Origin: Leucobacter salsicius M1-8
GTDB lineage: Bacteria > Actinomycetota > Actinomycetes > Actinomycetales > Microbacteriaceae
Assembly (NCBI RefSeq): GCF_000350525.1
Contig: NZ_AOCN01000010.1
Coordinates: 1 to 64,000, forward strand
Direction: 5' to 3'
Length of the DNA: 64,000 nucleotides
The position numbers and the translations under genes were made by a program. Shown here piece after piece: positions 1 through 64,000 of this stretch. The notes under the pieces are model-generated. The model made no database searches and was not told the origin of the DNA. It saw only the letters and a program-made list of their open reading frames with translations. Each line of letters begins with the position of its first letter. Position 1 is the first letter of the stretch.

Positions 1-10
1 CGCCCTGAAT

Positions 11-58
11 GCGTGACAAACCGTAGACCCTGGTGCCAAACATAGACGCTCGTCACGC
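11..58. repeat. Tandem CTACGGTTTGGCACC-type motif, copy A
   Basis: Read on the minus strand, this stretch holds two degenerate copies of CTAYGKTTTGGCACC (45-32 and 26-12), spaced 19 bp, inside a 7-bp inverted repeat GCGTGAC (11-17) / GTCACGC (52-58). The same pair, with the same 19-bp period, lies upstream of moeA at 32911-32943. Function is unknown. By analogy with the moeA copy it could be an operator of a leftward gene beyond the window edge. The remaining bases 59-176 hold nothing I can recognise. Confidence 0.5.
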
Positions 59-176
59 GCGAAAGCGCGGAGGCGGGCAAGCCCGGCAGTAGGCGCGGGG
101 GCACCCCGTCGCTCAGTTGCGCGGCGAATAGCACGGCAGACAGCACCAGCGCGGCAGACCGCTAGCCCGGCAGCGG

Positions 177-875
177 CTACGCGGCTACCGGCAGCGCTTC
201 CGCGTGCTGACGCAGCGTCGCCTCAACCAGGATCGGCAAGTGGTCTGACATTCCCCGGTCGAGCGTGCGCACGCTCGAAATGTCGAGCCCCGACGAGGTC
301 GCAAAGTCGAAGTGACCCCGGAACATGCGGTACCGAGTGTAGGTGCGCTTGTCGCTCAGGTTCAGTTCGTAGCCGTTCGACCGCATCTCGGTGTCAAGCC
401 GCCCCTTGAATACCGGGTAGTTGTAGTCGCCCACCATGAGCGCGGGTAGCCCCGGCCCGAGATCGCGAAGCCCCTCAAGGGCCGCATGGATCTGGTGACG
501 GCGCAGCGAGTTCAGCGCGGTCAAGGGTGCCGCGTGAAACGACGCGACCACAAAGTCACGCTCCAGTTCGCGGTCGAGGAGCCGCACGCCGAGCAACCGC
601 TCGTGTGCGGGCGAGAGCACCCGGTCATGCAGGGACTTCTTCAACTCAAACGTGCGTGAGGCTCGCGCGTGAAATCGTTCTGACCGCACATACACGGCGA
701 GGCCCAAGCGATTGCGCTCGGTTGCGTGCACGAGGGACATATGCCCGACGTGGGCTGGCAAGGCTACGGCCTCAGCCTCCTGCAGACATAGAACATCAAG
801 TTCGTGATCCTCTGCCAACGCGGCGATCTCTGTCGCGGCGCGGTTCTTACGCAGGTTGTAGCTGATGACCTTCAT
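177..875 (-). CDS. Endonuclease/exonuclease/phosphatase family protein
   Basis: This 232-residue protein has the metal-dependent EEP hydrolase fold (DNase I-like). The family motifs appear in order: S-Y-N-L-R near residue 5, L-Q-E near 32, F-H-A-A near 113, G-D-Y-N near 149 and the terminal S-D-H-L near 208. These correspond to the Asn, Glu, His, Asp-Asn and Asp-His active-site residues. No signal peptide or membrane segment is evident, so it is probably cytoplasmic. The substrate cannot be deduced, since the family cleaves DNA, RNA, phosphoinositides and other phosphodiesters. It stands alone, about 100 bp downstream of the FHA-kinase operon on the same strand. The ATG is at 875. Confidence 0.8.
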   Translation of the reverse strand: MKVISYNLRKNRAATEIAALAEDHELDVLCLQEAEAVALPAHVGHMSLVHATERNRLGLAVYVRSERFHARASRTFELKKSLHDRVLSPAHERLLGVRLLDRELERDFVVASFHAAPLTALNSLRRHQIHAALEGLRDLGPGLPALMVGDYNYPVFKGRLDTEMRSNGYELNLSDKRTYTRYRMFRGHFDFATSSGLDISSVRTLDRGMSDHLPILVEATLRQHAEALPVAA

Positions 876-982
876 ATTGCCTCCCTAGAGCAGGCTCAAC
901 GGTGAGCCTCAAGGCGAATTGACCCGCCTCAAGACTCACCATACGCCCAATCCCTTGGCGAGAGATGAATCGTGCAAAAACC

Positions 983-2797
983 TTAGGGCATCCGCACGAG
1001 ACGTACTTCAAGCGTGCCGATCAGCATGCGCTCAGTCGTGCCACGCTCGTGCCCCGCCTCAAGCGCCACGGTCGCCCCGGTCTCATCGATCAGCGCCACA
1101 CCGTTCGTCGAGTGCAGGTCTTCGATGGTCCAGACTTCACCCGTGCGGCGCAAACGCACGTGCGACTTCGACAACGTACGCGTCGGATCGTTGATCTTCA
1201 GCACCTCGTAGGCGCCCGCCGGCTCGGGCTTGCGCCCCACCACTACGTCGTGCCCACGCAACTCCATAAGTTCGCCGTCGGGCAGCTCGAGCCCCCAGCG
1301 CGTCTCACGTCGCACGACCACTGTCTGGTCGTCCTCTTCAAAATCATCTTCCGTGCCAGCGGTAGCGAAAGAAGCCCGTGCCGGATCCGCCGGTGCAAAT
1401 GACCCCGGCGAGACCGGCGCGGTCTCGGTGCCCATCTGCACGCCCGCAGCAGCCGGCTGCACGGCAGTCGGCGGTGCGACCACCGGCGGCACGGCTACGG
1501 CCGGAGCGGCAACAACTGGAGCTGCAACGATTGGTGCGGCAACAACTGGAGCAGCAATTGGCTGCTGCACGGGCGCAACGGGCTGCCCCGTCGTCGGCGC
1601 GTCAGCCGGCGACGGCACCACATCGTCCAGCTGCGGGGCCGGCCAGGAGAACGGCTGCTGCGCGACAGGAGCACCCAGCGGAGTTGCGTTCGGTGCTTGG
1701 GTGCCCTCCGCGGCGAGCCGTTCGTAGGCGCCCTCAGTCGTGTTGCTGAAGCCCCAGCCGTTCTGGCCCTGGGCGGGGGGACTCGGAACCGCAGGAACCG
1801 CCGGGTCGGCAATGTATTGATCGGGCGACACCGCGGGAGCAACCGGCGATTCTTGGCTTACTGGGGTGCTTGCCCCACCGGGGGCATTGGCCGCCGCAGG
1901 AGCGTTCGCAGCTTCGGGGGCATCACCGTTCACCGGAGGTGCAAACACCGAGCGCTGCATATGCGCTTCGCCCTGAGGCTGGAAGCCCTGAAGCTGGAAC
2001 CCCTGCTGCTGGAACCCCTGCTGCTGGAACCCCTGCTGCTCAAATCCCTGGGGCACGAACCCAAGCTGTTCAAACTCGGTACCGGGGGTACCGCCTTCGA
2101 CGGACTGCGGGGCCTGGACCTGGGCGGACTGTTCCGGCTGCGGCATCTGAGGTACCTGAGTCGACTGGGCCTGGGGAACCTGCAGCTGGTAACCCTGCGG
2201 TGCAGCACCCTGAGGAGCCACGGGCTGCGGAGCCATATGCTGAGGCGCGAAACTCTGCTGAGCAAATACGGGTGCCTGCTGCTGCGGAACATTGGCGTGC
2301 GGCAGCCCACGCAGCGCGCCGCCCACCGATCCGGCATCGTCCGTGCCAGCAGCCGCGCTGTCGCGAACCGGAGCCCAGTCTGCCGCAGCACCGTAGCGGC
2401 CGTCCGTGATGTGCTTCGTGAGCAGCATCGCCCACAGCGGGCCAATCACGACTCCGAGCAGGGTCATCCCTGCACCCTTACCAAACTCGGTATTGATCCG
2501 CTGCAACGCGATGATCATCACCACAAGCACGGCAAGCGCACCCAGCCCCGGGACCAGTGCGAGCAGCACTAGCCAACCGGGCATACCGCCTCGCTGAAGC
2601 AGCTGCCACTGGTTCCAGACGGGGATCCAGCCCCACGAGCCATTGATCCCCAGAAGCGGAAACAGCTTCGACAGCGACCACAGGTACCAGACGAAGAACG
2701 CGATACCCACGACTGACCAGATGCCGCCAATGATGGATAGGGTCGTCCAATCAAGGCCGCCCGGTACGGGCGGATTAAGGTCCTGGAGCAGGTGCAT
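983..2797 (-). CDS. Membrane protein with DUF5684-like N-terminus, Q-rich linker and C-terminal FHA domain
   Basis: I chose the ATG at 2797 because AAGGA precedes it by about 8 bp; an upstream in-frame start lacks support. The product is about 604 residues. Residues 20-125 contain three or four membrane segments with a W-G-W-I-P-V-W-N motif. A long Ala/Pro/Gln linker follows, including tandem QQGFQ units near residues 255-275. A C-terminal FHA domain (about 505-600) keeps the G-R, S-x-x-H and T-N-G phosphothreonine-binding signatures. Just before the FHA domain lies E-D-D-Q-T-V-V-V-R, similar to the regulatory phosphothreonine site of GarA/OdhI-type FHA proteins. It is the last gene of the kinase/phosphatase operon and is probably a phosphorylation-controlled membrane scaffold. 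Confidence 0.75.
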   Translation of the reverse strand: MHLLQDLNPPVPGGLDWTTLSIIGGIWSVVGIAFFVWYLWSLSKLFPLLGINGSWGWIPVWNQWQLLQRGGMPGWLVLLALVPGLGALAVLVVMIIALQRINTEFGKGAGMTLLGVVIGPLWAMLLTKHITDGRYGAAADWAPVRDSAAAGTDDAGSVGGALRGLPHANVPQQQAPVFAQQSFAPQHMAPQPVAPQGAAPQGYQLQVPQAQSTQVPQMPQPEQSAQVQAPQSVEGGTPGTEFEQLGFVPQGFEQQGFQQQGFQQQGFQLQGFQPQGEAHMQRSVFAPPVNGDAPEAANAPAAANAPGGASTPVSQESPVAPAVSPDQYIADPAVPAVPSPPAQGQNGWGFSNTTEGAYERLAAEGTQAPNATPLGAPVAQQPFSWPAPQLDDVVPSPADAPTTGQPVAPVQQPIAAPVVAAPIVAAPVVAAPAVAVPPVVAPPTAVQPAAAGVQMGTETAPVSPGSFAPADPARASFATAGTEDDFEEDDQTVVVRRETRWGLELPDGELMELRGHDVVVGRKPEPAGAYEVLKINDPTRTLSKSHVRLRRTGEVWTIEDLHSTNGVALIDETGATVALEAGHERGTTERMLIGTLEVRLVRMP

Positions 2798-2888
2798 GTT
2801 TCCATCCTTGTTCTGTTGCACGCGATGTGCCGCTATAAACTTTGCCACGAATGCGCGCGGGGCGCAGCTTTGCCCCGTGTGTGCGCGT

Positions 2889-3584
2889 CTAACCCGCGAA
2901 CGCGAGCATCGCTACGAACCACAATCCAACGCCCGCGACGCACACCGAAGCGGAGTATCCCACAAGCGTTATCAGGCGAGCACGACGGTCACGACGAGCG
3001 AGCGACGGGAGCTGTGCACGCGGATTTGATGCCGCCACTCCCCCTGCCGCAGTCGTTACGGAATCGGGCGAGACATTGGTTGCGATCGGCCGCGGGCCGT
3101 AGACGCGCGGCATGAGGTTCGCCGCACGACGCAGCACTCCGCTGCGCGAGGTCGCTGCGGCAGCATCTTGAGAGGCAGCTCCCTGCGCGGCGGTGGCCTG
3201 CGCGGCAACTGCCTGCGCGGCCGCATCTGCTGCATGGTCCGGATCCGGCACCGGATCGCCCCGATGATCAGGCCCTGATGCCGCGGGGACGGGCCTAGAC
3301 TGCGCCCCCGTTGCAGCTGCGTCGGCATCAGCGTTCGCACCGGTATCAGCGCTCGCGCTGGCACCGGCACGCTTCGGACGGACGATCGTCGCGTCGGAGT
3401 CGGCCTCCGCATCAGCAAACTTCGACCGCACCACCGTCGCGTCGTCATCAACTTCAGCTTCACCATCAACGCGCATCGGTCGTACCACTGTGGCGTCAGC
3501 ATCAAACTCGACATCGATCTCATCGACGAGTTCTTCGGCGGGTACGTCGCCCGCCGCGAGCTCTGCTCGCTGATCCTCGGTCAT
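2889..3584 (-). CDS. Small membrane protein with three D-A-T-[VI]-V-R motifs
   Basis: The product has 231 residues. The N-terminal third is acidic and repeats D-A-T-V-V-R, D-A-T-V-V-R and D-A-T-I-V-R at about residues 30, 49 and 66. An Ala-rich linker follows, and a single hydrophobic segment (about 207-230) ends the protein, so the N-terminus is probably cytoplasmic. I recognise no family domain. The ATG overlaps the PP2C stop codon by 4 bp (ATGA), which implies translational coupling. The Thr motifs resemble the site before the FHA domain of the next protein, so I infer that they are kinase targets read by that FHA domain. This is not demonstrated. Confidence 0.65.
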   Translation of the reverse strand: MTEDQRAELAAGDVPAEELVDEIDVEFDADATVVRPMRVDGEAEVDDDATVVRSKFADAEADSDATIVRPKRAGASASADTGANADADAAATGAQSRPVPAASGPDHRGDPVPDPDHAADAAAQAVAAQATAAQGAASQDAAAATSRSGVLRRAANLMPRVYGPRPIATNVSPDSVTTAAGGVAASNPRAQLPSLARRDRRARLITLVGYSASVCVAGVGLWFVAMLAFAG

Positions 3585-4414
3585 CGTCGCACCGGCCGAG
3601 TGACCTCGATCGTGTCGTCAGCAGTAGCGCCGAAGTCCTCGGCGTCCTGCGGGTCGAGCCCAGACACGGTATCGACCACCACCACGGTGACATTGTCGCG
3701 ACCGCCAGACGCGCAGGCGAGTCGCACAAGCTCCTCCGCCACGGCGTCAGGGCGACCACCCACTGTGAGCACCGCTCGAATCTGTTCGTCACTCACTTCG
3801 GTCGTGAGCCCGTCCGAGCACAGCAGCATGCGTGATCCCGTCGTCACCGGAATCAACCAGGCGTCATGCCGGGAGTCCTCAGACCCGAGCGCACGCGTAA
3901 TCACGTTGCGCGGAGCCGCAGCAGCGTTCGGATTGCCCGAGGCCCGCAGCTCGGCCTGCAACGAGTGATCTAGCGTGAGCTGCATCAACGAAGTGCCCGA
4001 GTGTTCGTACACGCGGGAGTCGCCGATGTTGACGACGTACCAGCACGGCTCGCCCGCGTGCTCCACGAGCACGATGCCCGTAAGCGTGCAGCCGGCGCCG
4101 CGCTCAGTCTGCTCGGCGATCGCCGACACCGCGCCACGCGCCAGCTCGATCGCGGCATCGACGTCGGCCGGGCGCAGCTTCGTGGTCGACCCGGCGAGCA
4201 CCTCGAACGCGCGTACTGCTGCGGCACTCGCGAGGTCACCAGCCTCGTGCCCGCCCATGCCGTCAGCAACGAAGAAGACCGGGTGCTGCGCAATCAGGCT
4301 GTCCTCATTGACTTTGCGCACCATCCCCACATGGGTACGGGCGGCAGCGTCGAGCACTACCGCGTTCGACGCCAACAGCTCGTGCCGGGCGTGCAGCCCT
4401 CCTGGCCGATTCAT
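3581..4414 (-). CDS. PP2C-family Ser/Thr protein phosphatase
   Basis: This 277-residue protein carries the complete PP2C metal-binding set: N-E-D-S near residue 36, D-G-M-G-G near 51, G-D-S-R near 133, S-D-G-L near 195 and a G-G-R-D-N-V motif near 236. It has no membrane segment, so it is a soluble phosphatase. It lies in one operon with the Ser/Thr kinase (15448-16569) and the FHA protein. It therefore probably reverses the kinase's phosphorylation, like PstP opposite PknB. It overlaps the transglutaminase-like gene upstream and the small D-A-T protein downstream by 4 bp each. Confidence 0.88.
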   Translation of the reverse strand: MNRPGGLHARHELLASNAVVLDAAARTHVGMVRKVNEDSLIAQHPVFFVADGMGGHEAGDLASAAAVRAFEVLAGSTTKLRPADVDAAIELARGAVSAIAEQTERGAGCTLTGIVLVEHAGEPCWYVVNIGDSRVYEHSGTSLMQLTLDHSLQAELRASGNPNAAAAPRNVITRALGSEDSRHDAWLIPVTTGSRMLLCSDGLTTEVSDEQIRAVLTVGGRPDAVAEELVRLACASGGRDNVTVVVVDTVSGLDPQDAEDFGATADDTIEVTRPVRR

Positions 4415-6867
4415 AGTTCTTCGCTTTCTGGGTCCCGCGCACCGCGACGCCCAATCAATACACCATACGATCGCAACGAGTACTGCGCACGCAATCGTTG
4501 CCAGAGCGTCAGACGCGCACGCCGCTCACTACTGTCGGCCTCCACTGAGTCCCACAGCATCGAGACCTGATCAGCTGAGATCGTGCCGGGCGCGAACACG
4601 GCCCGGTCGATCTCCCCCGCCGCCCACACCGCTGGGCGAGTTGCCAGCACGGCAGCAACCTCGCTGCGGGTCGCGCGATCCGGCACCTCGACGCCCGTAT
4701 CGCGCGCGCGATCGACCATCTCGGACCAGGCCCCCAGAGCCTGCAGCTCGGGGTGCACATCGTGCCGGCGGCGGCGCATGCGCAGCCGCTTCGCCACCGG
4801 GATGAAGAGCAGTGGCAGCGCCAGCAGCAGTGCCGCCGCGACCGACAGGCCGATCACGCGCAGCAGCGGGCCCAACCAAGCGGCCTGATCCGGATCAACA
4901 TCGGTCGAGCCGCTCTCGCCCTGCTCACCGAGGCCGATCGGAGGATCGATCTCGCGCACATCGCGCTCCTCAGGCGTGGTGGGGTACTCGGGCATTTGTT
5001 CGCCCTCCTCCAACCGCTGAGGGCGCTGCTCGACCTGGGGCGTCACGTCAAAGGCAGCCCATTCGCCGCCGTCGCCGCGCACCTCGACCCATGCCGCAAG
5101 CATGTTTCCGGTGCAGTCCTGCTCACACACGGGCACACCCGGTACGCCGTCGCCCACGGTGCGCACGCCGACCACCACGCGGGACTCGTAGCCGAGCGCA
5201 CGGGCAGCGAGCGCCGCCGCGGTCGCGAACTGCTCGTCATCGCCGATGCCCGCAACGAGCATGGCGGGGGTCGGCTTCTCGCCGGCAGCACGCTGCTGCT
5301 GGTTGAGCTGGGCAAACAGGTTCTCCATGCGAGCAAACGAGTGCCCACCCGCGCTCGACTCGAACTTGGTCCCGTATTCCTTCGTGAGTCGCTCAAGCCA
5401 TGCCTGCTCGCCCTCCCCCGTGGTGAGGGAGTGGCTCAGATAGCCGCGCGCACGCAGCCGCTCGATGAGGGTGTTCAGACCTTCTTCGTCGGCCGACACC
5501 TGCTGAGCGGCGACCCACCGGTCGAGTTCGGGAACGGTTTCTAGCTCGATGAGTGGCGCATCAGAAACGGGGCCGCCGAGATTGGCGTTGCTGGTGGCCG
5601 TTTCCATTTCGGCGCTGAAGCGGTCGCCCGCGGCCAATCCGAGCGCAGCGCCAGCCTGACCCGAGAACGCGATCGCTCCCCCGGTGTCACGGTTCACGTA
5701 GAACCCGTCGGCGAGCGCGTCGGCTCGGGGGCCACCAAAGACCGGCGGCGTACCGAGCGTCGCGGTCGGGGCCCAGATGTCTTGGTACCCCTCCCCGATC
5801 GTCACGGTCACCTTGCTCGGCGAGGTGAGCGGCGCGCCACTCGGGAAGCGGGTGAACAGGCCGGCGGTGCCATCGCTGACATGAAAGTCGACGCCGTCAT
5901 ACGCGTCGAGCACGGCAAGACGCATCCGTTCGGGCAGTCCCTTGTCACCATCAACCGAGAAAAACACCTGGTCAATTGTGGTGTCACGCTTGGCGTTACG
6001 GTACGACGCGAGCGGGCTCGGCCGGTCGCGCACCACCAGCGCGGGATCAACGGCGTCGCGCGGAACCGCGCGCGCTCCGGTGTCGAACACCGGAGCCAGA
6101 AAAGCGCCAGCGGCGAGGCAACCCACGAGAATCAGTGCGCCCACCCCACCTCGCGCAAGCGAACCGCGGCGCACCGGGCTTTCGCCCGCCGCGCGTCCCA
6201 GCTTCAGCGCAGCGCGACGATCGCTCCCCGCCGTCCACACGATCCAGACGGCGGCGGCCAGCGCAATGCACAGCCACAGCAGGGTCTCGCGCGGGGCGGC
6301 GATCGAGAGCGGGCCGAGGCTGAGCGACGCGCTCACGTCTGCCGAGCCGAAGACCGTGCCGAAGGCGACAGGCAGCAGCATCGGCGCCGCCGCGAACTCG
6401 GCCACGCGGCGCGAACGCCCCGACAGCAGCATGATCAGCACCACGGAGACGAGCGCCACCAGGTAAAAGGGCACGAGCACCGTGCGATAGGTGCCCACGG
6501 GCAGGGTCAACGTGAGCAGCTGCTTCCACCCGAGCGCCACCGCGGCAAGGCCGTCGATGAGGCCCGAGAGGAAGCCGGCGTTGAGGGACTGCGGCACCGC
6601 GACGGGCACCACTGTCACCACGAACGCGCCCAGCAACACGGCGATCACGATAGGAGGCGACAGCCGCCACTGATCGCGCGCCCAGGACACCGCGACTCCG
6701 AGCACGAGCGCGACAAGCGCGACGAGCCACAGCCAGGGGGTGCGATAAATCGGTTGCGCGGCGAGTACGCCCAGCGAGAGCGCGACCATCGACGCCGCGA
6801 TACCGGCGATCCGGTGGCGCACCGCGCTCGAGCGCACAGCGCCCGGCAACCCGGGCCCCGCGCTCAC
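4411..6867 (-). CDS. Transglutaminase-like (TgpA type) membrane protein, catalytic Cys and His replaced
   Basis: The 818-residue product has N-terminal membrane segments (about residues 20-230), a large extracytoplasmic region, one more transmembrane helix near 685-710, and a cytoplasmic C-terminal tail. This is the usual layout of DUF3488/TgpA transglutaminases. The core strand-helix is recognisable, but the catalytic Cys position (normally G-x-C-E-Q-F-A) reads G-D-D-E-Q-F-A with Asp544. The His of H-A-W-V-E-V is Ala591. Only the Asp of F-D-V-T-P remains. It is therefore probably not an active transglutaminase and may be a structural pseudoenzyme. It sits between DUF58 and PP2C genes with ATGA overlaps on both sides. 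Confidence 0.82.
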   Translation of the reverse strand: MSAGPGLPGAVRSSAVRHRIAGIAASMVALSLGVLAAQPIYRTPWLWLVALVALVLGVAVSWARDQWRLSPPIVIAVLLGAFVVTVVPVAVPQSLNAGFLSGLIDGLAAVALGWKQLLTLTLPVGTYRTVLVPFYLVALVSVVLIMLLSGRSRRVAEFAAAPMLLPVAFGTVFGSADVSASLSLGPLSIAAPRETLLWLCIALAAAVWIVWTAGSDRRAALKLGRAAGESPVRRGSLARGGVGALILVGCLAAGAFLAPVFDTGARAVPRDAVDPALVVRDRPSPLASYRNAKRDTTIDQVFFSVDGDKGLPERMRLAVLDAYDGVDFHVSDGTAGLFTRFPSGAPLTSPSKVTVTIGEGYQDIWAPTATLGTPPVFGGPRADALADGFYVNRDTGGAIAFSGQAGAALGLAAGDRFSAEMETATSNANLGGPVSDAPLIELETVPELDRWVAAQQVSADEEGLNTLIERLRARGYLSHSLTTGEGEQAWLERLTKEYGTKFESSAGGHSFARMENLFAQLNQQQRAAGEKPTPAMLVAGIGDDEQFATAAALAARALGYESRVVVGVRTVGDGVPGVPVCEQDCTGNMLAAWVEVRGDGGEWAAFDVTPQVEQRPQRLEEGEQMPEYPTTPEERDVREIDPPIGLGEQGESGSTDVDPDQAAWLGPLLRVIGLSVAAALLLALPLLFIPVAKRLRMRRRRHDVHPELQALGAWSEMVDRARDTGVEVPDRATRSEVAAVLATRPAVWAAGEIDRAVFAPGTISADQVSMLWDSVEADSSERRARLTLWQRLRAQYSLRSYGVLIGRRGARDPESEEL

Positions 6868-8306
6868 AGTCCGCTCCGAAGCATGAGCTGCGGCAGGTCA
6901 CCGAGCGCGCCCGCAGTAAACATGGTGAGCGGGTCAATTCGCTGGGCACGCGGCTCCGCGTGCAGCACACACCGCACCGCGAGCAGGTGCACGTCGGCCC
7001 CAAATGAGGTGGCCGCGCGGCGCAGGCGTAGTTGATCCGGCATCGAACCCGTCACGATCGCGACGATCGATAGCGGGCGCGATGAGTGCGCGAGTCCGTG
7101 GGCGAGCGCCTCGAACGGCAGCCCCTCGGGCGCCTGTTCGAGTTCGGCCCAAGCGTTGAGCAGCTGTTGCGGGTCGCGCGACGGCAGCTCCTCGAGCCCG
7201 TCAATGCTCGGCCGCACGCGGCCCGGAGCCCAGGCCGAGGCGACGTAGCGTTCGCGCCCCTCGCGTACCGCCTGCAGCGACAGCGACGCGGCAATGCTCA
7301 CCGCGAGCTCGAACTCTTCATCGCTCTGGTATTCCTCGCGCCGCGCGTCAAACAGCACGGCCACGCGGGCGGTCTGCGACTCCTCGTACTGACGCACCAT
7401 GAGCGTGCCGGTCTTCGCCGTCGATTTCCAGTGCACATGGCGCATTGCGTCGCCGCGGGCGTACTCGCGCACCGCATAGAACGACAGGTCTGAATCGGTG
7501 AGGCGGCGGCTTGCGCTGCCCTCGAGGTCGCGCACGAGGCCCGCCGTGTGCGGCGGCAGCATCGCCGTCGCGGGGTGCACGTGCACAAGGTGCTTCTCGG
7601 GCCAGGTCACTTCGCGCCGCACGAGCCCGATGGGATCCTGGCGTGCGATCGTGAGCGGGCCGACCCGGATCACGCCACGCGTGGGCGTGGGGATCGTAAT
7701 CGGCAGTTCGAGCGAGACTCCCGGGCCCACGAAGGGGATCGTGATTTCGCGCAGCGCCGGGCCCACCGGCAGCTCGGCCACCGCGGGCATCACGGGGCGC
7801 GCGCTGTGGTTGCTGATGAGCAGGCGCACATTGACTTCGCCGCCCGCAACCACGTTCTGGCGATCGATTTCGATGCCCACGTGGTAGGCCCGGTTGCCCA
7901 ACAGGAAAGGCAGCGCAATGAGCAGCGCGAGGCCGCCCGCGATCGCGATAAACCAGGCCTCAACCCAGGCCGAGGTTGCCCCGAGCACCGCACAGGTCAC
8001 CGTCAGCGCGAGTACGAACCAGCCGAGCGTGGTGACGGACTGCGTCGTCGCCCGCCAGCCCTTGCGCAGCTGGAGACGTGCGCGCCGCCACCAGCGTTGC
8101 GCACTCAGCTTCCGACGCTGAGTCTGGCTGAGGCGCGCCGACGTGCGGGTGTCCCCAAAGCGAGTCGTCGTGCCGCGGGTCCCGTGAGTCCCTCGGGTGC
8201 CGACGGTCCCCCGAGTACCGCGGGTCGCATTGGTCCCCCCGGTGCCTCTTGTGCCACCCGCGCGCGTCTTGAAGAGACGGCTGCGGGTGTGGTGCTCTGC
8301 GCTCAC
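6864..8306 (-). CDS. DUF58 domain-containing protein
   Basis: The 480-residue product begins with a low-complexity Arg/Gly/Thr stretch (about residues 10-45, repeated R-G-T and V-G-T units). Two adjacent membrane helices follow (about 92-135). A C-terminal DUF58 domain carries the family signature R-E-Y-x-x-G-D followed by H-V-H-W-K-S-T-A near residues 275-300. DUF58 proteins are a von Willebrand-A-like family that is almost always paired with MoxR ATPases and often with TgpA-like proteins, as here. It probably works as an adaptor for the MoxR ATPase at the membrane. It overlaps both neighbours by 4 bp. Confidence 0.85.
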   Translation of the reverse strand: MSAEHHTRSRLFKTRAGGTRGTGGTNATRGTRGTVGTRGTHGTRGTTTRFGDTRTSARLSQTQRRKLSAQRWWRRARLQLRKGWRATTQSVTTLGWFVLALTVTCAVLGATSAWVEAWFIAIAGGLALLIALPFLLGNRAYHVGIEIDRQNVVAGGEVNVRLLISNHSARPVMPAVAELPVGPALREITIPFVGPGVSLELPITIPTPTRGVIRVGPLTIARQDPIGLVRREVTWPEKHLVHVHPATAMLPPHTAGLVRDLEGSASRRLTDSDLSFYAVREYARGDAMRHVHWKSTAKTGTLMVRQYEESQTARVAVLFDARREEYQSDEEFELAVSIAASLSLQAVREGRERYVASAWAPGRVRPSIDGLEELPSRDPQQLLNAWAELEQAPEGLPFEALAHGLAHSSRPLSIVAIVTGSMPDQLRLRRAATSFGADVHLLAVRCVLHAEPRAQRIDPLTMFTAGALGDLPQLMLRSGL

Positions 8307-9301
8307 GCGGTGCCGTTCTCCTGCGGGATCGGGGTGTCGAGCAGAATCTGGCCAATCACGACCTCTGCGGTTACGCCGTCGAACTCGGCTTCAGCCTCGA
8401 GCACGATGCGGTGTGCAAGCACCGAGGTGGCAAGCTCGCGCACATCGTCGGGGGTGACGTAGTTGCGGCCAGCCACGAGGGCCCAGGCGGCCGACATGCG
8501 GGCGAGGCCAAGGGCACCGCGCACGCTGGCACCCAGGCGGACCTCGCTCGCGCGGCGGCTCGCCTCGACGAGGCGCGTGATGTACTCGGCGATCAGCGGG
8601 CTGATGTACACGGAGCGCACGAACTGCTGCAGCTGCGTGAGCGAACCGACGTTCATGACAGTGGGTACCTCGGGAGTGTGCGTCACCTGCTGCAGAATGC
8701 GCATCATGGCGGCGTCATCGGGGTAGCCGATCGACGTCTTGATCATGAAGCGGTCGAGCTGCGCCTCGGGCAGGCGGTAGGTGCCGGCCTGCTCGACGGG
8801 GTTCTGGGTCGCGATCACGAGGAACGGGTTACTCACCGGGTGAGTGCGGCCGTCAACGGTGACCTGCTGCTCCTCCATGACCTCGAGCAGCGCCGACTGA
8901 GTCTTGGGGCTCGCGCGGTTGATCTCGTCCGCGAGCACCACGTTGGCGAAGATGGGCCCGGCGTGAAACTCGAACACTCCCTGCTTCTGGTCGTACACGG
9001 TGATGCCGGTAACGTCGCCGGGCAGCAGGTCGGGCGTGAACTGGATGCGCGATGAGGTGCCGTGCATCGACTTCGCGAGTGCTCGGGCGAGCGCGGTCTT
9101 GCCGGTGCCGGGAACGTCCTCAAGCAACACGTGTCCGCCCGCGATCGCGGTGGCGAGCACCAGCTCGATGACGCGCCGTTTGCCCTGAATCGCGACCTCG
9201 ATCGCGTCGGCGGCGGTGCGCACTGCGTCGCTCGCCCACCGCGCGCGATCGTCAGTGAGAGGGCCCTCGGCATCAACCGTGAGGTTCGGCATTTGTGTCA
9301 T
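8303..9301 (-). CDS. MoxR-family AAA+ ATPase
   Basis: This 332-residue protein has an AAA+ core. Walker A is G-T-G-K-T (about residues 66-70), Walker B is V-L-A-D-E-I-N-R-A near 123, and a C-terminal lid completes the domain. MoxR ATPases act as chaperone-like remodellers for proteins bearing VWA or DUF58 domains, and the DUF58 gene follows immediately with an ATGA overlap. It lies 86 bp downstream of the giant surface-protein gene on the same strand. It may therefore assist maturation of the surface protein or assembly of the membrane complex. That role is inferred from gene order. Confidence 0.9.
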   Translation of the reverse strand: MTQMPNLTVDAEGPLTDDRARWASDAVRTAADAIEVAIQGKRRVIELVLATAIAGGHVLLEDVPGTGKTALARALAKSMHGTSSRIQFTPDLLPGDVTGITVYDQKQGVFEFHAGPIFANVVLADEINRASPKTQSALLEVMEEQQVTVDGRTHPVSNPFLVIATQNPVEQAGTYRLPEAQLDRFMIKTSIGYPDDAAMMRILQQVTHTPEVPTVMNVGSLTQLQQFVRSVYISPLIAEYITRLVEASRRASEVRLGASVRGALGLARMSAAWALVAGRNYVTPDDVRELATSVLAHRIVLEAEAEFDGVTAEVVIGQILLDTPIPQENGTA

Positions 9302-9387
9302 TCGAGTTCCAATCTGATGGATCTAGTGCTGGTGAAGTGCTGGAGTGTCGTGCTGAGCGCGTGCTGGCGGCGTACGCGGCCGGGCTG

Positions 9388-12300
9388 CTAGGGGCCCGCG
9401 GTTCCGGATCCGCCTGCGGCGCTGCCGGGCAGGCTGCCGCCCGACGTGTTGCCGACGGCGGCTGATTCGGAGGCTCCGTCGGCGCTGGCATTGGCGTCTG
9501 CATCGGTGCCGGTTGCTGGCGGATCTGGCCGTTCGCAGATGACACCAGCGAAGCTCACCGAGTCTCTTGCCCCGCTGGGCCAGCTCACGATGACGTCCTT
9601 CAGAGCGTCCTGGTCTTGCGTGAAGCTGAGCTGCCCGCCCGGTGCACCGACCGTTGAGAATACTGCCGCGAGCGAGCTCTCGCTCGGAGGCTCAGTGTCT
9701 GACACCCAGGCCACGCACGAGCCGGGGTTTCTCGAGATGGAGAACGGCTCCAGGCTGCCCACAGCAGGCCTGACGGTGCCATCATCTGAGCAGTTCTGGT
9801 GCCCCGCCAAGCCTGACGGGCACTGTTTCACCGTTGCCGTAGGCGAGCCGGGTGCGATCGTGAAGGGTGACACGTCGCCTGTGGGCTCAGGGGTCCAGTT
9901 GATCTTGCCAGCGTTCCAAACGTACGAGCTGCCGTTCAACGTTCCCTTCTGCTCGACGGTGTACGTTCCGTTGATCGCGGGCAACTGCTTGCCAGTCGTG
10001 ATGGCGCCGGTCGTCACCGGGCCGGCCCTGCCATAGTCGTTGCTCGCGCACACCGCCCCTTCAAAGGACAGGTTTGGCTTGAGACCAGTACCCGTTTCGC
10101 TGCTGCCGGTGCAACCAACGCCGGACCCTGCTGGCCCGAGACCGTAGCTGAGCTTCACCGGGTCGCTGCTCGCGCTGTTCCAGCCGGAGGTCTGAAACTC
10201 CCAGCCAGTATTGTCGTTACCGGTGACGGCAAGCGAAGCACTCCCTGTCGACGGCGCACCGATTGGCGTCACCGCAGTGCTGTTCGAGGTTCCGCGACCA
10301 CCATCTCCGCCCGAATAGGCCGGTGGAATCAGCGTTGCGTCGTCGACCGAGATCACGCTAAACGTATGGTTCCGCGTCGGCAAGGTGTAGATACCGTCTG
10401 TCGCTATTGGCACTTCGCCGCCGTCGATGGAAAGCACGTTCCCCGCTGCGCTGCTCGCACCGATCTTGACGCGCACCTTTCCGGTGCCCGAATCTGTGTT
10501 GTCCCCCCAGGGCACGGTAGCGGATTCAATCGTCGGAGGCTTGGGTGGCGAGTATGCCCAGGTCTCTGCACCGTTGGCCGACTGGTCTGAATCGCCGACC
10601 TCGTTCACCGCGCGGGCGAAATAGGTGCGCTTGTCACCGGGGGTCAGCCCCGACACGGTGCAGCTAGCCTGCCCGCCCTCGAGTGAACAGCTGCCCACCG
10701 AGCCACCGCCCTCGGTCACCAGCTCGACGCCGGTCGTCGCGGGGTGTGACGTCTCAGTGCTGAGAGCCACAGACAGCTTGACGCTGCTCGATCCGGCATC
10801 GACCGGGGTGACACCCACCGGGGGGCGCGGGACGCCGCGCGCATCGAGCTCGATCGTGCCGGTGCCCACGCGCTTCTGCGCGTCGCGCACCGTGTAGGAA
10901 GCGGTGCACTTGCCGCCAGCCCCCTTCGCGCCGTTCGGCCAGGCGACGTTGACGCCGTCCCCAGCTACCGCCATCGTTCCGTAGGCCGCACAGGAACTGC
11001 CGTCGATCGACTCGACTTTCAGGCCGCCGCCGCTCTTGCCCTGGAAGGGGTCGTATTCGCCGGGAGCCCCGATGAGCTGCGTCTGGCACGCGCTGCCCAC
11101 CGTGCAGGCCAGCTGCACAGTTGCGCCGCGCGGAGTGTCCTTGGCTGCTTGGCCGACGCGCAGAGTGAGTGGTGCTTGGCTCTCGCCGGCACCGGTCACC
11201 GTCACCGTCGCGGGATCCTCGGCACCGGGCAGCGCATCGGCGCGCGCCGTGACCGTCACCTGGGACCCGCCGGGGCTGATCTCAAAGTTCGCACCGCCGC
11301 CAGCGACGGCGAACTGCAGGTCGCCGGGGCGGCCATTGCGCTGCCCCTGCCACTGCACCATGTCGACGAGGTTGATCGTCTCCGACGCACCCGGTGCAAT
11401 GGTGCGAGTGAGCGGTTCGAGCTCGGCCACCGGCTCCTTGGGCACGATCTGCACGGGAACCGAGAGCAGCGTCCACGCCTTCTGCTCGGTGAGCTTGACC
11501 GACACGAGGCACGTATCAACCCATGGCTCGCCCTTGCCAGCGTTGTAGCTCAGCGACGTCTTCGAGCTTGCCGAGCAGACCGCCTGGCCGCGTTGGGTGG
11601 GAAACCCGCCTGTCTTGAACTCAGCGTGGTCGTTGGGGCCCAGGTCGATCAGGTCGGTGAGCGCGGCGTCGCGAGACTTGCCCTCGTCCACCTTGAGCGG
11701 GGCGAGCGCCGGCACGAGGGTGAGCCGCAGCTCGTCGAGCGGGGGAATCACGAGGAAGCCGAAACTCTCGACCTTTTTGCCGGTCACATCGGTGCCCGCG
11801 AGTTTGAACGGCACCATGTCGCCCTCTGCCCGGTACTTGCCCGAAATCTTCTTGCCGTTTACCTCAAACCGCTTGGCCGCGCTGCCCCATACCGACAGTT
11901 TGAGGGCAGCGGCATCGCCGGTGGCCCAGTACACTCGGTCGGTCACGACGTCGACGCCGCCGCTTTCGAGCTCCGCACGGTCGCGGGCCGAGAGCACGGT
12001 GTCGCGCACCGTGGGGGCTTGCTGGCCGACGCGAGCCGAGACCTGCACGACGATGAGTCCGTCTGCGGTGCTCGAAGATTCCGAGGAACGCACCGTGTAG
12101 CGGTACGAAACGGTGCCCGGCTCCGGGCTGCTCTTGACCTTGATCCGGCCCTTCTTGATCTCGGACGTATCGAGGCGCGCCTTGAGCGCGCGGTACTCGG
12201 CAGAGTCCTCACCACCCGGAACGTTCGGCACCACCTCTACGATGCTGAGTTCGCCGCCCGTCGGGTCGAGATCGTTCTCCAGTGGCGACACCACTGCCGG

Positions 12301-15300
12301 ATCCTTTGCCCCCTGCACGAGGCGCACGTAGTCGCTGTAGGTGATCGGCGCCCCGGTCGACCTCGCGCTATCGGTCACGATGATGCGCAGGCTGCCCTGC
12401 CCCTCACCGCCAAAATCGTCGCGGACCGTATACTTCACGGTCTGCACGCCAGCCTTTGCCTTCGTCGAGGCCTCCACGCTGATCGCCGAGCTTCGCGGCA
12501 CGATCGTCGCGGTCAGCTGGGCGTTGCCCGGCGCATCCACGCTCACAAGCCGCACCCGGTCGCCATCGGGGTCAACCCCCGAGAGCGGTACCACCACGTT
12601 GCTGGTCTCGCCCGGTGCCATGCGCACCGTCAACGAGGTCGGCGACGGGTCACGATTGCCGTCGCTCGGGAGCACGGTGACGTGCACCTGGCCTACGTCG
12701 CTCGCCTCGGGCGAGCTCGCACCGTAGGTCGTGTAGCTCAGCGTGTACTGACCGGGCTCCTTCGGCGCGAGGTACCGCAGCGTATTGCCCGACGCGAACG
12801 CGAGTTCGCCCTTCGTACCCGAGCCGCTGATTTCGGGGTGCAGCACCAGCCGCTGACCCGGCGAAGACACATCGTTGTCGAGCACGGAAATATCAGCGAC
12901 GGCACCCGCACGCACGGTCGCGTTGTCGGCGACCGCGATCGCCCCGGTGTCGGTCTGCTCGGGCACCTGGAACACGGTCATGCGGCCGACCGCGGTGTCC
13001 GCGCCCTCGGCGACTGTCACGTCGACGGCGCCGATGCGCCCGGGTGCCCCGTCGGGGGTGCTGCCCGAGACGCGCACGTTGGCGTACTCAATGACATCTG
13101 CACGCAGCTCACCATCGACGGTCTGCGCGCCCTGCACCACGAGGGCGCGGCTATTGGCTCCCGGCACGGCATCGAGCACGTCGACGGTCGTGTCAGCGAG
13201 CGGCCGAACAAACGCGCGCAGCGGTGGAAGGGCGAGCTTGGCGTGCGACGGCACTGCGCTCACTCGCATCAGCCCGGTGGTCTCCTGCTTCGTGCCGCTG
13301 TCTCGCACGGTCAGGGCGACCAGCGTCTGGCCGGCCTGCTCTGCGCGCACGCTGACCGCACCGCCTGCCCCCATCGAGACCTGGGCGGTGCCGTTCTGCA
13401 CGCTGGCGTCTACGAGCGTGTATGAGCCGGATCCACCGGTCACCCGCGCGAGCGGCCGAACCGTGACCGACTGCCCAACCTCGACGGTGGTAGCGATCGG
13501 GCTGAGCTCAGCTTTCGCGTTGGAGCGTACCTGCACGACCAGGTCACGATCGCTCGCCTTGCCGTGCGCATCCTCGACGCGCACACGCACCGCGACCTCT
13601 CCACCGTTGGCGTTCGGATCCAGGTGGCGCACCGCGAGGCGTCCGTCGGCGGTGACGAGCGCACGGACCGGGTCCTCGGCGTCGACCGGCGTCGCCGAGG
13701 AGAGCATGATCGGGTCGCCCTCGGGGTCAACCCAGCCCTCGAGAATCGGCAACACCAGGGTGCCGCCCGGCGCGAGCTCGGGAGACGGCCAGGGGCGTTG
13801 GCAGCCTTCAACCGGGCACCATGCGGGGGCCGTGTTCACGGTATCGGCGATGACGGTGAGCTTCACCTGGGCCGGGTCTGACGTGTTGACGCCGTCGCTG
13901 ATCCGGTAGCTAAACGTCGCACTTCCGGTGGCGCCCTTCGCCGGGGTAAACGCGATCGTCTGTCCGTCGGGCATCATCGAGACCGCGCCGAACTTGGCGC
14001 TGAGGTCGCTCCCGAGGCCCTCGGGGTCAATCGTGAGCACGTCCTTGCGGTTCGGATCGTAGTCGTTGAGCAGCACCGGCAGCGGGGCCGGCTCATTCGC
14101 GCGCACCCCGAAGTCGTCGTCGACCGCGACGGGCGGCTCCTGCTCGGTGACATCGGCCACGACGACGGTGCCGTCGCGTTCCTTGGGCGGGTTCGCGAGC
14201 GTCCACTGCTCCACGGGAATGAGGCGTCCCTCGGGCACCGTCCACAGCATGCCCGTCTTCACTTCAGACAGCAGCGCCGTTGAGCCGTTCGTACGAAACA
14301 CCAAATCGGGGTCACCCGGCATTTTGACGCTCGTGTCGACATCGAGCTCGAGCACTTCGTCGCCGCCACGCCACATGCTGGCACCAGCGGTGCTCACCCA
14401 TGCCGCGTACTGCTTATTGCCGACCGAGACCGGTTGTGCCGCCGTACCGGAGGCCTGAACGATGCGTGTGGCTTCGTCGCCGGTCACGCGCCAGAGCCCC
14501 TCGCCATCGGCAACCAGCACACCGCTGCCCTCGCTCTTCAGACTCGAGGCCTGCAGCTTGGGAGTCGCATCGAGCGGCAGCGAAACGGCTTTCGATGATC
14601 CGGATCGCCACAGATTGGGGCCGTTGAGCGCAGCCCAGCTCCCATCGACGATCGTGAGCTGCAGATCATCGGGGGTGATGTCCTCGGGGATCTGCTCGAC
14701 ACCCACGAACTCGGCACGCTCGATCGAGTACCAGCGCAGCTCTTGCGCTGCGGCCGACAGCACCGCGACGCGACCTTCGGCGTCGATCGCCGCAGCATCG
14801 GCGACGAACTTTCGCGGCTCCTCGCCCGTCTCAGTCTCACCCGCGAACGGGTCGATCAGGCTGAGATCAACGCCTGCAGTGCCCGTCTCGTCAGTAAGCT
14901 CGCCGACATAAACCTCGCCGGACTCAGTGCGCACCAGCAGCTGCTTGCCCGCCGAGATCACATCGCGGGTGCCGTCTGGCATGCGGTCCGCCTGCACACC
15001 GCTCGCGCCCTCTGTGGGGTTCGCGACCGTCTCAACCTCGGCACCTTCGGTCGGTTTGTCGTTCTTCGCCTTTGGGGTCTGCTTGTCCTTGGCGGATTCA
15101 GCCCCCGCTTCGCCCTCGCCGCCCGCATTCTCAACGAGATCCTGTGGCAGCATGGCGTCAATCGGCCAAGCCCGGCCGTTACCGTGGCTGAGCACCACGC
15201 CCGCGGCACCCGCCTGCACGATTCCGCTGGGGTCATCGACCGAACGCACCGTGTCGATCTCGGCTGTCAGTGTGTTGACCCTGGCGTATTGGCCCGACGA

Positions 15301-15447
15301 GCGCATCGCCCAGACAGAGGGCTCCTCGCGCGGCGCCTCCCGTGCGTCGTAGCCGGCGGCTACCACCGCGATCGTGCCAATCATGGCGAGTGCCGCGACG
15401 CCCGACACCCAGGTGATGAGGCGCGAACGCTTGGTTTGACCGGCCAA
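9388..15447 (-). CDS. 2019-residue surface protein with Ig-like/cadherin-like and FN3-like repeats
   Basis: A single N-terminal hydrophobic segment (about residues 8-28) anchors or exports the protein. Residues 30-430 resemble WD/beta-propeller-like strands. Residues 430-1300 contain repeated bacterial Ig/cadherin-like modules, each with a phrase such as D-D-F-G-V or V-D-P-x-G-D and ending in V-x-L-T-V or V-H-V-T-V. Residues 1580-1700 look like a fibronectin type III domain. The C-terminus is Gly/Ser-rich with no LPxTG motif. The start directly abuts the kinase stop. It is probably the major extracellular component of this operon. The ligand and the exact domain count cannot be read by eye. 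Confidence 0.75.
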   Translation of the reverse strand: MAGQTKRSRLITWVSGVAALAMIGTIAVVAAGYDAREAPREEPSVWAMRSSGQYARVNTLTAEIDTVRSVDDPSGIVQAGAAGVVLSHGNGRAWPIDAMLPQDLVENAGGEGEAGAESAKDKQTPKAKNDKPTEGAEVETVANPTEGASGVQADRMPDGTRDVISAGKQLLVRTESGEVYVGELTDETGTAGVDLSLIDPFAGETETGEEPRKFVADAAAIDAEGRVAVLSAAAQELRWYSIERAEFVGVEQIPEDITPDDLQLTIVDGSWAALNGPNLWRSGSSKAVSLPLDATPKLQASSLKSEGSGVLVADGEGLWRVTGDEATRIVQASGTAAQPVSVGNKQYAAWVSTAGASMWRGGDEVLELDVDTSVKMPGDPDLVFRTNGSTALLSEVKTGMLWTVPEGRLIPVEQWTLANPPKERDGTVVVADVTEQEPPVAVDDDFGVRANEPAPLPVLLNDYDPNRKDVLTIDPEGLGSDLSAKFGAVSMMPDGQTIAFTPAKGATGSATFSYRISDGVNTSDPAQVKLTVIADTVNTAPAWCPVEGCQRPWPSPELAPGGTLVLPILEGWVDPEGDPIMLSSATPVDAEDPVRALVTADGRLAVRHLDPNANGGEVAVRVRVEDAHGKASDRDLVVQVRSNAKAELSPIATTVEVGQSVTVRPLARVTGGSGSYTLVDASVQNGTAQVSMGAGGAVSVRAEQAGQTLVALTVRDSGTKQETTGLMRVSAVPSHAKLALPPLRAFVRPLADTTVDVLDAVPGANSRALVVQGAQTVDGELRADVIEYANVRVSGSTPDGAPGRIGAVDVTVAEGADTAVGRMTVFQVPEQTDTGAIAVADNATVRAGAVADISVLDNDVSSPGQRLVLHPEISGSGTKGELAFASGNTLRYLAPKEPGQYTLSYTTYGASSPEASDVGQVHVTVLPSDGNRDPSPTSLTVRMAPGETSNVVVPLSGVDPDGDRVRLVSVDAPGNAQLTATIVPRSSAISVEASTKAKAGVQTVKYTVRDDFGGEGQGSLRIIVTDSARSTGAPITYSDYVRLVQGAKDPAVVSPLENDLDPTGGELSIVEVVPNVPGGEDSAEYRALKARLDTSEIKKGRIKVKSSPEPGTVSYRYTVRSSESSSTADGLIVVQVSARVGQQAPTVRDTVLSARDRAELESGGVDVVTDRVYWATGDAAALKLSVWGSAAKRFEVNGKKISGKYRAEGDMVPFKLAGTDVTGKKVESFGFLVIPPLDELRLTLVPALAPLKVDEGKSRDAALTDLIDLGPNDHAEFKTGGFPTQRGQAVCSASSKTSLSYNAGKGEPWVDTCLVSVKLTEQKAWTLLSVPVQIVPKEPVAELEPLTRTIAPGASETINLVDMVQWQGQRNGRPGDLQFAVAGGGANFEISPGGSQVTVTARADALPGAEDPATVTVTGAGESQAPLTLRVGQAAKDTPRGATVQLACTVGSACQTQLIGAPGEYDPFQGKSGGGLKVESIDGSSCAAYGTMAVAGDGVNVAWPNGAKGAGGKCTASYTVRDAQKRVGTGTIELDARGVPRPPVGVTPVDAGSSSVKLSVALSTETSHPATTGVELVTEGGGSVGSCSLEGGQASCTVSGLTPGDKRTYFARAVNEVGDSDQSANGAETWAYSPPKPPTIESATVPWGDNTDSGTGKVRVKIGASSAAGNVLSIDGGEVPIATDGIYTLPTRNHTFSVISVDDATLIPPAYSGGDGGRGTSNSTAVTPIGAPSTGSASLAVTGNDNTGWEFQTSGWNSASSDPVKLSYGLGPAGSGVGCTGSSETGTGLKPNLSFEGAVCASNDYGRAGPVTTGAITTGKQLPAINGTYTVEQKGTLNGSSYVWNAGKINWTPEPTGDVSPFTIAPGSPTATVKQCPSGLAGHQNCSDDGTVRPAVGSLEPFSISRNPGSCVAWVSDTEPPSESSLAAVFSTVGAPGGQLSFTQDQDALKDVIVSWPSGARDSVSFAGVICERPDPPATGTDADANASADGASESAAVGNTSGGSLPGSAAGGSGTAGP

Positions 15448-16569
15448 CTAGAGCCCTCCCATAAGTGCCACAACAACACCAGCGACCGCGAGCACTGCGA
15501 CTCCCGCGCCCACACCGATCAGCGCGGGCTTCATGGCACCGCCCCCAGATGATCCGGCGCGCTTGCGCGTGCGCGTGCGGTCCGCAGGAGCAGCCGCGAG
15601 GGCCGCCCGCTTTGCAGCCCGCCCGTTCGGCTGCACCGAAGAAATCGTTGGCCCGCGCACGCCCTGCACCGTCGTCGCCGGGGTCACCCAGGTCGACGAG
15701 ACGACGTCGAGCGGCGTGACGTCGATCCCGTAGTGGCGCTGCAGCTGCTGCATGGCTAGGCCCAGCTCGTGCATGGATCCGAAGCGCTGCGCCGGATCCT
15801 TGGCGACCGCCCGCGACATCACGCTGTCGAAGGCCTCGTACCCTTGAGCACCGGGAACCGGAGTGTACTTCGCGCGCGAAATTCGCGCCATCAGCTCGTG
15901 GTCCGTGCCCTTCTTCGTGGCGCGTCCAAACGGGGGCTGGCCCGCCGCAAACGTGTACAGTGTGGCGCCCAACGCCCAGATCTCACTTGCAATCGTGCCA
16001 CTCGTGGCGCCGGTGACGACCTCGGGGGCAGCCCACGGGATCGACATTGCGCGGTCCGTGTACTCGCCACGCATCTGGCCGCGCAGTGACACGATGCCAA
16101 AGTCAGCGAGCAGTGGCCGGCCAGTCGTGGCACGCAGCACGTTCGAGGGCTTGATGTCGCGGTGCAGCACGCCAGACTGGTGGGCGGTCTCGAGCGCGCC
16201 CGCGAGACGTACGCCTGCGTCGAGCACCTCGGCCAACGGCACCACGGAACCCGTGGAGCGCGTGCGGAAGGACTCTGGGCAGTACTCCATCGCGATGAAC
16301 GGGTGGCCGTCGCTCGACACGCTCGCCATATAGATGGAGACGATGGAGGGGTGGCTCGAGAGCCGGGCCATTGCGTCGGCTTCAGCGTCGAAGGCTGCGC
16401 GCCCGTGCGCATCGGCCACGCCGTCCTTGAGGACCTTAATTGCGACCACCCGACGAGGCATGTCTTGCTCGTACTGGTAGACGTGGGCGAACCCGCCAGA
16501 CCCCAGGGGTCGCACGTAGTTGAATCCAGAGATCTGTGGGCGCGTACGCGCGCCAGAACTACTCGTCAC
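15448..16569 (-). CDS. Transmembrane Ser/Thr protein kinase (PknB-like, no PASTA domains)
   Basis: The 373-residue product has a complete Hanks-type kinase domain. It has a Gly loop G-S-G-G-F (residues 23-27), V-A-I-K with Lys45, the catalytic loop H-R-D-I-K-P-S-N (136-143) and D-F-G (156-158). A basic linker and one C-terminal transmembrane segment (about 350-370) follow, with almost nothing outside the membrane, so it lacks the PASTA sensor of PknB/StkP. It is the first gene of the eight-gene leftward operon. The PP2C phosphatase, FHA protein and D-A-T-V-V-R protein downstream are its likely partners. Confidence 0.92.
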   Translation of the reverse strand: MTSSSGARTRPQISGFNYVRPLGSGGFAHVYQYEQDMPRRVVAIKVLKDGVADAHGRAAFDAEADAMARLSSHPSIVSIYMASVSSDGHPFIAMEYCPESFRTRSTGSVVPLAEVLDAGVRLAGALETAHQSGVLHRDIKPSNVLRATTGRPLLADFGIVSLRGQMRGEYTDRAMSIPWAAPEVVTGATSGTIASEIWALGATLYTFAAGQPPFGRATKKGTDHELMARISRAKYTPVPGAQGYEAFDSVMSRAVAKDPAQRFGSMHELGLAMQQLQRHYGIDVTPLDVVSSTWVTPATTVQGVRGPTISSVQPNGRAAKRAALAAAPADRTRTRKRAGSSGGGAMKPALIGVGAGVAVLAVAGVVVALMGGL

Positions 16570-16724
16570 TCTGCTTCCCCTCGCAAACTGGCGTATTTCG
16601 ATACGGTCTCCATGTTAGACGACTGTGAGGGAGCTAAGCACCACTCCCCCAACAGGGTGTGCGCGTTCGGTTGCTTGTTCCTGGCGCGAAGACGCCGAAC
16701 CACACAGCACACTCCATACAAAGC

Positions 16725-16759
16725 AAAATCGCCCCGGCCGAATCGGCCGGGGCGATTTT
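16725..16759 (-). terminator. Rho-independent terminator of rplK-rplA
   Basis: A perfect 16-bp stem (16725-16740 / 16744-16759) has a 3-nt loop. Read on the minus strand it ends in a TTTT run. It lies 9 bp beyond the rplA stop codon. The segment from here to the kinase start (16760-16767 and 16570-16724) contains no gene. Confidence 0.9.
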
Positions 16760-16767
16760 AGAACGTC

Positions 16768-17457
16768 TTAGAGACCCGAAACGTCCATGGGGATGCCGGG
16801 ACCGAAGGTGGTCGAAACGACACCCTTGGTCACGTACTTACCCTTGGACGACGAGGGCTTCAGACGCGTGATCTCTTCGAGAACCGAAGCGATGTTGTCG
16901 TTGAGCTGCTCAGCCGTGAACGATGCCTTGCCAACAATGAAGTGCACGTTTGCGTGCTTGTCGACGCGGAACTCGATCTTGCCACCCTTGATCTCGGTGA
17001 CAGCCTTAGCGGTGTCGGGGGTGACGGTGCCGGTCTTGGGGTTCGGCATCAGACCACGGGGGCCCAGTACCTTACCGAGACGGCCAACCTTGCCCATGAG
17101 CTCGGGGGTCGAGACAGCCGAATCGAAGTCGGTGTAGCCAGCGGCTACCTTCTCGATCAGCTCGTCGCCACCGACCTCGTCAGCGCCAGCAGCGATTGCT
17201 GCCTCAGCTGCGGGGCCAACCGCGAACACGATAACGCGTGCGGTCTTACCGGTGCCGTGGGGCAGGTTGACGGTGCCGCGCACCATCTGGTCTGCCTTGC
17301 GGGGGTCCACGCCAAGCTTGACTGCAACCTCAACGGTCGAGTCGGTCTTAGCCGAACCGGTCTCCTTGGCCAGGGCTACTGCCTCAGCGGGAGTGTAGAA
17401 CTTGTCTGCCTGAATCTTCTCAGCAGCGGCGCGGTACGCCTTCGACTTCTGTGCCAT
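16768..17457 (-). CDS. rplA: 50S ribosomal protein L1
   Basis: This is 229 residues, the usual length for L1. It has the characteristic central phrases [10 protein letters not shown] and [10 protein letters not shown]1 binds 23S rRNA at the L1 stalk and in many bacteria represses its own mRNA. It lies 10 bp downstream of rplK in the conserved rplK-rplA order and ends just before a strong terminator. Confidence 0.97.
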
Positions 17458-17467
17458 GTTCGTACCC

Positions 17468-17896
17468 TTACTCGACCGTGATGCCCATGGAGCGAGCGGT
17501 GCCCGCGATGATCATCGACGCAGCGTCGAGATCGTTTGCGTTCAGATCTGCCTGCTTCTGCTCGGCGATCTGGCGAACCTGCTCAGCGGTAACCTTCGCA
17601 ACCTTAACGGTGTGCGGGGTGCCCGAACCCTTCTGAACGCCAGCGGCCTTCTTCAGGAGCTCTGCTGCCGGAGGAGTCTTGAGGATGAACGTGAACGAGC
17701 GATCCTCGTAGACGGTGATCTCAACGGGCACGACGTTGCCACGCTGCGACTCAGTCGCTGCGTTGTACGCCTTGCAGAACTCCATGATGTTGACGCCGTG
17801 CTGACCCAGCGCGGGGCCCACGGGGGGCGCCGGGTTGGCTGCGCCGGCTGAGATCTGAAGCTTGATCAGACCTGTAACCTTCTTGGCCTTTGCCAT
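17468..17896 (-). CDS. rplK: 50S ribosomal protein L11
   Basis: The start at 17896 (M-A-K-A-K-K) gives 142 residues, the normal L11 length, and has AAGGAAAC upstream. A longer in-frame reading from 18007 would add an unrelated basic tail and is rejected. The Pro-rich N-terminal switch region ([12 protein letters not shown]) is present. L11 forms the GTPase-associated centre and is needed for RelA/Rsh sensing. nusG normally sits directly upstream, but here a 1.45-kb segment with a DUF559 gene intervenes, so rplK must have its own promoter. Confidence 0.97.
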
Positions 17897-18290
17897 GATT
17901 GTTTCCTTTCGTCGAACGTACGCGGTCGCGCACATTCTCCCGCTTGCCCGGCCGATCCGGGTGGCGGTGTTGTTTGCGGCGCACCGAGGCGCACGCGCAA
18001 ACTCCATTAGCTTACCTGATCCGGATCAATTGCGCACCTCCCGGTTTCTCGGGCCCTCGGGTCGCGCGCGCAACGCCTCGCGCATGGATCCGGCTTCAAA
18101 CACGGATTTTCTCGGGATCTGGATGCTTTTGGCGTGATCCATGCGTTTCGCGAGATCCGGATCCCAGCCGAGCGCCCCCGCGCCGCGCGACTTGTCGCCC
18201 ACAGGCTTGCTCTTCCGGCAACATGCACGAGTTCTCCACAGATGCGGTTTCACTGCCCCAACCGCAAGGCTTCCGACTCACAATCAGAGG
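17897..18290. other. Non-coding interval between rplK and the DUF559 gene
   Basis: This interval of 394 bp should hold the divergent promoters of rplK and the DUF559 gene. I cannot place -10/-35 elements with confidence. It contains GATCCGGATC at 18012-18021 and the left copy (18087-18157) of a degenerate 71-bp direct repeat that recurs at 19192-19262. Confidence 0.5.
18087..18157. repeat. Degenerate 71-bp direct repeat flanking the DUF559 gene, left copy
   Basis: Compared with 19192-19262 without gaps, about 50 of 71 positions match. The best blocks are GATCCGGC at the start, CGTGATCC in the middle and TTCGCGAGATC at the end. A shorter unit resembling TTTCTCGGGATC is also repeated inside it. 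Confidence 0.5.
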
Positions 18291-19112
18291 ATGGATCTCA
18301 TCAGTGCACTTGCAGCTGAAGACGGGGCGATGCGCTCTGCAACCGCCCTCGCGCTCGGGTTCAGTGACCACACTGTTCGGGTGCTTGTAACTGCAGGGAC
18401 GGTCACTCGTCCGCGCCGCGGGTGGCTTGCTCTGTCGTCGCTGCACCCAGAACTATTATTCGCGCTGAGCAACGGCGTCGTGCTGAGCTGCGTCAGCGCC
18501 GCTCAGTGGCAGGGACTCTGGGTACTGAACCACGATCTTCCCCACGTGTCGGCGCGCGACGGGCAGCACGTACACCCCATCAATGCGCGCGTACACCGCA
18601 GACGCCCGCTCAAACCACGCCAACCCGGCCTACTCGTTGATCACCTCGAGAATACCCTCGATCATGTAGCCGCATGTTTGCCCCACGAGGAGGCGCTCGC
18701 AATCTGGGATTCAGCGATGCAGAAGAACCTCACCGACTATCAATCGCTCGCGGCACTCCCTTTCAAAGGTCGAGCCCGGGCCGTGCTCGCCGAATGCACA
18801 CCACTGTCAGACTCGGGGCTCGAGTCGATCTTTCGAACACGCCTACGCTGGCTCAAGATCTCGATCCGACCCCAAGCGTGGGTTCACGGGCACCGTGTCG
18901 ACTTCCTACTGGGCGACCGGCTCGTCGTGCAGATTGATGGCAAACAGCATGAGGGTGCACAACGCACATCTGACCGAAAGCACGACGCGGACCTCATGAG
19001 ACGCGGGTACTACGTGATTCGCGTCGGCTACGCGGAGGTCGTGTACGACTGGAACAGCGTGGAGGCTGGAATTCTCGACGCCTACGCCCGGGGTCTGCAC
19101 CTCACCCGATAG
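18291..19112 (+). CDS. DUF559 / Vsr-like endonuclease-domain protein
   Basis: The 273-residue product starts with a winged-helix-like region (about residues 1-60; H-T-V-R-V-L-V-T-A-G-T-V-T-R-P-R-R-G-W), as in AbiEi-type or R-S-associated DNA-binding modules. It ends with a PD-(D/E)xK-like DUF559 domain (about 185-270) with V-D-F-L-L-G-D, V-V-Q-I-D-G-K-Q-H and D-A-D-L-M-R-R-G-Y. Such proteins are scattered singly in actinobacterial genomes, and their function is unknown. The start at 18291 fits the domain start; AGAGG lies just before it at poor spacing. It is the only rightward gene in this ribosomal block and is bounded by 71-bp direct repeats, which suggests later insertion. Confidence 0.72.
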   Translation: MDLISALAAEDGAMRSATALALGFSDHTVRVLVTAGTVTRPRRGWLALSSLHPELLFALSNGVVLSCVSAAQWQGLWVLNHDLPHVSARDGQHVHPINARVHRRRPLKPRQPGLLVDHLENTLDHVAACLPHEEALAIWDSAMQKNLTDYQSLAALPFKGRARAVLAECTPLSDSGLESIFRTRLRWLKISIRPQAWVHGHRVDFLLGDRLVVQIDGKQHEGAQRTSDRKHDADLMRRGYYVIRVGYAEVVYDWNSVEAGILDAYARGLHLTR

Positions 19113-19191
19113 GCAGCAACACCTCTCGACCCTCGAGGCGAGTGCGCCGAGGCCAGCCATCACGCCGGCACGCAACCTCGCGAAAGCCGCG

Positions 19192-19262
19192 GATCCGGCG
19201 AAGAACACGCGCATTCGCGACATCCTCATGCTTTCACCGTGATCCGTGCAGTTCGCGAGATC
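19192..19262. repeat. Degenerate 71-bp direct repeat flanking the DUF559 gene, right copy
   Basis: Partner of 18087-18157 in the same orientation (about 70% identical by eye). It lies 79 bp after the DUF559 stop codon. Confidence 0.5.
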
Positions 19263-19298
19263 GTGAGCAACCCAAGATCGCAAGTAGCCCCAGAAACG

Positions 19299-19332
19299 AC
19301 AAATGCCCCGCTCCGAAGAGCGAGGCATTTGT
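19299..19332 (-). terminator. Rho-independent terminator of nusG
   Basis: A 15-bp stem (19299-19313 / 19318-19332, one mismatch) has a 4-nt loop and lies 13 bp beyond the nusG stop. Read on the minus strand, a CGTTTC tail follows. It separates secE-nusG transcription from rplK-rplA. Confidence 0.8.
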
Positions 19333-19345
19333 AAAAGTCGAAGAC

Positions 19346-20149
19346 TTAGACCATCTTGGTGACCTGGTCGAAGCCGAGCTCCACCGGGGTCTCACGCTCG
19401 AACAGCGACACCAGCACGGTGAGCTTGCCCGAAGCGGCGTTGATCTCGCTGATCGTGCCGGGAAGACCCTCGAACGATCCCGACTTGATCGTGATGGTCT
19501 CGCCAACCTCGAAGTCGATCTCGATGTTGCCCTGAGCTGCGGCCGATACTGCAGCCTTGCCCTTGCCCGTGCCCGGAACCTGCTCGAGCTCGACGGTGCT
19601 CTTGAGCATCTCGAACGCCTCGTTGATGCGCAGCGGCACGGGGTTGTGAGCGTTGCCCACGAAGCCAGTGACACCAGGCGTGTGACGCACAACCGACCAG
19701 GTGGTCTCGTTGAGGTTCATACGCACGAGAACGTAACCCGGGATGCGCACGCGGGTGACCATCTTGCGCTGGCCGTTCTTGACCTCCATGACATCTTCCA
19801 TGGGGACCTGAATCTCGTAGATGTCGTCGACTGCGCCCATCACCTCGCGGCGGTTCCACAGGTTCGACTTCACCTTGCGCTCGTAGCCGGCGTAGGTGTG
19901 AATCACGTACCACTTACCGGGGCGGCGACGCAGGTCCTTCTTGAAAGCCTTGAAGGGATCGACCGCCTCGGCCTCTTCCTCGGACTCTTCGTCGACGATG
20001 GCGTTGGCAGCAGCCACTGCCTCTTCCTCGGTGTCAATAACGAGAGCGTCTTCAACTGCTTCGTCAGCTACCGGATCGGTCGACTGCACCAGCGCGTCAA
20101 GGGCCGCGTCGAGGTTAACCTCGGGGTTGTTGCTGTTCTCGCTGGTCAT
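19346..20149 (-). CDS. nusG: Transcription termination/antitermination factor NusG
   Basis: The start at 20149 (M-T-S-E-N) has AAGGAAAG 9 bp upstream, giving 267 residues. About 75 acidic residues precede the NGN domain, which begins at [12 protein letters not shown]. The C-terminal KOW motif includes [12 protein letters not shown]. The acidic N-terminal extension is common in actinobacterial NusG. The protein binds RNA polymerase and couples it to Rho or ribosomes. It follows secE by 43 bp. Confidence 0.96.
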
Positions 20150-20192
20150 CTGAAGTGCTTTCCTTAGCTCGAGTGAATCGGGTTGCGCGGGA

Positions 20193-20465
20193 TTAACCGA
20201 GTGGCGTACCGAAAATAAATACTGTGACGAACCCAAATACCTGGTCCAGAGCCCAGACAAGAGCCATCATGATCACCACAAAGGCGATAACAACGAGCGT
20301 GTAATTGATGAGCTCCTTGCGGGTCGGGGTTACGACCTTCTTGAGCTCTGCAATGACCTGCTGAATGAACAACGCGATGCGGCTAAACAGATTGCGCTTT
20401 GCAGCACGATCGGACTTGGCGTGCTCGACAGAGCCGTTGCCTTCCTCGATTTCAGTGCTGCTCAC
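20193..20465 (-). CDS. secE: Preprotein translocase subunit SecE
   Basis: A 90-residue protein with a polar N-terminus, an amphipathic helix ([15 protein letters not shown]) and one C-terminal transmembrane helix (about 54-80), the minimal actinobacterial SecE form. It clamps SecY in the translocon. It lies between tRNA-Trp and nusG, the conserved order. Confidence 0.95.
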
Positions 20466-20519
20466 TCGGGTGTCCTTTCATCTGCCCCACCGGGCACGTC
20501 GGACGCCCGGCGGGATCTG

Positions 20520-20592
20520 CAGGGCGGACAGGACTCGAACCTGCAACCTGCGGTTTTGGAGACCGCTGCTCTACCAATTGAGCCACCGCCCT
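20520..20592 (-). tRNA. tRNA-Trp (CCA anticodon)
   Basis: A 73-nt cloverleaf on the minus strand. The 7-bp acceptor stem AGGGCGG/CCGCCCT pairs 20592-20586 with 20527-20521, and the discriminator is G. The anticodon stem GCGGT/ACCGC encloses loop CTCCAAA, so the anticodon is CCA. The T-arm GGTTCGAGTCC is present. CCA is not encoded. The position before secE is the usual one. Confidence 0.96.
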
Positions 20593-20819
20593 TCGGAAAT
20601 TGACGCAATTCTACGCCTTCAGGCACAGAAAAGTTTGGTAGACGTCAACTACCTCGAATTACTCTACGCGAATGTTTGCTCGATGTCGAACTGAGCGCGT
20701 CAGCCAATTCACCGCCGCGCGTGTCGCTCCAAAGGCCACCAGTAGTACGGGTCCCTGGCCCCGCGCAGAGGAACGCACCCGACTTCGGCGCTATCAGCCC
20801 TCTCGACTAGACTTGTAGG

Positions 20820-22022
20820 GTGACCCAAAACACTCGTCTCTCAAAGAAGATTGCAGCCATCGCTGAGTCCGCCACCCTCAAGGTAGACGGCAAGGCGAAG
20901 GCGCTTCAGGCCGAAGGCCGCCCGGTGATTAGCTACGCTGCGGGCGAGCCCGATTTCCCCACCCCGCCCCACATCGTGGACGCGGCGCGTGAGGCTCTCG
21001 ACAACCCCAAGAACTTCCGCTACACCCCCGCCGTGGGTCTGCCGATCCTGCGCGAGGCGATCGCCCGCAAGACGAAGCGCGATTCGGGTCTTGAGATTGC
21101 CCCCAGCCAGGTCATCGTGACCAACGGTGGCAAGCACGCCGTCTACTCGGCGTTCCAGACGATCCTGAACCCGGGTGACGAAGTTATTCTCCCCTCACCC
21201 TTCTGGACGAGCTACCCCGAAGAGATCCAGCTCGCCGACGGCGTGCCGGTCCAGGTCTTCGCCGGCGCCGACCAGGGCTACAAGGTCACGGTCGAGCAGC
21301 TCGAGGCGGCCCGCACCGACAAGACGAAGGCGCTGCTGTTCTGCTCGCCCTCCAACCCCACCGGCGCCGTCTATTCTCCCGAGGAGACGAAGGCGATCGG
21401 CGAGTGGGCACTTGCCCACAACCTCTTCGTTGTGAGCGACGAGATCTACCAGAACCTCACCTATGACGGTGTGCGCGCCGTGTCGATCGTCGAGGCCGTT
21501 CCCGCCCTCGCCAACAACACGATCCTCGTCAACGGCGTCGCGAAGACCTTCGCGATGACCGGTTGGCGCATCGGCTGGCTCGCCGGCCCCGCAGACCTCA
21601 TCAAGGGCGCCGCGAACCTGCAGTCGCACATGACGTCGAACATCAACAACGTTGCGCAGATCGCCGCTGCGGCCGCACTCGACGGTGACCAGGCTCCCAT
21701 CGAAGAGATGCGTCTCGCGTTCGACCGCCGCCGCAAGCTGATCGTCGAAGAACTCAACAAGGTGCCGGGCTTCCACTGCCCCACCCCCGAGGGCGCGTTC
21801 TACGCATACGTCGACGTGACGGCTGCACTCGGCAAGGAGATCGCGGGCACGACGCCCACGAGCTCGCTCGAGCTCGCTGACCTGATCCTCGACAAGGCTG
21901 AGGTTGCCGCGGTTCCCGGCGAGGCATTCGGCCCGTCAGGCTACCTGCGCTTCAGCTACGCACTCGGCGACGACGCACTCGTCGAGGGCATCCGCCGCAT
22001 TCAGGCGCTGCTCGGCGCGTAA
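20820..22022 (+). CDS. Pyridoxal phosphate-dependent aminotransferase (aspartate aminotransferase class I)
   Basis: The 400-residue product starts at GTG 20820. It has the class I aminotransferase fold with Y-A-A-G-E-P-D-F near residue 40, N-P-T-G-A near 177, S-D-E-I-Y near 207, the Schiff-base Lys in [11 protein letters not shown] near 240, and the final R-F-S-Y-A that binds the substrate carboxylate. It most likely transfers amino groups between aspartate (or prephenate) and 2-oxoglutarate. It is a single gene, divergent from tRNA-Trp, and is followed by two strong hairpins. Confidence 0.9.
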
Positions 22023-22037
22023 CTCGCGCTCACCGTC

Positions 22038-22095
22038 GGGGCCGGTCGAGATTCACTCTCGACCATTCACTCTCGACCGGCCCCGTCTGTTTTTT
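22038..22095 (+). terminator. Rho-independent terminator of the aminotransferase gene
   Basis: A 14-bp GC-rich stem (22038-22051 / 22071-22084) is followed by GTCTGTTTTTT. The loop and distal arm contain a tandem duplication of ATTCACTCTCGACC. Confidence 0.9.
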
Positions 22096-22125
22096 GGGGG
22101 TCGATCGGGAATCCGATCGACCCCC
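22096..22125. terminator. Second perfect hairpin after the aminotransferase gene
   Basis: A 13-bp perfect stem (22096-22108 / 22113-22125) with a GAAT loop abuts the T-run of the first terminator. No T-run follows it on the plus strand; it may be a back-up terminator. Confidence 0.65.
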
Positions 22126-22228
22126 AGCTGCTTTCTGCGTACGGCTCCGATCCGGATCGCTGCCAATCGAAAAGACAGGCCGAACGGTCTGTCTACCCAG
22201 GTGTTGCGCACCCAATTAGACTGCTGGA

Positions 22229-23680
22229 ATGGAGATCTCTCAGCGCGCGTCGCGCAGCATCGCGCGCCGTTCCCTGCTGCTCGTGTTGGGTGCCGCCGTC
22301 GTGGCTTGGCTGCTGTTCGTTGCGGGCGTCTATGTCGACATGCTCCCCCGGGGTGCCGCCGACGCTTACGCAACGGACGCCGAATCGAGGTCCCCCGAGT
22401 TTTCGCGTTACTTCATGTTTGCGGCCGTGGCAGTTCTCGGGCTCGGCTCACTGATCGCCCTCCGTCGCACTTCGGGGCTGCGCGCCCGCGGCGCACAGTC
22501 GGCTCTGGTGCGCCCCGTTCAGCTGTTCGCCGGAGGAACCTTGATTGTTGCGGCGTCGATCTCGGCGAGCATCTGCATGGTGCTGTTCTTTGACGGGTTT
22601 CTTGGGGGCAGCGGGGCTGCAAGCCCGTTGACCCAAACCGTTGACCTCTACGTTCCCATCGTGCTGCACACCGCCCTGGTGGTGACGCTCGTACTCGCCG
22701 GGTTCGTGTTTGTGCCGCGCGGCGGGCCAGTTCCCACGGCCACACCGGCCACAGTGGCGCCCTCGGCTCAGGAATTGGCACAGTCGCCGCACTCAGAGGC
22801 TCTGCAGCATTCGACGCCGGTGCAGCATTCGACGCCGCTGCCACATTCGCCGGAGTCGCTTCAGGCCCAGCGCAGCGCAGCGCGCGGTTTTGCTGTGCCC
22901 CTCGTGACGGCGTCAGCCGCACTCATTGCGGGACTCATCGTTGCTGACCTCACCGGCTCGGCGACCCAGGTGTGGCTGTGGACCCTCGTACTTGCCGTGA
23001 TTGGTGGCGGCATCGTCGCCGGCACGATCAGCGCCGCGCGCGCCCTCGCGCAGCAGTCTCATTCCCAGCGGCCTCGCGGAGCCGCCGTGGGGGCCAAGAA
23101 CCTCAACTTTGTGCTCTCGATCGTGCTGGTAGGCAGCGCGGCGATACTGGCGCTCGGCTATGGCAGTTCAGCAGTCAATGCTTTGACCTCGAGCCCGTGG
23201 CTCTCTGTTGGCGTGTTTGAGTCCGGCCCCGGCAACGGTGTGGATGGGGAGCCTCTGACGTGGACGGCCAGCGGCGGCGACCTTGAGCTGGGTACCTCGA
23301 TCACGGTGACGATGCAGCCAGCGGACATCGAGCTCGACACTGTGGCTGTCGGCAGGGACGGCTGGGGCGATATCTCGGGCACGCTTCCTGCCGAGGACGA
23401 ACCCGGCGACTATGTGATCGAGGCGCACGCGCTCACCGAGGACGGGCGCGAGCTCAAGGCGTCGGCGTCGTTTGGCCGAAACGCAGACGGCGTGTTCATG
23501 AGTGGAGAGTCTGCTGACGCCTACGTCACCGCCCCCGCGCTGGTATCACCGATCTCCGCGCACTGGGTGTTTTCTGACCTACTCCCCGCCGGCCTGCTGC
23601 TGCTCATTGCGGCGGCCGTCACGGGCCTTTCGATCACCGCGCGCGCTCGTGAGAGGCAAGCGGTCCCCAGCGTCAGCTGA
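22229..23680 (+). CDS. Multi-spanning membrane protein of unknown function
   Basis: This 483-residue protein is not recognised. About seven hydrophobic segments can be seen (near residues 14-35, 60-80, 92-120, 135-160, 225-245, 248-270 and 293-315). They are followed by a soluble extracytoplasmic domain (about 325-440) rich in Val/Asp/Gly that resembles a beta-sandwich, and a final membrane helix (about 452-475). A linker near residues 190-212 has tandem Q-H-S-T-P units encoded by an 18-bp DNA repeat at about 22803-22850. It is not in an obvious operon. The convergent TetR gene lies 23 bp downstream. Confidence 0.6.
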   Translation: MEISQRASRSIARRSLLLVLGAAVVAWLLFVAGVYVDMLPRGAADAYATDAESRSPEFSRYFMFAAVAVLGLGSLIALRRTSGLRARGAQSALVRPVQLFAGGTLIVAASISASICMVLFFDGFLGGSGAASPLTQTVDLYVPIVLHTALVVTLVLAGFVFVPRGGPVPTATPATVAPSAQELAQSPHSEALQHSTPVQHSTPLPHSPESLQAQRSAARGFAVPLVTASAALIAGLIVADLTGSATQVWLWTLVLAVIGGGIVAGTISAARALAQQSHSQRPRGAAVGAKNLNFVLSIVLVGSAAILALGYGSSAVNALTSSPWLSVGVFESGPGNGVDGEPLTWTASGGDLELGTSITVTMQPADIELDTVAVGRDGWGDISGTLPAEDEPGDYVIEAHALTEDGRELKASASFGRNADGVFMSGESADAYVTAPALVSPISAHWVFSDLLPAGLLLLIAAAVTGLSITARARERQAVPSVS

Positions 23681-23703
23681 GGTTCGTCAGCGTTTAGGAC
23701 TGG

Positions 23704-24270
23704 TCAGACCGCGCCGGGAACCTGGTCGAGCACCTCGTCGATGCTCTGCTCGGGTCGAAACAGCAACCAGTCGAGGGTCGCCCCAGCGAGCGCCCCAAAG
23801 AACGCCGCCCCCGCGGTCTCGGTAATACGTGCCACCTCGGCCGCTGGGGCTCCCCCAGTGGCCCGTGCTGCACGCAGCACGTCGCGGTAGCGCACCGCGA
23901 CCGAGCCCCGCGCGAGCTGCATCGAATCTGCCCAGGCCCGATCGGTGCGAAACACCTCGGCGGCCATGAGCTTGGCCACGTCCAGGTTTTCGCGCAGGGT
24001 CTCGAGTGTGGCCGCAGCCACGGCGCGGGGCGCGTCGGCTGCGGCCGATCCGGCAGCTGCCGAATCGATTGCCGCCGCGAGCCGCGCAAACCCCTCCCGA
24101 ATCACCTCTTCAAAGATCGCGTCCTTCGACTTGAAGTTGTAATACAGGCTGCCCTTGGCAACGCCGGCGGCCTCCGCGATCTCGTCCATAGATGCGCCGC
24201 TGATCCCGTGCTGCGCGGCGACCCGCACCGCCGCCTCGGTGATCAGTTGCTTGGTGCTCACTCGTGCCAT
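23704..24270 (-). CDS. TetR/AcrR-family transcriptional regulator
   Basis: The start at 24270 (M-A-R-V-S-T-K) gives 188 residues. The N-terminal helix-turn-helix reads S-M-D-E-I-A-E-A-A-G-V-A-K-G-S-L-Y-Y-N-F-K-S-K-D, a clear TetR signature, and the C-terminal part is a helical ligand-binding domain. It is the last gene of a leftward operon with a YhgE/Pip exporter and an ABC ATPase. A perfect TetR-type palindrome lies upstream of that operon (27586-27599). I infer an autoregulated efflux or envelope-stress operon. Confidence 0.88.
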   Translation of the reverse strand: MARVSTKQLITEAAVRVAAQHGISGASMDEIAEAAGVAKGSLYYNFKSKDAIFEEVIREGFARLAAAIDSAAAGSAAADAPRAVAAATLETLRENLDVAKLMAAEVFRTDRAWADSMQLARGSVAVRYRDVLRAARATGGAPAAEVARITETAGAAFFGALAGATLDWLLFRPEQSIDEVLDQVPGAV

Positions 24271-24284
24271 GGCTCTAGTTTGGC

Positions 24285-26810
24285 CTAGATCGCAAGTTCG
24301 GGGTGCAGCCGCTTGATCGTCCACACCTTCTGCTTACGCGCCGCAACCGCGCTCACGGCGAGCGAGCCGACCAGAATGCCCGCCATCACGAGCAGTGACC
24401 CCCAGAAGCGGGCGTCGATGCCACCACCGATGAGCTGGCGCAAACCGTCAACGACATACGATGCCGGCATGAACGGGTGCAGCGCTTGGAAGAACCCGGG
24501 CGTAGTTTCGACGGGGTATGTGCCGCCCGAGGATGACAGCATGAGCATCAAAAGCACGAGGCTCACGACTCGGCCCGCCGCGGTGCCCAGCAGTGCGATA
24601 AACATCTGCTGCAGGGCGAGGAACGCAAGTGTCACGAGCAGCATGAACGCCGCCATCCCGACCCAGTGCACCGGGCGCAGTCCGATCGCGAACACGAGCA
24701 CGGCCATCATGATGACGACCTGGCCCACGCCGATGAGCGCGGCCGGCCAGAACCCGGCGAGCACCGAACGCAGCCCCGACACATTGCTGGCGAAGGGCCT
24801 CCGAGGCAGTGGGCGCAAGATGAGCCAGGTGATGAGCGCGCCCACGAACGAGGCAAGCGCGATGAAGAACGGCGCAAAACCGCCACCAAAGCCCTGCACT
24901 GCGTTCTCGGTCGTCTCGTCGAGTTGTACGGGAGCCGCGATCGTTTCGGCGATCGCCCCGGCTTGTGCGTCGCCCAGATCGGGAGCCTCTGCCGCGCCGC
25001 TCGTGAGCTCCGTGGCGAATGTCTTCGCGCCGGATCCCACCTCACTCGCTCCCTTCGCGAGCTCGCCCGACTTCTCGCTGGCCTGCTGTGCGCCGTCGTT
25101 CAGCTGAGTCGCTCCTGCGGCGAGATCACCTGCTCCTGCGGCGAGCCGATCGGCACCGGTCGAGGCTGCTGCTGCGCCCGTCGCGAGGGTCGAGTTGCCG
25201 GCCGCCAGGTCGGTCGCGCCGCCCCGAAGCAGAGTAAGCCCCTTCGCGAGTTCACCGCCGCCAGCGTGCGCGGTCTCTGCGGAGGTAGCGAGTGTGCCCG
25301 CTCCCTGGGAGACCTTGGCTGAGCCGTCGGCGAGTGCGGTGGCGCTCGCGGCGAGGGTACCTACGCCATTGGCGAGCTTCTGCGCCCCGGCAGCAGCCTT
25401 GCCCGCGCCAGTGTTCAGGGCTGAGGCCCCGTCAGCCACCGAGGTGGCGCCCGCAGTGAGCGTTGCGGCGCTGGTGGCGGCTGTCTGCGTTGAGGTGTCG
25501 AGGGTCGTGAGGCCGGCGGTAAGGTCAGCGGCCCCGCTCGCGACGGTGGTCGCACCATCGCGCACCTGCCCCGCGCCCTGTGAGAGGGCCGCGAGCGAGG
25601 AGCCCTGCGCCTGCAGTGCGGCGTCGAGCTCGGCGAGCGTCATGTCGGGCTGGGCGGCGGCCAGGTTCTGGATCTGCGCCGTCGCGTCGGCAATCTGGGT
25701 GGCTCCCGCGTTCAGCGTGCCAGCTCCCGTCTGCAGGTTCGCGGCGCCGGTAGCAGCATCGGTGACGCCAGCGCTGAGCTGGCTGAGGCCTGCCGACAGC
25801 TCGGTGGTGCCGGTCGACAGGGTCGACGTGCCAGCCGAGAGCGTGGCGGCGCCTGCACTGAGGTCGGCAAGCGAGGACGAGAGGGCCCCGATTCCGTCGG
25901 CGAGCGTGCCCGCCCCCGTTGCGAGCGCCTGGCTTCCGGTCGCGACGTCCGTGGCTCCGCCCGCCACCGATCCGGCGCCGGTTGAGAGCTTGCCCAGGCC
26001 GTCGCGCAGGTCACCCGATTTGGTCGCCGCGGTGTCGGCGCCTTGGGCGAGAGAGCCGGCACCCGTCGCGAGACGCGCGCTGCCGTCGCGCACGATCGCG
26101 AGGCCGCCCGCGAGTTCTGCTGTGCCGCCCGTGAGCGCAGGGGCTTGCGCGACGAGCCGCGCGGTGCCGTCGGCGAGCTCGCCGAGGCCCGCCGACAGCA
26201 GCGTGCCGCCGTCGGCCACCGCTTTCGTGCCGTCCTGCAGCTTGCCCGCCGCATCGGCCGCATCGCGGGTTCCGTCGCTCAGTTTCTGCACCCCGACGAG
26301 CAGCTCGTCGGCCGCCGTCTGCGTGGCCTGCTGCGCCACCGCGTCGCGCAGCTGCATCATGGCCTGTTTGCCGAGCGTCGACGCAAGAAACGAGTTGTTG
26401 TCGTTGTAGGTGACCTCGAGGGTACCCGCCTCGGGCTTGTCTTGCAGCCCGGCGAGGGTGCGCGAGAACCCAGCTGGAATCGTCACCCCGAAGTAGACGT
26501 CGCCGTCGCCGATGGCCTCTTTCGCCTCGGCCGCGGTCATCTCGCGCCAGTCGAGGTCACGCCCCGCGCGCAGCTCCTCGATCACGTCGTCACCCGCGGT
26601 GAGCGTGCCGCCGCCGGGCTTCTCGGCCGGTTCGTCGAGGTTCACGACGGCGACCGGCAGTTGGTTCATGTGGTCGGTGGGGGCCCAGAACGCCCACAGG
26701 TAGAGCGCACCGTAGATCAGTGGGATGACGAGCAGCACGACGAGCGCAATCTTGGGCATTGTGCCCTGTCTAAAGCGCGCAAGCTCGGTGCCGCGGGTGA
26801 TAAATGACAT
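24285..26810 (-). CDS. YhgE/Pip-family membrane protein (ABC-2 type permease fold)
   Basis: The 841-residue protein has one N-terminal transmembrane helix (about 20-42), an extracytoplasmic domain with the YhgE N-terminal region (P-V-A-V-V-N-L-D-E-P near 50-65), and a very long Ala/Gly/Leu/Ser/Thr coiled region (about 190-640) made of heptad-like units such as L-S-A-G-x-x-x-L. A C-terminal ABC-2-like block of five or six helices (about 660-830) follows. The family includes phage infection protein Pip and exporters of lipids or siderophores. It lies between a degenerate ABC ATPase (upstream, 27 bp) and TetR. Confidence 0.88.
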   Translation of the reverse strand: MSFITRGTELARFRQGTMPKIALVVLLVIPLIYGALYLWAFWAPTDHMNQLPVAVVNLDEPAEKPGGGTLTAGDDVIEELRAGRDLDWREMTAAEAKEAIGDGDVYFGVTIPAGFSRTLAGLQDKPEAGTLEVTYNDNNSFLASTLGKQAMMQLRDAVAQQATQTAADELLVGVQKLSDGTRDAADAAGKLQDGTKAVADGGTLLSAGLGELADGTARLVAQAPALTGGTAELAGGLAIVRDGSARLATGAGSLAQGADTAATKSGDLRDGLGKLSTGAGSVAGGATDVATGSQALATGAGTLADGIGALSSSLADLSAGAATLSAGTSTLSTGTTELSAGLSQLSAGVTDAATGAANLQTGAGTLNAGATQIADATAQIQNLAAAQPDMTLAELDAALQAQGSSLAALSQGAGQVRDGATTVASGAADLTAGLTTLDTSTQTAATSAATLTAGATSVADGASALNTGAGKAAAGAQKLANGVGTLAASATALADGSAKVSQGAGTLATSAETAHAGGGELAKGLTLLRGGATDLAAGNSTLATGAAAASTGADRLAAGAGDLAAGATQLNDGAQQASEKSGELAKGASEVGSGAKTFATELTSGAAEAPDLGDAQAGAIAETIAAPVQLDETTENAVQGFGGGFAPFFIALASFVGALITWLILRPLPRRPFASNVSGLRSVLAGFWPAALIGVGQVVIMMAVLVFAIGLRPVHWVGMAAFMLLVTLAFLALQQMFIALLGTAAGRVVSLVLLMLMLSSSGGTYPVETTPGFFQALHPFMPASYVVDGLRQLIGGGIDARFWGSLLVMAGILVGSLAVSAVAARKQKVWTIKRLHPELAI

Positions 26811-26837
26811 GAATTCAGCTTCGTTTCGTGAGGTGAT

Positions 26838-27560
26838 TTACAGGTTGATGACCGAGGGTGCGCCGAAGAGCGCCACGTCGCGAGGGTCACTTGTGGCGAT
26901 GACCACCGGCGTATGGGTTGCGATCTCGCGCACCCGATCCGCCACACGCTCGCGATGCTCGGGGTCGCGCAGAGCATCGAGATCGTCGATCACGAGCAGC
27001 TCGGGCCGGGCGATGAGAGCGAGGGCGATGCGCACGAGCAGATCGTCAGCGGGGCTCAGCTCGCGGCACAGCAGGGCGGTGTCGGGCTGCGAGATGCGGT
27101 TCGCGTTGCGCACCACGCCAAAGGCCGGGGCGAGGAGCTCGCTCGCGACCGCCTCGGTCACTCGGGGTGTGCGGCGCCACCACGCCAGCTCCCACGACAG
27201 CCGCTCTCGCAGCGTCGCGGCGAGCGTCACGGCGGGCTCGAGGTCGTCGATGCCCGCAAATCCCGCGATGCCGGTCGTGCTCCGGATCGCGCCAGTGCCT
27301 GCCTCTCCGAGCGTCTCTAGGCCTCCGCGTGAGGCACGCATGCGGCCAGCGATCGTGAGGAGCAGGCTCGTGCGACCCGACCCGCTGGCACCGAGCACCA
27401 CCGTCACGGGGCTACTGCTCTCTGCGGAGATGGGGCCAAACACTCGGCCGCGCGGGCCGTCAACCTCGAGCGCATGAATGCGCAGGAACGGCTCCTGCCG
27501 CTCGGCTGCGAGATTTGGCGCGAGTTGCGGCTGCGAGTCGGTGGGGGTGGACGTGTGCAC
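26838..27560 (-). CDS. ABC-type ATP-binding protein, degenerate (Walker A Lys replaced by Arg)
   Basis: A 240-residue ABC ATPase-like protein. The Walker A motif reads G-A-S-G-S-G-R-T-S (57-65), with Arg63 (codon CGC, minus strand of 27374-27372) where the invariant Lys is expected. The signature region reads E-L-S-P-A-D-D-L-L instead of L-S-G-G-Q, while Walker B (L-L-V-I-D-D-L-D) is retained. ATP hydrolysis is therefore doubtful. It is the first gene of the YhgE/TetR operon, so it presumably serves the YhgE-like permease. Start at ATG 27560; no strong ribosome site. Confidence 0.78.
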   Translation of the reverse strand: MHTSTPTDSQPQLAPNLAAERQEPFLRIHALEVDGPRGRVFGPISAESSSPVTVVLGASGSGRTSLLLTIAGRMRASRGGLETLGEAGTGAIRSTTGIAGFAGIDDLEPAVTLAATLRERLSWELAWWRRTPRVTEAVASELLAPAFGVVRNANRISQPDTALLCRELSPADDLLVRIALALIARPELLVIDDLDALRDPEHRERVADRVREIATHTPVVIATSDPRDVALFGAPSVINL

Positions 27561-27585
27561 GGTGCTCCTGGCCTCGATGTTTTGT

Positions 27586-27599
27586 ACTGACTAGTCAGT
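27586..27599. promoter_or_regulatory. Candidate TetR operator
   Basis: ACTGACTAGTCAGT is a perfect 14-bp palindrome 26 bp upstream of the first gene of the TetR/YhgE/ABC operon. Half-site TGACTAGTCA sequences are frequent TetR-family operators. TACAAA just downstream (minus strand) could be the -10 element, in which case bound repressor would cover the promoter. Confidence 0.6.
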
Positions 27600-27673
27600 T
27601 TAAGAACACTTCCTGAATACTCCATCCATGCCCCCGGCCCCGAGGAATACTCCACGCGCTCCTGTGTTACATT

Positions 27674-27691
27674 TATATGCATACGCATCTA
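27674..27691. promoter_or_regulatory. Candidate MarR operator / promoter of the monooxygenase operon
   Basis: TATATGC-ATAC-GCATCTA is a 7-bp imperfect inverted repeat in an AT-rich patch 60 bp before the luciferase-like monooxygenase start. It overlaps a TTATAT hexamer. The MarR gene in the same operon is a plausible ligand-dependent repressor. Position and symmetry are the only evidence. Confidence 0.4.
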
Positions 27692-27750
27692 ATTGAATGC
27701 AGCGGCCTCACCGGCCTTCACCACTCCAACCCACGATCAGGGAGCACACC

Positions 27751-28935
27751 ATGGAATTCGGCGTATTTTCCGTCAGCGACGTCACCCGCGACCCGGTCGC
27801 GAACTACACTCCCAGCGAGGCTGAGCGCATCAAGGCGCTCACCAAGATCGCCGTCCATGCAGAAGAGGTCGGCTTCGACGTCTTCGCGGTCGGCGAGCAC
27901 CACAACCCGCCGTTCTTCTCGTCGAGCCCCACGACGTTCCTCGCGCACGTCGCCGCGCTCACCAAGACGCTCAAGATGACCACCAGCACCACGCTGATCA
28001 CCACGAACGACCCCGTGCGCATCGCCGAGGAATACGCGATGCTGCAGCACCTGTCTGACGGCCGCATGGACCTCATGCTCGGCCGTGGCAACACTGCGCC
28101 GGTCTACCCGTGGTTCGGCAAGGACATTCGCTCGTCGCTGCCCCTCGCGCTCGAGAACTACAACCTGTTGCATCGCCTGTGGAACGAAGACGTCGTCGAC
28201 TACGAGGGCAAGTTCCGCACCCCACTGCAGGGCTTCACCTCGACCCCGCGCCCCCTTGACGATGTCGCCCCGTTCGTGTGGCATGGCTCGATCCGCACCC
28301 CCGAGATCGCCGAGCAGGCGGCCTACTACGGCGATGGCTTTTTCTCGAACCACATCTTCGCCCCCAGCGAGCACTCGCTGCGCCTCATCAACTTCTACCG
28401 CGAGCGCTTCGAACACTACGGCCACGGCACCAAGGCACAGGCCATCGTGGGACTCGGCGGCCAGGCCTTCATGGCCAAGAACTCGCAGGACGCAGTGAAC
28501 CAGTTCAGGCCCTACTTCAACGAGGCGCCCGTCTACGGTCACGGCCCTCGCCTCGAGGACATGATGCGCCAGACCCCCCTCACCGTGGGCAGCCCGCAGG
28601 AGGTCGTCGACCGCACGCTCGGCTTCCGCGACATCTTCGGCGACTACCAGCGCCAGATGTTCATCATCGACCACGCTGGTCTGCCGCTCAAGATGGTGCT
28701 CGAGCAGCTCGACCTGTTCGGAGAATACGTGCTGCCCGAGCTACGCAAGGGCTTCGCAAAGGATCGCCCGGCAGACGTACCCGAGACGCCCAACCACGCG
28801 AGCCGCGTGCAGGCAAAATACGGTGACGAAGAGCCGCGCCAGCCGCGCCCTAACGCGAACCGTGGCGATAACGTTACAGGTGGGTCTCCGTACCAGGACT
28901 CCCCCATGAAGAAGGGTTCGTCGTTCGGCCTCTAG
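27751..28935 (+). CDS. LLM-class flavin-dependent monooxygenase (CE1758-like)
   Basis: The start at 27751 (M-E-F-G-V-F-S-V) follows AGGGAG and gives 394 residues. The TIM-barrel bacterial-luciferase features are present: G-E-H-H-N-P-P near residue 50, S-T-T-L-I-T-T-N-D-P-V-R near 85, and G-R-G-N near 112. With the FMN reductase gene two genes downstream it forms the CE1758/CE1759-type two-component pair, in which the reductase supplies reduced FMN to the monooxygenase. The substrate is unknown. The intervening MarR gene suggests induction by the substrate. Confidence 0.88.
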   Translation: MEFGVFSVSDVTRDPVANYTPSEAERIKALTKIAVHAEEVGFDVFAVGEHHNPPFFSSSPTTFLAHVAALTKTLKMTTSTTLITTNDPVRIAEEYAMLQHLSDGRMDLMLGRGNTAPVYPWFGKDIRSSLPLALENYNLLHRLWNEDVVDYEGKFRTPLQGFTSTPRPLDDVAPFVWHGSIRTPEIAEQAAYYGDGFFSNHIFAPSEHSLRLINFYRERFEHYGHGTKAQAIVGLGGQAFMAKNSQDAVNQFRPYFNEAPVYGHGPRLEDMMRQTPLTVGSPQEVVDRTLGFRDIFGDYQRQMFIIDHAGLPLKMVLEQLDLFGEYVLPELRKGFAKDRPADVPETPNHASRVQAKYGDEEPRQPRPNANRGDNVTGGSPYQDSPMKKGSSFGL

Positions 28936-29018
28936 GCCGCCGAACCCGCCACAGCTGCCAGGGCTGCTCAGACAACAGGGCCGCTCCACCAGCCCCCTCA
29001 CACACTGAAGGACGCATC

Positions 29019-29471
29019 ATGCCCACCACCTCTCGCACCAATGTGCGTCTCGCAAACTCCGCTTGGGAGTCGCTCATGACCGCTCACGCGGCACTCATGG
29101 GCAAGTTCGCGGCAGAGGACATGTGGTGTGACGTGAACATGCGCGAGTACGACGTGCTTTACACGGTGTCGAAGCATGACGGCCCCATGCGCATCGGCGA
29201 CATTCAGAGCGGCGTGCTGCTCAGCCAGCCCGCGCTCTCGCGCATGGTCGACCGGCTGGTCATCCGCGGCCTCCTCGAGCGGTCACCAGACCCCGAGGAC
29301 GGCCGCGCGGTGCGCATCAACCTCAGCGAGGCGGGCGCGCGCATCCAGCGCGAGGTGGGCCGCGCCCACGCTCGCAGCGTCGCTCGCGACGTCGGCGGCG
29401 CCCTCACCGAGGACGAGCTGCAGACGCTCCGCAGCATCGGCCAGAAACTCAGCGCGGCCGCGGCCAGCTGA
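29019..29471 (+). CDS. MarR-family transcriptional regulator
   Basis: This 150-residue winged-helix protein has the MarR core: R-E-Y-D-V-L-Y-T-V, then L-L-S-Q-P-A-L-S-R-M-V-D-R-L as recognition helix (about residues 68-82), and the wing R-S-P-D-P-E-D-G-R-A-V. It sits between the luciferase-like monooxygenase (83 bp upstream) and its FMN reductase (38 bp downstream) on the same strand, and probably controls both. Confidence 0.9.
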   Translation: MPTTSRTNVRLANSAWESLMTAHAALMGKFAAEDMWCDVNMREYDVLYTVSKHDGPMRIGDIQSGVLLSQPALSRMVDRLVIRGLLERSPDPEDGRAVRINLSEAGARIQREVGRAHARSVARDVGGALTEDELQTLRSIGQKLSAAAAS

Positions 29472-29509
29472 GCCCCACTGACCACCCAAATCTTAAGGAA
29501 TCACACGAA

Positions 29510-30241
29510 ATGAACGCTCCATTCGACGGCCTGCCCGGGGATTCGGGCGAGGTACTGTTCGCTCCGGATCACGGCGCCACAGCACCCACATCCAAGACGA
29601 TCGCGATCGTTACGGCGGGAACGAGTGACCCCTCAACGACCACAATGCTCGCAAACCGAGTAGCAGACGCCGCCGCCAAAATCGGCGCACAGCAGGGCAT
29701 CGAGGTCACCATTCGCATGGTGAACCTGCGACTCGTGGCCGCCGACATCATGACCGCGCTGGTGAGCCAGCAGGTATCGCCCGCACTGGAAGCGGTGAGT
29801 GACATCATGCGCGACGCCGACGCGATCATCGCGGCGACGCCCGTGTACAAGGCGGGCCCGAGCGGACTGTTTACCGCCTTCTTCCAGGTGCTCGACAACG
29901 ACCTGCTGATCGGCACCCCCGTGGTACTGGCCGCGACCGCGGGCAGCCCGCGTCACGCGCTCGTGGTCGACGACCAGCTGCGCGGCCTCTTCTCCTACCT
30001 GCGCACGATCACCGTGCCCACATCGATCTTCGCGGAGCCCGCCGACTGGACGAGCAACGATCTCGGCAAGCGCGCCGACCGCGCCGCGACCGAGCTCATC
30101 GCGCTCGTCACGGGCGGATTTCGCGAGTCGGTGCGCGGCGACGCCTGGGGCGCCTACCAGCACTCCTACGGCAGCGCGGGAGGCACCGAGCTCGGCATCT
30201 CGCTCGACTCCGACCTGATGCGGCTCGCGACGGGCGGTTAA
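29510..30241 (+). CDS. NADPH-dependent FMN reductase (CE1759-like)
   Basis: This 243-residue flavodoxin-like reductase has I-A-I-V-T-A-G-T-S-D-P-S (about residues 26-37), the phosphate-binding loop, and A-T-P-V-Y-K-A-G-P-S-G-L near 110-121, the FMN-contact loop of the family. It starts with AAGGA eight to nine bases upstream. It probably provides reduced FMN to the monooxygenase at 27751-28935. The C-terminal 40 residues extend beyond the core fold. Confidence 0.87.
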   Translation: MNAPFDGLPGDSGEVLFAPDHGATAPTSKTIAIVTAGTSDPSTTTMLANRVADAAAKIGAQQGIEVTIRMVNLRLVAADIMTALVSQQVSPALEAVSDIMRDADAIIAATPVYKAGPSGLFTAFFQVLDNDLLIGTPVVLAATAGSPRHALVVDDQLRGLFSYLRTITVPTSIFAEPADWTSNDLGKRADRAATELIALVTGGFRESVRGDAWGAYQHSYGSAGGTELGISLDSDLMRLATGG

Positions 30242-30291
30242 GCACCCTCGGCAGCGGCAGACCCCTGCAACTAGATCCGGCACTTTCACGT

Positions 30292-30325
30292 ATTCCGGAA
30301 GAAAGCACGCACTTTCTTCCGGAAT
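30292..30325. terminator. Bidirectional hairpin between convergent genes
   Basis: A perfect 14-bp stem (30292-30305 / 30312-30325) with a CACGCA loop lies 50 bp after the FMN reductase and 70 bp after the DUF6457 gene, which is convergent. The stem carries its own A/T-rich base, but T-runs outside are weak. Confidence 0.7.
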
Positions 30326-30394
30326 TACTGAACATGCCGGTTGTCGTTTCTCTGGCGCACTGAGGCCCGTTTGCGCCCGCTGCGCAGAGCCGGA

Positions 30395-30700
30395 TCAGGC
30401 GTCGTGCTCGGCGGCCCAACGCGCGGCGCGCGCCGAGAGGAGATCAGCCAGGCGCTTCAGCTCGCCGGGCTCAATCTCGCCAGCACCGGCTTCCTCGCCG
30501 CCACCAACCGACGCCCGCCCCAGCGCGAGCCCCATCAGGAAGGTGCTGAGCGGGGCCGCGGGGCGCGCGACCCCGTGCGCCACGTGCTTGGCCACATCGA
30601 GCACCACAGGAATCGAGACGTTACCCGGTTCCAGCCCGAGTTCCTCGGCCGCAACGATCAGCCACTCATCGAGCGCCTCGGGTGGAAGATGCACGGCCAT
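30395..30700 (-). CDS. DUF6457 domain-containing protein
   Basis: The start at 30700 (M-A-V-H-L-P-P-E) has GAGGGGAC upstream and gives 101 residues; the longer in-frame reading is an antisense extension. The core L-D-E-W-L-x-x-A-A-E-E-L-G followed by V-L-D-V-A-K-x-V-A-H-G-V-A-R-P-A-A-P matches the small helical DUF6457 family. This family is commonly found next to, or fused to, MobA in actinobacteria. Here it directly follows mobA. The molecular role is unknown; a link to molybdenum cofactor synthesis is inferred from context. Confidence 0.8.
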   Translation of the reverse strand: MAVHLPPEALDEWLIVAAEELGLEPGNVSIPVVLDVAKHVAHGVARPAAPLSTFLMGLALGRASVGGGEEAGAGEIEPGELKRLADLLSARAARWAAEHDA

Positions 30701-30725
30701 GATGGGTCCCCTCGATCGATCCGGT

Positions 30726-31379
30726 TCAGCTTGATGCCGGTGAGCCGTCAGCTCCCGGCTCCTGCCCCGCACGCTGGCGCGCTTTCGCCAGCGATTCGGG
30801 GGTATCAATGTCTGCGGCGAGCGCCGTCGGCACGTGCAGTTCACGCAGCCGCAAGCCCTGCAGCGCACGCCGCACGGGGGCATCGACAACCTCGTCGCCG
30901 ATGTTGTCGCAGGCATCTGCAAGCGCGGCTGAACGGTAGCTCGCGGCCAGCCACTGGGGGCGACCTGTGCCGTCGATCAGCAGCGTGCCGTCGGCCTCAG
31001 CCGCGCTGCGTGGCTCCGCCAGAACATGGTCTTTGCCGAGCACCGTGCACACCCGCTCGGGGTACTCGAGGTCGCAGGCCAGCACCCACACCCACGGCGC
31101 GGTGACGGCGGTGATCCCCGCAGCGATACCGGCGAGCGGGCCTGCGAACTCCGGGCGTTCCCGCAGCACGACGTCGGCCCCGCTGCCCGCCGAGTCAGGC
31201 CCGACCACGATGATCTGCGCGGCGCCGGCGATCCGGCTCGCACGAACGACCCGATCGACGAGGCGTTCGCCCGCGAGCTCGAGCGTGGCCTTGTCGATGC
31301 CACCGAGGCGCGACCCTCGGCCGCCGGCCAGCACGATCGCATCGAACGAGGACTCACTCCCGTGGTCATGCTCGTACAT
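30726..31379 (-). CDS. mobA: Molybdenum cofactor guanylyltransferase
   Basis: The 217-residue nucleotidyltransferase has L-A-G-G-R-G-S-R-L-G-G-I-D-K (about residues 17-30), the GTP-binding signature of MobA, and the metal-binding L-A-C-D-L-E near 99-104. MobA attaches GMP to molybdenum-molybdopterin to make MGD/bis-MGD cofactor. It lies between moeA and the DUF6457 gene. The presence of mobA suggests that the host uses a DMSO-reductase-type molybdoenzyme, none of which is in the window. Confidence 0.9.
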   Translation of the reverse strand: MYEHDHGSESSFDAIVLAGGRGSRLGGIDKATLELAGERLVDRVVRASRIAGAAQIIVVGPDSAGSGADVVLRERPEFAGPLAGIAAGITAVTAPWVWVLACDLEYPERVCTVLGKDHVLAEPRSAAEADGTLLIDGTGRPQWLAASYRSAALADACDNIGDEVVDAPVRRALQGLRLRELHVPTALAADIDTPESLAKARQRAGQEPGADGSPASS

Positions 31380-31474
31380 GCGGCCTCCGTTCGCAGGCGT
31401 AGCTTACGTCCACTATGCCTGACGCGCCTGCGCGCAGACTGCATTGAGCCCCGCGCGCCAGCCAATTTCCGCGC

Positions 31475-32812
31475 TCAGGGCGCCGTTCGAATCACGCTGA
31501 TCCGGTCACCCGCCGCGACATCGCCGGTCTCGGGGCCCACGAGGGCATAGCCCTCGGCGGCCCCGAAGCCTCCGACCGAGTGGGACACGCGACTGGAATG
31601 CACCGCGGGGACGCACCAGATCACGCCCGGCTCATGAGGCCCGTCAAGCTCCGGATCAGCACCGGCCTCAGCACCTCCCGGTCCGTCTGCGAACCGCACG
31701 GGGAGCACCTGCAGCCGCCCCGCGGCCCCGCGCCAGTCGACCGCGGCGGTGGCCAGGAGCCTGGGCCGCGCAGTTGTCGCGTAGCCCTGCATCGCGCGCA
31801 GGGCGGGGCGCACGAAGAGCTCGAAGCTCACCGCGGCACTGACGGGGTTGCCCGGCAGCGCGAAGATCCAGCCGCCCGCGCCTAGGCGCCCCGCGCACTG
31901 CGGCTGCCCGGGCCGCACGGCCATGCGCACCGCCCGCACGTCGGGCTCCTCTTCGAGCACGATGCGCATCACGTCTCGGGTGCCCGGGCCGACCCCGCCC
32001 GTGGTGACGATGAGGTCGTGGGTGCCGCCGAGGTCGGCGAGGCGTTCGCGCACTGAGGACTCGTCGTCGGGGCACCGCTCCACGCTCACCCGCGTAATGC
32101 CGGCCTCGGCGAGCAGCCCCCGCATCAGCAGCGAATTCGATTCGGGGATCTGCCCGCGCGAGAGCGGAGCCCCTATCGGCCGCAACTCCGCGCCCGTGAC
32201 GAGCACGGCGACCCGCGGCGATTCCCGCACGAGCACATCGGCGATGCCCGCGGCGGCGAGCGCCGACGCGCGCGCGGCGGTGAGCGGGTCGCCTGCCCGG
32301 GCCACGAGGTCACCGGCAGCGAGGTCCTCACCACGGGCGCGCACGTCTTTGCCGACGGTCACTTCCGCGGTAACTCGCACTCCATGGTCAGCCCAGGCGA
32401 GCGCGCCGCGATCCGGAGCATGCATCGCCCCAGCACGCATCGACCCGGCATCGCGGTCCCCTACTGTCGCCTCGACCCGCACGACCGCGTCGGCGTCGCT
32501 CGGCAGGGGCGCACCGGTCATGATGCGCACGCACTCGCCGGGCGCGAGCGGCGGGTCCCACGGCGAACCGGCCGCGACCTCGCCCAGCACCGTGAGCCGC
32601 GCGGGATACTCGGCGCTCGCCCCGGCCGTATCGGTGGCGCGCACCGCGTACCCGTCCATGGCCGAGTTGGCCCACAGTGGCAAGGGGTGTGCGGCGCGCG
32701 CGTCCTCCGCAAGCACCGTACCGATGGCCTGCTCGAGCGCAATCCGTCGAGGCTGGAGCGGGGTCACGCTCGCCAGCACCCACGCGAGGTGGGCTTCAGG
32801 GGTTATTGCCAC
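31475..32812 (-). CDS. moeA: Molybdopterin molybdotransferase (first paralogue)
   Basis: I chose GTG 32812 (V-A-I-T-P-E) because AAAGG lies 8 bp upstream; the longer in-frame ORF has an unrelated N-terminus. The 445-residue product has MoeA domains in order: N-S-A-M-D-G-Y-A-V-R (about 50), R-I-M-T-G-A-P-L-P (about 97), D-A-V-V-R-V-E-A, G-Q-I-P-E-S-N near 215, the MogA-like T-T-G-G-V-G-P-G-T-R near 275, and P-G-N-P-V-S-A near 335. MoeA inserts molybdate into adenylated molybdopterin. A second moeA lies at 49197-50519. A tandem repeat motif about 100 bp upstream may be its operator. Confidence 0.92.
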   Translation of the reverse strand: MAITPEAHLAWVLASVTPLQPRRIALEQAIGTVLAEDARAAHPLPLWANSAMDGYAVRATDTAGASAEYPARLTVLGEVAAGSPWDPPLAPGECVRIMTGAPLPSDADAVVRVEATVGDRDAGSMRAGAMHAPDRGALAWADHGVRVTAEVTVGKDVRARGEDLAAGDLVARAGDPLTAARASALAAAGIADVLVRESPRVAVLVTGAELRPIGAPLSRGQIPESNSLLMRGLLAEAGITRVSVERCPDDESSVRERLADLGGTHDLIVTTGGVGPGTRDVMRIVLEEEPDVRAVRMAVRPGQPQCAGRLGAGGWIFALPGNPVSAAVSFELFVRPALRAMQGYATTARPRLLATAAVDWRGAAGRLQVLPVRFADGPGGAEAGADPELDGPHEPGVIWCVPAVHSSRVSHSVGGFGAAEGYALVGPETGDVAAGDRISVIRTAP

Positions 32813-32851
32813 TTCGTCCGCCTTTCGATCTACTCTTGAAGTATGCCCCGG

Positions 32852-32968
32852 GCCGGGTGACGAATCACTACGTTTGGCACCGGAGCACACGGAATGTGCG
32901 CTCTGCGGGAGGTGCAAACCGTAGGCGTTGGTGCCAACCGTAGGTTTCAGTCACGAGGGTCACCCGGC
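32852..32968. repeat. 117-bp element with 10-bp inverted ends and CTACGGTTTGGCACC-type motifs, copy B
   Basis: The ends GCCGGGTGAC (32852-32861) and GTCACCCGGC (32959-32968) are perfect inverted repeats. Inside are one plus-strand copy CTACGTTTGGCACC (32868-32881) and two minus-strand copies (32943-32930 CTACGGTTGGCACC; 32924-32911 CTACGGTTTGCACC) spaced 19 bp. It lies between the TPR-protein stop and the moeA start, within 40-160 bp upstream of moeA. It may be a regulatory region or a dispersed repeat. Confidence 0.6.
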
Positions 32969-33042
32969 GTGCGGCCCACTAGGTCGGCGCGTGCGCTAGT
33001 TCAGGCCGAGTGAATGCGTCCCCGTGGGCCGACGGGGCCGGA

Positions 33043-34908
33043 CTAGCCAAGCGGCGGCATCACCGGGATCTCAGTCACCTCGGGGATGTCTGGCAGGTCG
33101 AGGGGCTCGATTTCTGGAACCTCGACCTGCGGCCGCTCCTGCAGCTTGCGCAGCTGGCACGCGAGCCGAGCTGCCTTGGTGCCCGAGCAGCTCTCGCCAT
33201 CGTTGCCCCTACCGCCGTTGTCTGCGTCATCGCCGACTCGGGGTGCCTTGACCGCGTACTGTCCGATCGCGTCGTGCTGGTTCGGTGTCATCGGCACCGC
33301 GGCAACGCCGCCGATGAGCGTGATCAGCAGGCCCGCGGCCACCACCGCTCCCAGCGCCGGTGACCACAGGGCGGGTGCCTTCACATCGACCGTGACCGCG
33401 GCGTCGAGCTCGCGGCGAGCCCGCTGCTCGGCAACCCAGGTCACAAACCAGCCGATGAGCGGCGAGAGCACCATGCCCGAGGTGGCGAGCAGCACCACCG
33501 CGCTCACGTCGTCCCGGCTCTGCGCGAATCCGGCGACCGCGTAGGTCACGAAGAACAGGATCCACAGCCCCGCCGCCCCCAAGCACCGCACCACCACGAG
33601 CGCTGCGAGGCCCCGCCGGTGAGCGGCCAGCCGCACCACCGCATCACGGTCGGTGGGCTTACCCTCAAATTTGCGCGCCCGCGACACGTACCCCAGTTGC
33701 CAGGCCAGCGAACACGCGAACGAGAGCAGCACGAGCAGGCAGAGCAGCACGACGACCCAGCGCACCGCCACGGCGTCGCGCCAGGTCAGTGCCAGTACGA
33801 AGGCGAACACCCCGGCGACGACGAGCAGGATCGATACCGCACGCTCGCCCCACCGCCTCGCGACGTCAACGGGGCGCGATCCGGCGATGCTGCGCCGAAA
33901 GCCGCGCGGCACATTGTTGCTCACCGCCCAGAATCTCAGCCACTGCACGCCCCCAAAGACGCCCGCGACCGCCCACCAGAGCGCGACCCCGCCGGGGTCT
34001 GCGGTGCCGCCCGCGAACCCAAAGATCAGCCCGAGCGCCGCGACGGCGGTGAGGTAGATTGGCGCGTCGATGCGCACCATCGACCGGAACCACAGCTGCT
34101 GAAACAGCGCGGTGCGGGCCTCGCGGTGCTGCGGTTCGGCGGCGAGCAGCTTGCCCATCTCGACGGCGTGCACCGCGTCCTGGTGGATCGTGTCACCGCC
34201 GCTCGTGGGCGTGTTCGCCGTGACCAGGTCGGCATGAAGCGCGAGCAGGCCCGCATCCTGCGGCGCCTCAGCCAGGCCCCGCTTCGCGATGTCGAGGGCC
34301 TCGCGCACCCGGCCCAGAGACCACAGCGCCCGGGTGGCTTCCTCGAACACGGCCGGGTTGCCAGCGGCGAACGCGAGGGCCTGGTCGATGTGTCGCCGCG
34401 CGGCCCGCTTGAGCTTGCGCTTGTCGCGCCGCTCGGGGACCGCCGCGATCAGTACGCGTGCGCGCTGCAGCTGGTGGAACGGGTCGCTGGGGTCATTCGC
34501 GAGGCAGATGTCGATCTCGCGCTCTGCCTGCGGGTACAGCCCCTGCCGCATCAGGGTTATCGATAGGAGCCGCCTGCTGCCGTGCAGATCGGGGTGCGCG
34601 CCCAGCAATCGTTCGAGGGTGACCCGGGCTTCGTCGAGCCGCCACAGGTTGATGAGCAGCCAGGCCCGCGTATGCAGCAGGTGCGGGTGATTCGGGTCAT
34701 ACGTGAGCCCCGGGTTCAGCGCCTCGAGCGCGTCACCAAACCGTCCCTGTGCCGCGAGCAGTTCGGCGTGCTTGACGCTCATCTCGACGAGCTGCTCGGG
34801 GCTGGGGGCGCCCGCTGCTGGCGATCCGGATCGTGCTGCCCCGGCAACGCTCCTGCCCGCGCCGCCGTTCATCCCTGGGCCGTTTGTGCCGCCGTGCTGC
34901 GGGGTCAC
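33043..34908 (-). CDS. TPR-containing membrane protein
   Basis: The 621-residue protein has a Gly/Ala-rich N-terminus, then tetratricopeptide-like helices (about residues 35-235, with phrases such as A-L-x-x-A-R-x-x-L-E-R-L-L and F-G-D-A-L-E-A-L-N). Several membrane segments follow (about 280-335, 365-415, 440-495 and 515-545), and the C-terminal tail is Pro-rich. It is coupled to the upstream AAA ATPase gene by an ATGA overlap. Both products carry helical repeats, so they probably form a membrane-associated ATPase complex. No named family is recognised. Confidence 0.65.
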   Translation of the reverse strand: MTPQHGGTNGPGMNGGAGRSVAGAARSGSPAAGAPSPEQLVEMSVKHAELLAAQGRFGDALEALNPGLTYDPNHPHLLHTRAWLLINLWRLDEARVTLERLLGAHPDLHGSRRLLSITLMRQGLYPQAEREIDICLANDPSDPFHQLQRARVLIAAVPERRDKRKLKRAARRHIDQALAFAAGNPAVFEEATRALWSLGRVREALDIAKRGLAEAPQDAGLLALHADLVTANTPTSGGDTIHQDAVHAVEMGKLLAAEPQHREARTALFQQLWFRSMVRIDAPIYLTAVAALGLIFGFAGGTADPGGVALWWAVAGVFGGVQWLRFWAVSNNVPRGFRRSIAGSRPVDVARRWGERAVSILLVVAGVFAFVLALTWRDAVAVRWVVVLLCLLVLLSFACSLAWQLGYVSRARKFEGKPTDRDAVVRLAAHRRGLAALVVVRCLGAAGLWILFFVTYAVAGFAQSRDDVSAVVLLATSGMVLSPLIGWFVTWVAEQRARRELDAAVTVDVKAPALWSPALGAVVAAGLLITLIGGVAAVPMTPNQHDAIGQYAVKAPRVGDDADNGGRGNDGESCSGTKAARLACQLRKLQERPQVEVPEIEPLDLPDIPEVTEIPVMPPLG

Positions 34909-36224
34909 TTGATGAATTTCTCCCGGGTCAGGTACTGCTCGAGCTCGTCGTAGCGGCCGTCAGCATTACCGAAGGTGACGACGTTGACAGCGTTCTGCAT
35001 CCAGCCGCCCGTGCTGGGCTGCACCTCCGTGAACGCGGCATCGAAGTCAGCCATCGTCACGGGGCGCACCTGGCCCGAGGCAATGGAATCGGTCATCGCT
35101 TTCTCGGCGGCGGTCGTCGCGAGGTGTTCGAGGTCGGCGCCCGAGAACCGGTCGCTGCGGGCGGCGAGCTGGGCAAGGTCGATGCCCGCGACCGGGCGAC
35201 CGGCGAGCGCCCCGCGCAGGATCTCGATCCGGGCCTCGGCGTCGGGCGGGGTGACGAGCACGACACGGTCGAAGCGGCCGGGGCGCATCAGCGCATCATC
35301 GACGTCCCACGGGTGGTTCGTCGCCGCGAGCACAAACAGGCCGTCGTTTTTGCTGCCGACACCGTCGAGCTCAAGCAGCAGCTGGTTCACAACACCGCGC
35401 ATCCAAGTCGCGCTCGATCCGTACATCGACCGCTTGCCACCAATGGAGTCGAGCTCGTCGAGAAAGAGCACGCAGGGCGCGTGCTTGCGGGCGCGCTCGA
35501 AGAGCCGCTGCACGTTCTTCTCGCTCTCGCCGATGAACGAGTTGAGCACGTCGGCGACCGTGACCGTCAGAAACTTCGCGCCGAGCTCGCCCGCGATCGC
35601 CTTGGCAATGAAGGTCTTGCCCGTGCCGGGCGGGCCGTACAGCAGGAGGCCGCCGCGCAGGCTCTTCTGGAACGCCTTGGCGATCTCGGGGTTGCGCATG
35701 GGGTCGAGGAACGCGACGTTGAGCCGGTCCTTCACATGCTGCAGCCCGCCCACATCGGCGAGCGTCACCTCGGGGGTCTCGGGCGCCTCGTCGAGCTCAG
35801 CTGCTGCCTGGTCGCCGTCGACCGGCATGGGGTGCGGTGCGGCGGTGGCTTCGGTGGCACCCACAAACGGAGGGTCGATCGTCACGTCGACCTCCTGCTC
35901 GAGGCGCGCCCAGTCGATGCCGTGTGACTGATCCTGGTCAGCGGGCCCTGTGGCCGCGGCGCTCTCCGGCGCTTCGTGTGCTGCAGGCGGCTGCTGGGCT
36001 GCCGGGACTGCCGGGGTAGCGGCTGCGGATCCGCCCAGCGCCTCGCGCATCAGCTGCTGCGCCCGCTCGTGTGCGGCATCGCGCATGAGCACCTGGGACA
36101 GCTCGGCCACGGCGCGCGCCCGGTCACCGTTCGCGATGAGCAGCTCCGCGAGGTGTAGGCGCAACGGTAGCGCCTCAGGATCGGCGGCAACGGCCGCGGT
36201 GATCGCCGAGATGAGGTCGTTCAT
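34905..36224 (-). CDS. AAA ATPase with N-terminal helical repeat
   Basis: The start at 36224 (M-N-D-L-I-S) gives 439 residues. Residues 5-63 form TPR-like helices, and a Pro/Ala-rich acidic linker extends to about 150. A classical single AAA module follows: Walker A G-P-P-G-T-G-K-T (197-204), Walker B L-F-L-D-E-L-D-S, a second region of homology A-L-M-R-P-G-R-F-D-R, and the helical lid. The module is closest to the FtsH/Cdc48 type but lacks a protease domain. It overlaps the TPR membrane-protein gene by 4 bp. The client is unknown. Confidence 0.82.
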   Translation of the reverse strand: MNDLISAITAAVAADPEALPLRLHLAELLIANGDRARAVAELSQVLMRDAAHERAQQLMREALGGSAAATPAVPAAQQPPAAHEAPESAAATGPADQDQSHGIDWARLEQEVDVTIDPPFVGATEATAAPHPMPVDGDQAAAELDEAPETPEVTLADVGGLQHVKDRLNVAFLDPMRNPEIAKAFQKSLRGGLLLYGPPGTGKTFIAKAIAGELGAKFLTVTVADVLNSFIGESEKNVQRLFERARKHAPCVLFLDELDSIGGKRSMYGSSATWMRGVVNQLLLELDGVGSKNDGLFVLAATNHPWDVDDALMRPGRFDRVVLVTPPDAEARIEILRGALAGRPVAGIDLAQLAARSDRFSGADLEHLATTAAEKAMTDSIASGQVRPVTMADFDAAFTEVQPSTGGWMQNAVNVVTFGNADGRYDELEQYLTREKFIK

Positions 36225-36359
36225 GGCGCTCCTGAGATTGTTTCGTTCTGGCAATGCGCACAGCCGCAAGCGCTGCACGAGACCGAACTAGTCTCTCATG
36301 CACCCAATCAAGGCAGCATCAGGACTGCCGCGCAAACTAGCCCCTCACCTGGCTGCGGA

Positions 36360-36635
36360 CTACTGCTGCTCGTCGAGGGGTGGCACAGCGGTTGTCTGAG
36401 CGGCGAGGGTTCGTGCTGCGCGCACCTTCTTGCGACCCGAGACAAGCCACACGATGGGCCCGATGAGCGGCACGAAAAGCACAATGAGCAACCAGACGCC
36501 CAGCTGCCCAAGTGAGAGGTCTTTCGACGCACGAGACAGCGAGACAACTGCCACAATCATGGCCACCCAGTAGATAACGCTCACACCGACGGTAACGATG
36601 TCGTAGGTGGCAGGCACCAGCGGGTTTGGGTTCAT
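36360..36635 (-). CDS. Small membrane protein with PLDc_N domain
   Basis: The start at 36635 (M-N-P-N-P) gives 91 residues. There are two transmembrane helices (about 14-36 and 44-66). The second is followed by G-P-I-V-W-L-V-S-G-R-K-K, the hallmark of the PLDc_N (phospholipase D N-terminal-like) family of short actinobacterial membrane proteins. Function is unknown. It lies upstream of, but separate from, the AAA ATPase gene. Confidence 0.75.
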   Translation of the reverse strand: MNPNPLVPATYDIVTVGVSVIYWVAMIVAVVSLSRASKDLSLGQLGVWLLIVLFVPLIGPIVWLVSGRKKVRAARTLAAQTTAVPPLDEQQ

Positions 36636-36723
36636 AGCGCAAGAGTACCGCCACGACAAAGCTGGTACAGGCCGCTACGCGGGCCCGGGCAGCGCGGCCG
36701 CCTCGCAACGCCGAGTGTTTCGT

Positions 36724-36745
36724 CAGCGTATGAGGATTTGCAAAC
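36724..36745 (+). promoter_or_regulatory. Candidate VanR-type operator before the VanZ-like gene
   Basis: CAGCGTATGA followed by RRAT and GCAxAC matches 39142-39163 at 17 of 22 positions. The box begins 56 bp before the vanZ-like ATG; its twin begins 57 bp before the vanY-like ATG. I infer a shared site for the response regulator encoded between them. Confidence 0.55.
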
Positions 36746-36779
36746 ATCAGGGCAACGCGCCGCCTGGTGAACTTGAACC

Positions 36780-37313
36780 ATGCGTATGAAGCTCTCGTTG
36801 TTCGCCTATCTCGTGCTTCTCGTATGGGTTGTGCTGTGGAAGCTGGAACCGCCGTTCGTGGGGCAGCCGGGGGTGAGCAACGTTAAGCTCGTGCCCTTCA
36901 TCTCGACCGATGCGTTTGGGAGGAGCGCACCCGTCGAAGTCTTCATTAACCTGCTGCTGTTTCTGCCACTCGGCGTCTTCCTCGGCGTGCTCGCGCGCCA
37001 CCTCAGCGTGCTCTCCCGTGTTGCGGTGTCTGCGTCCACGAGCCTGGTGCTCGAATGCACCCAGTTCGTGATCGGCATTGGGGCGTTTGACGTGACCGAC
37101 CTCATTACGAATACGGCGGGGGCAGCGCTGGGACTCCTCTTCGTTCAGCTGATGCTGCGCTACGCGGCGTCTGCTCAGCGAGCGCGCCGCAACCTGACGA
37201 CCTGGTGCATGATCGGGGTGGGCTGCGCCTGGCTGGCCGCCGCAGCATTCATCTGGTTGCCGCTGCACTTCGTACAGCCCGACGTCGGCCCGCTGGCCGC
37301 CCGGTTCCGGTAG
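36780..37313 (+). CDS. VanZ-family membrane protein
   Basis: The 177-residue product has about four transmembrane helices and the VanZ core: E-V-F-I-N-L-L-L-F-L-P-L-G-V-F near residues 60-75 and E-C-T-Q-F-V-I-G-I-G-A-F-D-V-T-D-L-I-T-N-T-A-G near 90-112. VanZ-like proteins are linked to low-level teicoplanin or lipoglycopeptide tolerance, though many homologues have no proven role. It converges with the histidine-kinase gene. No ribosome site is obvious before the ATG. Confidence 0.88.
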   Translation: MRMKLSLFAYLVLLVWVVLWKLEPPFVGQPGVSNVKLVPFISTDAFGRSAPVEVFINLLLFLPLGVFLGVLARHLSVLSRVAVSASTSLVLECTQFVIGIGAFDVTDLITNTAGAALGLLFVQLMLRYAASAQRARRNLTTWCMIGVGCAWLAAAAFIWLPLHFVQPDVGPLAARFR

Positions 37314-37321
37314 CTCCACCG

Positions 37322-38413
37322 CTAGGGCACGGAGGGTTTCGCGGTCTCCGGGAGTCGCACGGTGACCCGCAGCCCGCCCTCTTCCGGCGACAAAAGTTCG
37401 AGGGTGCCGCCGTGCGCTCGCACCACGCTGTGCACAATCGCGAGCCCGAGACCAGCTCCCGCCTGGTCTGAATAGACCCGGTCTGTGCCTCGCGTGAACG
37501 GTTCAAGAAGGGTCGAGAGCGCCGCCCCGATCCGGTCGCCCGAGTTCTCAATCACCAGGACGGCTTCGCCCGGATGTTGGGCGGTGCGAAGGTGCACCGT
37601 GCCGTGAGCGGAAAGATTGTGAACGATCGCGTTGTGCAGCAGGTTTGTCGTGACCTGCTGCAACAAGGCCGGTGATCCTGCGGCGAAGGCCTGCTCTCCC
37701 GTAACTTCAATCACGACCCCGCGCTTTTCAGCGAGCGGCAGCAGCGTCTCAAAGGAACTCTCGGCGAGCAGCGACAGGTCGACGTCTGACCGCGCAAACA
37801 CTCTGTTGTCTGCGCGACTCAGGGTCAGCAACGCCTCAGTGAGTTCGATGGCGCGGCTGTTGACGGATTGCAGCCGCGCGATGAGTGCCCGCTCATCGCG
37901 GTCGGGATCCTTCTCCGCCACTTCAAGCAGGGTCTGGGTGACGGCAAGCGGCGTGCGGAGTTCATGCGAGGCGTTCGCAGCGAACCGCTGCTGCTCAGCG
38001 ACCTGCGATTCAATGCGGGTGAGCATGGCATCGAACCCGTCGGCGAGGTCTCGAAACTCGTCTTGCCTCCCCTCCAACTGGATCCGGTGCGACAGATCTC
38101 CCTGGGCAGCTCGGCCGGTGGCGGTCGTGATGCGCCTCAGCGGGGCGAGCATACGGCCGGCCAACACCCAACCACCCAACAGGCCAAATCCAAGCAAGAA
38201 GACGAGCGCCCACGCTGCCGCGGGCACAAATGCGCGAATGAGATCGTTGCGTCCAGGGAAGAACGCATTGGGGCGGTATGTCGCATGGGGCGGCACATAC
38301 CGCAGCAGAAACACCCACACGACGGCAAGCAACAAGCCACCCGCGAGCATGAGAAATCCCGCGTAGCTGAGGGTCAGCTTGAGCCGTACGCTCAGTCCTC
38401 GTTCCCTAGGCAC
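37322..38413 (-). CDS. Two-component sensor histidine kinase (VanS-like context)
   Basis: The 363-residue product has two transmembrane helices (about 12-33 and 62-82) enclosing a short extracytoplasmic loop, a HAMP domain, the phospho-acceptor box A-S-H-E-L-R-T-P (about residue 150) and a HATPase domain with N-box N-L-L-H-N-A-I-V and G-A-G-L-G-L-A-I-V-H. The start is GTG 38413, overlapping the response-regulator stop by 8 bp, so the two are co-translated. The short sensor loop suggests sensing of the membrane or of an envelope-bound ligand. Confidence 0.92.
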   Translation of the reverse strand: MPRERGLSVRLKLTLSYAGFLMLAGGLLLAVVWVFLLRYVPPHATYRPNAFFPGRNDLIRAFVPAAAWALVFLLGFGLLGGWVLAGRMLAPLRRITTATGRAAQGDLSHRIQLEGRQDEFRDLADGFDAMLTRIESQVAEQQRFAANASHELRTPLAVTQTLLEVAEKDPDRDERALIARLQSVNSRAIELTEALLTLSRADNRVFARSDVDLSLLAESSFETLLPLAEKRGVVIEVTGEQAFAAGSPALLQQVTTNLLHNAIVHNLSAHGTVHLRTAQHPGEAVLVIENSGDRIGAALSTLLEPFTRGTDRVYSDQAGAGLGLAIVHSVVRAHGGTLELLSPEEGGLRVTVRLPETAKPSVP

Positions 38414-39110
38414 TGGGCCGGTCTTCCTGACCGGTCAGTTGAGCGCCGGCCTCGGCGTCAATGCGGTAGCCGACTCCCGGTACTGTCGCGATCAACCACG
38501 GCTCCCCCAAACGCTTGCGCAGGGCCGAGACCGTGATGCGCACCGCGTTGGTGAACGGGTCGGCGTTCTCATCCCACGCCCGTTCAAGCAGCTCTTCCGC
38601 GCTGATGACCCCGCCTTCGGCGGCGACGAGCACTTCGAGCACGGCAAACTGTTTGCGGGTGAGCGCCACATACTTGTTGTCGCGATAGACCTCGCGTCTG
38701 AACGGGTCGACCTTTAGCCCGCCCATCTCGCGCACGGGCGGTCGGCTGTGCACCCGCCGACGGTCAAGCGCCCGCAGCCTGAGCACCAGTTCTCGAAGTT
38801 CGAACGGCTTCGTGAGATAGTCGTCGGCACCAAGTTCGAACCCCGAGGCTTTGTCGTCAATGCGGTCGGCCGCTGTGAGCATCAGAATCGGCATCCCTGA
38901 TCCCGAGGCAACAACCCGTTTCGCTATCTCGTCGCCGGAGGGGCCCGGGATATCACGGTCAAGAATCGCGATGTCGTAGCTGTTAATGCTGAGCAGCTCG
39001 AGCGCAGTATCGCCGTCTCCTGCGATGTCGGCCGCGATCGCTTCGAGGCGTAGGCCATCACGGATTCCCTCCGCCAGCAACGGCTCGTCTTCAACGATCA
39101 ACACTCGCAT
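38406..39110 (-). CDS. OmpR-family response regulator (VanR-like context)
   Basis: The start at 39110 (M-R-V-L-I-V-E-D-E-P) gives 234 residues. The receiver domain has the phospho-acceptor in A-I-L-D-R-D-I-P-G-P-S-G-D (about Asp51) and K in the L-T-K-P-F-E-L motif. A C-terminal winged-helix DNA-binding domain follows. It is transcribed with the sensor kinase and divergently from the vanY-like gene. A 22-bp box present before both vanY-like and vanZ-like genes is its likely target, and the copy 32 bp before its own start would allow autoregulation. Confidence 0.93.
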   Translation of the reverse strand: MRVLIVEDEPLLAEGIRDGLRLEAIAADIAGDGDTALELLSINSYDIAILDRDIPGPSGDEIAKRVVASGSGMPILMLTAADRIDDKASGFELGADDYLTKPFELRELVLRLRALDRRRVHSRPPVREMGGLKVDPFRREVYRDNKYVALTRKQFAVLEVLVAAEGGVISAEELLERAWDENADPFTNAVRITVSALRKRLGEPWLIATVPGVGYRIDAEAGAQLTGQEDRPSA

Positions 39111-39141
39111 GCCACTAATTGTAGGAAGTCGCACATATTGC

Positions 39142-39163
39142 CAGCGTATGAAAATACGCATAC
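39142..39163 (+). promoter_or_regulatory. Candidate VanR-type operator before the VanY-like gene
   Basis: Twin of 36724-36745. It contains CGTATG (39145-39150) and CATACG (39159-39164) as a 6-bp inverted repeat and starts 57 bp upstream of the vanY-like ATG at 39199. It lies in the divergent regulator/vanY-like intergenic region. Confidence 0.55.
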
Positions 39164-39198
39164 GGGCTCGCAACAGCCAGCGGTGTGGACTTACTCAC

Positions 39199-39882
39199 AT
39201 GCCTCTTCCGATGCCTCGAACCACCGCGCACCCGACACCGTCTCGCGCGGTGCTGCGCCTCACCATCGCGTTGACGATCGCCCTCATCCTGGGTGTTGTT
39301 GCCCTGGCCGTCTTCAGCCAACGGCTGCTCGCCGGGCCCACCGCCGGATCAGGTCAAGGCTGGCCTTTGGCCGGTATCGACCCCGCCGGGGCTCCTGCCA
39401 CCGGCTCAGGCGCTGTCTCGGAAGCACTCAGCGAGGCCGACGGGCTGCTGCCTGAGACCGCCACCGTGTTCGATGAGCACTACCCCGCCGTGGGCCACCT
39501 CAACACCTCGCTCCTTGAGGCTCTGCAGTCGGCAGCACACTCAGCAGCGACCGAGGGCATCGAATTTAACGTAAATAGTGGCTGGCGCACCCCTGCCCTG
39601 CAACGGCACATGCAAGAGGAAGCGGTGGCGCAGTACGGCTCGGTCGAGGAGGCCGCCCGTTGGGTGGCGTCACCTGAGACGTCGGCGCACGTTTCGGGTG
39701 ATGCCGTCGACATCGGCCCCTTCGACGGGAGCTACTGGCTACAGAACTACGGGGCTCAGTACGGGCTCTGCCAGGTGTATGCCAACGAGTCTTGGCACTT
39801 TGAGTTTCGTGCTGAGGCCCCCTCGGATGGGTGCCCTCTGATGTATGAGAACCCGACCATGGACCCCGCGATGCAGGGATGA
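39199..39882 (+). CDS. D-alanyl-D-alanine carboxypeptidase (VanY-like)
   Basis: I chose ATG 39199. The in-frame ATG at 39148 falls inside the candidate operator. The 227-residue product has an N-terminal membrane anchor (about residues 17-40), then a VanY/peptidase M15 domain with S-G-W-R-T near 132, the zinc ligands in S-A-H-V-S-G-D-A-V-D-I-G near 168-179, and S-W-H-F-E near 203. It should trim terminal D-Ala from peptidoglycan precursors outside the membrane. It is divergent from the two-component genes. Confidence 0.86.
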   Translation: MPLPMPRTTAHPTPSRAVLRLTIALTIALILGVVALAVFSQRLLAGPTAGSGQGWPLAGIDPAGAPATGSGAVSEALSEADGLLPETATVFDEHYPAVGHLNTSLLEALQSAAHSAATEGIEFNVNSGWRTPALQRHMQEEAVAQYGSVEEAARWVASPETSAHVSGDAVDIGPFDGSYWLQNYGAQYGLCQVYANESWHFEFRAEAPSDGCPLMYENPTMDPAMQG

Positions 39883-39916
39883 GGGTTCGAAGTCACAGCG
39901 TGGCGAAGCGGTGTTG

Positions 39917-40678
39917 CTACCCGGGCAGGGTGGCCGCAACCGCGCGCACGAACCTCGTTGCCGGGTTCGCGAGGACCTCGCCGACTTGGCCCTGTTGCAC
40001 GACCACACCGCGCTCGATGACGACAAGCCGGTGCGCGAGCGCTGCGGCATCAACAGCCGAGTGGGAGACCACGATCGCGGTGGTCCTGGTGCGGGCGAGC
40101 TCGACCCGAACAAGCTCCCGCATGTCTGCCGCGGCCTCCACGTCAAGCGAGGCAAATGGCTCATCGATCAGCAGGAGCCGCGGGTCTGCGGCGAGCGCGC
40201 GGGCCAGCGCAATCCGCTGCCGCTGCCCGCCCGAAAGCGCGGCGGGGCGCTGGTCGCTGACCTCTCCCAGTCCGAGCTGATCGAGCCACCCATCGGCGAC
40301 GACCGCAGAATCGGGTTTGCTGAGCCCCCCTGCGCGCGCACCGAACGCAATGTTGCCGTGCGCGGTGAGGTGTGGAAACAACCGCGGGTCTTGCCCGAGC
40401 ATGCCGATCGAGCGTCGGTGCGGAGGCAGGTGCACGCCCTGGGCAGCGTCCGCGAGCACGAGGGCGTCTGGGGTGCCTGAATCGCCGAGCACGATGCTGC
40501 CCGCCGCGATGCGCTCGGTGCCGGCGATGGCGTGCAGCACGCTCGACTTCCCAGCACCGCTGGGCCCCATGACGGCGAGCGTCTCGCCCGCCGCCACCTC
40601 GAGCAATACATCGAGGTCGAACCCGGTGCGCGGTACCCTGATCTGGCAGGCGAGCCCCGCGGCCAGCCGCCCGCTCAT
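39917..40678 (-). CDS. modC: Molybdate ABC transporter ATP-binding protein
   Basis: I chose ATG 40678 because it overlaps the modB stop by 4 bp. The 253-residue ATPase has Walker A G-P-S-G-A-G-K-S, signature L-S-G-G-Q-R-Q-R, Walker B L-L-L-I-D-E-P and switch His in V-S-H-S. It is shorter than proteobacterial ModC and lacks the C-terminal molybdate-binding (MOP/TOBE) domain, which is normal for many actinobacterial versions. The linkage to modB and modA supports molybdate uptake. Confidence 0.88.
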   Translation of the reverse strand: MSGRLAAGLACQIRVPRTGFDLDVLLEVAAGETLAVMGPSGAGKSSVLHAIAGTERIAAGSIVLGDSGTPDALVLADAAQGVHLPPHRRSIGMLGQDPRLFPHLTAHGNIAFGARAGGLSKPDSAVVADGWLDQLGLGEVSDQRPAALSGGQRQRIALARALAADPRLLLIDEPFASLDVEAAADMRELVRVELARTRTTAIVVSHSAVDAAALAHRLVVIERGVVVQQGQVGEVLANPATRFVRAVAATLPG

Positions 40679-41508
40679 TTGAGCGCCCCCGGCTTCCACG
40701 CCCGAATGCTCACCAGCACGAGCACAGCGGTCGCGAGCAGCAACAGCGAAAGCGCGACGGCGGGTTCGCGCCCCGATCCGGCGCCGTTAAAGGCCGTATA
40801 GATCGCGAGCGGCATGGTCTGGGTGACGCCGGGAGCGTTACCCGCAAACAGCGCCGTCGCCCCAAATTCCCCGATCGCGCGCGCAAAACACAGGATCACG
40901 CCCGCGATCAGCCCGGGCGCCGCGAGCGGCAGGGTCACGCGCGTGAGCACCATCCAGCGGCCCGCGCCGAGGGTCGCGGCCGTGCGCTCGTAGGCCGCGC
41001 CCGTCGCGCGCAGCGAGCCCTCGACCGAGAGCACCAGGAACGGCAGGGCAACGAACGCCTGCGCGAGCACGACGGCAGCGGTCGAGAACGGCAGCGTGAC
41101 CCCCCACAGCTGGTCGATCAGCTGACCGATGGGGCTCGTACGCCCAAACAGGAACAGCAGCGCGACGCCGCCCACCATGGGCGGCAGCACGAGTGGTACC
41201 GCCACGAGCGCGCGCAGGAGCTGCGACAGACGGGGTCCGGATCGCGCCATCACGAGCGCGAGCGGCACCCCGAGCGCGACGCACAGCGCGGTGGCCGCGA
41301 GCCCCGTGCCGAGCGACAGCGCGAGCGCCTGCTTGGCCGTTTGGCTCGTGATGTCTTGCCACAGCGTGCCCCACGAGGCGCGGCTCACGAGCGCGATGAG
41401 CGGCAGTACCAGCAGCGCGACACCGAGTACGGCGGGCGCAAGTGCGAGCGCCGGCGCTTTCGCGCCGGTGTCGGCCCGGCCCGTCGCTCGACTCCCGGCT
41501 GCGCGCAT
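40675..41508 (-). CDS. modB: Molybdate ABC transporter permease
   Basis: The 277-residue product starts at ATG 41508 (M-R-A-A-G-S-R); GTG 41520 is an alternative. It has five or six transmembrane helices and the binding-protein-dependent permease EAA-like loop (A-A-T-L-G-A-G-R-W). It is of the CysU/ModB type. A 42-bp palindrome separates it from modA, so modA may be transcribed more than modBC. Confidence 0.9.
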   Translation of the reverse strand: MRAAGSRATGRADTGAKAPALALAPAVLGVALLVLPLIALVSRASWGTLWQDITSQTAKQALALSLGTGLAATALCVALGVPLALVMARSGPRLSQLLRALVAVPLVLPPMVGGVALLFLFGRTSPIGQLIDQLWGVTLPFSTAAVVLAQAFVALPFLVLSVEGSLRATGAAYERTAATLGAGRWMVLTRVTLPLAAPGLIAGVILCFARAIGEFGATALFAGNAPGVTQTMPLAIYTAFNGAGSGREPAVALSLLLLATAVLVLVSIRAWKPGALK

Positions 41509-41617
41509 CGTTCTCGTCACGCCTCTCAACCTATACGAACGGAGTGCCCGGGATTCCTTCGTCAACGCTCGAGCCTTGCCCCATATGAACTTCGTTTGGC
41601 CACTCCACACCAAAATA

Positions 41618-41659
41618 ACGAGGGGATACGGTAATCGCGCGATTATCGTATCCCCTCGT
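41618..41659. terminator. 42-bp near-perfect palindrome between modA and modB
   Basis: Positions 41618-41638 pair with 41639-41659 with a single G/T mismatch at 41631/41646. Arms start ACGAGGGGATACG. Read on the minus strand, TTATTTTGG follows, a weak T-rich tail. It could be an attenuator after modA, a stabilising 3' hairpin, or a protein-binding palindrome. Confidence 0.6.
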
Positions 41660-41686
41660 AATTTGGATATGGCGGTTAAGGCGCCA

Positions 41687-42490
41687 CTAGTCGGTGGTTC
41701 CGAATCCGTGGGCGGCGAGGACGGCCTGGCCTTCGGCGCCCAGCACGAAGTCGACGAACGCCTGGGCCGCCGCAGCCTGTTCGGGACCCGTGCGAGCTGT
41801 CGATTCAAGCGCCACGATCGGGTATCGGTTCACCACCGCGTCGGCTCCCTCGGGGGTGATGCTCTCAACTGCGTCGTCGCCCACAACGTCGGTGCGGTAG
41901 ACGAGGCCGGCGTCGGCTTCGCCCGCCGCCACCTTCTGCAGCACCGCCGTGACGTTCTGTTCGAGGCTGGCGGGCGTCACTGCGATCCCCGCGTTGGCGA
42001 GCAGCTGTGCAGAGGCCGCGCCGCACGGCACTTCGGGGGCGCACAGCACGGTCACCGCGCTCGCGAGATCCGCCAGGCCCGTGACTTTCGCGGGGTTGCC
42101 CGCGGGCACCGCGATTACGAGCGTGTTCGTCGCAAATACCTCGGCGCCGGCTGCGAGTCCCTCATCCACGACCAGCTGCATGTTGCGTTCGTCAGCCGAG
42201 GCGAACACGTCAACGGGGGCGCCCTCAATGATCTGGGTGGCGAGCGTCGACGACCCGTCGTAGCCGATCGGGGCAACGTCGACCTCGGGGTGCGCGGTCT
42301 CGAACGCCGACGCGATCTCGTCGAACGACCGCTGCAGCGAGGCTGCCGCGGAGACCGTGATCGTCACGGGCTCGGTCTGTCCGTCGACGGGGGCAGAATC
42401 GGCGGTGGGCGATCCGGAGCATCCCATGAGGCCCAGGGCCGCAGCGGCCAAGATTGCTAGTGATCCGCGTGCGCGCAAGAGCAGGTCCAA
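41687..42490 (-). CDS. modA: Molybdate-binding lipoprotein
   Basis: The 267-residue product starts at TTG 42490. It has a lipoprotein signal peptide with lipobox G-L-M-G-C and Cys24 as the lipidation site. The mature part shows the ModA signature V-S-A-A-A-S-L near residue 49, with D-V-F-A-S-A-D-E near 95 and a G-L-V-Y-R-T-D-V motif near 195. It captures molybdate or tungstate outside the membrane for ModBC. No Shine-Dalgarno is visible, and the TTG start is provisional. Confidence 0.9.
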   Translation of the reverse strand: MDLLLRARGSLAILAAAALGLMGCSGSPTADSAPVDGQTEPVTITVSAAASLQRSFDEIASAFETAHPEVDVAPIGYDGSSTLATQIIEGAPVDVFASADERNMQLVVDEGLAAGAEVFATNTLVIAVPAGNPAKVTGLADLASAVTVLCAPEVPCGAASAQLLANAGIAVTPASLEQNVTAVLQKVAAGEADAGLVYRTDVVGDDAVESITPEGADAVVNRYPIVALESTARTGPEQAAAAQAFVDFVLGAEGQAVLAAHGFGTTD

Positions 42491-42538
42491 TCGTCAGTGA
42501 GGTGGCAACATATCGCCCTGCATCGGGCCGCCCCTAGA

Positions 42539-44157
42539 CTATCGAGCCGCGTCGTCGTCCTCATCTTCGCCGACTCCCTCTGGCCGATACTTCGGCAGAC
42601 GTGAGGCCGGGATCGCTGCGATCGCGCTGAGCCCGGCGAGCATCAAGAAACCGAGTTTCAGTGTGCGCAAGCGCTGCTCCTCGTTCACCTCCACCGCTGC
42701 GGCCACCTGATCCGGTGTGGCCGTGGTGTCGGCGAGCACCTCGCGCAGATCATCGTTGCTCACGAAGTTGACGTTGTCGAGATCGACCTGCGCGACGAGT
42801 TCCTTTGGCAGCTCGGGGTGCTCCTCGACCGCGTTCATCACGCCGAAGCCCAGCGTCGTCACCAGCACTGCGCCCATGACCGCGGTGCCCACTGCCGACG
42901 CGAGATTCTGGGTGGTGCCGCGAATCGAGCCGACGTCACCCGCGAGCGACTTGGGCGCCGCGGTCACCAGTACGTTGAACACGAGGGTCACCAGCGCGCC
43001 CTGCCCCACACCAAATGCAATGAGCCCAATGATCGTCGGCAGCGACTCCCAGTTGTTCGTCACGACGATCGCGAGCCATACGAGGGCCGCGGTCGTCACG
43101 GTAAACGCGAATAGTGCGATCACGCGCGGTGAGAACTTCGCGTAGAACTTCACTATCAGCGTCGCCGTCACGAAGACGGTGAGGTTGAACGGCAGCATCG
43201 CGAGCGACGTGTCGAACGGGGTGCGCCCCTGCACAATCTGGATGTACGTGGGCACCGTAAAGTTCACCGCGGCTTCCATCAGCACGATTATGAACATGGC
43301 GTACACGGCGGCACGCTCAGGTCAACCAGCGGCACCCGGCCAGCGGCCGCACGCCGCTTGGTTCGCACGAAGAAGAGTTGCCCCAGCACGACACCGAGAA
43401 CGATCAGCACGGGCGCGGGTGAGAGGCCCGCAATGTTAAACGGCGCCCCCTCGGTCGCACGTACGATGCCCCAGCCGTTGAGGTTGTTGAACCCCAGCGT
43501 GAGCGACACGATTGACGCGCCAATCAGCGCCGACGCGACCGTGTCAATCTTGATGCCCCGGTCACCCGCGGCAGAGCGCAGGCCAAAGCTCAGCACGAAT
43601 ACGACGACCGCGAGCCCCAGCGTGATGAAGAAGATGGGGCGCCACCCCACGGTGGTGCCGAGCGCACCACCGATTAGGAAGGCGCTCATGCCCGAGAACG
43701 CGCGGGCCGAACCGAGGGAACCCACCGCGGTGGCCTGCTGTGATCCGGCATAGTTTTGCGCGATCAGGGCGACGAGGGCTGGCACGATGATTGCGGCCGC
43801 GGCGCCCGCAAGTAGCTGCCCGCCGATCGCCCAGGCCACCGTGGGCGAGAAGATCATCATGAGCGAGGAGCCGGCAAATACGACGACGACGACAGGAAAG
43901 ATCGGAACCCATCCGACGCGTTGGCCGAGCTTTGCGCCGGTCATCACGAGCGCTGCCACCGCGAGTCCGTAGACAACGATCGTCGAGCTGGCCGTCGTCG
44001 GGGGCACGCCGAAGTCTTCGACCATGCCCCCCAACGAGATGGGCAGTGCGGCGACGTTAAACGACATCAGCACCTGGGCGAGAAAGAGGCCGACCATCGG
44101 CCCCCAGGATCTCTTTTCTTCGATCTCACGGGCGAGACTGTCGGTGCTGTGTGTCAG
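42539..44157 (-). pseudogene. MFS drug-efflux-type transporter, frameshifted, possible CTG start
   Basis: Two consecutive minus-strand ORFs make one major facilitator protein. 44097-43288 gives helices of the N-terminal half ending P-L-V-D-L-S, and 43306-42539 continues with V-Y-A-M-F-I-I-V. The frames switch near 43300-43325. In-frame codons upstream of ATG 44097 read as a plausible soluble N-terminus (T-H-S-T-D-S-L-A-R-E-I-E-E-K) back to CTG 44157. That CTG overlaps the glutaminase stop as CTGA and has GGAAGG about 9 bp upstream. This suggests a non-ATG start or a mutated ATG. The frameshift may be real decay or a sequence error. Confidence 0.72.
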
Positions 44158-45233
44158 GAGCGTGGGCCTTCCGTGTCGGTGGCTTCAATCGCCTGTGCTG
44201 CAGCGGTACGCGCGGCAGGGTCAGCGTCGGGGTGAAACTCAGGGTGCGTCGTCGAGGCGTATAGGTTGAGCCCGAGTCCGCGCGAAAGGTAGGCACATGC
44301 GCGTTGGCCGCGCACGCTGTTGCCTGCCGAGTCGAGCGGCGGCGCAAACGTGGCCAGGGCTCCCTTGCCCGGGGCGATCGCGACGATGCCGCCCGAAACG
44401 CCAGATTTGGCGGGCAACCCAATCTCAAACAACCATTCGCCCGAGCTCTCGTACATTCCGCAGCTAGCGAGCACCGCCAGGGTGTCGCGGGCGACACTGG
44501 CCGATACGACCTGCTCACCGGTGATCGGATTCACGCCACCGTCTGCAATCGTGGCCCCCATGACCGCAAGATCGGTCGCGGTCACCCGCACCGAGCACTG
44601 CTTCGTGTAGACGTCGACTGCCGCCTCGGGGTCGACGTTGAGTCGTCCGTAACTGTGCAGCAGCCGCGCGATGGCCCGGTTGCGGGAATTGCTGCGTGAC
44701 TCGGACTCGTACACCTCGGTGTCGAGTTCGAGCGGGCGGCCCGCGAACCGGGAGAGCCCGTCGAGCACGTTTTCCCACTGCGCTTCGGGGGTGTCACCGG
44801 GCATCAAGCTCGTGGTTACAATCGCGCCGGCATTGACCATGGGGTTTTGCGGGCTTCCGCCGTGCAGTTCCACCGCAATCACCGAGTTAAACGCTAAGCC
44901 GGTGTTGTTGACACCGATCCGGTCGTGCACCTCTCGATGGCCGATGATCTCGCACACGAGCGCAAACACGAACGCCTTCGAGATCGATTGGATCGAGAAG
45001 TTGACGTCGGCGTCGCCGACTGCATGCGTGCTGCCGTTGACGCCGACGAGCGCAAGCCCAAACTGGCCGGGATCTGCGGCGGCAAGAGCTGGAATATAGT
45101 CGGCGACCGTGCCGTCTGTGGAGCCTCGATAGCGCTCGTGTGCGTCGCTCAGCAGCTCATCCACTCGAGACTTCTTAGGCAGGCTGCCCGTGGACACGCG
45201 CTGAGTTACCTGGAGGACGTCTGACTGAAACAC
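44154..45233 (-). CDS. glsA: Glutaminase
   Basis: I chose GTG 45233 (V-F-Q-S-D-V) because GAGGAG precedes it by about 7 bp; longer in-frame starts lack a ribosome site. The 359-residue enzyme has the serine-dependent glutaminase core: F-S-I-Q-S-I-S-K (catalytic Ser with S-x-x-K), N-N-T-G-L-A-F-N-S, N-P-M-V-N-A-G-A-I and K-S-G-V-S-G-G-I-V. It hydrolyses glutamine to glutamate and ammonia. It is divergent from moaA and overlaps the MFS gene downstream. Confidence 0.9.
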   Translation of the reverse strand: MFQSDVLQVTQRVSTGSLPKKSRVDELLSDAHERYRGSTDGTVADYIPALAAADPGQFGLALVGVNGSTHAVGDADVNFSIQSISKAFVFALVCEIIGHREVHDRIGVNNTGLAFNSVIAVELHGGSPQNPMVNAGAIVTTSLMPGDTPEAQWENVLDGLSRFAGRPLELDTEVYESESRSNSRNRAIARLLHSYGRLNVDPEAAVDVYTKQCSVRVTATDLAVMGATIADGGVNPITGEQVVSASVARDTLAVLASCGMYESSGEWLFEIGLPAKSGVSGGIVAIAPGKGALATFAPPLDSAGNSVRGQRACAYLSRGLGLNLYASTTHPEFHPDADPAARTAAAQAIEATDTEGPRS

Positions 45234-45489
45234 TTTCTTCTCCTCGCCGTCGAGGGTGATGCTTGCGCATACTCGCACGGCAGCGCGAGGTATTGTCATC
45301 CTGACACATCTGCCAACCACTGACCCAAAATACTTCGCGTCGTCTAGGTACTGTGACTTCTCGAGCAATAGTCACGGCAAACGCATTCGCGACCAACACT
45401 GGAGCGGCCTAGGCTGGGGTTCGAAGCCTGCGCGAGACCATTGCAGGGGTCGGCGCCGATCAGCGCAAGTATCAGCGAGGAGGTTGCCC

Positions 45490-46572
45490 GTGGCACAGTC
45501 ACTGCCCCCGATTCGCGTGCTCCCGTCGACCGGGCGCGCACCGGCAGCCCTCGACCTGCGCGACGTCCGTGACCGCCCACTGCGCGACCTGCGCATCTCG
45601 GTCACCGACCGCTGCAACTTTCGCTGCGTCTACTGCATGCCCAAGGAGATCTTCGGCCGCGACTTTCAATTTCGCGAGCGCGACGAGCTTCTCACGTTTG
45701 AGGAGATCGAGCGGCTCGCGCGCATCGCGGTCGGGCTCGGAGTGCGCAAGCTCCGGATCACGGGCGGTGAGCCCCTGCTGCGCCGCGGAATCGAGGATCT
45801 GGTGGCTCGGCTTGCGGCGATTCGCACGCCATCGGGCGAGGCCGTCGATCTCGCCCTCACTACGAACGGTTCGGCGCTGCCGGTGAAGGCCGCGGCGCTT
45901 GCAGCGGCTGGGCTGCAGCGCGTCACGATCTCGCTCGATTCACTGATCGAGGAACGATTCCAGGCGATTAACGACGTGAAGTTTCCCGTGAAACGTGTGC
46001 TCGCGGCGATCGATGCGGCGGCTGAGGCCGGGCTCGGGCCAGTGAAGATCAACACCGTTCTAAAGCGCGGCGTCAACGACGACGAAATCCTCGATCTCGC
46101 CGAGCACTTTCGCGGCACCGGTCACATCCTGCGATTCATCGAGTTCATGGACGTCGGTGCCACCAACGGATGGCTGCTCGATGACGTCGTACCGTCGGCC
46201 GAGGTCGTACGCCGAATCAGCGAGCGGTACCCGCTCGAGCCCGCCGCCCCGACTCACCCGGGCGAGACGGCGAAGCGCTGGAAGTATGTCGACGGCGCCG
46301 GCGAGATCGGCGTCATCTCGAGCGTCACCGGGGCCTTCTGCGGCGACTGCTCACGGGCCCGGGTGTCGGCGGAGGGGCAGCTGTATACCTGCCTCTTCGC
46401 GTCGTCGGGGCTCGACCTGCGCGAGCTGCTGCGCGGCGACGCAGGCGACGAGGAACTCTCGGGCATCCTCGCCCAACACTGGGGCCTGCGCGACGACAAC
46501 TACTCTGAGATTCGCGCGGCCCTCACCCCCGGCAGCCGCAAACGCATCGAGATGTCATACATCGGCGGGTAG
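45490..46572 (+). CDS. moaA: GTP 3',8-cyclase (molybdenum cofactor step 1)
   Basis: GTG 45490 is supported by GAGGAGG 7 bp upstream and gives 360 residues. The radical-SAM cluster C-N-F-R-C-V-Y-C lies near residues 37-44, the G-G-E-P-L motif near 90, and the C-terminal second cluster F-C-G-D-C-x-R-A-R plus T-C-L-F near 285-310. The conserved terminal Gly-Gly is present. It converts GTP to the cyclic precursor that MoaC turns into cPMP. It is divergent from glsA. Confidence 0.96.
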   Translation: MAQSLPPIRVLPSTGRAPAALDLRDVRDRPLRDLRISVTDRCNFRCVYCMPKEIFGRDFQFRERDELLTFEEIERLARIAVGLGVRKLRITGGEPLLRRGIEDLVARLAAIRTPSGEAVDLALTTNGSALPVKAAALAAAGLQRVTISLDSLIEERFQAINDVKFPVKRVLAAIDAAAEAGLGPVKINTVLKRGVNDDEILDLAEHFRGTGHILRFIEFMDVGATNGWLLDDVVPSAEVVRRISERYPLEPAAPTHPGETAKRWKYVDGAGEIGVISSVTGAFCGDCSRARVSAEGQLYTCLFASSGLDLRELLRGDAGDEELSGILAQHWGLRDDNYSEIRAALTPGSRKRIEMSYIGG

Positions 46573-46598
46573 TCGGGGGCGGCCGATAGGCTGCGGGC

Positions 46599-47210
46599 AT
46601 GGCTATTGGCAGGGGCGGCGCACCCATTTTCGAGCACACCATTTCAGGCGAGGACTGGTACGCCCGAGAACTCGACGGCGTCACCTACGAGCGCACCCTG
46701 TTTCGCGGTGTCGACATGACCGAGGTGCAGCTGCACGGCGCCACCTTCGCGGAGTGCACGTTTCGCGACGTCAAGTTCAATGCCGCCCAGCTGCAAGACA
46801 CCGCGTTCATTCGCTGCACCTTCGTTGGTTGCAATTTCTTTGACACCCATTTCGCCGACACCAAGGTGATGGGCGGCAGTTTCGACGAGTGTGAGTTTGC
46901 GCTGCTGCGCGTTGAAGGCGGCGACTGGTCGTTGTGCGATCTCGCAAGCGCAGACCTGTCGCGGGCCACCTTTCGCGGAGTGCGGTTGCGCGAGGTCGAC
47001 TTCACCCGGCTGCGCGGTGCGAAGTCAGTGTTCGAGGGCTGCGACCTTAGCTCAGCGATCACCGTCGGCGCTGACTTTGCGGGTGCCACCCTGGTCGGTA
47101 GCATCCTCGACGGCATCAACCCGCGCGAGACCTCGTTGCGCGGCACCCTCATTGACGCCCGTCAGGCGGTCACGATCGCCGAAGCAATGGGCGCGCAGGT
47201 GATCGGCTAG
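46599..47210 (+). CDS. Pentapeptide-repeat protein
   Basis: The 203-residue protein consists almost wholly of pentapeptide repeats A-[DN/TF]-[LF]-x-x (for example C-T-F-R-D, C-N-F-F-D, A-D-L-S-R, A-T-F-R-G, A-D-F-A-G). These should form a right-handed quadrilateral beta-helix. Qnr/MfpA-type members mimic DNA and protect gyrase from fluoroquinolones, but most family members have unknown roles. It lies 26 bp after moaA on the same strand and may be co-transcribed; moaE is convergent. Confidence 0.88.
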   Translation: MAIGRGGAPIFEHTISGEDWYARELDGVTYERTLFRGVDMTEVQLHGATFAECTFRDVKFNAAQLQDTAFIRCTFVGCNFFDTHFADTKVMGGSFDECEFALLRVEGGDWSLCDLASADLSRATFRGVRLREVDFTRLRGAKSVFEGCDLSSAITVGADFAGATLVGSILDGINPRETSLRGTLIDARQAVTIAEAMGAQVIG

Positions 47211-47212
47211 CC

Positions 47213-47626
47213 CTAGAGACCGACCCACTCCGAGGATCCGGCGGTGAAGTGCTGCCGCTTCCAGATCGGCACCTCGTGCTTGATACGCTCGACGAGCCGT
47301 TCGATCGCCTCGAACGCCTCGCGACGGTGCGCCGAGGCGGCGGCCGCCACGAGCGCCGCATCGCCGATGCCGAGCGCGCCGACGCGGTGCACGGCGGCGA
47401 GGCGAATCCCCGTGCGTTCGTGTTCCTCGGCGACGAGCTGTGCGAGAAACGTTTCGGCGTCGGGATGGTATGAGTAGTCGAGCGCGGTCACCGATTCACC
47501 GCCGTCGTGGTTGCGAATGATGCCGTGAAACATGACGACAGCGCCCGCGTCGGGGCCGTCGACTGCGGCCCGCACGGCGGCCTCGTCGATTGCCTCGTCG
47601 GTGACCCTGGCCAGCTGCTCGCTCAT
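47213..47626 (-). CDS. moaE: Molybdopterin synthase catalytic subunit
   Basis: The 137-residue protein has the MoaE landmarks G-A-V-V-M-F-H-G-I-I-R-N-H-D-G-G near residues 28-43 and R-I-K-H-E-V-P-I-W-K-R-Q-H-F near 113-126, including the two catalytic Lys. With thiocarboxylated MoaD it sulfurates cPMP to molybdopterin. It overlaps the moeB stop by 4 bp. Confidence 0.95.
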   Translation of the reverse strand: MSEQLARVTDEAIDEAAVRAAVDGPDAGAVVMFHGIIRNHDGGESVTALDYSYHPDAETFLAQLVAEEHERTGIRLAAVHRVGALGIGDAALVAAAASAHRREAFEAIERLVERIKHEVPIWKRQHFTAGSSEWVGL

Positions 47627-48834
47627 GCGTTCCTCTCGATCAGTTCTGGTGCGACCTGCGCAAACTCGAAGATACCGCCCGTGACTACCCGCGCCTGCAC
47701 ACCGCCGCGGGCGAGCAGGCGGGCCGCGCGCACGGAGCGCTGGTCGCTCGCGCAGTGCACGACCAGAGAGGCACCCGCCGCGCCGACGAGGGCCGCGAGG
47801 CTCTCGGGCAGGGGCGATCCGGATCCCACTGCCGCCTCGATATCGGCGAGCGGTATGCTCCGGGATCCCGCGATGCGCTGCTCGCCGCGCTCCTCGGCGG
47901 TGCGCACGTCGATCAGCCCGGGGGCCTCCCCCGCCCGCAAGAGGCGCGCGAGCTCGCGCGCCTCGATGCGCTCGGGTTCAGCGTCGGGCCCGGCGCAGAA
48001 GAGCTCGTAGTCGATGAGCTCAGTCACGGCCGCGGCCTGCGGGTCGCGCGCGTATTTGATCTCGCGGGTGCGGGCAGCGAGTGCGTCATAGACCAGCACG
48101 CGGCCGATGAGCAGCGCGCCCACCCCGGTGATGACTTTGAGGGCTTCAGTGGCGAGCAGCGACCCGATAGTGCCGCAGAGTCCGGGCAGCACGCCGCCGA
48201 CCGCGCAGCTGGGCACCGTGCCCGGCTCTGGGGGCGACGGGAAGAGGTCGCGGTAGCCGGGGCCGTACTCGTGCCAGGCGACGCCCACCTGCCCGTGATG
48301 CTGCAGGATCGCGCCCCAGATGAGCGGGATTCCCGTGAGCTGCGCCGCATCGTTCACCAGATAGCGCGTGGCAAAGTTGTCGCTGCCGTCAATCACGAGG
48401 TCGTAATTCTTGAAGATCTCAAGGGCGTTGTCTGAGGTGAGGCGTAGCGTGTGGGTCACGACATGCACCCCGGGGTCGAGGCGGTGTGCGGCCTCCGAGA
48501 GGGAGTCGGTCTTGGTGCGGCCGAGATTGGCGGTCGCGTGCGACACCTGGCGATGCAGATTGGAGAGCTCCACGACATCATCATCGAGAATGCCGATCAT
48601 GCCGGCCCCCGACCCGACACCGGCGCCCACGAGGTAGGGCACGCTTGCGCTACCGAGCCCGCCCGCGCCGATCACGAGTACGCGCGCATTCGCGAGCCTG
48701 CGCTGCGATTCTTCGCTGAACTCTGGCAGCGTGAGCTGCCGTTCGGCCCGGGCCCGCTGCTCGGGCGTGAGCACTGAGCCCAGTTCGACAGCGGGGCCCG
48801 GCTCTCGCCCCCCAGGGTGCAGTCGTTCGGTCAT
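47623..48834 (-). CDS. moeB: MoaD-adenylating enzyme with C-terminal rhodanese domain
   Basis: The 403-residue product joins a ThiF/MoeB/UBA-type adenylyltransferase to a rhodanese domain. The adenylyltransferase part has G-A-G-G-L-G-S near residue 56, D-D-D-V-V-E-L-S-N-L-H-R-Q and the catalytic-loop P-S-C-A-V-G-G-V. The rhodanese domain (about 295-400) has active-site loop C-A-S-D-Q-R-S. It activates the C-terminal Gly of MoaD and probably passes sulfur to it. The CxxC zinc pairs of E. coli MoeB are not visible. It is translationally coupled to moaE. Confidence 0.92.
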   Translation of the reverse strand: MTERLHPGGREPGPAVELGSVLTPEQRARAERQLTLPEFSEESQRRLANARVLVIGAGGLGSASVPYLVGAGVGSGAGMIGILDDDVVELSNLHRQVSHATANLGRTKTDSLSEAAHRLDPGVHVVTHTLRLTSDNALEIFKNYDLVIDGSDNFATRYLVNDAAQLTGIPLIWGAILQHHGQVGVAWHEYGPGYRDLFPSPPEPGTVPSCAVGGVLPGLCGTIGSLLATEALKVITGVGALLIGRVLVYDALAARTREIKYARDPQAAAVTELIDYELFCAGPDAEPERIEARELARLLRAGEAPGLIDVRTAEERGEQRIAGSRSIPLADIEAAVGSGSPLPESLAALVGAAGASLVVHCASDQRSVRAARLLARGGVQARVVTGGIFEFAQVAPELIERNA

Positions 48835-48947
48835 ACCTTGGATCCTACGCGGGGTTCTGCGTAGCCGTGCGATGGGCGGCCGTGCTTAATCTTCTGGGCT
48901 CGGCCCGGCACGGAATGAGTGTCACGGGCACCGGGTAGCATGGCCAC

Positions 48948-49190
48948 ATGTCGCAAATCACTGTTCGATACTTTGCGGCCGCGGCCGAAGCGGCCGGGCT
49001 TGAAGAAGAGCCCTGGGTTGCCGAGACGCTGGCTCAGTTGCGGGGGGACCTGACCGAGAAGTACGGCGAGGAGATGGCGCGTGTGATGCGCGCCGGCAGC
49101 TTCCTCGTCGACGGAATCGTGCGCAAGGACGACGGACCGATCGCGAGCGGCATCACAGTCGACGTCCTCCCCCCGTTCGCCGGAGGGTAG
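48948..49190 (+). CDS. moaD: Molybdopterin synthase sulfur-carrier subunit
   Basis: An 80-residue beta-grasp protein starting V-R-Y-F-A-A-A-A-E and ending V-L-P-P-F-A-G-G, with the essential terminal Gly-Gly that MoeB adenylates and sulfurates. It is divergent from moeB (113 bp) and heads a rightward operon with moeA2, moaC and mogA. Confidence 0.94.
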   Translation: MSQITVRYFAAAAEAAGLEEEPWVAETLAQLRGDLTEKYGEEMARVMRAGSFLVDGIVRKDDGPIASGITVDVLPPFAGG

Positions 49191-49196
49191 AGAACC

Positions 49197-50519
49197 ATGA
49201 CCTGCACGCTCGACACACATCGCGCCGAAATCGCCGATCTCCTCACACCATTGCTGGCGCACGTGCGCGAGAACGCCGCCGAAACACTGCGGCTCTCAGA
49301 CCCCCAGTTGACGATGCGGGTCGCCGCCCGCGATGTGACTGCGAGGATCCCCATCCCCGCGTTCACCAATTCCCAAATGGACGGCTACGCGGTGCGCGCG
49401 ATCGATCTCACGCACGCCTCCGAGACAAACCCGGTGACCCTGCCACTCGGGTACGCGGCAGCCGCCGGCGACCCTCAGCTCTGGCACGCCCCGGGCACCG
49501 CCACCCCCGTCATGACCGGGGCTCCCGTACCCCACGGTGCCGACACGATCGTGCCCGTCGAGGCCTCGACTGCCGGCGAGTTTCCGCCCCTTACTCGCGC
49601 TCCGCACGATCCGGAATCACCGCACGAACCTGGCTCCAAGCAACCCGTGACCGCACCGCTTCAGGCGGCCCCCGCTGGCACCGCCACGTTCACGGCGCCC
49701 AGCCCCGTCGGCCGCTTCGTGCGGGTCGCGGGCGAGGATCTCGCCCGCGGGGCCCTCGTAGCGGCCGCGGGCGCAGCGTTGACGCCCACCCGCATTGGCG
49801 CGCTCGCGGCGAGCGGGGTGACACAGGTGGCGGTACGCCGCAGGCTGCGCGTGCTCATTTGCGCGACGGGCGATGAGCTCGCCCAGCCCGGGGAAGAACG
49901 CAACGCGTCGCACATTCCCGATGCGAACGGCCCGATGCTGGCGGCTCTGCTGCGCCAGTACGGCGCCGAGGTCGAGCACACCGTCATTCCCGACAACCCG
50001 CGGCTGCTCGCCGATCGGCTTCGTGTGCATGCTGGGCTCGCCGACCTGATCGTCACGATGGGTGGCATCAGCATGGGGGCGTTCGAGGTCGTGCGCGAGG
50101 CCCTCACCCCGCTCGGCGGCACGTTCCACTCGGTTGCGTTGCAGCCGGGCGGCCCGCAGGGCTTTGCGAGCATTCGCATGGCGGGCGTCCCCGACACCCC
50201 GGTGCTGTGTTTTCCAGGCAACCCGGTCAGCTCGTTCCTCTCGGCCGAGCTCTTCCTCGCGCCCATCCTGCGCGCGTTCGCCGGGCTCCCCGACCCGGCT
50301 CCACGCCCGCACGCCCTCGCGCACGACGTCGAGTCCCCCGCCGCGAAGCACCAGGTGCGCCGCGGGGTGCTGACCGCAGAGGGCACCGTGCGCGTGCTGG
50401 CCCCCGGCTCCCACCTGGTTCACGACCTCGCGAGCGCCGACGTGCTCGTACAGATTCCCGTCGGGGTCAGCCACCTCGCTGCCGGCACCCTCGTAGAAAC
50501 CTGGAGCTTTGATGACTGA
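49197..50519 (+). CDS. moeA: Molybdopterin molybdotransferase (second paralogue)
   Basis: The 440-residue MoeA has Q-M-D-G-Y-A-V-R-A near residue 59, [12 protein letters not shown] near 104, the [12 protein letters not shown] domain near 286, and F-P-G-N-P-V-S-S-F near 338. An insert rich in Pro/His/Ala (about 130-165) is not in the other copy. Only about 7 bp separate it from moaD. Two MoeA copies often serve different metals or enzymes. The overlap with moaC implies coupling. Confidence 0.92.
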
Positions 50520-51021
50520 CCAATCCCCCCAGCCAGCCAGCCCGCCGCGCCTTACCCACATTCGCGAAGACGGCAGCGCCCAGATGGTGGACGTCAGCGA
50601 CAAGGCCGTCACCAAGCGCACCGCGACAGCCGAGGCGTACTTCGTCTCGCGCTCAGACGTCATTGCGCAGGTGATCGCGGGCGACCTGCCCAAGGGCGAG
50701 GCCCTCGGCACCGCTCGGGTCGCCGGCATCATGGCGGCCAAGCGCACCTGGGAGCTCGTGCCGATGTGCCACCCGCTGCCAATCTCCAAGGTCACGGTCG
50801 ACTTCGAGGCGCAGGGCGACCGCGTGCGGGTCATCGCCTCGGTCACGACGAAGGGCGTCACGGGCGTCGAGATGGAGGCCCTTACCGCCGCAAGTGTGGC
50901 CGCGCTCACCCTCTACGATATGACGAAGGCGGTCGACAAGCACGCCGAGATCACGGGCGTTCGCGTGCTCGCCAAGTCGGGCGGCAAGAGCGGCGACTGG
51001 GCCATTGACGGCGTCAACTAG
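50512..51021 (+). CDS. moaC: Cyclic pyranopterin monophosphate synthase
   Basis: ATG 50512 overlaps the moeA stop; a TTG one codon earlier is possible. The 169-residue product has [16 protein letters not shown] and K-S-G-G-K-S-G-D-W, the MoaC active-site segments. It completes cPMP formation after MoaA. Confidence 0.96.
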
Positions 51022-51508
51022 CCTCGGTCGCGCGGCCGTCATCGTCGCCTCAACGAGCGCCGCCGCGGGCCAGAACCCCGATCTCACGGGGCCTGAGATC
51101 GTGGCTTGGCTGCGGTCTCGGGGCTTTGCTGTGCCGGATCCGCGCATCGTCGCCGACGGCTGCCCCGTGGGCGAGGCACTGCGCGAGGAGCTCACCGCGG
51201 GCTCCCGCGTCATCATCACGACCGGCGGAACGGGGGTCTCCCCCACTGACCTCACCCCTGAGCAGACCCGGCCGTTCATCGATTCTGAGCTGCCGGGGAT
51301 AATCGAGGCGATCCGGCGCCGCGGTGAGGCCGCGACGCCGTTCGCGGTGCTCACTCGTGGGGTCGCGGGGTTCGCGGGGTCATGCTTCGTGGTGAATCTC
51401 CCGGGCTCGCGCGGAGGAGTGCGTGACGGGCTGGGCGTGCTCGAGCCGCTGCTCGGCCACCTGCTCGCGCAGCGAAGCGGCGCCGGCGGGCACGGGCCCC
51501 GCGGCTAG
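51005..51508 (+). CDS. mogA: Molybdopterin adenylyltransferase (MogA/MoaB type)
   Basis: The 167-residue product starts at TTG 51005 inside moaC (17-bp overlap). It has [11 protein letters not shown] (about residues 72-82), P-E-Q-T-R-P and L-P-G-S-R-G-G-V near the end, the family's molybdopterin-binding features. It adenylates molybdopterin before MoeA inserts molybdenum. It ends the moaD-moeA-moaC-mogA operon. Confidence 0.9.
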
Positions 51509-51531
51509 CTGGTTGGAGCCCTAGCACTGCT

Positions 51532-51731
51532 TCAGAGGGTGTCTCCGGCTAGGAAGTGCCACCCCAGCCACCACCAGATCGCAATCACCGCGACCCGCAC
51601 CGTGCGGTCTTCCAACAGCCGGTCGAAAAGCTCCTCGGCGTGGCCTCGGGATGCCGCCGTCGAATGAGCAGCGCAACCGTTGCAAGCACGACGACCCCGC
51701 ACACGAAGACGGCGGCGCTGAGCAGTTTCAT
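51532..51731 (-). pseudogene. Small membrane protein (DUF6186-like), frameshifted
   Basis: ATG 51731 overlaps the upstream gene's stop (ATGA). Its frame encodes a membrane helix then I-R-R-R-H-P-E-A but stops early. The other frame continues E-E-L-F-D-R-L-L-E-D-R-T-V-R-V followed by W-W-W-L-G-W-H-F, the conserved end of DUF6186-type proteins. The switch lies near 51635-51645, so one base has been gained or lost. An intact product would be about 66 residues. It could be a sequence error. Confidence 0.6.
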
Positions 51732-52357
51732 GATCGATCACCCCGCCCGATGCCGCGGTGCAGCAGGAAAGCGCCGCCCGCCAGCCAGACGGCGACGAAG
51801 GCCGCCTTGCCCGGCCAGCCGTCCAAGAGCGGATCGATCAGATCGCTGAGCGCGTAGGCGGGTTGATCCGGCTTGAGATAGCCCAGTACGAACTGGGCGA
51901 GCTCCCAGATACACCCCGCAATCACCACCGCCGCCCACGCGAGACCCAGCTGGCGCAGGCCCTGTGTCCAACGGGGTCTGGTTTGCACATCTCCCGACGG
52001 CGAGGTCCAGGCGAACACGAGCGCCACGAGCCCCACCAGCAGCAGTGCCCCCACCATCCAGCTGCTGTGCCGGGGTAGAAGGCTCAGCCCGGCAGCAAGT
52101 GCGATGAGCAGGCCCAGTGCTGTCCCTCCGCTCGGCACGTTGCGCGCCTCGCGCCCCGGCAGCCAGGGCCCTGCGGCGGTGAGCGTCGCGGCGGCGAAGA
52201 AGAAGACGGTGTCAAACCACTGCCCGCGCATGACTTGGACCACACCGGTGAGCGTCAGCACCACCGTCCAACAGATCACGGACCAGCGGAGCTTCGGGCC
52301 GGGCCGATCGCCCCGCGGCCCGGCCGCCTGTGAGCTAACTTCGTCGACCGGGACCAC
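51728..52357 (-). CDS. Membrane protein of unknown function
   Basis: The 209-residue product starts at GTG 52357 with AGAGGAA about 7 bp upstream. Six hydrophobic segments are visible (about 25-45, 50-65, 78-95, 100-115, 135-155 and 175-200). A conserved-looking A-Y-A-L-S-D-L-I-D-P-L-L-D-G-W-P motif precedes the last one. I do not recognise the family with confidence. It is coupled to the small DUF6186-like gene. Confidence 0.65.
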   Translation of the reverse strand: MVPVDEVSSQAAGPRGDRPGPKLRWSVICWTVVLTLTGVVQVMRGQWFDTVFFFAAATLTAAGPWLPGREARNVPSGGTALGLLIALAAGLSLLPRHSSWMVGALLLVGLVALVFAWTSPSGDVQTRPRWTQGLRQLGLAWAAVVIAGCIWELAQFVLGYLKPDQPAYALSDLIDPLLDGWPGKAAFVAVWLAGGAFLLHRGIGRGDRS

Positions 52358-52382
52358 TGCGATTCCTCTCGCGGCTGGTCGG

Positions 52383-53612
52383 TTAGGCCTGCGCGACCCT
52401 CCGGCCCGCGCTCACGACTGCCACGCGGGCGGCCAAGTCCCAGAGCGCCGCTGGCTCCTCGAGCGGATTGGCGGTCAGCACGAGCGCGTCGCCGTATGCG
52501 CCTGCGCCCAGGTGGCCGAGATTCGCGTCACCAATCAGACGTGCGTTCACCTCTGTGAGCGAGCCGATCGTCTCGGCCGCGCCGACGGCGGCACACTGCA
52601 GCCGCACACCGCTCAGCTGGTCGTCCTCGAGTTCACCCATCAGGTCGCTGCCGAAGCCGACCTCGACGCCCGCCGCAAGGGCTAACTGAATGGCCTCCTG
52701 GCCCTTTGACAGCACCTCGGTGTTCTTGGCCAGTGAGATCTCGTTCAGCCCGATCTCGGCGCCGCGGCGATCCATCGCGTCATACGCGGCGAGCGTCGGC
52801 ACGAGGAAGACATCGAGCTCAGCCATGCGCTTCGCGGTTGCGGCATCAATGAGGTTGCCGTGCTCGATTGAGCGCACGCCGTTCTCGATCGAGTGTATGA
52901 CGGCCTCAGACGAATAGGCGTGCGCGGCGACGTAGCTGCGCTGGCGCCGGGCCTCGTCGGTGACGGCGCGCACCTCTTCGGCCGAGTACTGCGGCACCCG
53001 GATCGGATCGGTCAACGAGAACACCCCGCCCGAGGTCATGATCTTGATGGCGTGGGCGCCGGTGCGCAGCCGGTTGCGTACGGCAAGGCGCAGGTTATCG
53101 ACGCCATCGACGACCTCGCACATGTGGCCGTGCGAAAAGCACACGTCGACGTGCGCAGCGCGGGGATCGCCGTGGCCACCGGTCTGGCTGAGTGCGGGGC
53201 CCGTGAAGTGGTAGCGGGGCGAGGGGAACAGCCCCTGTTCGATCGCGCGGGCGAGGCCGATGTCTCCCCCGGCGACATCGCGCACCGTGGTGAAACCGCG
53301 CCGCAGTGTGGCTTCCAGCCGCCGCACCCCGTTGATCGCCGCGTAGCTGAGCGGGCCGCGTTCGTTTTCCATCCCGTCCATGCTCGTCGCGTAGGCGTGG
53401 AAGTGCGCGTCGATCAGCCCGGGCAGCACCCATTGACCCGTGGCATCGAGCGTTTCGATCGGCCCGGGGTGTGCTGAGTCCGTGGCAGCAGCTGCGGCGG
53501 AGCTTTCGGCACCGGCGACGCGGCCGTTGATGATGAGCACATCGCGCAGCTCGAACCCACGGTCGCCACCCGCCCAAACGTGTGCCCCGGTGATCTTGAT
53601 CGACTGTGTCAT
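52383..53612 (-). CDS. Metal-dependent amidohydrolase (imidazolonepropionase-like)
   Basis: The 409-residue enzyme has L-P-G-L-I-D-A-H-F-H (metal-binding HxH near residue 70), H-A-I-K-I-M-T-S-G-G-V (carboxylated Lys candidate near 185), H-A-Y-S-S-E-A-V, S-I-E-H-G-N and G-F-G-S-D-L, the ordered metal ligands of the amidohydrolase TIM barrel. The small N- and C-terminal beta-sandwich domain is present. Relatives act on cyclic amides or Xaa-Pro dipeptides; the substrate here is unknown. Confidence 0.85.
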   Translation of the reverse strand: MTQSIKITGAHVWAGGDRGFELRDVLIINGRVAGAESSAAAAATDSAHPGPIETLDATGQWVLPGLIDAHFHAYATSMDGMENERGPLSYAAINGVRRLEATLRRGFTTVRDVAGGDIGLARAIEQGLFPSPRYHFTGPALSQTGGHGDPRAAHVDVCFSHGHMCEVVDGVDNLRLAVRNRLRTGAHAIKIMTSGGVFSLTDPIRVPQYSAEEVRAVTDEARRQRSYVAAHAYSSEAVIHSIENGVRSIEHGNLIDAATAKRMAELDVFLVPTLAAYDAMDRRGAEIGLNEISLAKNTEVLSKGQEAIQLALAAGVEVGFGSDLMGELEDDQLSGVRLQCAAVGAAETIGSLTEVNARLIGDANLGHLGAGAYGDALVLTANPLEEPAALWDLAARVAVVSAGRRVAQA

Positions 53613-53709
53613 GCTGCTCCTTGGTCGCTGCCCACGGGTGGCGCTCTGCCCATAGTAACTGGCGGGCGGGCGTGACCAGCGGCAACGAATGGGACGGGCC
53701 GCAACGCAA

Positions 53710-53741
53710 AGATCCCCCTCTCGCAGTTGAAAGGGGGATCT
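53710..53741 (-). terminator. Hairpin between the aminotransferase and amidohydrolase genes
   Basis: The stem AGATCCCCCT / AGGGGGATCT (53710-53719 / 53732-53741) has a 12-nt loop. On the minus strand TTTGCGTTG follows. It probably ends transcription from the aminotransferase gene. Confidence 0.7.
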
Positions 53742-53824
53742 TCACTCACTCACCACAGTGACCGGGGTAGACCCCGGGGCGCGCACCACACGCGCCACCC
53801 GGGCCAGAAGCCCGGGAGTCTAAG

Positions 53825-53849
53825 CGAGGCCGCCACGCAGGCGGCCTCG
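53825..53849. terminator. GC hairpin right after the aminotransferase stop codon
   Basis: A perfect 10-bp stem CGAGGCCGCC / GGCGGCCTCG with a 5-nt loop lies 10 bp after the stop on the minus strand. There is no T-run, so it may be a pause or mRNA-protecting element. Confidence 0.5.
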
Positions 53850-53858
53850 CGTCACAGC

Positions 53859-55247
53859 TTAGGCCGTGACGTAGGAATCGGCTACGTTCAGCGCCTCATC
53901 GATGATGTCGAGGCCCTTGATCAGGTCCTCCTCAGAGATGACGAGCGGCGGTGCGATCTGCAGGCGGTTGCCCGCGGCGAACGGCCACAGGCCAGCCTTC
54001 TTGCACGCTGCGACGACGGCGTTGAACGGGGCCGCAGCCTCGCCCGAAGCGTTGAACGGCACGAGCGGCTCGCGCGTCTCGCGGTTCACGACGAGCTCGA
54101 GCGCCCAGAACAGGCCCTTGCCGCGTACCTCGCCGATCGAGGGGTGCTTCTCAGCCATCGCCTCGAGGCGGGGGCGCACGATGCGCTCGCCCAGGTCGCG
54201 AACGCGCTCGAGGATCTGCTCTTCCTCGAAGATATCGAACGTGGCAACGCCTGCGGCGCACGCCAGCGGGTGACCCGAGTAGGTGAGTCCGCCAGGGAAC
54301 GCCTTCTGGTCAAACGTGTTGTGAATCGCCTCGCTGATTACGACGCCGCCGAGGGGCACGTAGCCCGAGTTGACGCCCTTCGCGAAGGTGACGAGGTCGG
54401 GGTTCACGTTGAAGCCCTGGAAGGCGAACCACTCGCCGGTGCGACCGAAGCCAGCCATGACCTCGTCGCAGATCATCATGATGCCGAACTCGTCGCACAG
54501 TGCGCGCACGCCCTCGAGGTACCCGGGGGTCGGGATCAGGATGCCGTTGGTACCGGTGACCGACTCGAGGATAATCGCCGCGATGGTGCTGGCACCCTCA
54601 AGCTCGATGGTCGAACGCAGGTGTGCGAGCGCACGCTCGGTCTCCTGCTCCGGGGTCTCAGCGTAGAACGCCGAGCGGTAGGGGTAGGGGCCCGTGAAGT
54701 GCACGACGCCAGCGTCGAGCGTGCCGTTTGCCCAGCGGCGCGGCTCACCCGTCAGCGTGATCGCGGTACCGGTCGAGCCGTGGTACGAGCGGTAGCGGGC
54801 GAGCACCTTGTGCTTGCCGGTGTGGTGGCGAGCCATGCGCACCGCGTACTCGACGGCGTCGGCGCCGCCGTTGGTGAAGAACACCGAGCGTGCACCCTCG
54901 AAGGAGTGCTCGACAATGCGCTTGGCGAGCTCGCCGCGCACGTCGTTGCCGAGTGCCGGCTGAATGGTTGCGAGGCGGCCGGCCTGCTCCTGAATCGCCT
55001 TCACGAGGCCGGGGTGCTGGTGGCCCAGGTTGAGATTGACGAGCTGCGACGAGAAGTCGAGGTACTCGGTGCCGTCGTAATCCCAGAAGCGCACGCCCTC
55101 GCCCTTGGCGATGGGCAGCGTGTTCAGGGTGCCCTGAGCCGACCACGAGTGGAAGACGTACTGGCGATCGTTCTCGCGCACCTCGCGCTGAGCATCGGTG
55201 TCGCCGAAGCTCTGCTCGGCACCGTTGAGGTCGACATAGTCAGACAT
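53859..55247 (-). CDS. Class III aminotransferase (omega-amino acid / beta-alanine type)
   Basis: ATG 55247 (M-S-D-Y-V-D-L-N) gives 462 residues; the longer ORF runs through a hairpin region. The class III PLP core is present: T-N-G-G-A-D-A-V-E near residue 120, H-G-S-T-G near 150, I-C-D-E-V-M-A-G-F-G-R-T near 255, and the PLP Lys in T-F-A-K-G-V-N-S-G. The methylmalonate-semialdehyde dehydrogenase upstream suggests a pathway in which this enzyme deaminates beta-alanine or a similar omega-amine to a semialdehyde, which the dehydrogenase oxidises. Confidence 0.87.
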   Translation of the reverse strand: MSDYVDLNGAEQSFGDTDAQREVRENDRQYVFHSWSAQGTLNTLPIAKGEGVRFWDYDGTEYLDFSSQLVNLNLGHQHPGLVKAIQEQAGRLATIQPALGNDVRGELAKRIVEHSFEGARSVFFTNGGADAVEYAVRMARHHTGKHKVLARYRSYHGSTGTAITLTGEPRRWANGTLDAGVVHFTGPYPYRSAFYAETPEQETERALAHLRSTIELEGASTIAAIILESVTGTNGILIPTPGYLEGVRALCDEFGIMMICDEVMAGFGRTGEWFAFQGFNVNPDLVTFAKGVNSGYVPLGGVVISEAIHNTFDQKAFPGGLTYSGHPLACAAGVATFDIFEEEQILERVRDLGERIVRPRLEAMAEKHPSIGEVRGKGLFWALELVVNRETREPLVPFNASGEAAAPFNAVVAACKKAGLWPFAAGNRLQIAPPLVISEEDLIKGLDIIDEALNVADSYVTA

Positions 55248-55355
55248 GGTTGTTCCTTCTCCAGTGAAAGAGTAAATAGTGAGTGAGTGTGTACTACGGG
55301 CTGCGGCCCCGTGCGCCAAACCGAGGCGAGGCCGCAAGCACCAGGCGAAGCTGTA

Positions 55356-55464
55356 GGCCGCGACCCGGATGTGACGGAAAGCTCTTGGCTGGGCCTGGCA
55401 GGATGTGGGGCGCTTTGCGCCCCACATCCCGGAGAGAGCTTTCCGTCACATCCGGGTCGCGGCC
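55356..55464. terminator. 109-bp nested palindrome between the aminotransferase and mmsA genes
   Basis: The outer arms 55356-55385 and 55435-55464 are perfect 30-bp inverted repeats. Inside, 55401-55413 and 55417-55429 form a second perfect 13-bp hairpin with a TTT loop. It lies just beyond the mmsA stop. It is probably a transcription-stopping or cruciform-forming element; no long T-run follows. Confidence 0.7.
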
Positions 55465-55479
55465 GGACTCGACAACCTC

Positions 55480-56967
55480 TTAGTGGTTGCTGGGGAAGCC
55501 GAGGTCAACCTGCGACTGGTCAGCGTTCGGCCAGCGGGTCGTGACGACCTTCGAGCGGGTGTAGAAGTTGATCGACTCGGGGCCGTAGATGTGGGTGTCG
55601 CCGAACAGCGAATCCTTCCAGCCACCGAACGAGAACGAGCCAACGGGCACGGGGATCGGCACGTTGATGCCGACCATGCCAGCTTCAACCTCGTACTCGA
55701 ACTGGCGTGCCACGCCACCGTCGCGGGTGAAAATGGCGGTGCCGTTGCCGAACTGGTGCGAGTTGATGAGCTCGAGGCCCTCTTCGTACGAGTTCACGCG
55801 AACCACTGCGAGGACCGGGCCGAAGATCTCATCGCGGTAGACGTCGCTGTCGGTCTTGACGTGGTCGAGCAGCGTCGGTCCGGTGAAGAAGCCGTTGCCC
55901 TCGAACTTGAAGTCGCGGCCGTCAACAACCACGGTCGCGCCCTGTGCCGCTGCGCCGGCGACGTAGCCTTCAACGCGAGCCTTTGCCTCGGGGGTGATGA
56001 GCGGGCCCATGTCGGTGCCAGCAGCAGCGCCGTCGCCGATCTTCAGGTTGCCAATGCGGCTGACGAGCTCGGGGATGATGCGATCGGCCATTTCGTCGCC
56101 CACTGCAACGAGCACCGAGACTGCCATGCAACGCTCGCCGGCGGCGCCGTACGCTGCCGAGATTGCTGCGTCTGCCGTGACCTTGAGGTCAGCGTCGGGC
56201 ATGACGAGCATGTGGTTCTTTGCGCCACCGAGCGCCTGAACGCGCTTGCCGTTGGCTGCTGCACGCTCGTAGATGTACTTCGCGATGGGCGTCGAGCCGA
56301 CGAACGAGATCGCCTTGACCTCGGGTGCGTCGAGCAGGGTGTCGACGGCGGTCTTGTCGCCGTGAACGACGTTGAGCACGCCGTCGGGCAGGCCAGCCTC
56401 GCGGAACAGATCAGCGATAAAGACCGAGGCCGAGGGGTCGCGCTCCGAGGGCTTCAGAACGACCGTGTTGCCGCAGGCGATGGCCGAAGCAATCATCCAG
56501 AGCGGAACCATGATGGGGAAGTTGAAGGGCGTGATCGCCGCAACAACGCCAACGGGCTGCTTGACCGAGTGCACGTCGACACCGGTCGAAACCTGCTCGT
56601 CACGCTCACCCTTAAGGATGTTCAGCAGGCCTGCTGCGAACTCAACGTTCTCGAGGCCACGGGCAACCTCGCCGGCTGCGTCGTCGAGCACCTTGCCGTG
56701 CTCAGCGGTCACGATGGCCGAGAGCTCGGGCGTGCGCTGCTTGAGCAGCTGGCGCAGGTTGAAGAACACGTTGGCGCGCTTGGTGAGGCTGGTGTTGCGC
56801 CAGCCGGGCAGTGCTGCCTGTGCTGCAGCGATAGCCTGCTCCACGGTCTCGACCGACGCAATGCCGACCTCGTGGTGCTGTTCGCCCGTGGCGGGGTTGT
56901 AGACCGTCTGGTAACGCTCTCCAGCTTCGATCTTTTCGCCGCCAATGACGTGGGGAATGCGTGCCAT
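55480..56967 (-). CDS. mmsA: CoA-acylating methylmalonate-semialdehyde dehydrogenase
   Basis: ATG 56967 (M-A-R-I-P-H-V) with AAGGG upstream gives 495 residues; the ORF's N-terminal extension is antisense to the divergent pucR start. The product is an aldehyde dehydrogenase fold with P-F-N-F-P-I-M-V-P-L-W, F-V-G-S-T-P-I-A, L-G-G-A-K-N-H and catalytic Cys in G-E-R-C-M-A, the MmsA/IolA signatures. It converts malonate or methylmalonate semialdehyde to acetyl- or propionyl-CoA. It lies upstream of the aminotransferase gene and is divergent from a PucR regulator. Confidence 0.9.
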   Translation of the reverse strand: MARIPHVIGGEKIEAGERYQTVYNPATGEQHHEVGIASVETVEQAIAAAQAALPGWRNTSLTKRANVFFNLRQLLKQRTPELSAIVTAEHGKVLDDAAGEVARGLENVEFAAGLLNILKGERDEQVSTGVDVHSVKQPVGVVAAITPFNFPIMVPLWMIASAIACGNTVVLKPSERDPSASVFIADLFREAGLPDGVLNVVHGDKTAVDTLLDAPEVKAISFVGSTPIAKYIYERAAANGKRVQALGGAKNHMLVMPDADLKVTADAAISAAYGAAGERCMAVSVLVAVGDEMADRIIPELVSRIGNLKIGDGAAAGTDMGPLITPEAKARVEGYVAGAAAQGATVVVDGRDFKFEGNGFFTGPTLLDHVKTDSDVYRDEIFGPVLAVVRVNSYEEGLELINSHQFGNGTAIFTRDGGVARQFEYEVEAGMVGINVPIPVPVGSFSFGGWKDSLFGDTHIYGPESINFYTRSKVVTTRWPNADQSQVDLGFPSNH

Positions 56968-57106
56968 TCGTTCGCCCTTCCTAACTGGGTTGAGATGCTG
57001 CGCCGGATCTCCGGGCATTGTGTTTGAGGCCATTCGGCCCGCTAGTTCCCAGTGTGCCACTGGAAATATCGCCGCGCGAGCGACAAACCATCGCAACATG
57101 AGCCGG

Positions 57107-57125
57107 ATTCCGTACAATATGTACG
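57107..57125. promoter_or_regulatory. Palindrome and possible -10 element at the pucR start
   Basis: GTACAATATGTAC (57111-57123) has 4-bp GTAC arms, and TACAAT (57112-57117) matches a -10 hexamer. If used, transcription would start about 57124, close to the start codon, giving a nearly leaderless mRNA. No convincing -35 is visible. Confidence 0.3.
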
Positions 57126-58792
57126 TGTTCGAGAACAGCAACGCCAGCACCCCAACGATCTCCATCAATGACGTCCTGGAATTTCCCGAGGTGGTGGCCG
57201 GTCGCCCCGAACTTGCAGCGAGCGCGGGAACACTCGGGCGCACGCTGCGCTGGGCTCACGTCGTCGCGGGCCGGGGCGCGATCGCGCTGCTCGAGGGCGG
57301 CGAGTTGGTGCTCACCACGGGCGCGGGCTGGCCCACCGGCGGCGACGGGCTCGTCGACGTCGCGACCGAACTGGTGCGCGCCGATCCGGCGGGCGTGATC
57401 CTGGAGCTGGGCGGCAACTACGCCGCCGCTCCCGCCGCGCTTATCGCGGCGTGCGAGCGCGGCGCCATCCCCCTCATCGTGCTACACGGCGAAGTGCGCT
57501 TCATGCAGATCACCCAGCGTGTGCATCAGCGCGTGCTCGCGGCACAAACCGAGGCGCTCGAGGCACGCGCCGAGGTGCACGCGATGCTCACCGACCTGGG
57601 CCTGAACCGCAGCCCGATCGACTACGTGATCGAGCAGCTCTCGCAGACCATTGCTGCGCCGGTCGTGCTCGAGAACTCGGCGGGGCACGTGGTGGCGTGG
57701 GCGGGGCACGGGCAGGATCCCGAGCGGGTGCTGCGCGGCTGGGGCGATGGGGCTTTTGATCCGGATCATGCCGTCGCCGAACTCCCCGAAGATGAGCCCG
57801 CCGAGCACGTGCTGGTCGAGGCGCAGGGGAAGCGGTTTGGCCGGCTCACCGCGCTGCCGGGCCCGGCGCACGCCGCGGGGCGGCGCACGGTGCTCGAGCT
57901 GGGGGCGTTTGCGCTCGCGCTCGGCCGTCTCGCCGACCCCGAGGGCGACCAGTGGTTGCAGCTGAGCTCCAAGCAGCTCGTTGACACGCTGCTCAGCGGT
58001 CGGTTTCGCCGCGACGCCGAGGTGGCCGCGCAGCTCACCGCGGCCGGACTTCCCATTGAGGGCCGCACGACGCTGGGGGCGACCCTGCGCGGCACCGGGG
58101 ATTTTGGGACGCACGCCTCGCTCGAGCGTGCCACGCTGGAAACGGCGCTTCGGCGCGCGGTCGCTCCCGAGGGGCGCGTGATTCTGGTGCCGGATCCGGC
58201 GGATCCCGCCCCCAATCCGACCCTGTTGGCCCTCCTATCGTTTGCGCCCGACGACCCCCGGGTGGGCATCGCGGCCACGCCGCCGCTCGCGACCCGGCTC
58301 GCGCACGAACTCGACATGCTGTTGCCGGGGGCGACGCCGCGGCCGTGGCGCGCGCACCTGGGGCTCGGGGCCCCGGGGCAGGGGCTGCGCTCCCTCGTCA
58401 CCTCGCTTGAGCGGGTGCGTGCCTCGGGGCATCTCTCGGCGACCGCGCAGACCGGTCGGGTCACGGTGCAGCAGGCTGAGCGCCAGGCCCTCGCCTATCT
58501 AATGCGCGGGCTGTCGGCGTTGCCCGAAGTGCAGGAGTTCGCGGCCGATGCCCTCGGTCCGCTGCTGGATCACGATGCTGCCGCGGGTCCGGGGCACTCG
58601 GGAGATCTGGTCCGGGTACTGGAGGCGTATCTCGTCCACCCCACCAACAGGTCTCTCGCCGCACAGGAAGCCCGGCTGTCACGCTCGGTGTTCTACCAGC
58701 GCCTCGCGCTGATCGAAGATCTGCTCGCCGTCGACCTCACCGACGGCGGCACGATCGCGACGCTCGCGGTCGCGCTCCACGCGCGGCGGTAG
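57119..58792 (+). CDS. PucR-family transcriptional regulator
   Basis: ATG 57119 (M-Y-V-F-E-N) gives 557 residues; ATG 57098 is an alternative. The N-terminal purine-catabolism-like domain (I-N-D-V-L-E-F-P-E-V-V-A-G near residues 15-30, W-A-H-V-V near 46) is followed by a GGDEF-like middle region. A C-terminal helix-turn-helix follows (L-V-R-V-L-E-A-Y-L-V-H, N-R-S-L-A-A-Q-E-A-R-L-S-R-S-V-F-Y-Q-R-L). Divergence from mmsA suggests that it activates the amine-catabolic genes. Confidence 0.88.
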   Translation: MYVFENSNASTPTISINDVLEFPEVVAGRPELAASAGTLGRTLRWAHVVAGRGAIALLEGGELVLTTGAGWPTGGDGLVDVATELVRADPAGVILELGGNYAAAPAALIAACERGAIPLIVLHGEVRFMQITQRVHQRVLAAQTEALEARAEVHAMLTDLGLNRSPIDYVIEQLSQTIAAPVVLENSAGHVVAWAGHGQDPERVLRGWGDGAFDPDHAVAELPEDEPAEHVLVEAQGKRFGRLTALPGPAHAAGRRTVLELGAFALALGRLADPEGDQWLQLSSKQLVDTLLSGRFRRDAEVAAQLTAAGLPIEGRTTLGATLRGTGDFGTHASLERATLETALRRAVAPEGRVILVPDPADPAPNPTLLALLSFAPDDPRVGIAATPPLATRLAHELDMLLPGATPRPWRAHLGLGAPGQGLRSLVTSLERVRASGHLSATAQTGRVTVQQAERQALAYLMRGLSALPEVQEFAADALGPLLDHDAAAGPGHSGDLVRVLEAYLVHPTNRSLAAQEARLSRSVFYQRLALIEDLLAVDLTDGGTIATLAVALHARR

Positions 58793-58815
58793 GGCGCGGC
58801 GGAACGTTAGTAGCG

Positions 58816-59457
58816 TTAGGGCGCGGCGTTCCAGAGCGCCGGGTAGTCGTGCCCGAGCTGGGTCACGAGCCGGCGCAGCGCGGGCAGCGAGAGCCCGATC
58901 ACAGCGCTCGGGGCGCCCTCGATGCGTTCGATGAAGGCGCCCGCAAGGCCGTCGATGGCGAAGCCGCCGGCGAGTTCGAGCGGCTCACCCGTGGCGACGT
59001 ACCCTTCCAGCTCGGCATCGGTCACGTCGGCAGCGAGCGTCACGAGCGCGGTGTCGACCGATCCGGCGCCGCCGCGGTTCTGCCCGCCCGTGTGATCGAT
59101 CAGCCAGTGACCCGAGTGCAGCTCGCCCGTGGTACCGCGGTGTTGCTTGGAGCGCTCGAGTGCGACCTCGGGCAGGTGCGGCTTGCCGAGGATCTCGCCG
59201 CCGAGCAGAAACATCGAGTCGCCGCCGAGCACGAGACCGTCGATCTCGTGGCCGTGACGGCGTACGACATCCTCGGCCTTGAGTCGGCCGAGATACTCCG
59301 TGAGCTCGGGGGCCGTGAGCGCGCGGCCCAGCTCAGCCTCGCGCGCGGCAACCTCGGCATCTTCGTCGACCTCGGGCGAGAAGCAGACCGGTTCGATTCC
59401 GGCCCCGCGCAACACAGCGAGGCGGGCGGGCGAGGTCGAGGCAAGATACAAGCGCAT
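58816..59457 (-). CDS. maf: Maf-family nucleotide pyrophosphatase
   Basis: The 213-residue product has the Maf start L-A-S-T-S-P-A-R (residues 5-12), P-E-V-D-E-D, L-G-G-D-S-M near 78 and a P-L-E-L-A-G-G-F-A-I-D-G segment near 160. Maf proteins hydrolyse non-canonical or canonical NTPs to NMPs and influence septum formation. It is convergent with pucR and divergent from the DUF7882 gene. Confidence 0.9.
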   Translation of the reverse strand: MRLYLASTSPARLAVLRGAGIEPVCFSPEVDEDAEVAAREAELGRALTAPELTEYLGRLKAEDVVRRHGHEIDGLVLGGDSMFLLGGEILGKPHLPEVALERSKQHRGTTGELHSGHWLIDHTGGQNRGGAGSVDTALVTLAADVTDAELEGYVATGEPLELAGGFAIDGLAGAFIERIEGAPSAVIGLSLPALRRLVTQLGHDYPALWNAAP

Positions 59458-59504
59458 AGGCCAAGATTCTAGCTATTCGGGCCCGCGCGTGGGAGGATTC
59501 GAGC

Positions 59505-59831
59505 ATGGGTCACCTGATCTACGCAGCAACAATGGAGTACGCGGTCGAGGATCGCGCGCTCGCCCACCTCAAGGCCGCGGTGGGCATGAAGTTGCGCCTG
59601 CAGGAGTGCTTCTTCGTCAGTTGGTCGTTCGCCCCCGAGCAGGGCAGTGGCCGAGTGTCGCTCTGGTGCGCGCCGTCGATTCCGCTGGTGTTTCGGTTTT
59701 CGGGGAGTCGCGCCGTTGAACTGAACCCGTTGTGGGTCGAGGTGCTGACAGAGCTATCGAACACGCCCCGAGGCATGCAGCTACTCACCGAGAAAGAGGC
59801 CGAGCGTTATCACGCCGCGCATCACGCGTGA
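59505..59831 (+). CDS. DUF7882-family small protein
   Basis: The 108-residue product begins M-G-H-L-I-Y and has D-R-A-L-A-H-L, S-W-S-F-A-P-E-Q-G-S-G-R and R-F-S-G-S-R-A-V-E-L-N-P, matching a small protein common in Microbacteriaceae. That protein is often mis-annotated as an ATP-dependent DNA ligase because of its neighbours in other genomes. No enzymatic motif is visible. The 272-bp interval after it (59832-60103) has no gene that I can support; a loose ATGCGGG/CCCGCAT inverted pair lies within it. Confidence 0.75.
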   Translation: MGHLIYAATMEYAVEDRALAHLKAAVGMKLRLQECFFVSWSFAPEQGSGRVSLWCAPSIPLVFRFSGSRAVELNPLWVEVLTELSNTPRGMQLLTEKEAERYHAAHHA

Positions 59832-60103
59832 TGGGCGCGCCCGGCAAAATATGCGGGGGTTGTTTCGCTCCTGACGCTGCCAAAGGCGGAGGTTCTCCCG
59901 CATCTTTGGCCCATGTTTCTAACAGGCTAGCGCGTCTATTTTACGCCCCTTTCCCGGCGAATACCAGGGAGTGGGCAGCCGCTGCGACCCCACTTATCCT
60001 GGCATCACCTCAAGGTCCAACGTCGGGCACTCGTTCGACGTAGGAATCAGCGCGCCCCGGAAATCTACGTGATGGGGCGCTAACGAGCGAACGGAGGATC
60101 GCC

Positions 60104-60556
60104 ATGTTCAAGCAACAACACCGCAAGGTGGATGCGGCAGCCAAACACACGCCGGCCTCACCGGCTATCCGAACACCCCGGCGCGAACCACCTCACACAG
60201 CGTCTCGCTACGACGCGGGCACCGGACAGGGAACGATCTCGAGAATCCCTCAGGGCAAGACCCTCGACCACCCCATTCTGGATGGGGCGACCGAGTCCAA
60301 GGTCTCGCAGAGCTTCACCGACAATCCGTTTCGCGGGCGCAGGGACCCCGCCCTTCGTGAGTGGAACTATTCACACGCCCACGATCACGACGACGACCTC
60401 GCCAATGAGCCCGAACTCAGGCGCCAGCACGATGCAGAGGTGGCTGCGCACGCCAACGATTATGAACCCCGGCACTGGTACAAGTACGACCCGTTTCGCA
60501 ACGAACGCAACCGGATGAGGCACATGGGCGACACCGATTCGAAGACGGCTATGTGA
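60104..60556 (+). CDS. Hypothetical hydrophilic protein, His/Asp-rich
   Basis: The 150-residue protein is very polar with no signal peptide or membrane segment. The centre has H-A-H-D-H-D-D-D near residue 90, and the C-terminus is rich in Arg/His/Asp (E-P-R-H-W-Y-K-Y-D-P-F). AACGGAGGATC lies upstream of the ATG, a good ribosome site. I recognise no family; the His/Asp cluster could bind metal. It ends 30 bp before the ISL3 composite. Confidence 0.55.
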   Translation: MFKQQHRKVDAAAKHTPASPAIRTPRREPPHTASRYDAGTGQGTISRIPQGKTLDHPILDGATESKVSQSFTDNPFRGRRDPALREWNYSHAHDHDDDLANEPELRRQHDAEVAAHANDYEPRHWYKYDPFRNERNRMRHMGDTDSKTAM

Positions 60557-60586
60557 CCAACTCACGAGCCGAGTGACACCATCCCA

Positions 60587-60594
60587 GGGAAAGT
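60587..60594. repeat. 8-bp target-site duplication, left (GGGAAAGT)
   Basis: GGGAAAGT directly precedes the ISL3 left end. The identical octamer follows the right end at 63788-63795. ISL3-family elements make 8-bp duplications. Confidence 0.8.
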
Positions 60595-60760
60595 GGCTCT
60601 TCCCAGATGAAGGTGTAGGTCGGCCGGGCGCGTCGGTCCGCAGATAGACGTCGAGGTCTCCCGGCGATGGAGGTTCCTACGCCATCCATCCGAAAGACCT
60701 CGACGTGCCCGACGCTACCCCGCCGACCGGCTTCGGCCGCCCTGACCTAACCGCCTTCGC

Positions 60761-60776
60761 GGCTCATCCCAATCGG
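60761..60776. repeat. Internal ISL3-type end at the cargo boundary
   Basis: GGCTCATCCCAATCGG matches the inward-read right end of the element (GGATCATCCCAATCGG) at 15 of 16 positions. It lies exactly where the truncated left IS copy stops resembling the second copy. It implies remains of another, inverted IS end. Confidence 0.6.
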
Positions 60777-60988
60777 CTCTGATCGGGTCTGCTGACCCTC
60801 TCGACGAGAACGCAGCGACATCACAGCCACCCAACCCCGACCGTCCGGGAAGCCGGGGCACGTCACATGAGCTGTGCTGCGGGCGTGTCGAGTGGGTAGT
60901 CCAGGGGCGACGCAGGAGCGTCGACGCGACGTGCTGAGAGGTGGTTCCAACCGAGCGCTAGGACACAAGCTACAGGCATGGCGATAGG

Positions 60989-61930
60989 TCAGGAACGGCG
61001 TCGCTCCCTGCGCAGGAGGGAGCGCAGAGTCTCGGCGTTCGCGTAGCCGACCCGGAGCGCGATCTCGGCGGAGGTGAGGTCCGTGGTTGCTGAGAGGTGC
61101 CGAGCTCGTTCGATGCGAAGCCGTTGGACGAAGCCGAGCGGAGTGAGGTTGAGCGCCGCACGGACTCGTCGTTCGAGGGTGCGCCGGCTGGTGCCGAGCG
61201 ACTGCGCGACGAAGGCGACGTTGAACGGTTCGTCCAGGCGGGCGCGCACGAAGCGTTCGAACTCGACGACGATCGGGTCCTCGTGCCGGAGATGTTCGTA
61301 GGCGACGAAGGCCGTCTGCGACGGACGCTCGTCGATGATGAGGAGCTTGGCGACATGTTGGGCCAGGTCGGGGCTGATCGATCGCACGAGTGAGAGCGCG
61401 AGGTCGATGTGGGCGAACGCTGCGCCGGCGGTGACGAGGTTCCCGTCGACCACGACCATGGTGTCGAGATCGAGGGCGACGGTCGGATAGCGCTTCAGGA
61501 ACTCCGGTCCCAGGAACCAGCTGGTCGTCGCCCGCCGATGATGCATCCGTCCGGTCTCGGCGACAGCGAACACGCCGGTGCACGCCGCGGCGATCCGGGT
61601 GGTCGCCTCGTCGAGGCGCCCGAGCGAGGCGATGACCGAACGAGCATCTCGGCTCTGGAGGGCGTCGTTGGTAGCGGCGGCCGTAAGGGTTCCAAGTGCA
61701 GGGACGACGACCACGTCGAACTCTGCGGACTCCGACAGCGGGTGGTCCACCGACAGGGTCATCGATGCCGTCGTGGTCACTCTCCGTTTCGGTCCGAGGA
61801 TGGCGAGTTCGATCGGGTCGATCCGCGGGTCGACATCGCCGCGGGCTCCGTCGGCCACCCGCACGATGTCGATGATCGACGCGATAGCCGAACCGAAGCA
61901 GCCGTCGATCGCGATCAGTCCAATACGCAT
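60989..61930 (-). CDS. GlxA-family AraC-type transcriptional regulator
   Basis: ATG 61930 (M-R-I-G-L-I-A-I-D-G-C) gives 313 residues. The N-terminal DJ-1/PfpI-like domain has the nucleophile-elbow motif A-A-C-T-G-V-F near residue 115. The C-terminal AraC domain has two helix-turn-helices (V-A-Q-S-L-G-T-S-R-R-T-L-E-R-R-V and S-A-E-I-A-L-R-V-G-Y-A-N-A-E-T-L). It is divergent from a small monooxygenase gene inside the ISL3 composite and probably regulates it. Confidence 0.88.
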   Translation of the reverse strand: MRIGLIAIDGCFGSAIASIIDIVRVADGARGDVDPRIDPIELAILGPKRRVTTTASMTLSVDHPLSESAEFDVVVVPALGTLTAAATNDALQSRDARSVIASLGRLDEATTRIAAACTGVFAVAETGRMHHRRATTSWFLGPEFLKRYPTVALDLDTMVVVDGNLVTAGAAFAHIDLALSLVRSISPDLAQHVAKLLIIDERPSQTAFVAYEHLRHEDPIVVEFERFVRARLDEPFNVAFVAQSLGTSRRTLERRVRAALNLTPLGFVQRLRIERARHLSATTDLTSAEIALRVGYANAETLRSLLRRERRRS

Positions 61931-62037
61931 GACGTAAACAATAGCAATACTGCCGTATACGCCACTCCCCACCGGCCCTCGCTCGTTATACGCTGAACTC
62001 GTCCCACGAAGAACCACGACCTCAAGGAGAGTCCCTC

Positions 62038-62349
62038 ATGTCAACACCCGCATCACTTCCGTATGCTTTCGTCGCCAAGATCGTCGCGGCCGATGGACAG
62101 CACGACGCGCTCGCCGATCTGCTCGCCGGCGCTGTCGCACTCGCCAACGAAGAAGTAGGAACGATTGTCTGGTTCGCGGTCAGGACCCACGCCGACACCT
62201 TCTGGATCTTCGATGCATTCCCCGACGAGGCCGCTCGAGACGCCCACGCCAACGGCGCCATCGTCGCAGCCCTGATGGCCAACCAGCACCTCCTCGGCGC
62301 AGCACCCGAGATCCTGGCGGCCGACGTCCTCGCGTCCAAGCTCCCGTAG
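62038..62349 (+). CDS. Antibiotic biosynthesis monooxygenase (ABM) family protein
   Basis: The 103-residue protein starts at ATG 62038 with AAGGAGA 7 bp upstream. It has the ferredoxin-like ABM layout: P-Y-A-F-V-A-K-I-V-A-A-D-G, then E-E-V-G-T-I-V-W-F-A-V-R and F-W-I-F-D-A-F-P-D-E-A-A-R-D-A-H. Members of this family modify quinones or protect against reactive small molecules without cofactors. It forms a divergent pair with the GlxA-like regulator, and together they form the ISL3 cargo. Confidence 0.85.
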   Translation: MSTPASLPYAFVAKIVAADGQHDALADLLAGAVALANEEVGTIVWFAVRTHADTFWIFDAFPDEAARDAHANGAIVAALMANQHLLGAAPEILAADVLASKLP

Positions 62350-62399
62350 TCCGCCAACGCACGAGACGATCGCGCCCCGCCGAGTCGGTCCGCAGATAG

Positions 62400-62458
62400 A
62401 CGTCGAGGTCTCCCGACGATGGAGGTTCCTACGCCATCCATCGGAAAGACCTCGACGT
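62400..62458 (+). promoter_or_regulatory. Inverted repeat overlapping the transposase start codon
   Basis: ACGTCGAGGTCT (62400-62411) and AGACCTCGACGT (62447-62458) are perfect 12-bp arms around 35 nt. The GTG start (62457-62459) lies in the second arm. The same hairpin is present in the truncated copy (60648-60659 / 60695-60706). It could hide the start codon in read-through transcripts. Confidence 0.6.
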
Positions 62459-63784
62459 GCCCGACGCTACCCCGCCGCCCGGCTTCGGCCGCCCTGACCT
62501 GACCGCCTTCGCTCGACTCGACGGCCTCGGGCTGAGCGTGATCGGGCAACGACTTGAACCGGATCGTGCGGTCCTCGCGTGCCGCGTGGTGGAACCAGAT
62601 CAGTGGTGCCGACGGTGCGGCAGCGAAGGCGCCGCTCGTGACACCGTGATCCGGCGGTTGGCCCACGAGCCGCTGGGCTGGCGACCGACCGTGCTGGAAG
62701 TTGTAGTGCGCCGCTACCGCTGTGCAGACTGCGGACACGTGTGGCGCCAAGACACCAGCGCCGCGGCGGAGCCACGCGCGAAGCTCTCGCGCACCGGGCT
62801 GCGGTGGGCGCTGGAAGGGATCGTGGTCGCACACCTCACCGTCGCCCGTGTCGCCGAGGGACTCGGGGTCGCGTGGGACACCGCCAACAACGCGGTCCTG
62901 GCCGAAGGCAAGCGGCTGCTGATCAACGACCCCACGCGGTTCGAGGGCGTGAAGGTGATTGGCGTCGATGAGCACGTACTTGTCGCCACACCAGGCGTGG
63001 CGACAAGTACGTCACCGTGATCATCGACCTCACCCCGGTCCGCGATGGCGCCGGCCCAGCAAGGCTGCTGGACATGGTAGAGGGCCGGTCGAAGGCGGCG
63101 TTCAAGACCTGGCTCGCCGACCGCGACGACGCCTTCCGTGACGCGGTCGAGGTGGTCGCGATGGACGGCTTCACCGGGTTCAAGACCGCCGCTGCGGAGG
63201 AGATCCCGGACGCGGTCACGGTGATGGATCCCTTCCACGTCGTGCGCCTGGCCGGTGACGCCCTCGACAGGTGCCGGCGCCGGGTCCAACTCGCGATCCA
63301 CGGGCACCGTGGGTTCAGGGACGATCCGCTCTACAAGTCGCGGCGCACGCTGCACACCGGCTCGGACCTGCTCACCGACAAGCAGAGCGACAGGCTACGC
63401 GCGCTGTTCGTTGATGACGCTCACGTCGAGGTCGAGGCGACCTGGGGTGTCTACCAGCGGATGATCGCCGCCTATCGCCACGAGGACCGGCAACGTGGCC
63501 GCGAGCTCATGGAGAAGCTGATCACCGACCTCAGCGCCGGCGTCCCCAAGGTGCTCACCGAGCTCACCACCCTGGGCCGGACCCTGAAGAAGCGAGCCGC
63601 CGACGTGCTCGCCTACTTCGAACGACCCGGCACCAGCAACGGGCCGACCGAGGCACTCAACGGACGGCTCGAACACCTGCGCGGCTCCGCACTCGGGTTC
63701 CGCAACCTGACCAACTACATCGCCCGAAGCCTGCTCGAGACCGGCGGCTTCGGACCCCAACTCCTACACCCCCGATTGGGATGA
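62457..63784 (+). pseudogene. ISL3-family transposase, frameshifted by a perfect palindrome
   Basis: The reading frame has GTG 62457, a zinc-finger-like C-R-R-C-G near residue 51 and C-A-D-C-G-H near 91, and V-I-G-V-D-E-H, the first catalytic Asp region. It ends at TGA 63017-63019. The next frame resumes as V-I-I-D-L-T-P-V-R-D, with D-P-F-H-V-V-R-L-A-G and the C-terminal P-G-T-S-N-G-P-T-E-A-L-N-G-R-L catalytic Glu region, ending at 63784. Between E-H-V and D-K-Y-V the family has W-R-H-T-R-R-G; here two extra bases shift the frame at 62976-62985. Confidence 0.9.
62974..63012. repeat. Perfect 16-bp palindrome at the transposase frameshift
   Basis: 62974-62989 and 62997-63012 are perfect inverted arms around ACCAGGC. 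The right arm encodes the normal G-D-K-Y-V, and the left arm has replaced V-W-R-H coding with its complement. Confidence 0.85.
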
Positions 63785-63787
63785 TCC

Positions 63788-63795
63788 GGGAAAGT
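63788..63795. repeat. 8-bp target-site duplication, right (GGGAAAGT)
   Basis: Exact match to 60587-60594, directly after the ISL3 right end. Confidence 0.8.
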
Positions 63796-63830
63796 CCACA
63801 TGAACCCCCAGGCTCTGGGAGAATAGGAGC

Positions 63831-64000
63831 ATGGTAACTACCCCGCAGAACACTGCACTAACCGTCGGCGACCTCGTCGACCTCGAGGTCACCGGTATCG
63901 CCCACGGCGGTATCTGCGTAGCCCGACACGAAGGCCGCGTCGTCTTCGTCTCTGACACGATCCCCGGCGAGCGCGTGCGCGCGCTCGTCACTGACGCCAA
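63831..64000 (+). CDS. TRAM-domain class I SAM-dependent RNA methyltransferase, 5' end only
   Basis: ATG 63831 follows ATAGGAG. The 56 visible residues form a TRAM domain (L-T-V-G-D-L-V-D-L-E-V-T-G-I-A-H-G-G-I-C-V-A-R and V-V-F-V-S-D-T-I-P-G-E-R-V-R-A-L-V). This is the typical N-terminus of RumA/TrmA-like uracil-5 methyltransferases. The rest lies outside the window. The ISL3 insertion ends 36 bp before this start, so it may have displaced the native promoter. Confidence 0.8.
   Translation, partial: MVTTPQNTALTVGDLVDLEVTGIAHGGICVARHEGRVVFVSDTIPGERVRALVTDA

What the first reader, a model, noticed from the sequence alone, without database searches (positions are those of the whole stretch)
60587..63795. 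ISL3-type composite transposon with its own target duplication carries a regulator/monooxygenase pair
Seen: exact GGGAAAGT octamers abut 25-bp imperfect inverted ends. Between them lie a 166-bp IS left end, 1623 bp with a GlxA-like regulator and an ABM monooxygenase, and an IS copy lacking its first bases. A 129-bp direct repeat (four mismatches) flanks the cargo. Known: ISL3 elements make 8-bp duplications. Inference: the whole 3.2 kb moved as one unit, or cargo was captured by recombination between two IS copies after insertion. Passenger genes inside one IS boundary are uncommon.
Basis: partly seen in the sequence, partly recalled or inferred. Interest (0 to 1): 0.75.

Follow-up and report, generated by a model that had tools for sequence, protein, structure and literature searches.

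The report
Phylum-wide ISL3 transposon carrying gene pair
A 3.2-kb jumping element built from a solo left end, a regulator/monooxygenase gene pair and one insertion sequence has moved as a single unit into many actinobacteria, and its cargo genes mostly stay intact even where the jumping enzyme has decayed, which suggests that hosts keep the pair for a purpose still unknown.

Summary
The 3193-bp unit (60595-63787) lies between exact GGGAAAGT repeats. Its cargo is in 16 plasmid records and in all 80 genome loci returned (of 167 found). Of 42 units with both outer ends, 35 have exact 8-bp target duplications, all different; a second sample added 5 of 7. The window's architecture recurs in 15 other fetched Micrococcales loci with one shared junction; all 13 two-ended copies, window included, have their own duplication.

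The IS is ISL3-family (RefSeq: ISPfr2 family). The ancestral form had a 166-bp solo left end, cargo, and a complete ISPfr2 on the right. In the window's lineage a deletion removed the inner left end, turning an asymmetric composite into a transporter-IS-like unit. Relatives carry other right ends: ISPfr2 at other positions, ~80%-identical ISL3 elements, or remnants.

The regulator is intact in 41 of 41 copies lacking an intact ISPfr2 transposase, so the cargo is probably selected; its function is unknown. The window's transposase is frameshifted and no other ISPfr2 copy was found in its genome, so this copy is probably stranded. Known kind, new variant.

The parts
60104..60556 (+). left-flank gene (150 aa, unknown), outside the unit; homolog directly next to the trmA-like gene in genome G005
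60587..60594 (.). left target-site duplication GGGAAAGT
60595..60619 (+). outer left inverted repeat (IRL) of ISPfr2
   Evidence: 18 of 25 match the right end
60595..60760 (+). 166-bp solo left-end fragment of ISPfr2
60761..60776 (-). 16 nt identical to the right inverted repeat of bare ISPfr2, in inverted orientation, at the inner edge of the left fragment; probable trace of a second IS copy
   Evidence: found with 1-2 mismatches in L003, L004, L005, L007, L008 (not reported for L006 at that threshold)
60989..61930 (-). GlxA-like regulator (313 aa from ATG; DJ-1/PfpI + AraC-type HTH)
61931..62037 (.). divergent promoter region; the ~39 nt next to the regulator start are the most conserved part in native relatives (possible operator)
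62038..62349 (+). small ABM / putative quinol monooxygenase (103 aa)
62384..62385 (.). deletion junction: cargo fused to about nt 38/39 of ISPfr2, inner IRL lost; the same in 15 other loci and in L203
62384..63787 (+). right-hand ISPfr2 copy without its first ~38 nt
62457..63020 (+). ISL3 transposase, N-terminal piece (frameshifted)
62974..63012 (.). 39-nt near-perfect palindrome at the frameshift; less perfect in the relatives
63017..63784 (+). ISL3 transposase, C-terminal piece (DDE_Tnp_ISL3)
63763..63787 (-). right inverted repeat (IRR), one mismatch to the right end of its relatives
63788..63795 (.). right target-site duplication GGGAAAGT
63831..64000 (+). start of a trmA-like RNA methyltransferase gene (PF05958 and TRAM), outside the unit, ATG after a 35-nt gap from the right duplication

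Best explanation
The unit is an IS-derived transposon of the ISL3 family (ISPfr2) that moves its cargo between one outer left end and one right end, duplicating 8 bp of target. It descends from an asymmetric composite: a 166-bp solo left end, a captured chromosomal regulator/ABM divergon, and a complete ISPfr2 on the right. In the lineage of the window a deletion removed the inner left end and adjoining cargo DNA, so the IS could no longer leave without the cargo (a transporter-IS-like unit). That locked form then moved through Micrococcales. Shown: shared architecture, junctions, target duplications, spread, mostly intact cargo. Inferred: the order of events, that ISPfr2 transposase acts on these ends, that the cargo benefits hosts. 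The cargo is most likely a regulator-controlled small oxygenase for a quinone-like or other reactive substrate (family inference). The window copy is probably immobile now.
For: Units with both outer ends: 35 of 42 exact 8-bp duplications, 35 distinct octamers, 0 of 1722 cross pairings equal; positions 4-5 are 97% and 94% A/T. Window architecture: 13 of 13 two-ended copies; same junction in 15 other loci, all hosts Micrococcales, and in L203, which has its own duplication. Relatives keep the DNA that the window lineage lost, and a complete inner ISPfr2. Native divergon without ISPfr2 in 13-14 kb around it in G169 (89% DNA), G303 and G314 (81%). Cargo constraint: pN/pS 0.14 ABM, 0.27 regulator; regulator intact in 41 of 41 copies that have at least 3 kb of contig to the right and no intact ISPfr2 transposase there.
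Against: 7 of 42 two-ended units have unequal flanks (L005, L007, L016, L019, L041, L071, L081), plus 2 of 7 new ones (L204, L219). No experiment shows transposition. The 80 genome loci were ranked by ABM similarity, which lowers the ABM pN/pS and makes its intactness (87 of 87) partly a selection effect. The tree needs 2 changes rather than 1 for the window's architecture, has few firm branches, and does not place the window firmly with the others of its form: its nearest rows by path (L072, L071) have the complete inner IS. The octamer of the empty site is not conserved in the nearest genome. Intact transposases also show a low pN/pS (0.35), so a low ratio is not unique to the cargo.
Confidence: 0.88

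Rival explanations
1. The cargo was captured after insertion, by recombination between two resident IS copies at this site; the unit itself never moved.
For: A 129-bp direct repeat flanks the cargo and could recombine.
Against: The same fused junction is at 13 two-ended sites, each with its own exact duplication. No other ISPfr2 copy was found in the genome.
Confidence: 0.03
2. The cargo is a neutral hitchhiker: the element is a selfish transposon and the gene pair contributes nothing to hosts.
For: Transposons can carry passengers without benefit; ISL3 relatives of the IS without this cargo are common in the order.
Against: Regulator intact in 45 of 47 units against transposase open in 35 of 47 (Fisher P 0.007), and in 41 of 41 copies without an intact ISPfr2 transposase; pN/pS 0.27 and 0.14. 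These copies were all found through ABM or DNA that includes it and are related to each other, so the test is not clean.
Confidence: 0.2
3. The regulator acts on the transposon itself (controls transposase or end activity) rather than on a host-relevant pathway.
For: The pair travels with the element and is conserved.
Against: The same divergent pair is in chromosomes without ISPfr2 nearby (G169, G303, G314), and it stays intact where the transposase is lost.
Confidence: 0.07
4. The copies spread mainly by plasmid or other vector transfer and homologous recombination, with little true transposition.
For: 16 plasmid records carry the cargo; some two-ended copies lack equal flanks.
Against: 35 distinct exact octamers in different flanks, centred on A/T as a target preference would give. 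Vectors may well have carried it between hosts, but insertion was by transposition.
Confidence: 0.05

Closest known systems
ISPfr2 (ISL3 family insertion sequence)
   Same: Transposase domains, both ends, 8-bp duplication; the right copy is ~98% identical to bare 1439-bp elements labelled ISPfr2 family on plasmids
   Different: Carries ~1.6 kb of cargo and a second, solo left end; the window copy lacks the inner left end and has a frameshifted transposase
Transporter IS (tIS), e.g. ISL3-family ISPst2 (2 passenger genes, 2985 bp; passages of PMC6305408) and ISPpu12a (3372 bp, carries a predicted czcD gene; passages of PMC4447125)
   Same: One pair of inverted repeats bounding transposase plus passenger genes
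   Different: Here the passengers lie upstream of the transposase between two left-end sequences, relics of a composite ancestor; different cargo
Tn6330 (ISApl1-mcr-1-ISApl1) and its single-ended derivatives (abstract of PMC5821093)
   Same: Composite that loses IS parts; cargo persists without the IS. [quoted passage not shown]
   Different: Another IS family (recalled: IS30); here an end-remnant is the usual left side and its movement is supported by dozens of target duplications
ISL3-bounded iron-uptake region of Brevibacterium aurantiacum (passages of PMC6579920)
   Same: Proposed ISL3 composite in actinobacteria
   Different: 11.8 kb, two different ISL3 elements, unrelated cargo

Membership tests
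ISL3 insertion sequence family | Transposase with the DDE_Tnp_ISL3 domain | tested here: met
   PF01610 E 7.9e-52 and NF033550 E 7.1e-67 on the C-terminal piece; Zn_ribbon_ISL3 E 1.9e-5 on the N-terminal piece, just under its curated cut-off
ISL3 insertion sequence family | 8-bp target duplication and terminal inverted repeats (recalled as typical) | tested here: met
ISPfr2 | Near-identity to the reference ISPfr2 sequence | tested here: inconclusive
   ~98% identical to elements that RefSeq labels ISPfr2 family; the ISfinder reference itself was not available
Composite transposon | Cargo between two complete IS copies | tested here: not met
   left copy 166 bp only, right copy lacks its first ~38 nt; none of the 86 classified relatives shows a complete left IS
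Transporter IS (tIS) | Transposase and passenger genes inside one pair of inverted repeats | tested here: met
   definition from passages of PMC9330008
Transporter IS (tIS) | Moves as a unit | tested here: met
   13 of 13 two-ended copies of this architecture have an exact duplication; comparative evidence, no experiment
Transporter IS (tIS) | Functional transposase in this copy | tested here: not met
   frameshift; no second copy found in the genome
GlxA-like AraC-family regulator | DJ-1/PfpI domain plus AraC-type HTH | tested here: met
   PF01965 E 2.9e-10, PF12833 E 5.2e-15
ABM / YgiN-like monooxygenase | PF03992 match | tested here: inconclusive
   no Pfam match of its own at E 0.001; many relatives carry PF03992; PDB 2pd1, named only hypothetical protein, at E 3.7e-23
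ABM / YgiN-like monooxygenase | Oxygenase activity on a quinol | not testable with these tools
   needs enzymology

The most novel reading that the evidence does not exclude
A solo ISPfr2 left end fused to the regulator/ABM pair acts as a half-transposon that is completed again and again by whichever ISL3-type element lands to its right (at least three insertion sites, and in L024 an ~81%-identical element), and selection for the pair has carried it through at least 30 actinobacterial genera while transposases come and go.
Probability: 0.5. Interest if true: 0.75.

Novelty: new variant of a known kind. Interest (0 to 1): 0.58.

Why it matters
It gives an example, traceable by one shared junction, of how a transporter IS can be born: a composite loses its inner end and the cargo becomes inseparable from the transposase. 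It also offers comparative evidence that derivatives with a solo end do move, which the Tn6330 abstract left as a possibility. And a nearly identical, intact regulator/enzyme pair shared by so many actinobacteria, without a known function, is a direct lead to a trait under selection.

Tried and rejected
Rejected: post-insertion capture by recombination (same junction at many sites with distinct duplications). Phage carriage of the cargo: no exact match of the left-junction pattern in viral contigs; among phage records only matches to bare ISPfr2, in Propionibacterium phage PFR2 under two accessions. An exact empty site: none found; none of 29 other same-genus loci (L135-L163, the nearest genome G005 included; 53 other genomes were searched) has the octamer, with up to one mismatch, in the 400 nt before the trmA-like gene. 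tRNA gene in the cargo extension: a T-arm-like stretch was seen by eye in relatives, but ARAGORN found no tRNA in 5 loci and Rfam only three weak hits below gathering scores in L040. A predicted structure of the ABM protein: tool switched off. Literature: a search for ISPfr2 listed 3 papers. In PMC6305408 and PMC2909200 the one hit is ISPfr21; PMC6579920 names ISPfr2 in B. aurantiacum; none of the passages shown describes this cargo. 'antibiotic biosynthesis monooxygenase' + ISL3 + transposon, 0 papers; 'GlxA family' + 'quinol monooxygenase', 0 papers; searches listed nothing on it by title (listings only, apart from the papers named). The library lacks most subscription papers. Rows dropped: the tree holds 82 of 86 loci plus the window (L023, L024, L070, L087 left out because the span from left end to cargo end exceeded 2.5 kb). 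One search took 19 of the 24 cargo-bearing genomes plus G022; G829, G802, G720 and G727 were left out because their left end was missing, G699 for lack of room.
Full report
OBSERVATION. GGGAAAGT occurs twice in the window, both times abutting the element. The 25-bp ends match at 18 positions; the 129-bp direct repeat has 4 mismatches. The inner order is: 166 bp of ISPfr2 left end (60595-60760), 16 nt of inverted right-end sequence (60761-60776), a GlxA-like regulator on the minus strand (60989-61930), a 103-aa ABM-type protein on the plus strand (62038-62349), then ISPfr2 from about nt 38/39 to its right end (to 63787).

WHAT THE IS IS. The C-terminal transposase piece matches DDE_Tnp_ISL3 (E 7.9e-52) and the ISL3 transposase model of NCBIfam; the N-terminal piece carries the ISL3 zinc ribbon just below its curated cut-off. 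RefSeq names the homologs 'ISPfr2 family'. Bare 1439-bp relatives on Rhodococcus plasmids (L009, L010) show the ends; L010 has an 8-bp duplication GCGTCAGC, L009 has unequal flanks.

THE SAME UNIT ELSEWHERE. Megablast against plasmids gave 24 records with a match; 7 cover at least 80% of the query, and 16 carry the cargo. A genome scan with the ABM protein found 167 loci encoding a relative; the best 80 were returned, all 98-100% identical at the protein level, the other 87 were not seen. The 80 fall in 31 named actinobacterial genera and one record labelled Vibrio; 7 loci have no genus name. In an even sample of 396 genomes of the window's order (own genome included), at least 24 of the 395 others carry the cargo at 95% identity or more (few candidates were scored per genome and weak matches are cut from the list). 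In a phylum sample of 396, 47 genomes have some ABM relative, but only the own genome and G334 at 99% or more. The regulator's largest protein cluster holds 3200 member sequences.

TARGET DUPLICATIONS. Among the 6 cargo plasmid loci fetched, the 80 genome loci and the window (87 copies), 42 have both outer ends on the sequence. 35 of these 42 have identical 8-bp flanks, all 35 octamers differ, and 0 of 1722 pairings of a left flank with another unit's right flank are equal. Octamer positions 4 and 5 are A or T in 97% and 94%. Seven units have unequal flanks (L005, L007, L016, L019, L041, L071, L081), as expected after deletion or recombination, but I did not show that for each. One of the 5 (L207) has the same octamer as L083, in a different genome.

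HOW THE WINDOW'S FORM AROSE. Relatives show what is missing. In Rhodococcus and many others a further ~490 bp follow the cargo, then a complete ISPfr2 inserted at CGTTTCAG; in Pseudonocardia the extension is 618 bp long and ISPfr2 sits at CCTAATCA. The window, Cryobacterium arcticum and 14 more loci lack that stretch and the first ~38 nt of the IS, with one shared junction (L042 has a further deletion beside it, and L003, L043, L044 and L070 differ by a base or two nearby). The 15 named loci all come from Micrococcales, in 5 families, and all 13 two-ended copies, window included, have their own duplication. On the cargo tree this form needs 2 changes, with 1 in 28% of bootstrap trees and a mean of 13.2 when shuffled. 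The tree is weakly resolved and the window's nearest rows by path have a complete inner IS, so the shared junction, not the tree, is the main argument for a single deletion. After the deletion the only left end is the outer one, so IS and cargo move together or not at all.

RIGHT-END TURNOVER. Of 86 classified relatives, 66 have the left fragment up to IS nt 166 to the left of the cargo, and in 65 it abuts the cargo within 10 nt (L087 has an insert there); L004 has a rearranged left side. The right side varies: ISPfr2 at CGTTTCAG (35 of 86 by exact flank), at CCTAATCA (2, of which L024 holds an ~81%-identical element), at GCCGTGAG (2), at GCTTTGCG (2), the fused form (15 with L042), near-variants of these flanks, truncated remnants, or none recognised before the contig end or at all. 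L024, with the divergent element on the right, and L085, which keeps only nt 847-1439 of the IS, still have exact duplications. This suggests that the left half is re-completed by new ISL3 insertions, and that transposase can act in trans; both are inferences. The inverted 16 nt next to GCCTTCGC look like the trace of a second ISPfr2 that inserted in the left copy and was mostly deleted (inference).

ORIGIN OF THE CARGO. G169 (same phylum, other class) has the divergent pair at 89% DNA identity; G303 and G314 have it at ~81%. No ISPfr2 match lies in the 13-14 kb around the pair in these three. The pair is divergent there too. The ~39 nt next to the regulator start are the best conserved part of the intergenic region across the transposon and three native loci, a possible operator. 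A mycothiol-S-transferase gene (PF04978) lies near the pair in G169 and G303; G314 was not examined for it. So the pair looks like a captured chromosomal divergon, perhaps one that deals with reactive compounds.

IS THE CARGO FUNCTIONAL? Of 87 copies, ABM is intact in 87 (biased, since loci were found with it) and the regulator in 85. Pairwise pN/pS is 0.14 for ABM (48 distinct sequences), 0.27 for the regulator (83) and 0.35 for intact transposases (31). In 47 units (of 86) with the whole ISPfr2 transposase region on the contig, transposase is open in 35 and the regulator intact in 45 (Fisher P 0.007). Of 73 copies with at least 3 kb of contig to the right of the cargo, 41 have no intact ISPfr2 transposase there (some hold another ISL3 element), and the regulator is intact in all 41. 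The copies are related and pre-ranked by ABM similarity, so the numbers show direction rather than strength. The likeliest role is a regulator-controlled small oxygenase; relatives are named quinol monooxygenase, and the closest solved structure, 2pd1, is itself named a hypothetical protein. Substrate unknown.

STATE OF THE WINDOW COPY. The transposase is split by a frameshift at a 39-nt palindrome. The pattern gave 60 matches in L003-L090, 53 of them identical to each other and none with the window's form. Its DNA folding energy is 7.6 SD below shuffles. This is the signature of palindrome completion by template switching (recalled mechanism), unless it is a sequencing error. The right end also differs by one base from the right end of its relatives. 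No other ISPfr2 copy was found in the own genome. The element ends, with its duplication, 35 nt before the start codon of a trmA-like gene. In G005, same genus, homologs of the two flanking genes are adjacent without an element, though the octamer is not conserved. Another genome of the genus, G022, carries the cargo with a different ISL3 element (~78%) to its right.

LITERATURE. tIS are an accepted class and ISL3 examples with passengers are known (passages of PMC9330008, PMC6305408, PMC4447125). Decay of a composite to single-ended forms is described for Tn6330 (abstract of PMC5821093). No paper found describes this element (searches; open-licence PMC only).

VERDICT. Real, correctly read, and part of a much larger story: a new variant of a known kind. 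Confidence is high for movement as a unit, moderate for selection on the cargo, low for its biochemical role.

Noticed in passing
62974-63012: A palindrome at the transposase frameshift that is less perfect in the relatives examined; looks like a template-switch mutation.
   Followed up: partly
L078 (record labelled Vibrio cholerae strain 35D, contig00055): Carries the cargo in flanks of 63-65% G+C and sits beside a Microbacterium copy in the tree; probably a contaminant or mislabelled actinobacterial contig.
   Followed up: partly
H25/H26 (Propionibacterium phage PFR2, 8821-10256): A bare ISPfr2-like element sits inside a phage record, a possible vehicle between hosts.
   Followed up: no
L024, L219, L222: The cargo is followed on the right by ISL3 elements only ~78-81% identical to ISPfr2; in L024 and L222 at nearly the same target (CCTAATCA / CCTGATCA) that ISPfr2 used in L008.
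   Followed up: partly
L004 1752-3039: An inverted ISPfr2 right part is joined to the last nucleotides of the left-end fragment, a rearranged left side.
   Followed up: no
L006 2214-2516: In Dietzia kunjamensis the element sits ~0.5 kb from a second annotated ABM gene next to a formaldehyde dehydrogenase gene; coincidence or functional neighbourhood is open.
   Followed up: no
L130 5539-5895 and L131 4690-5268: Mycothiol-S-transferase genes lie near the native regulator/ABM pair in two genomes, a hint at detoxification.
   Followed up: partly
L040 6931-7017: A tRNA-3'-end-like stretch in the cargo extension of relatives; no tRNA called.
   Followed up: partly
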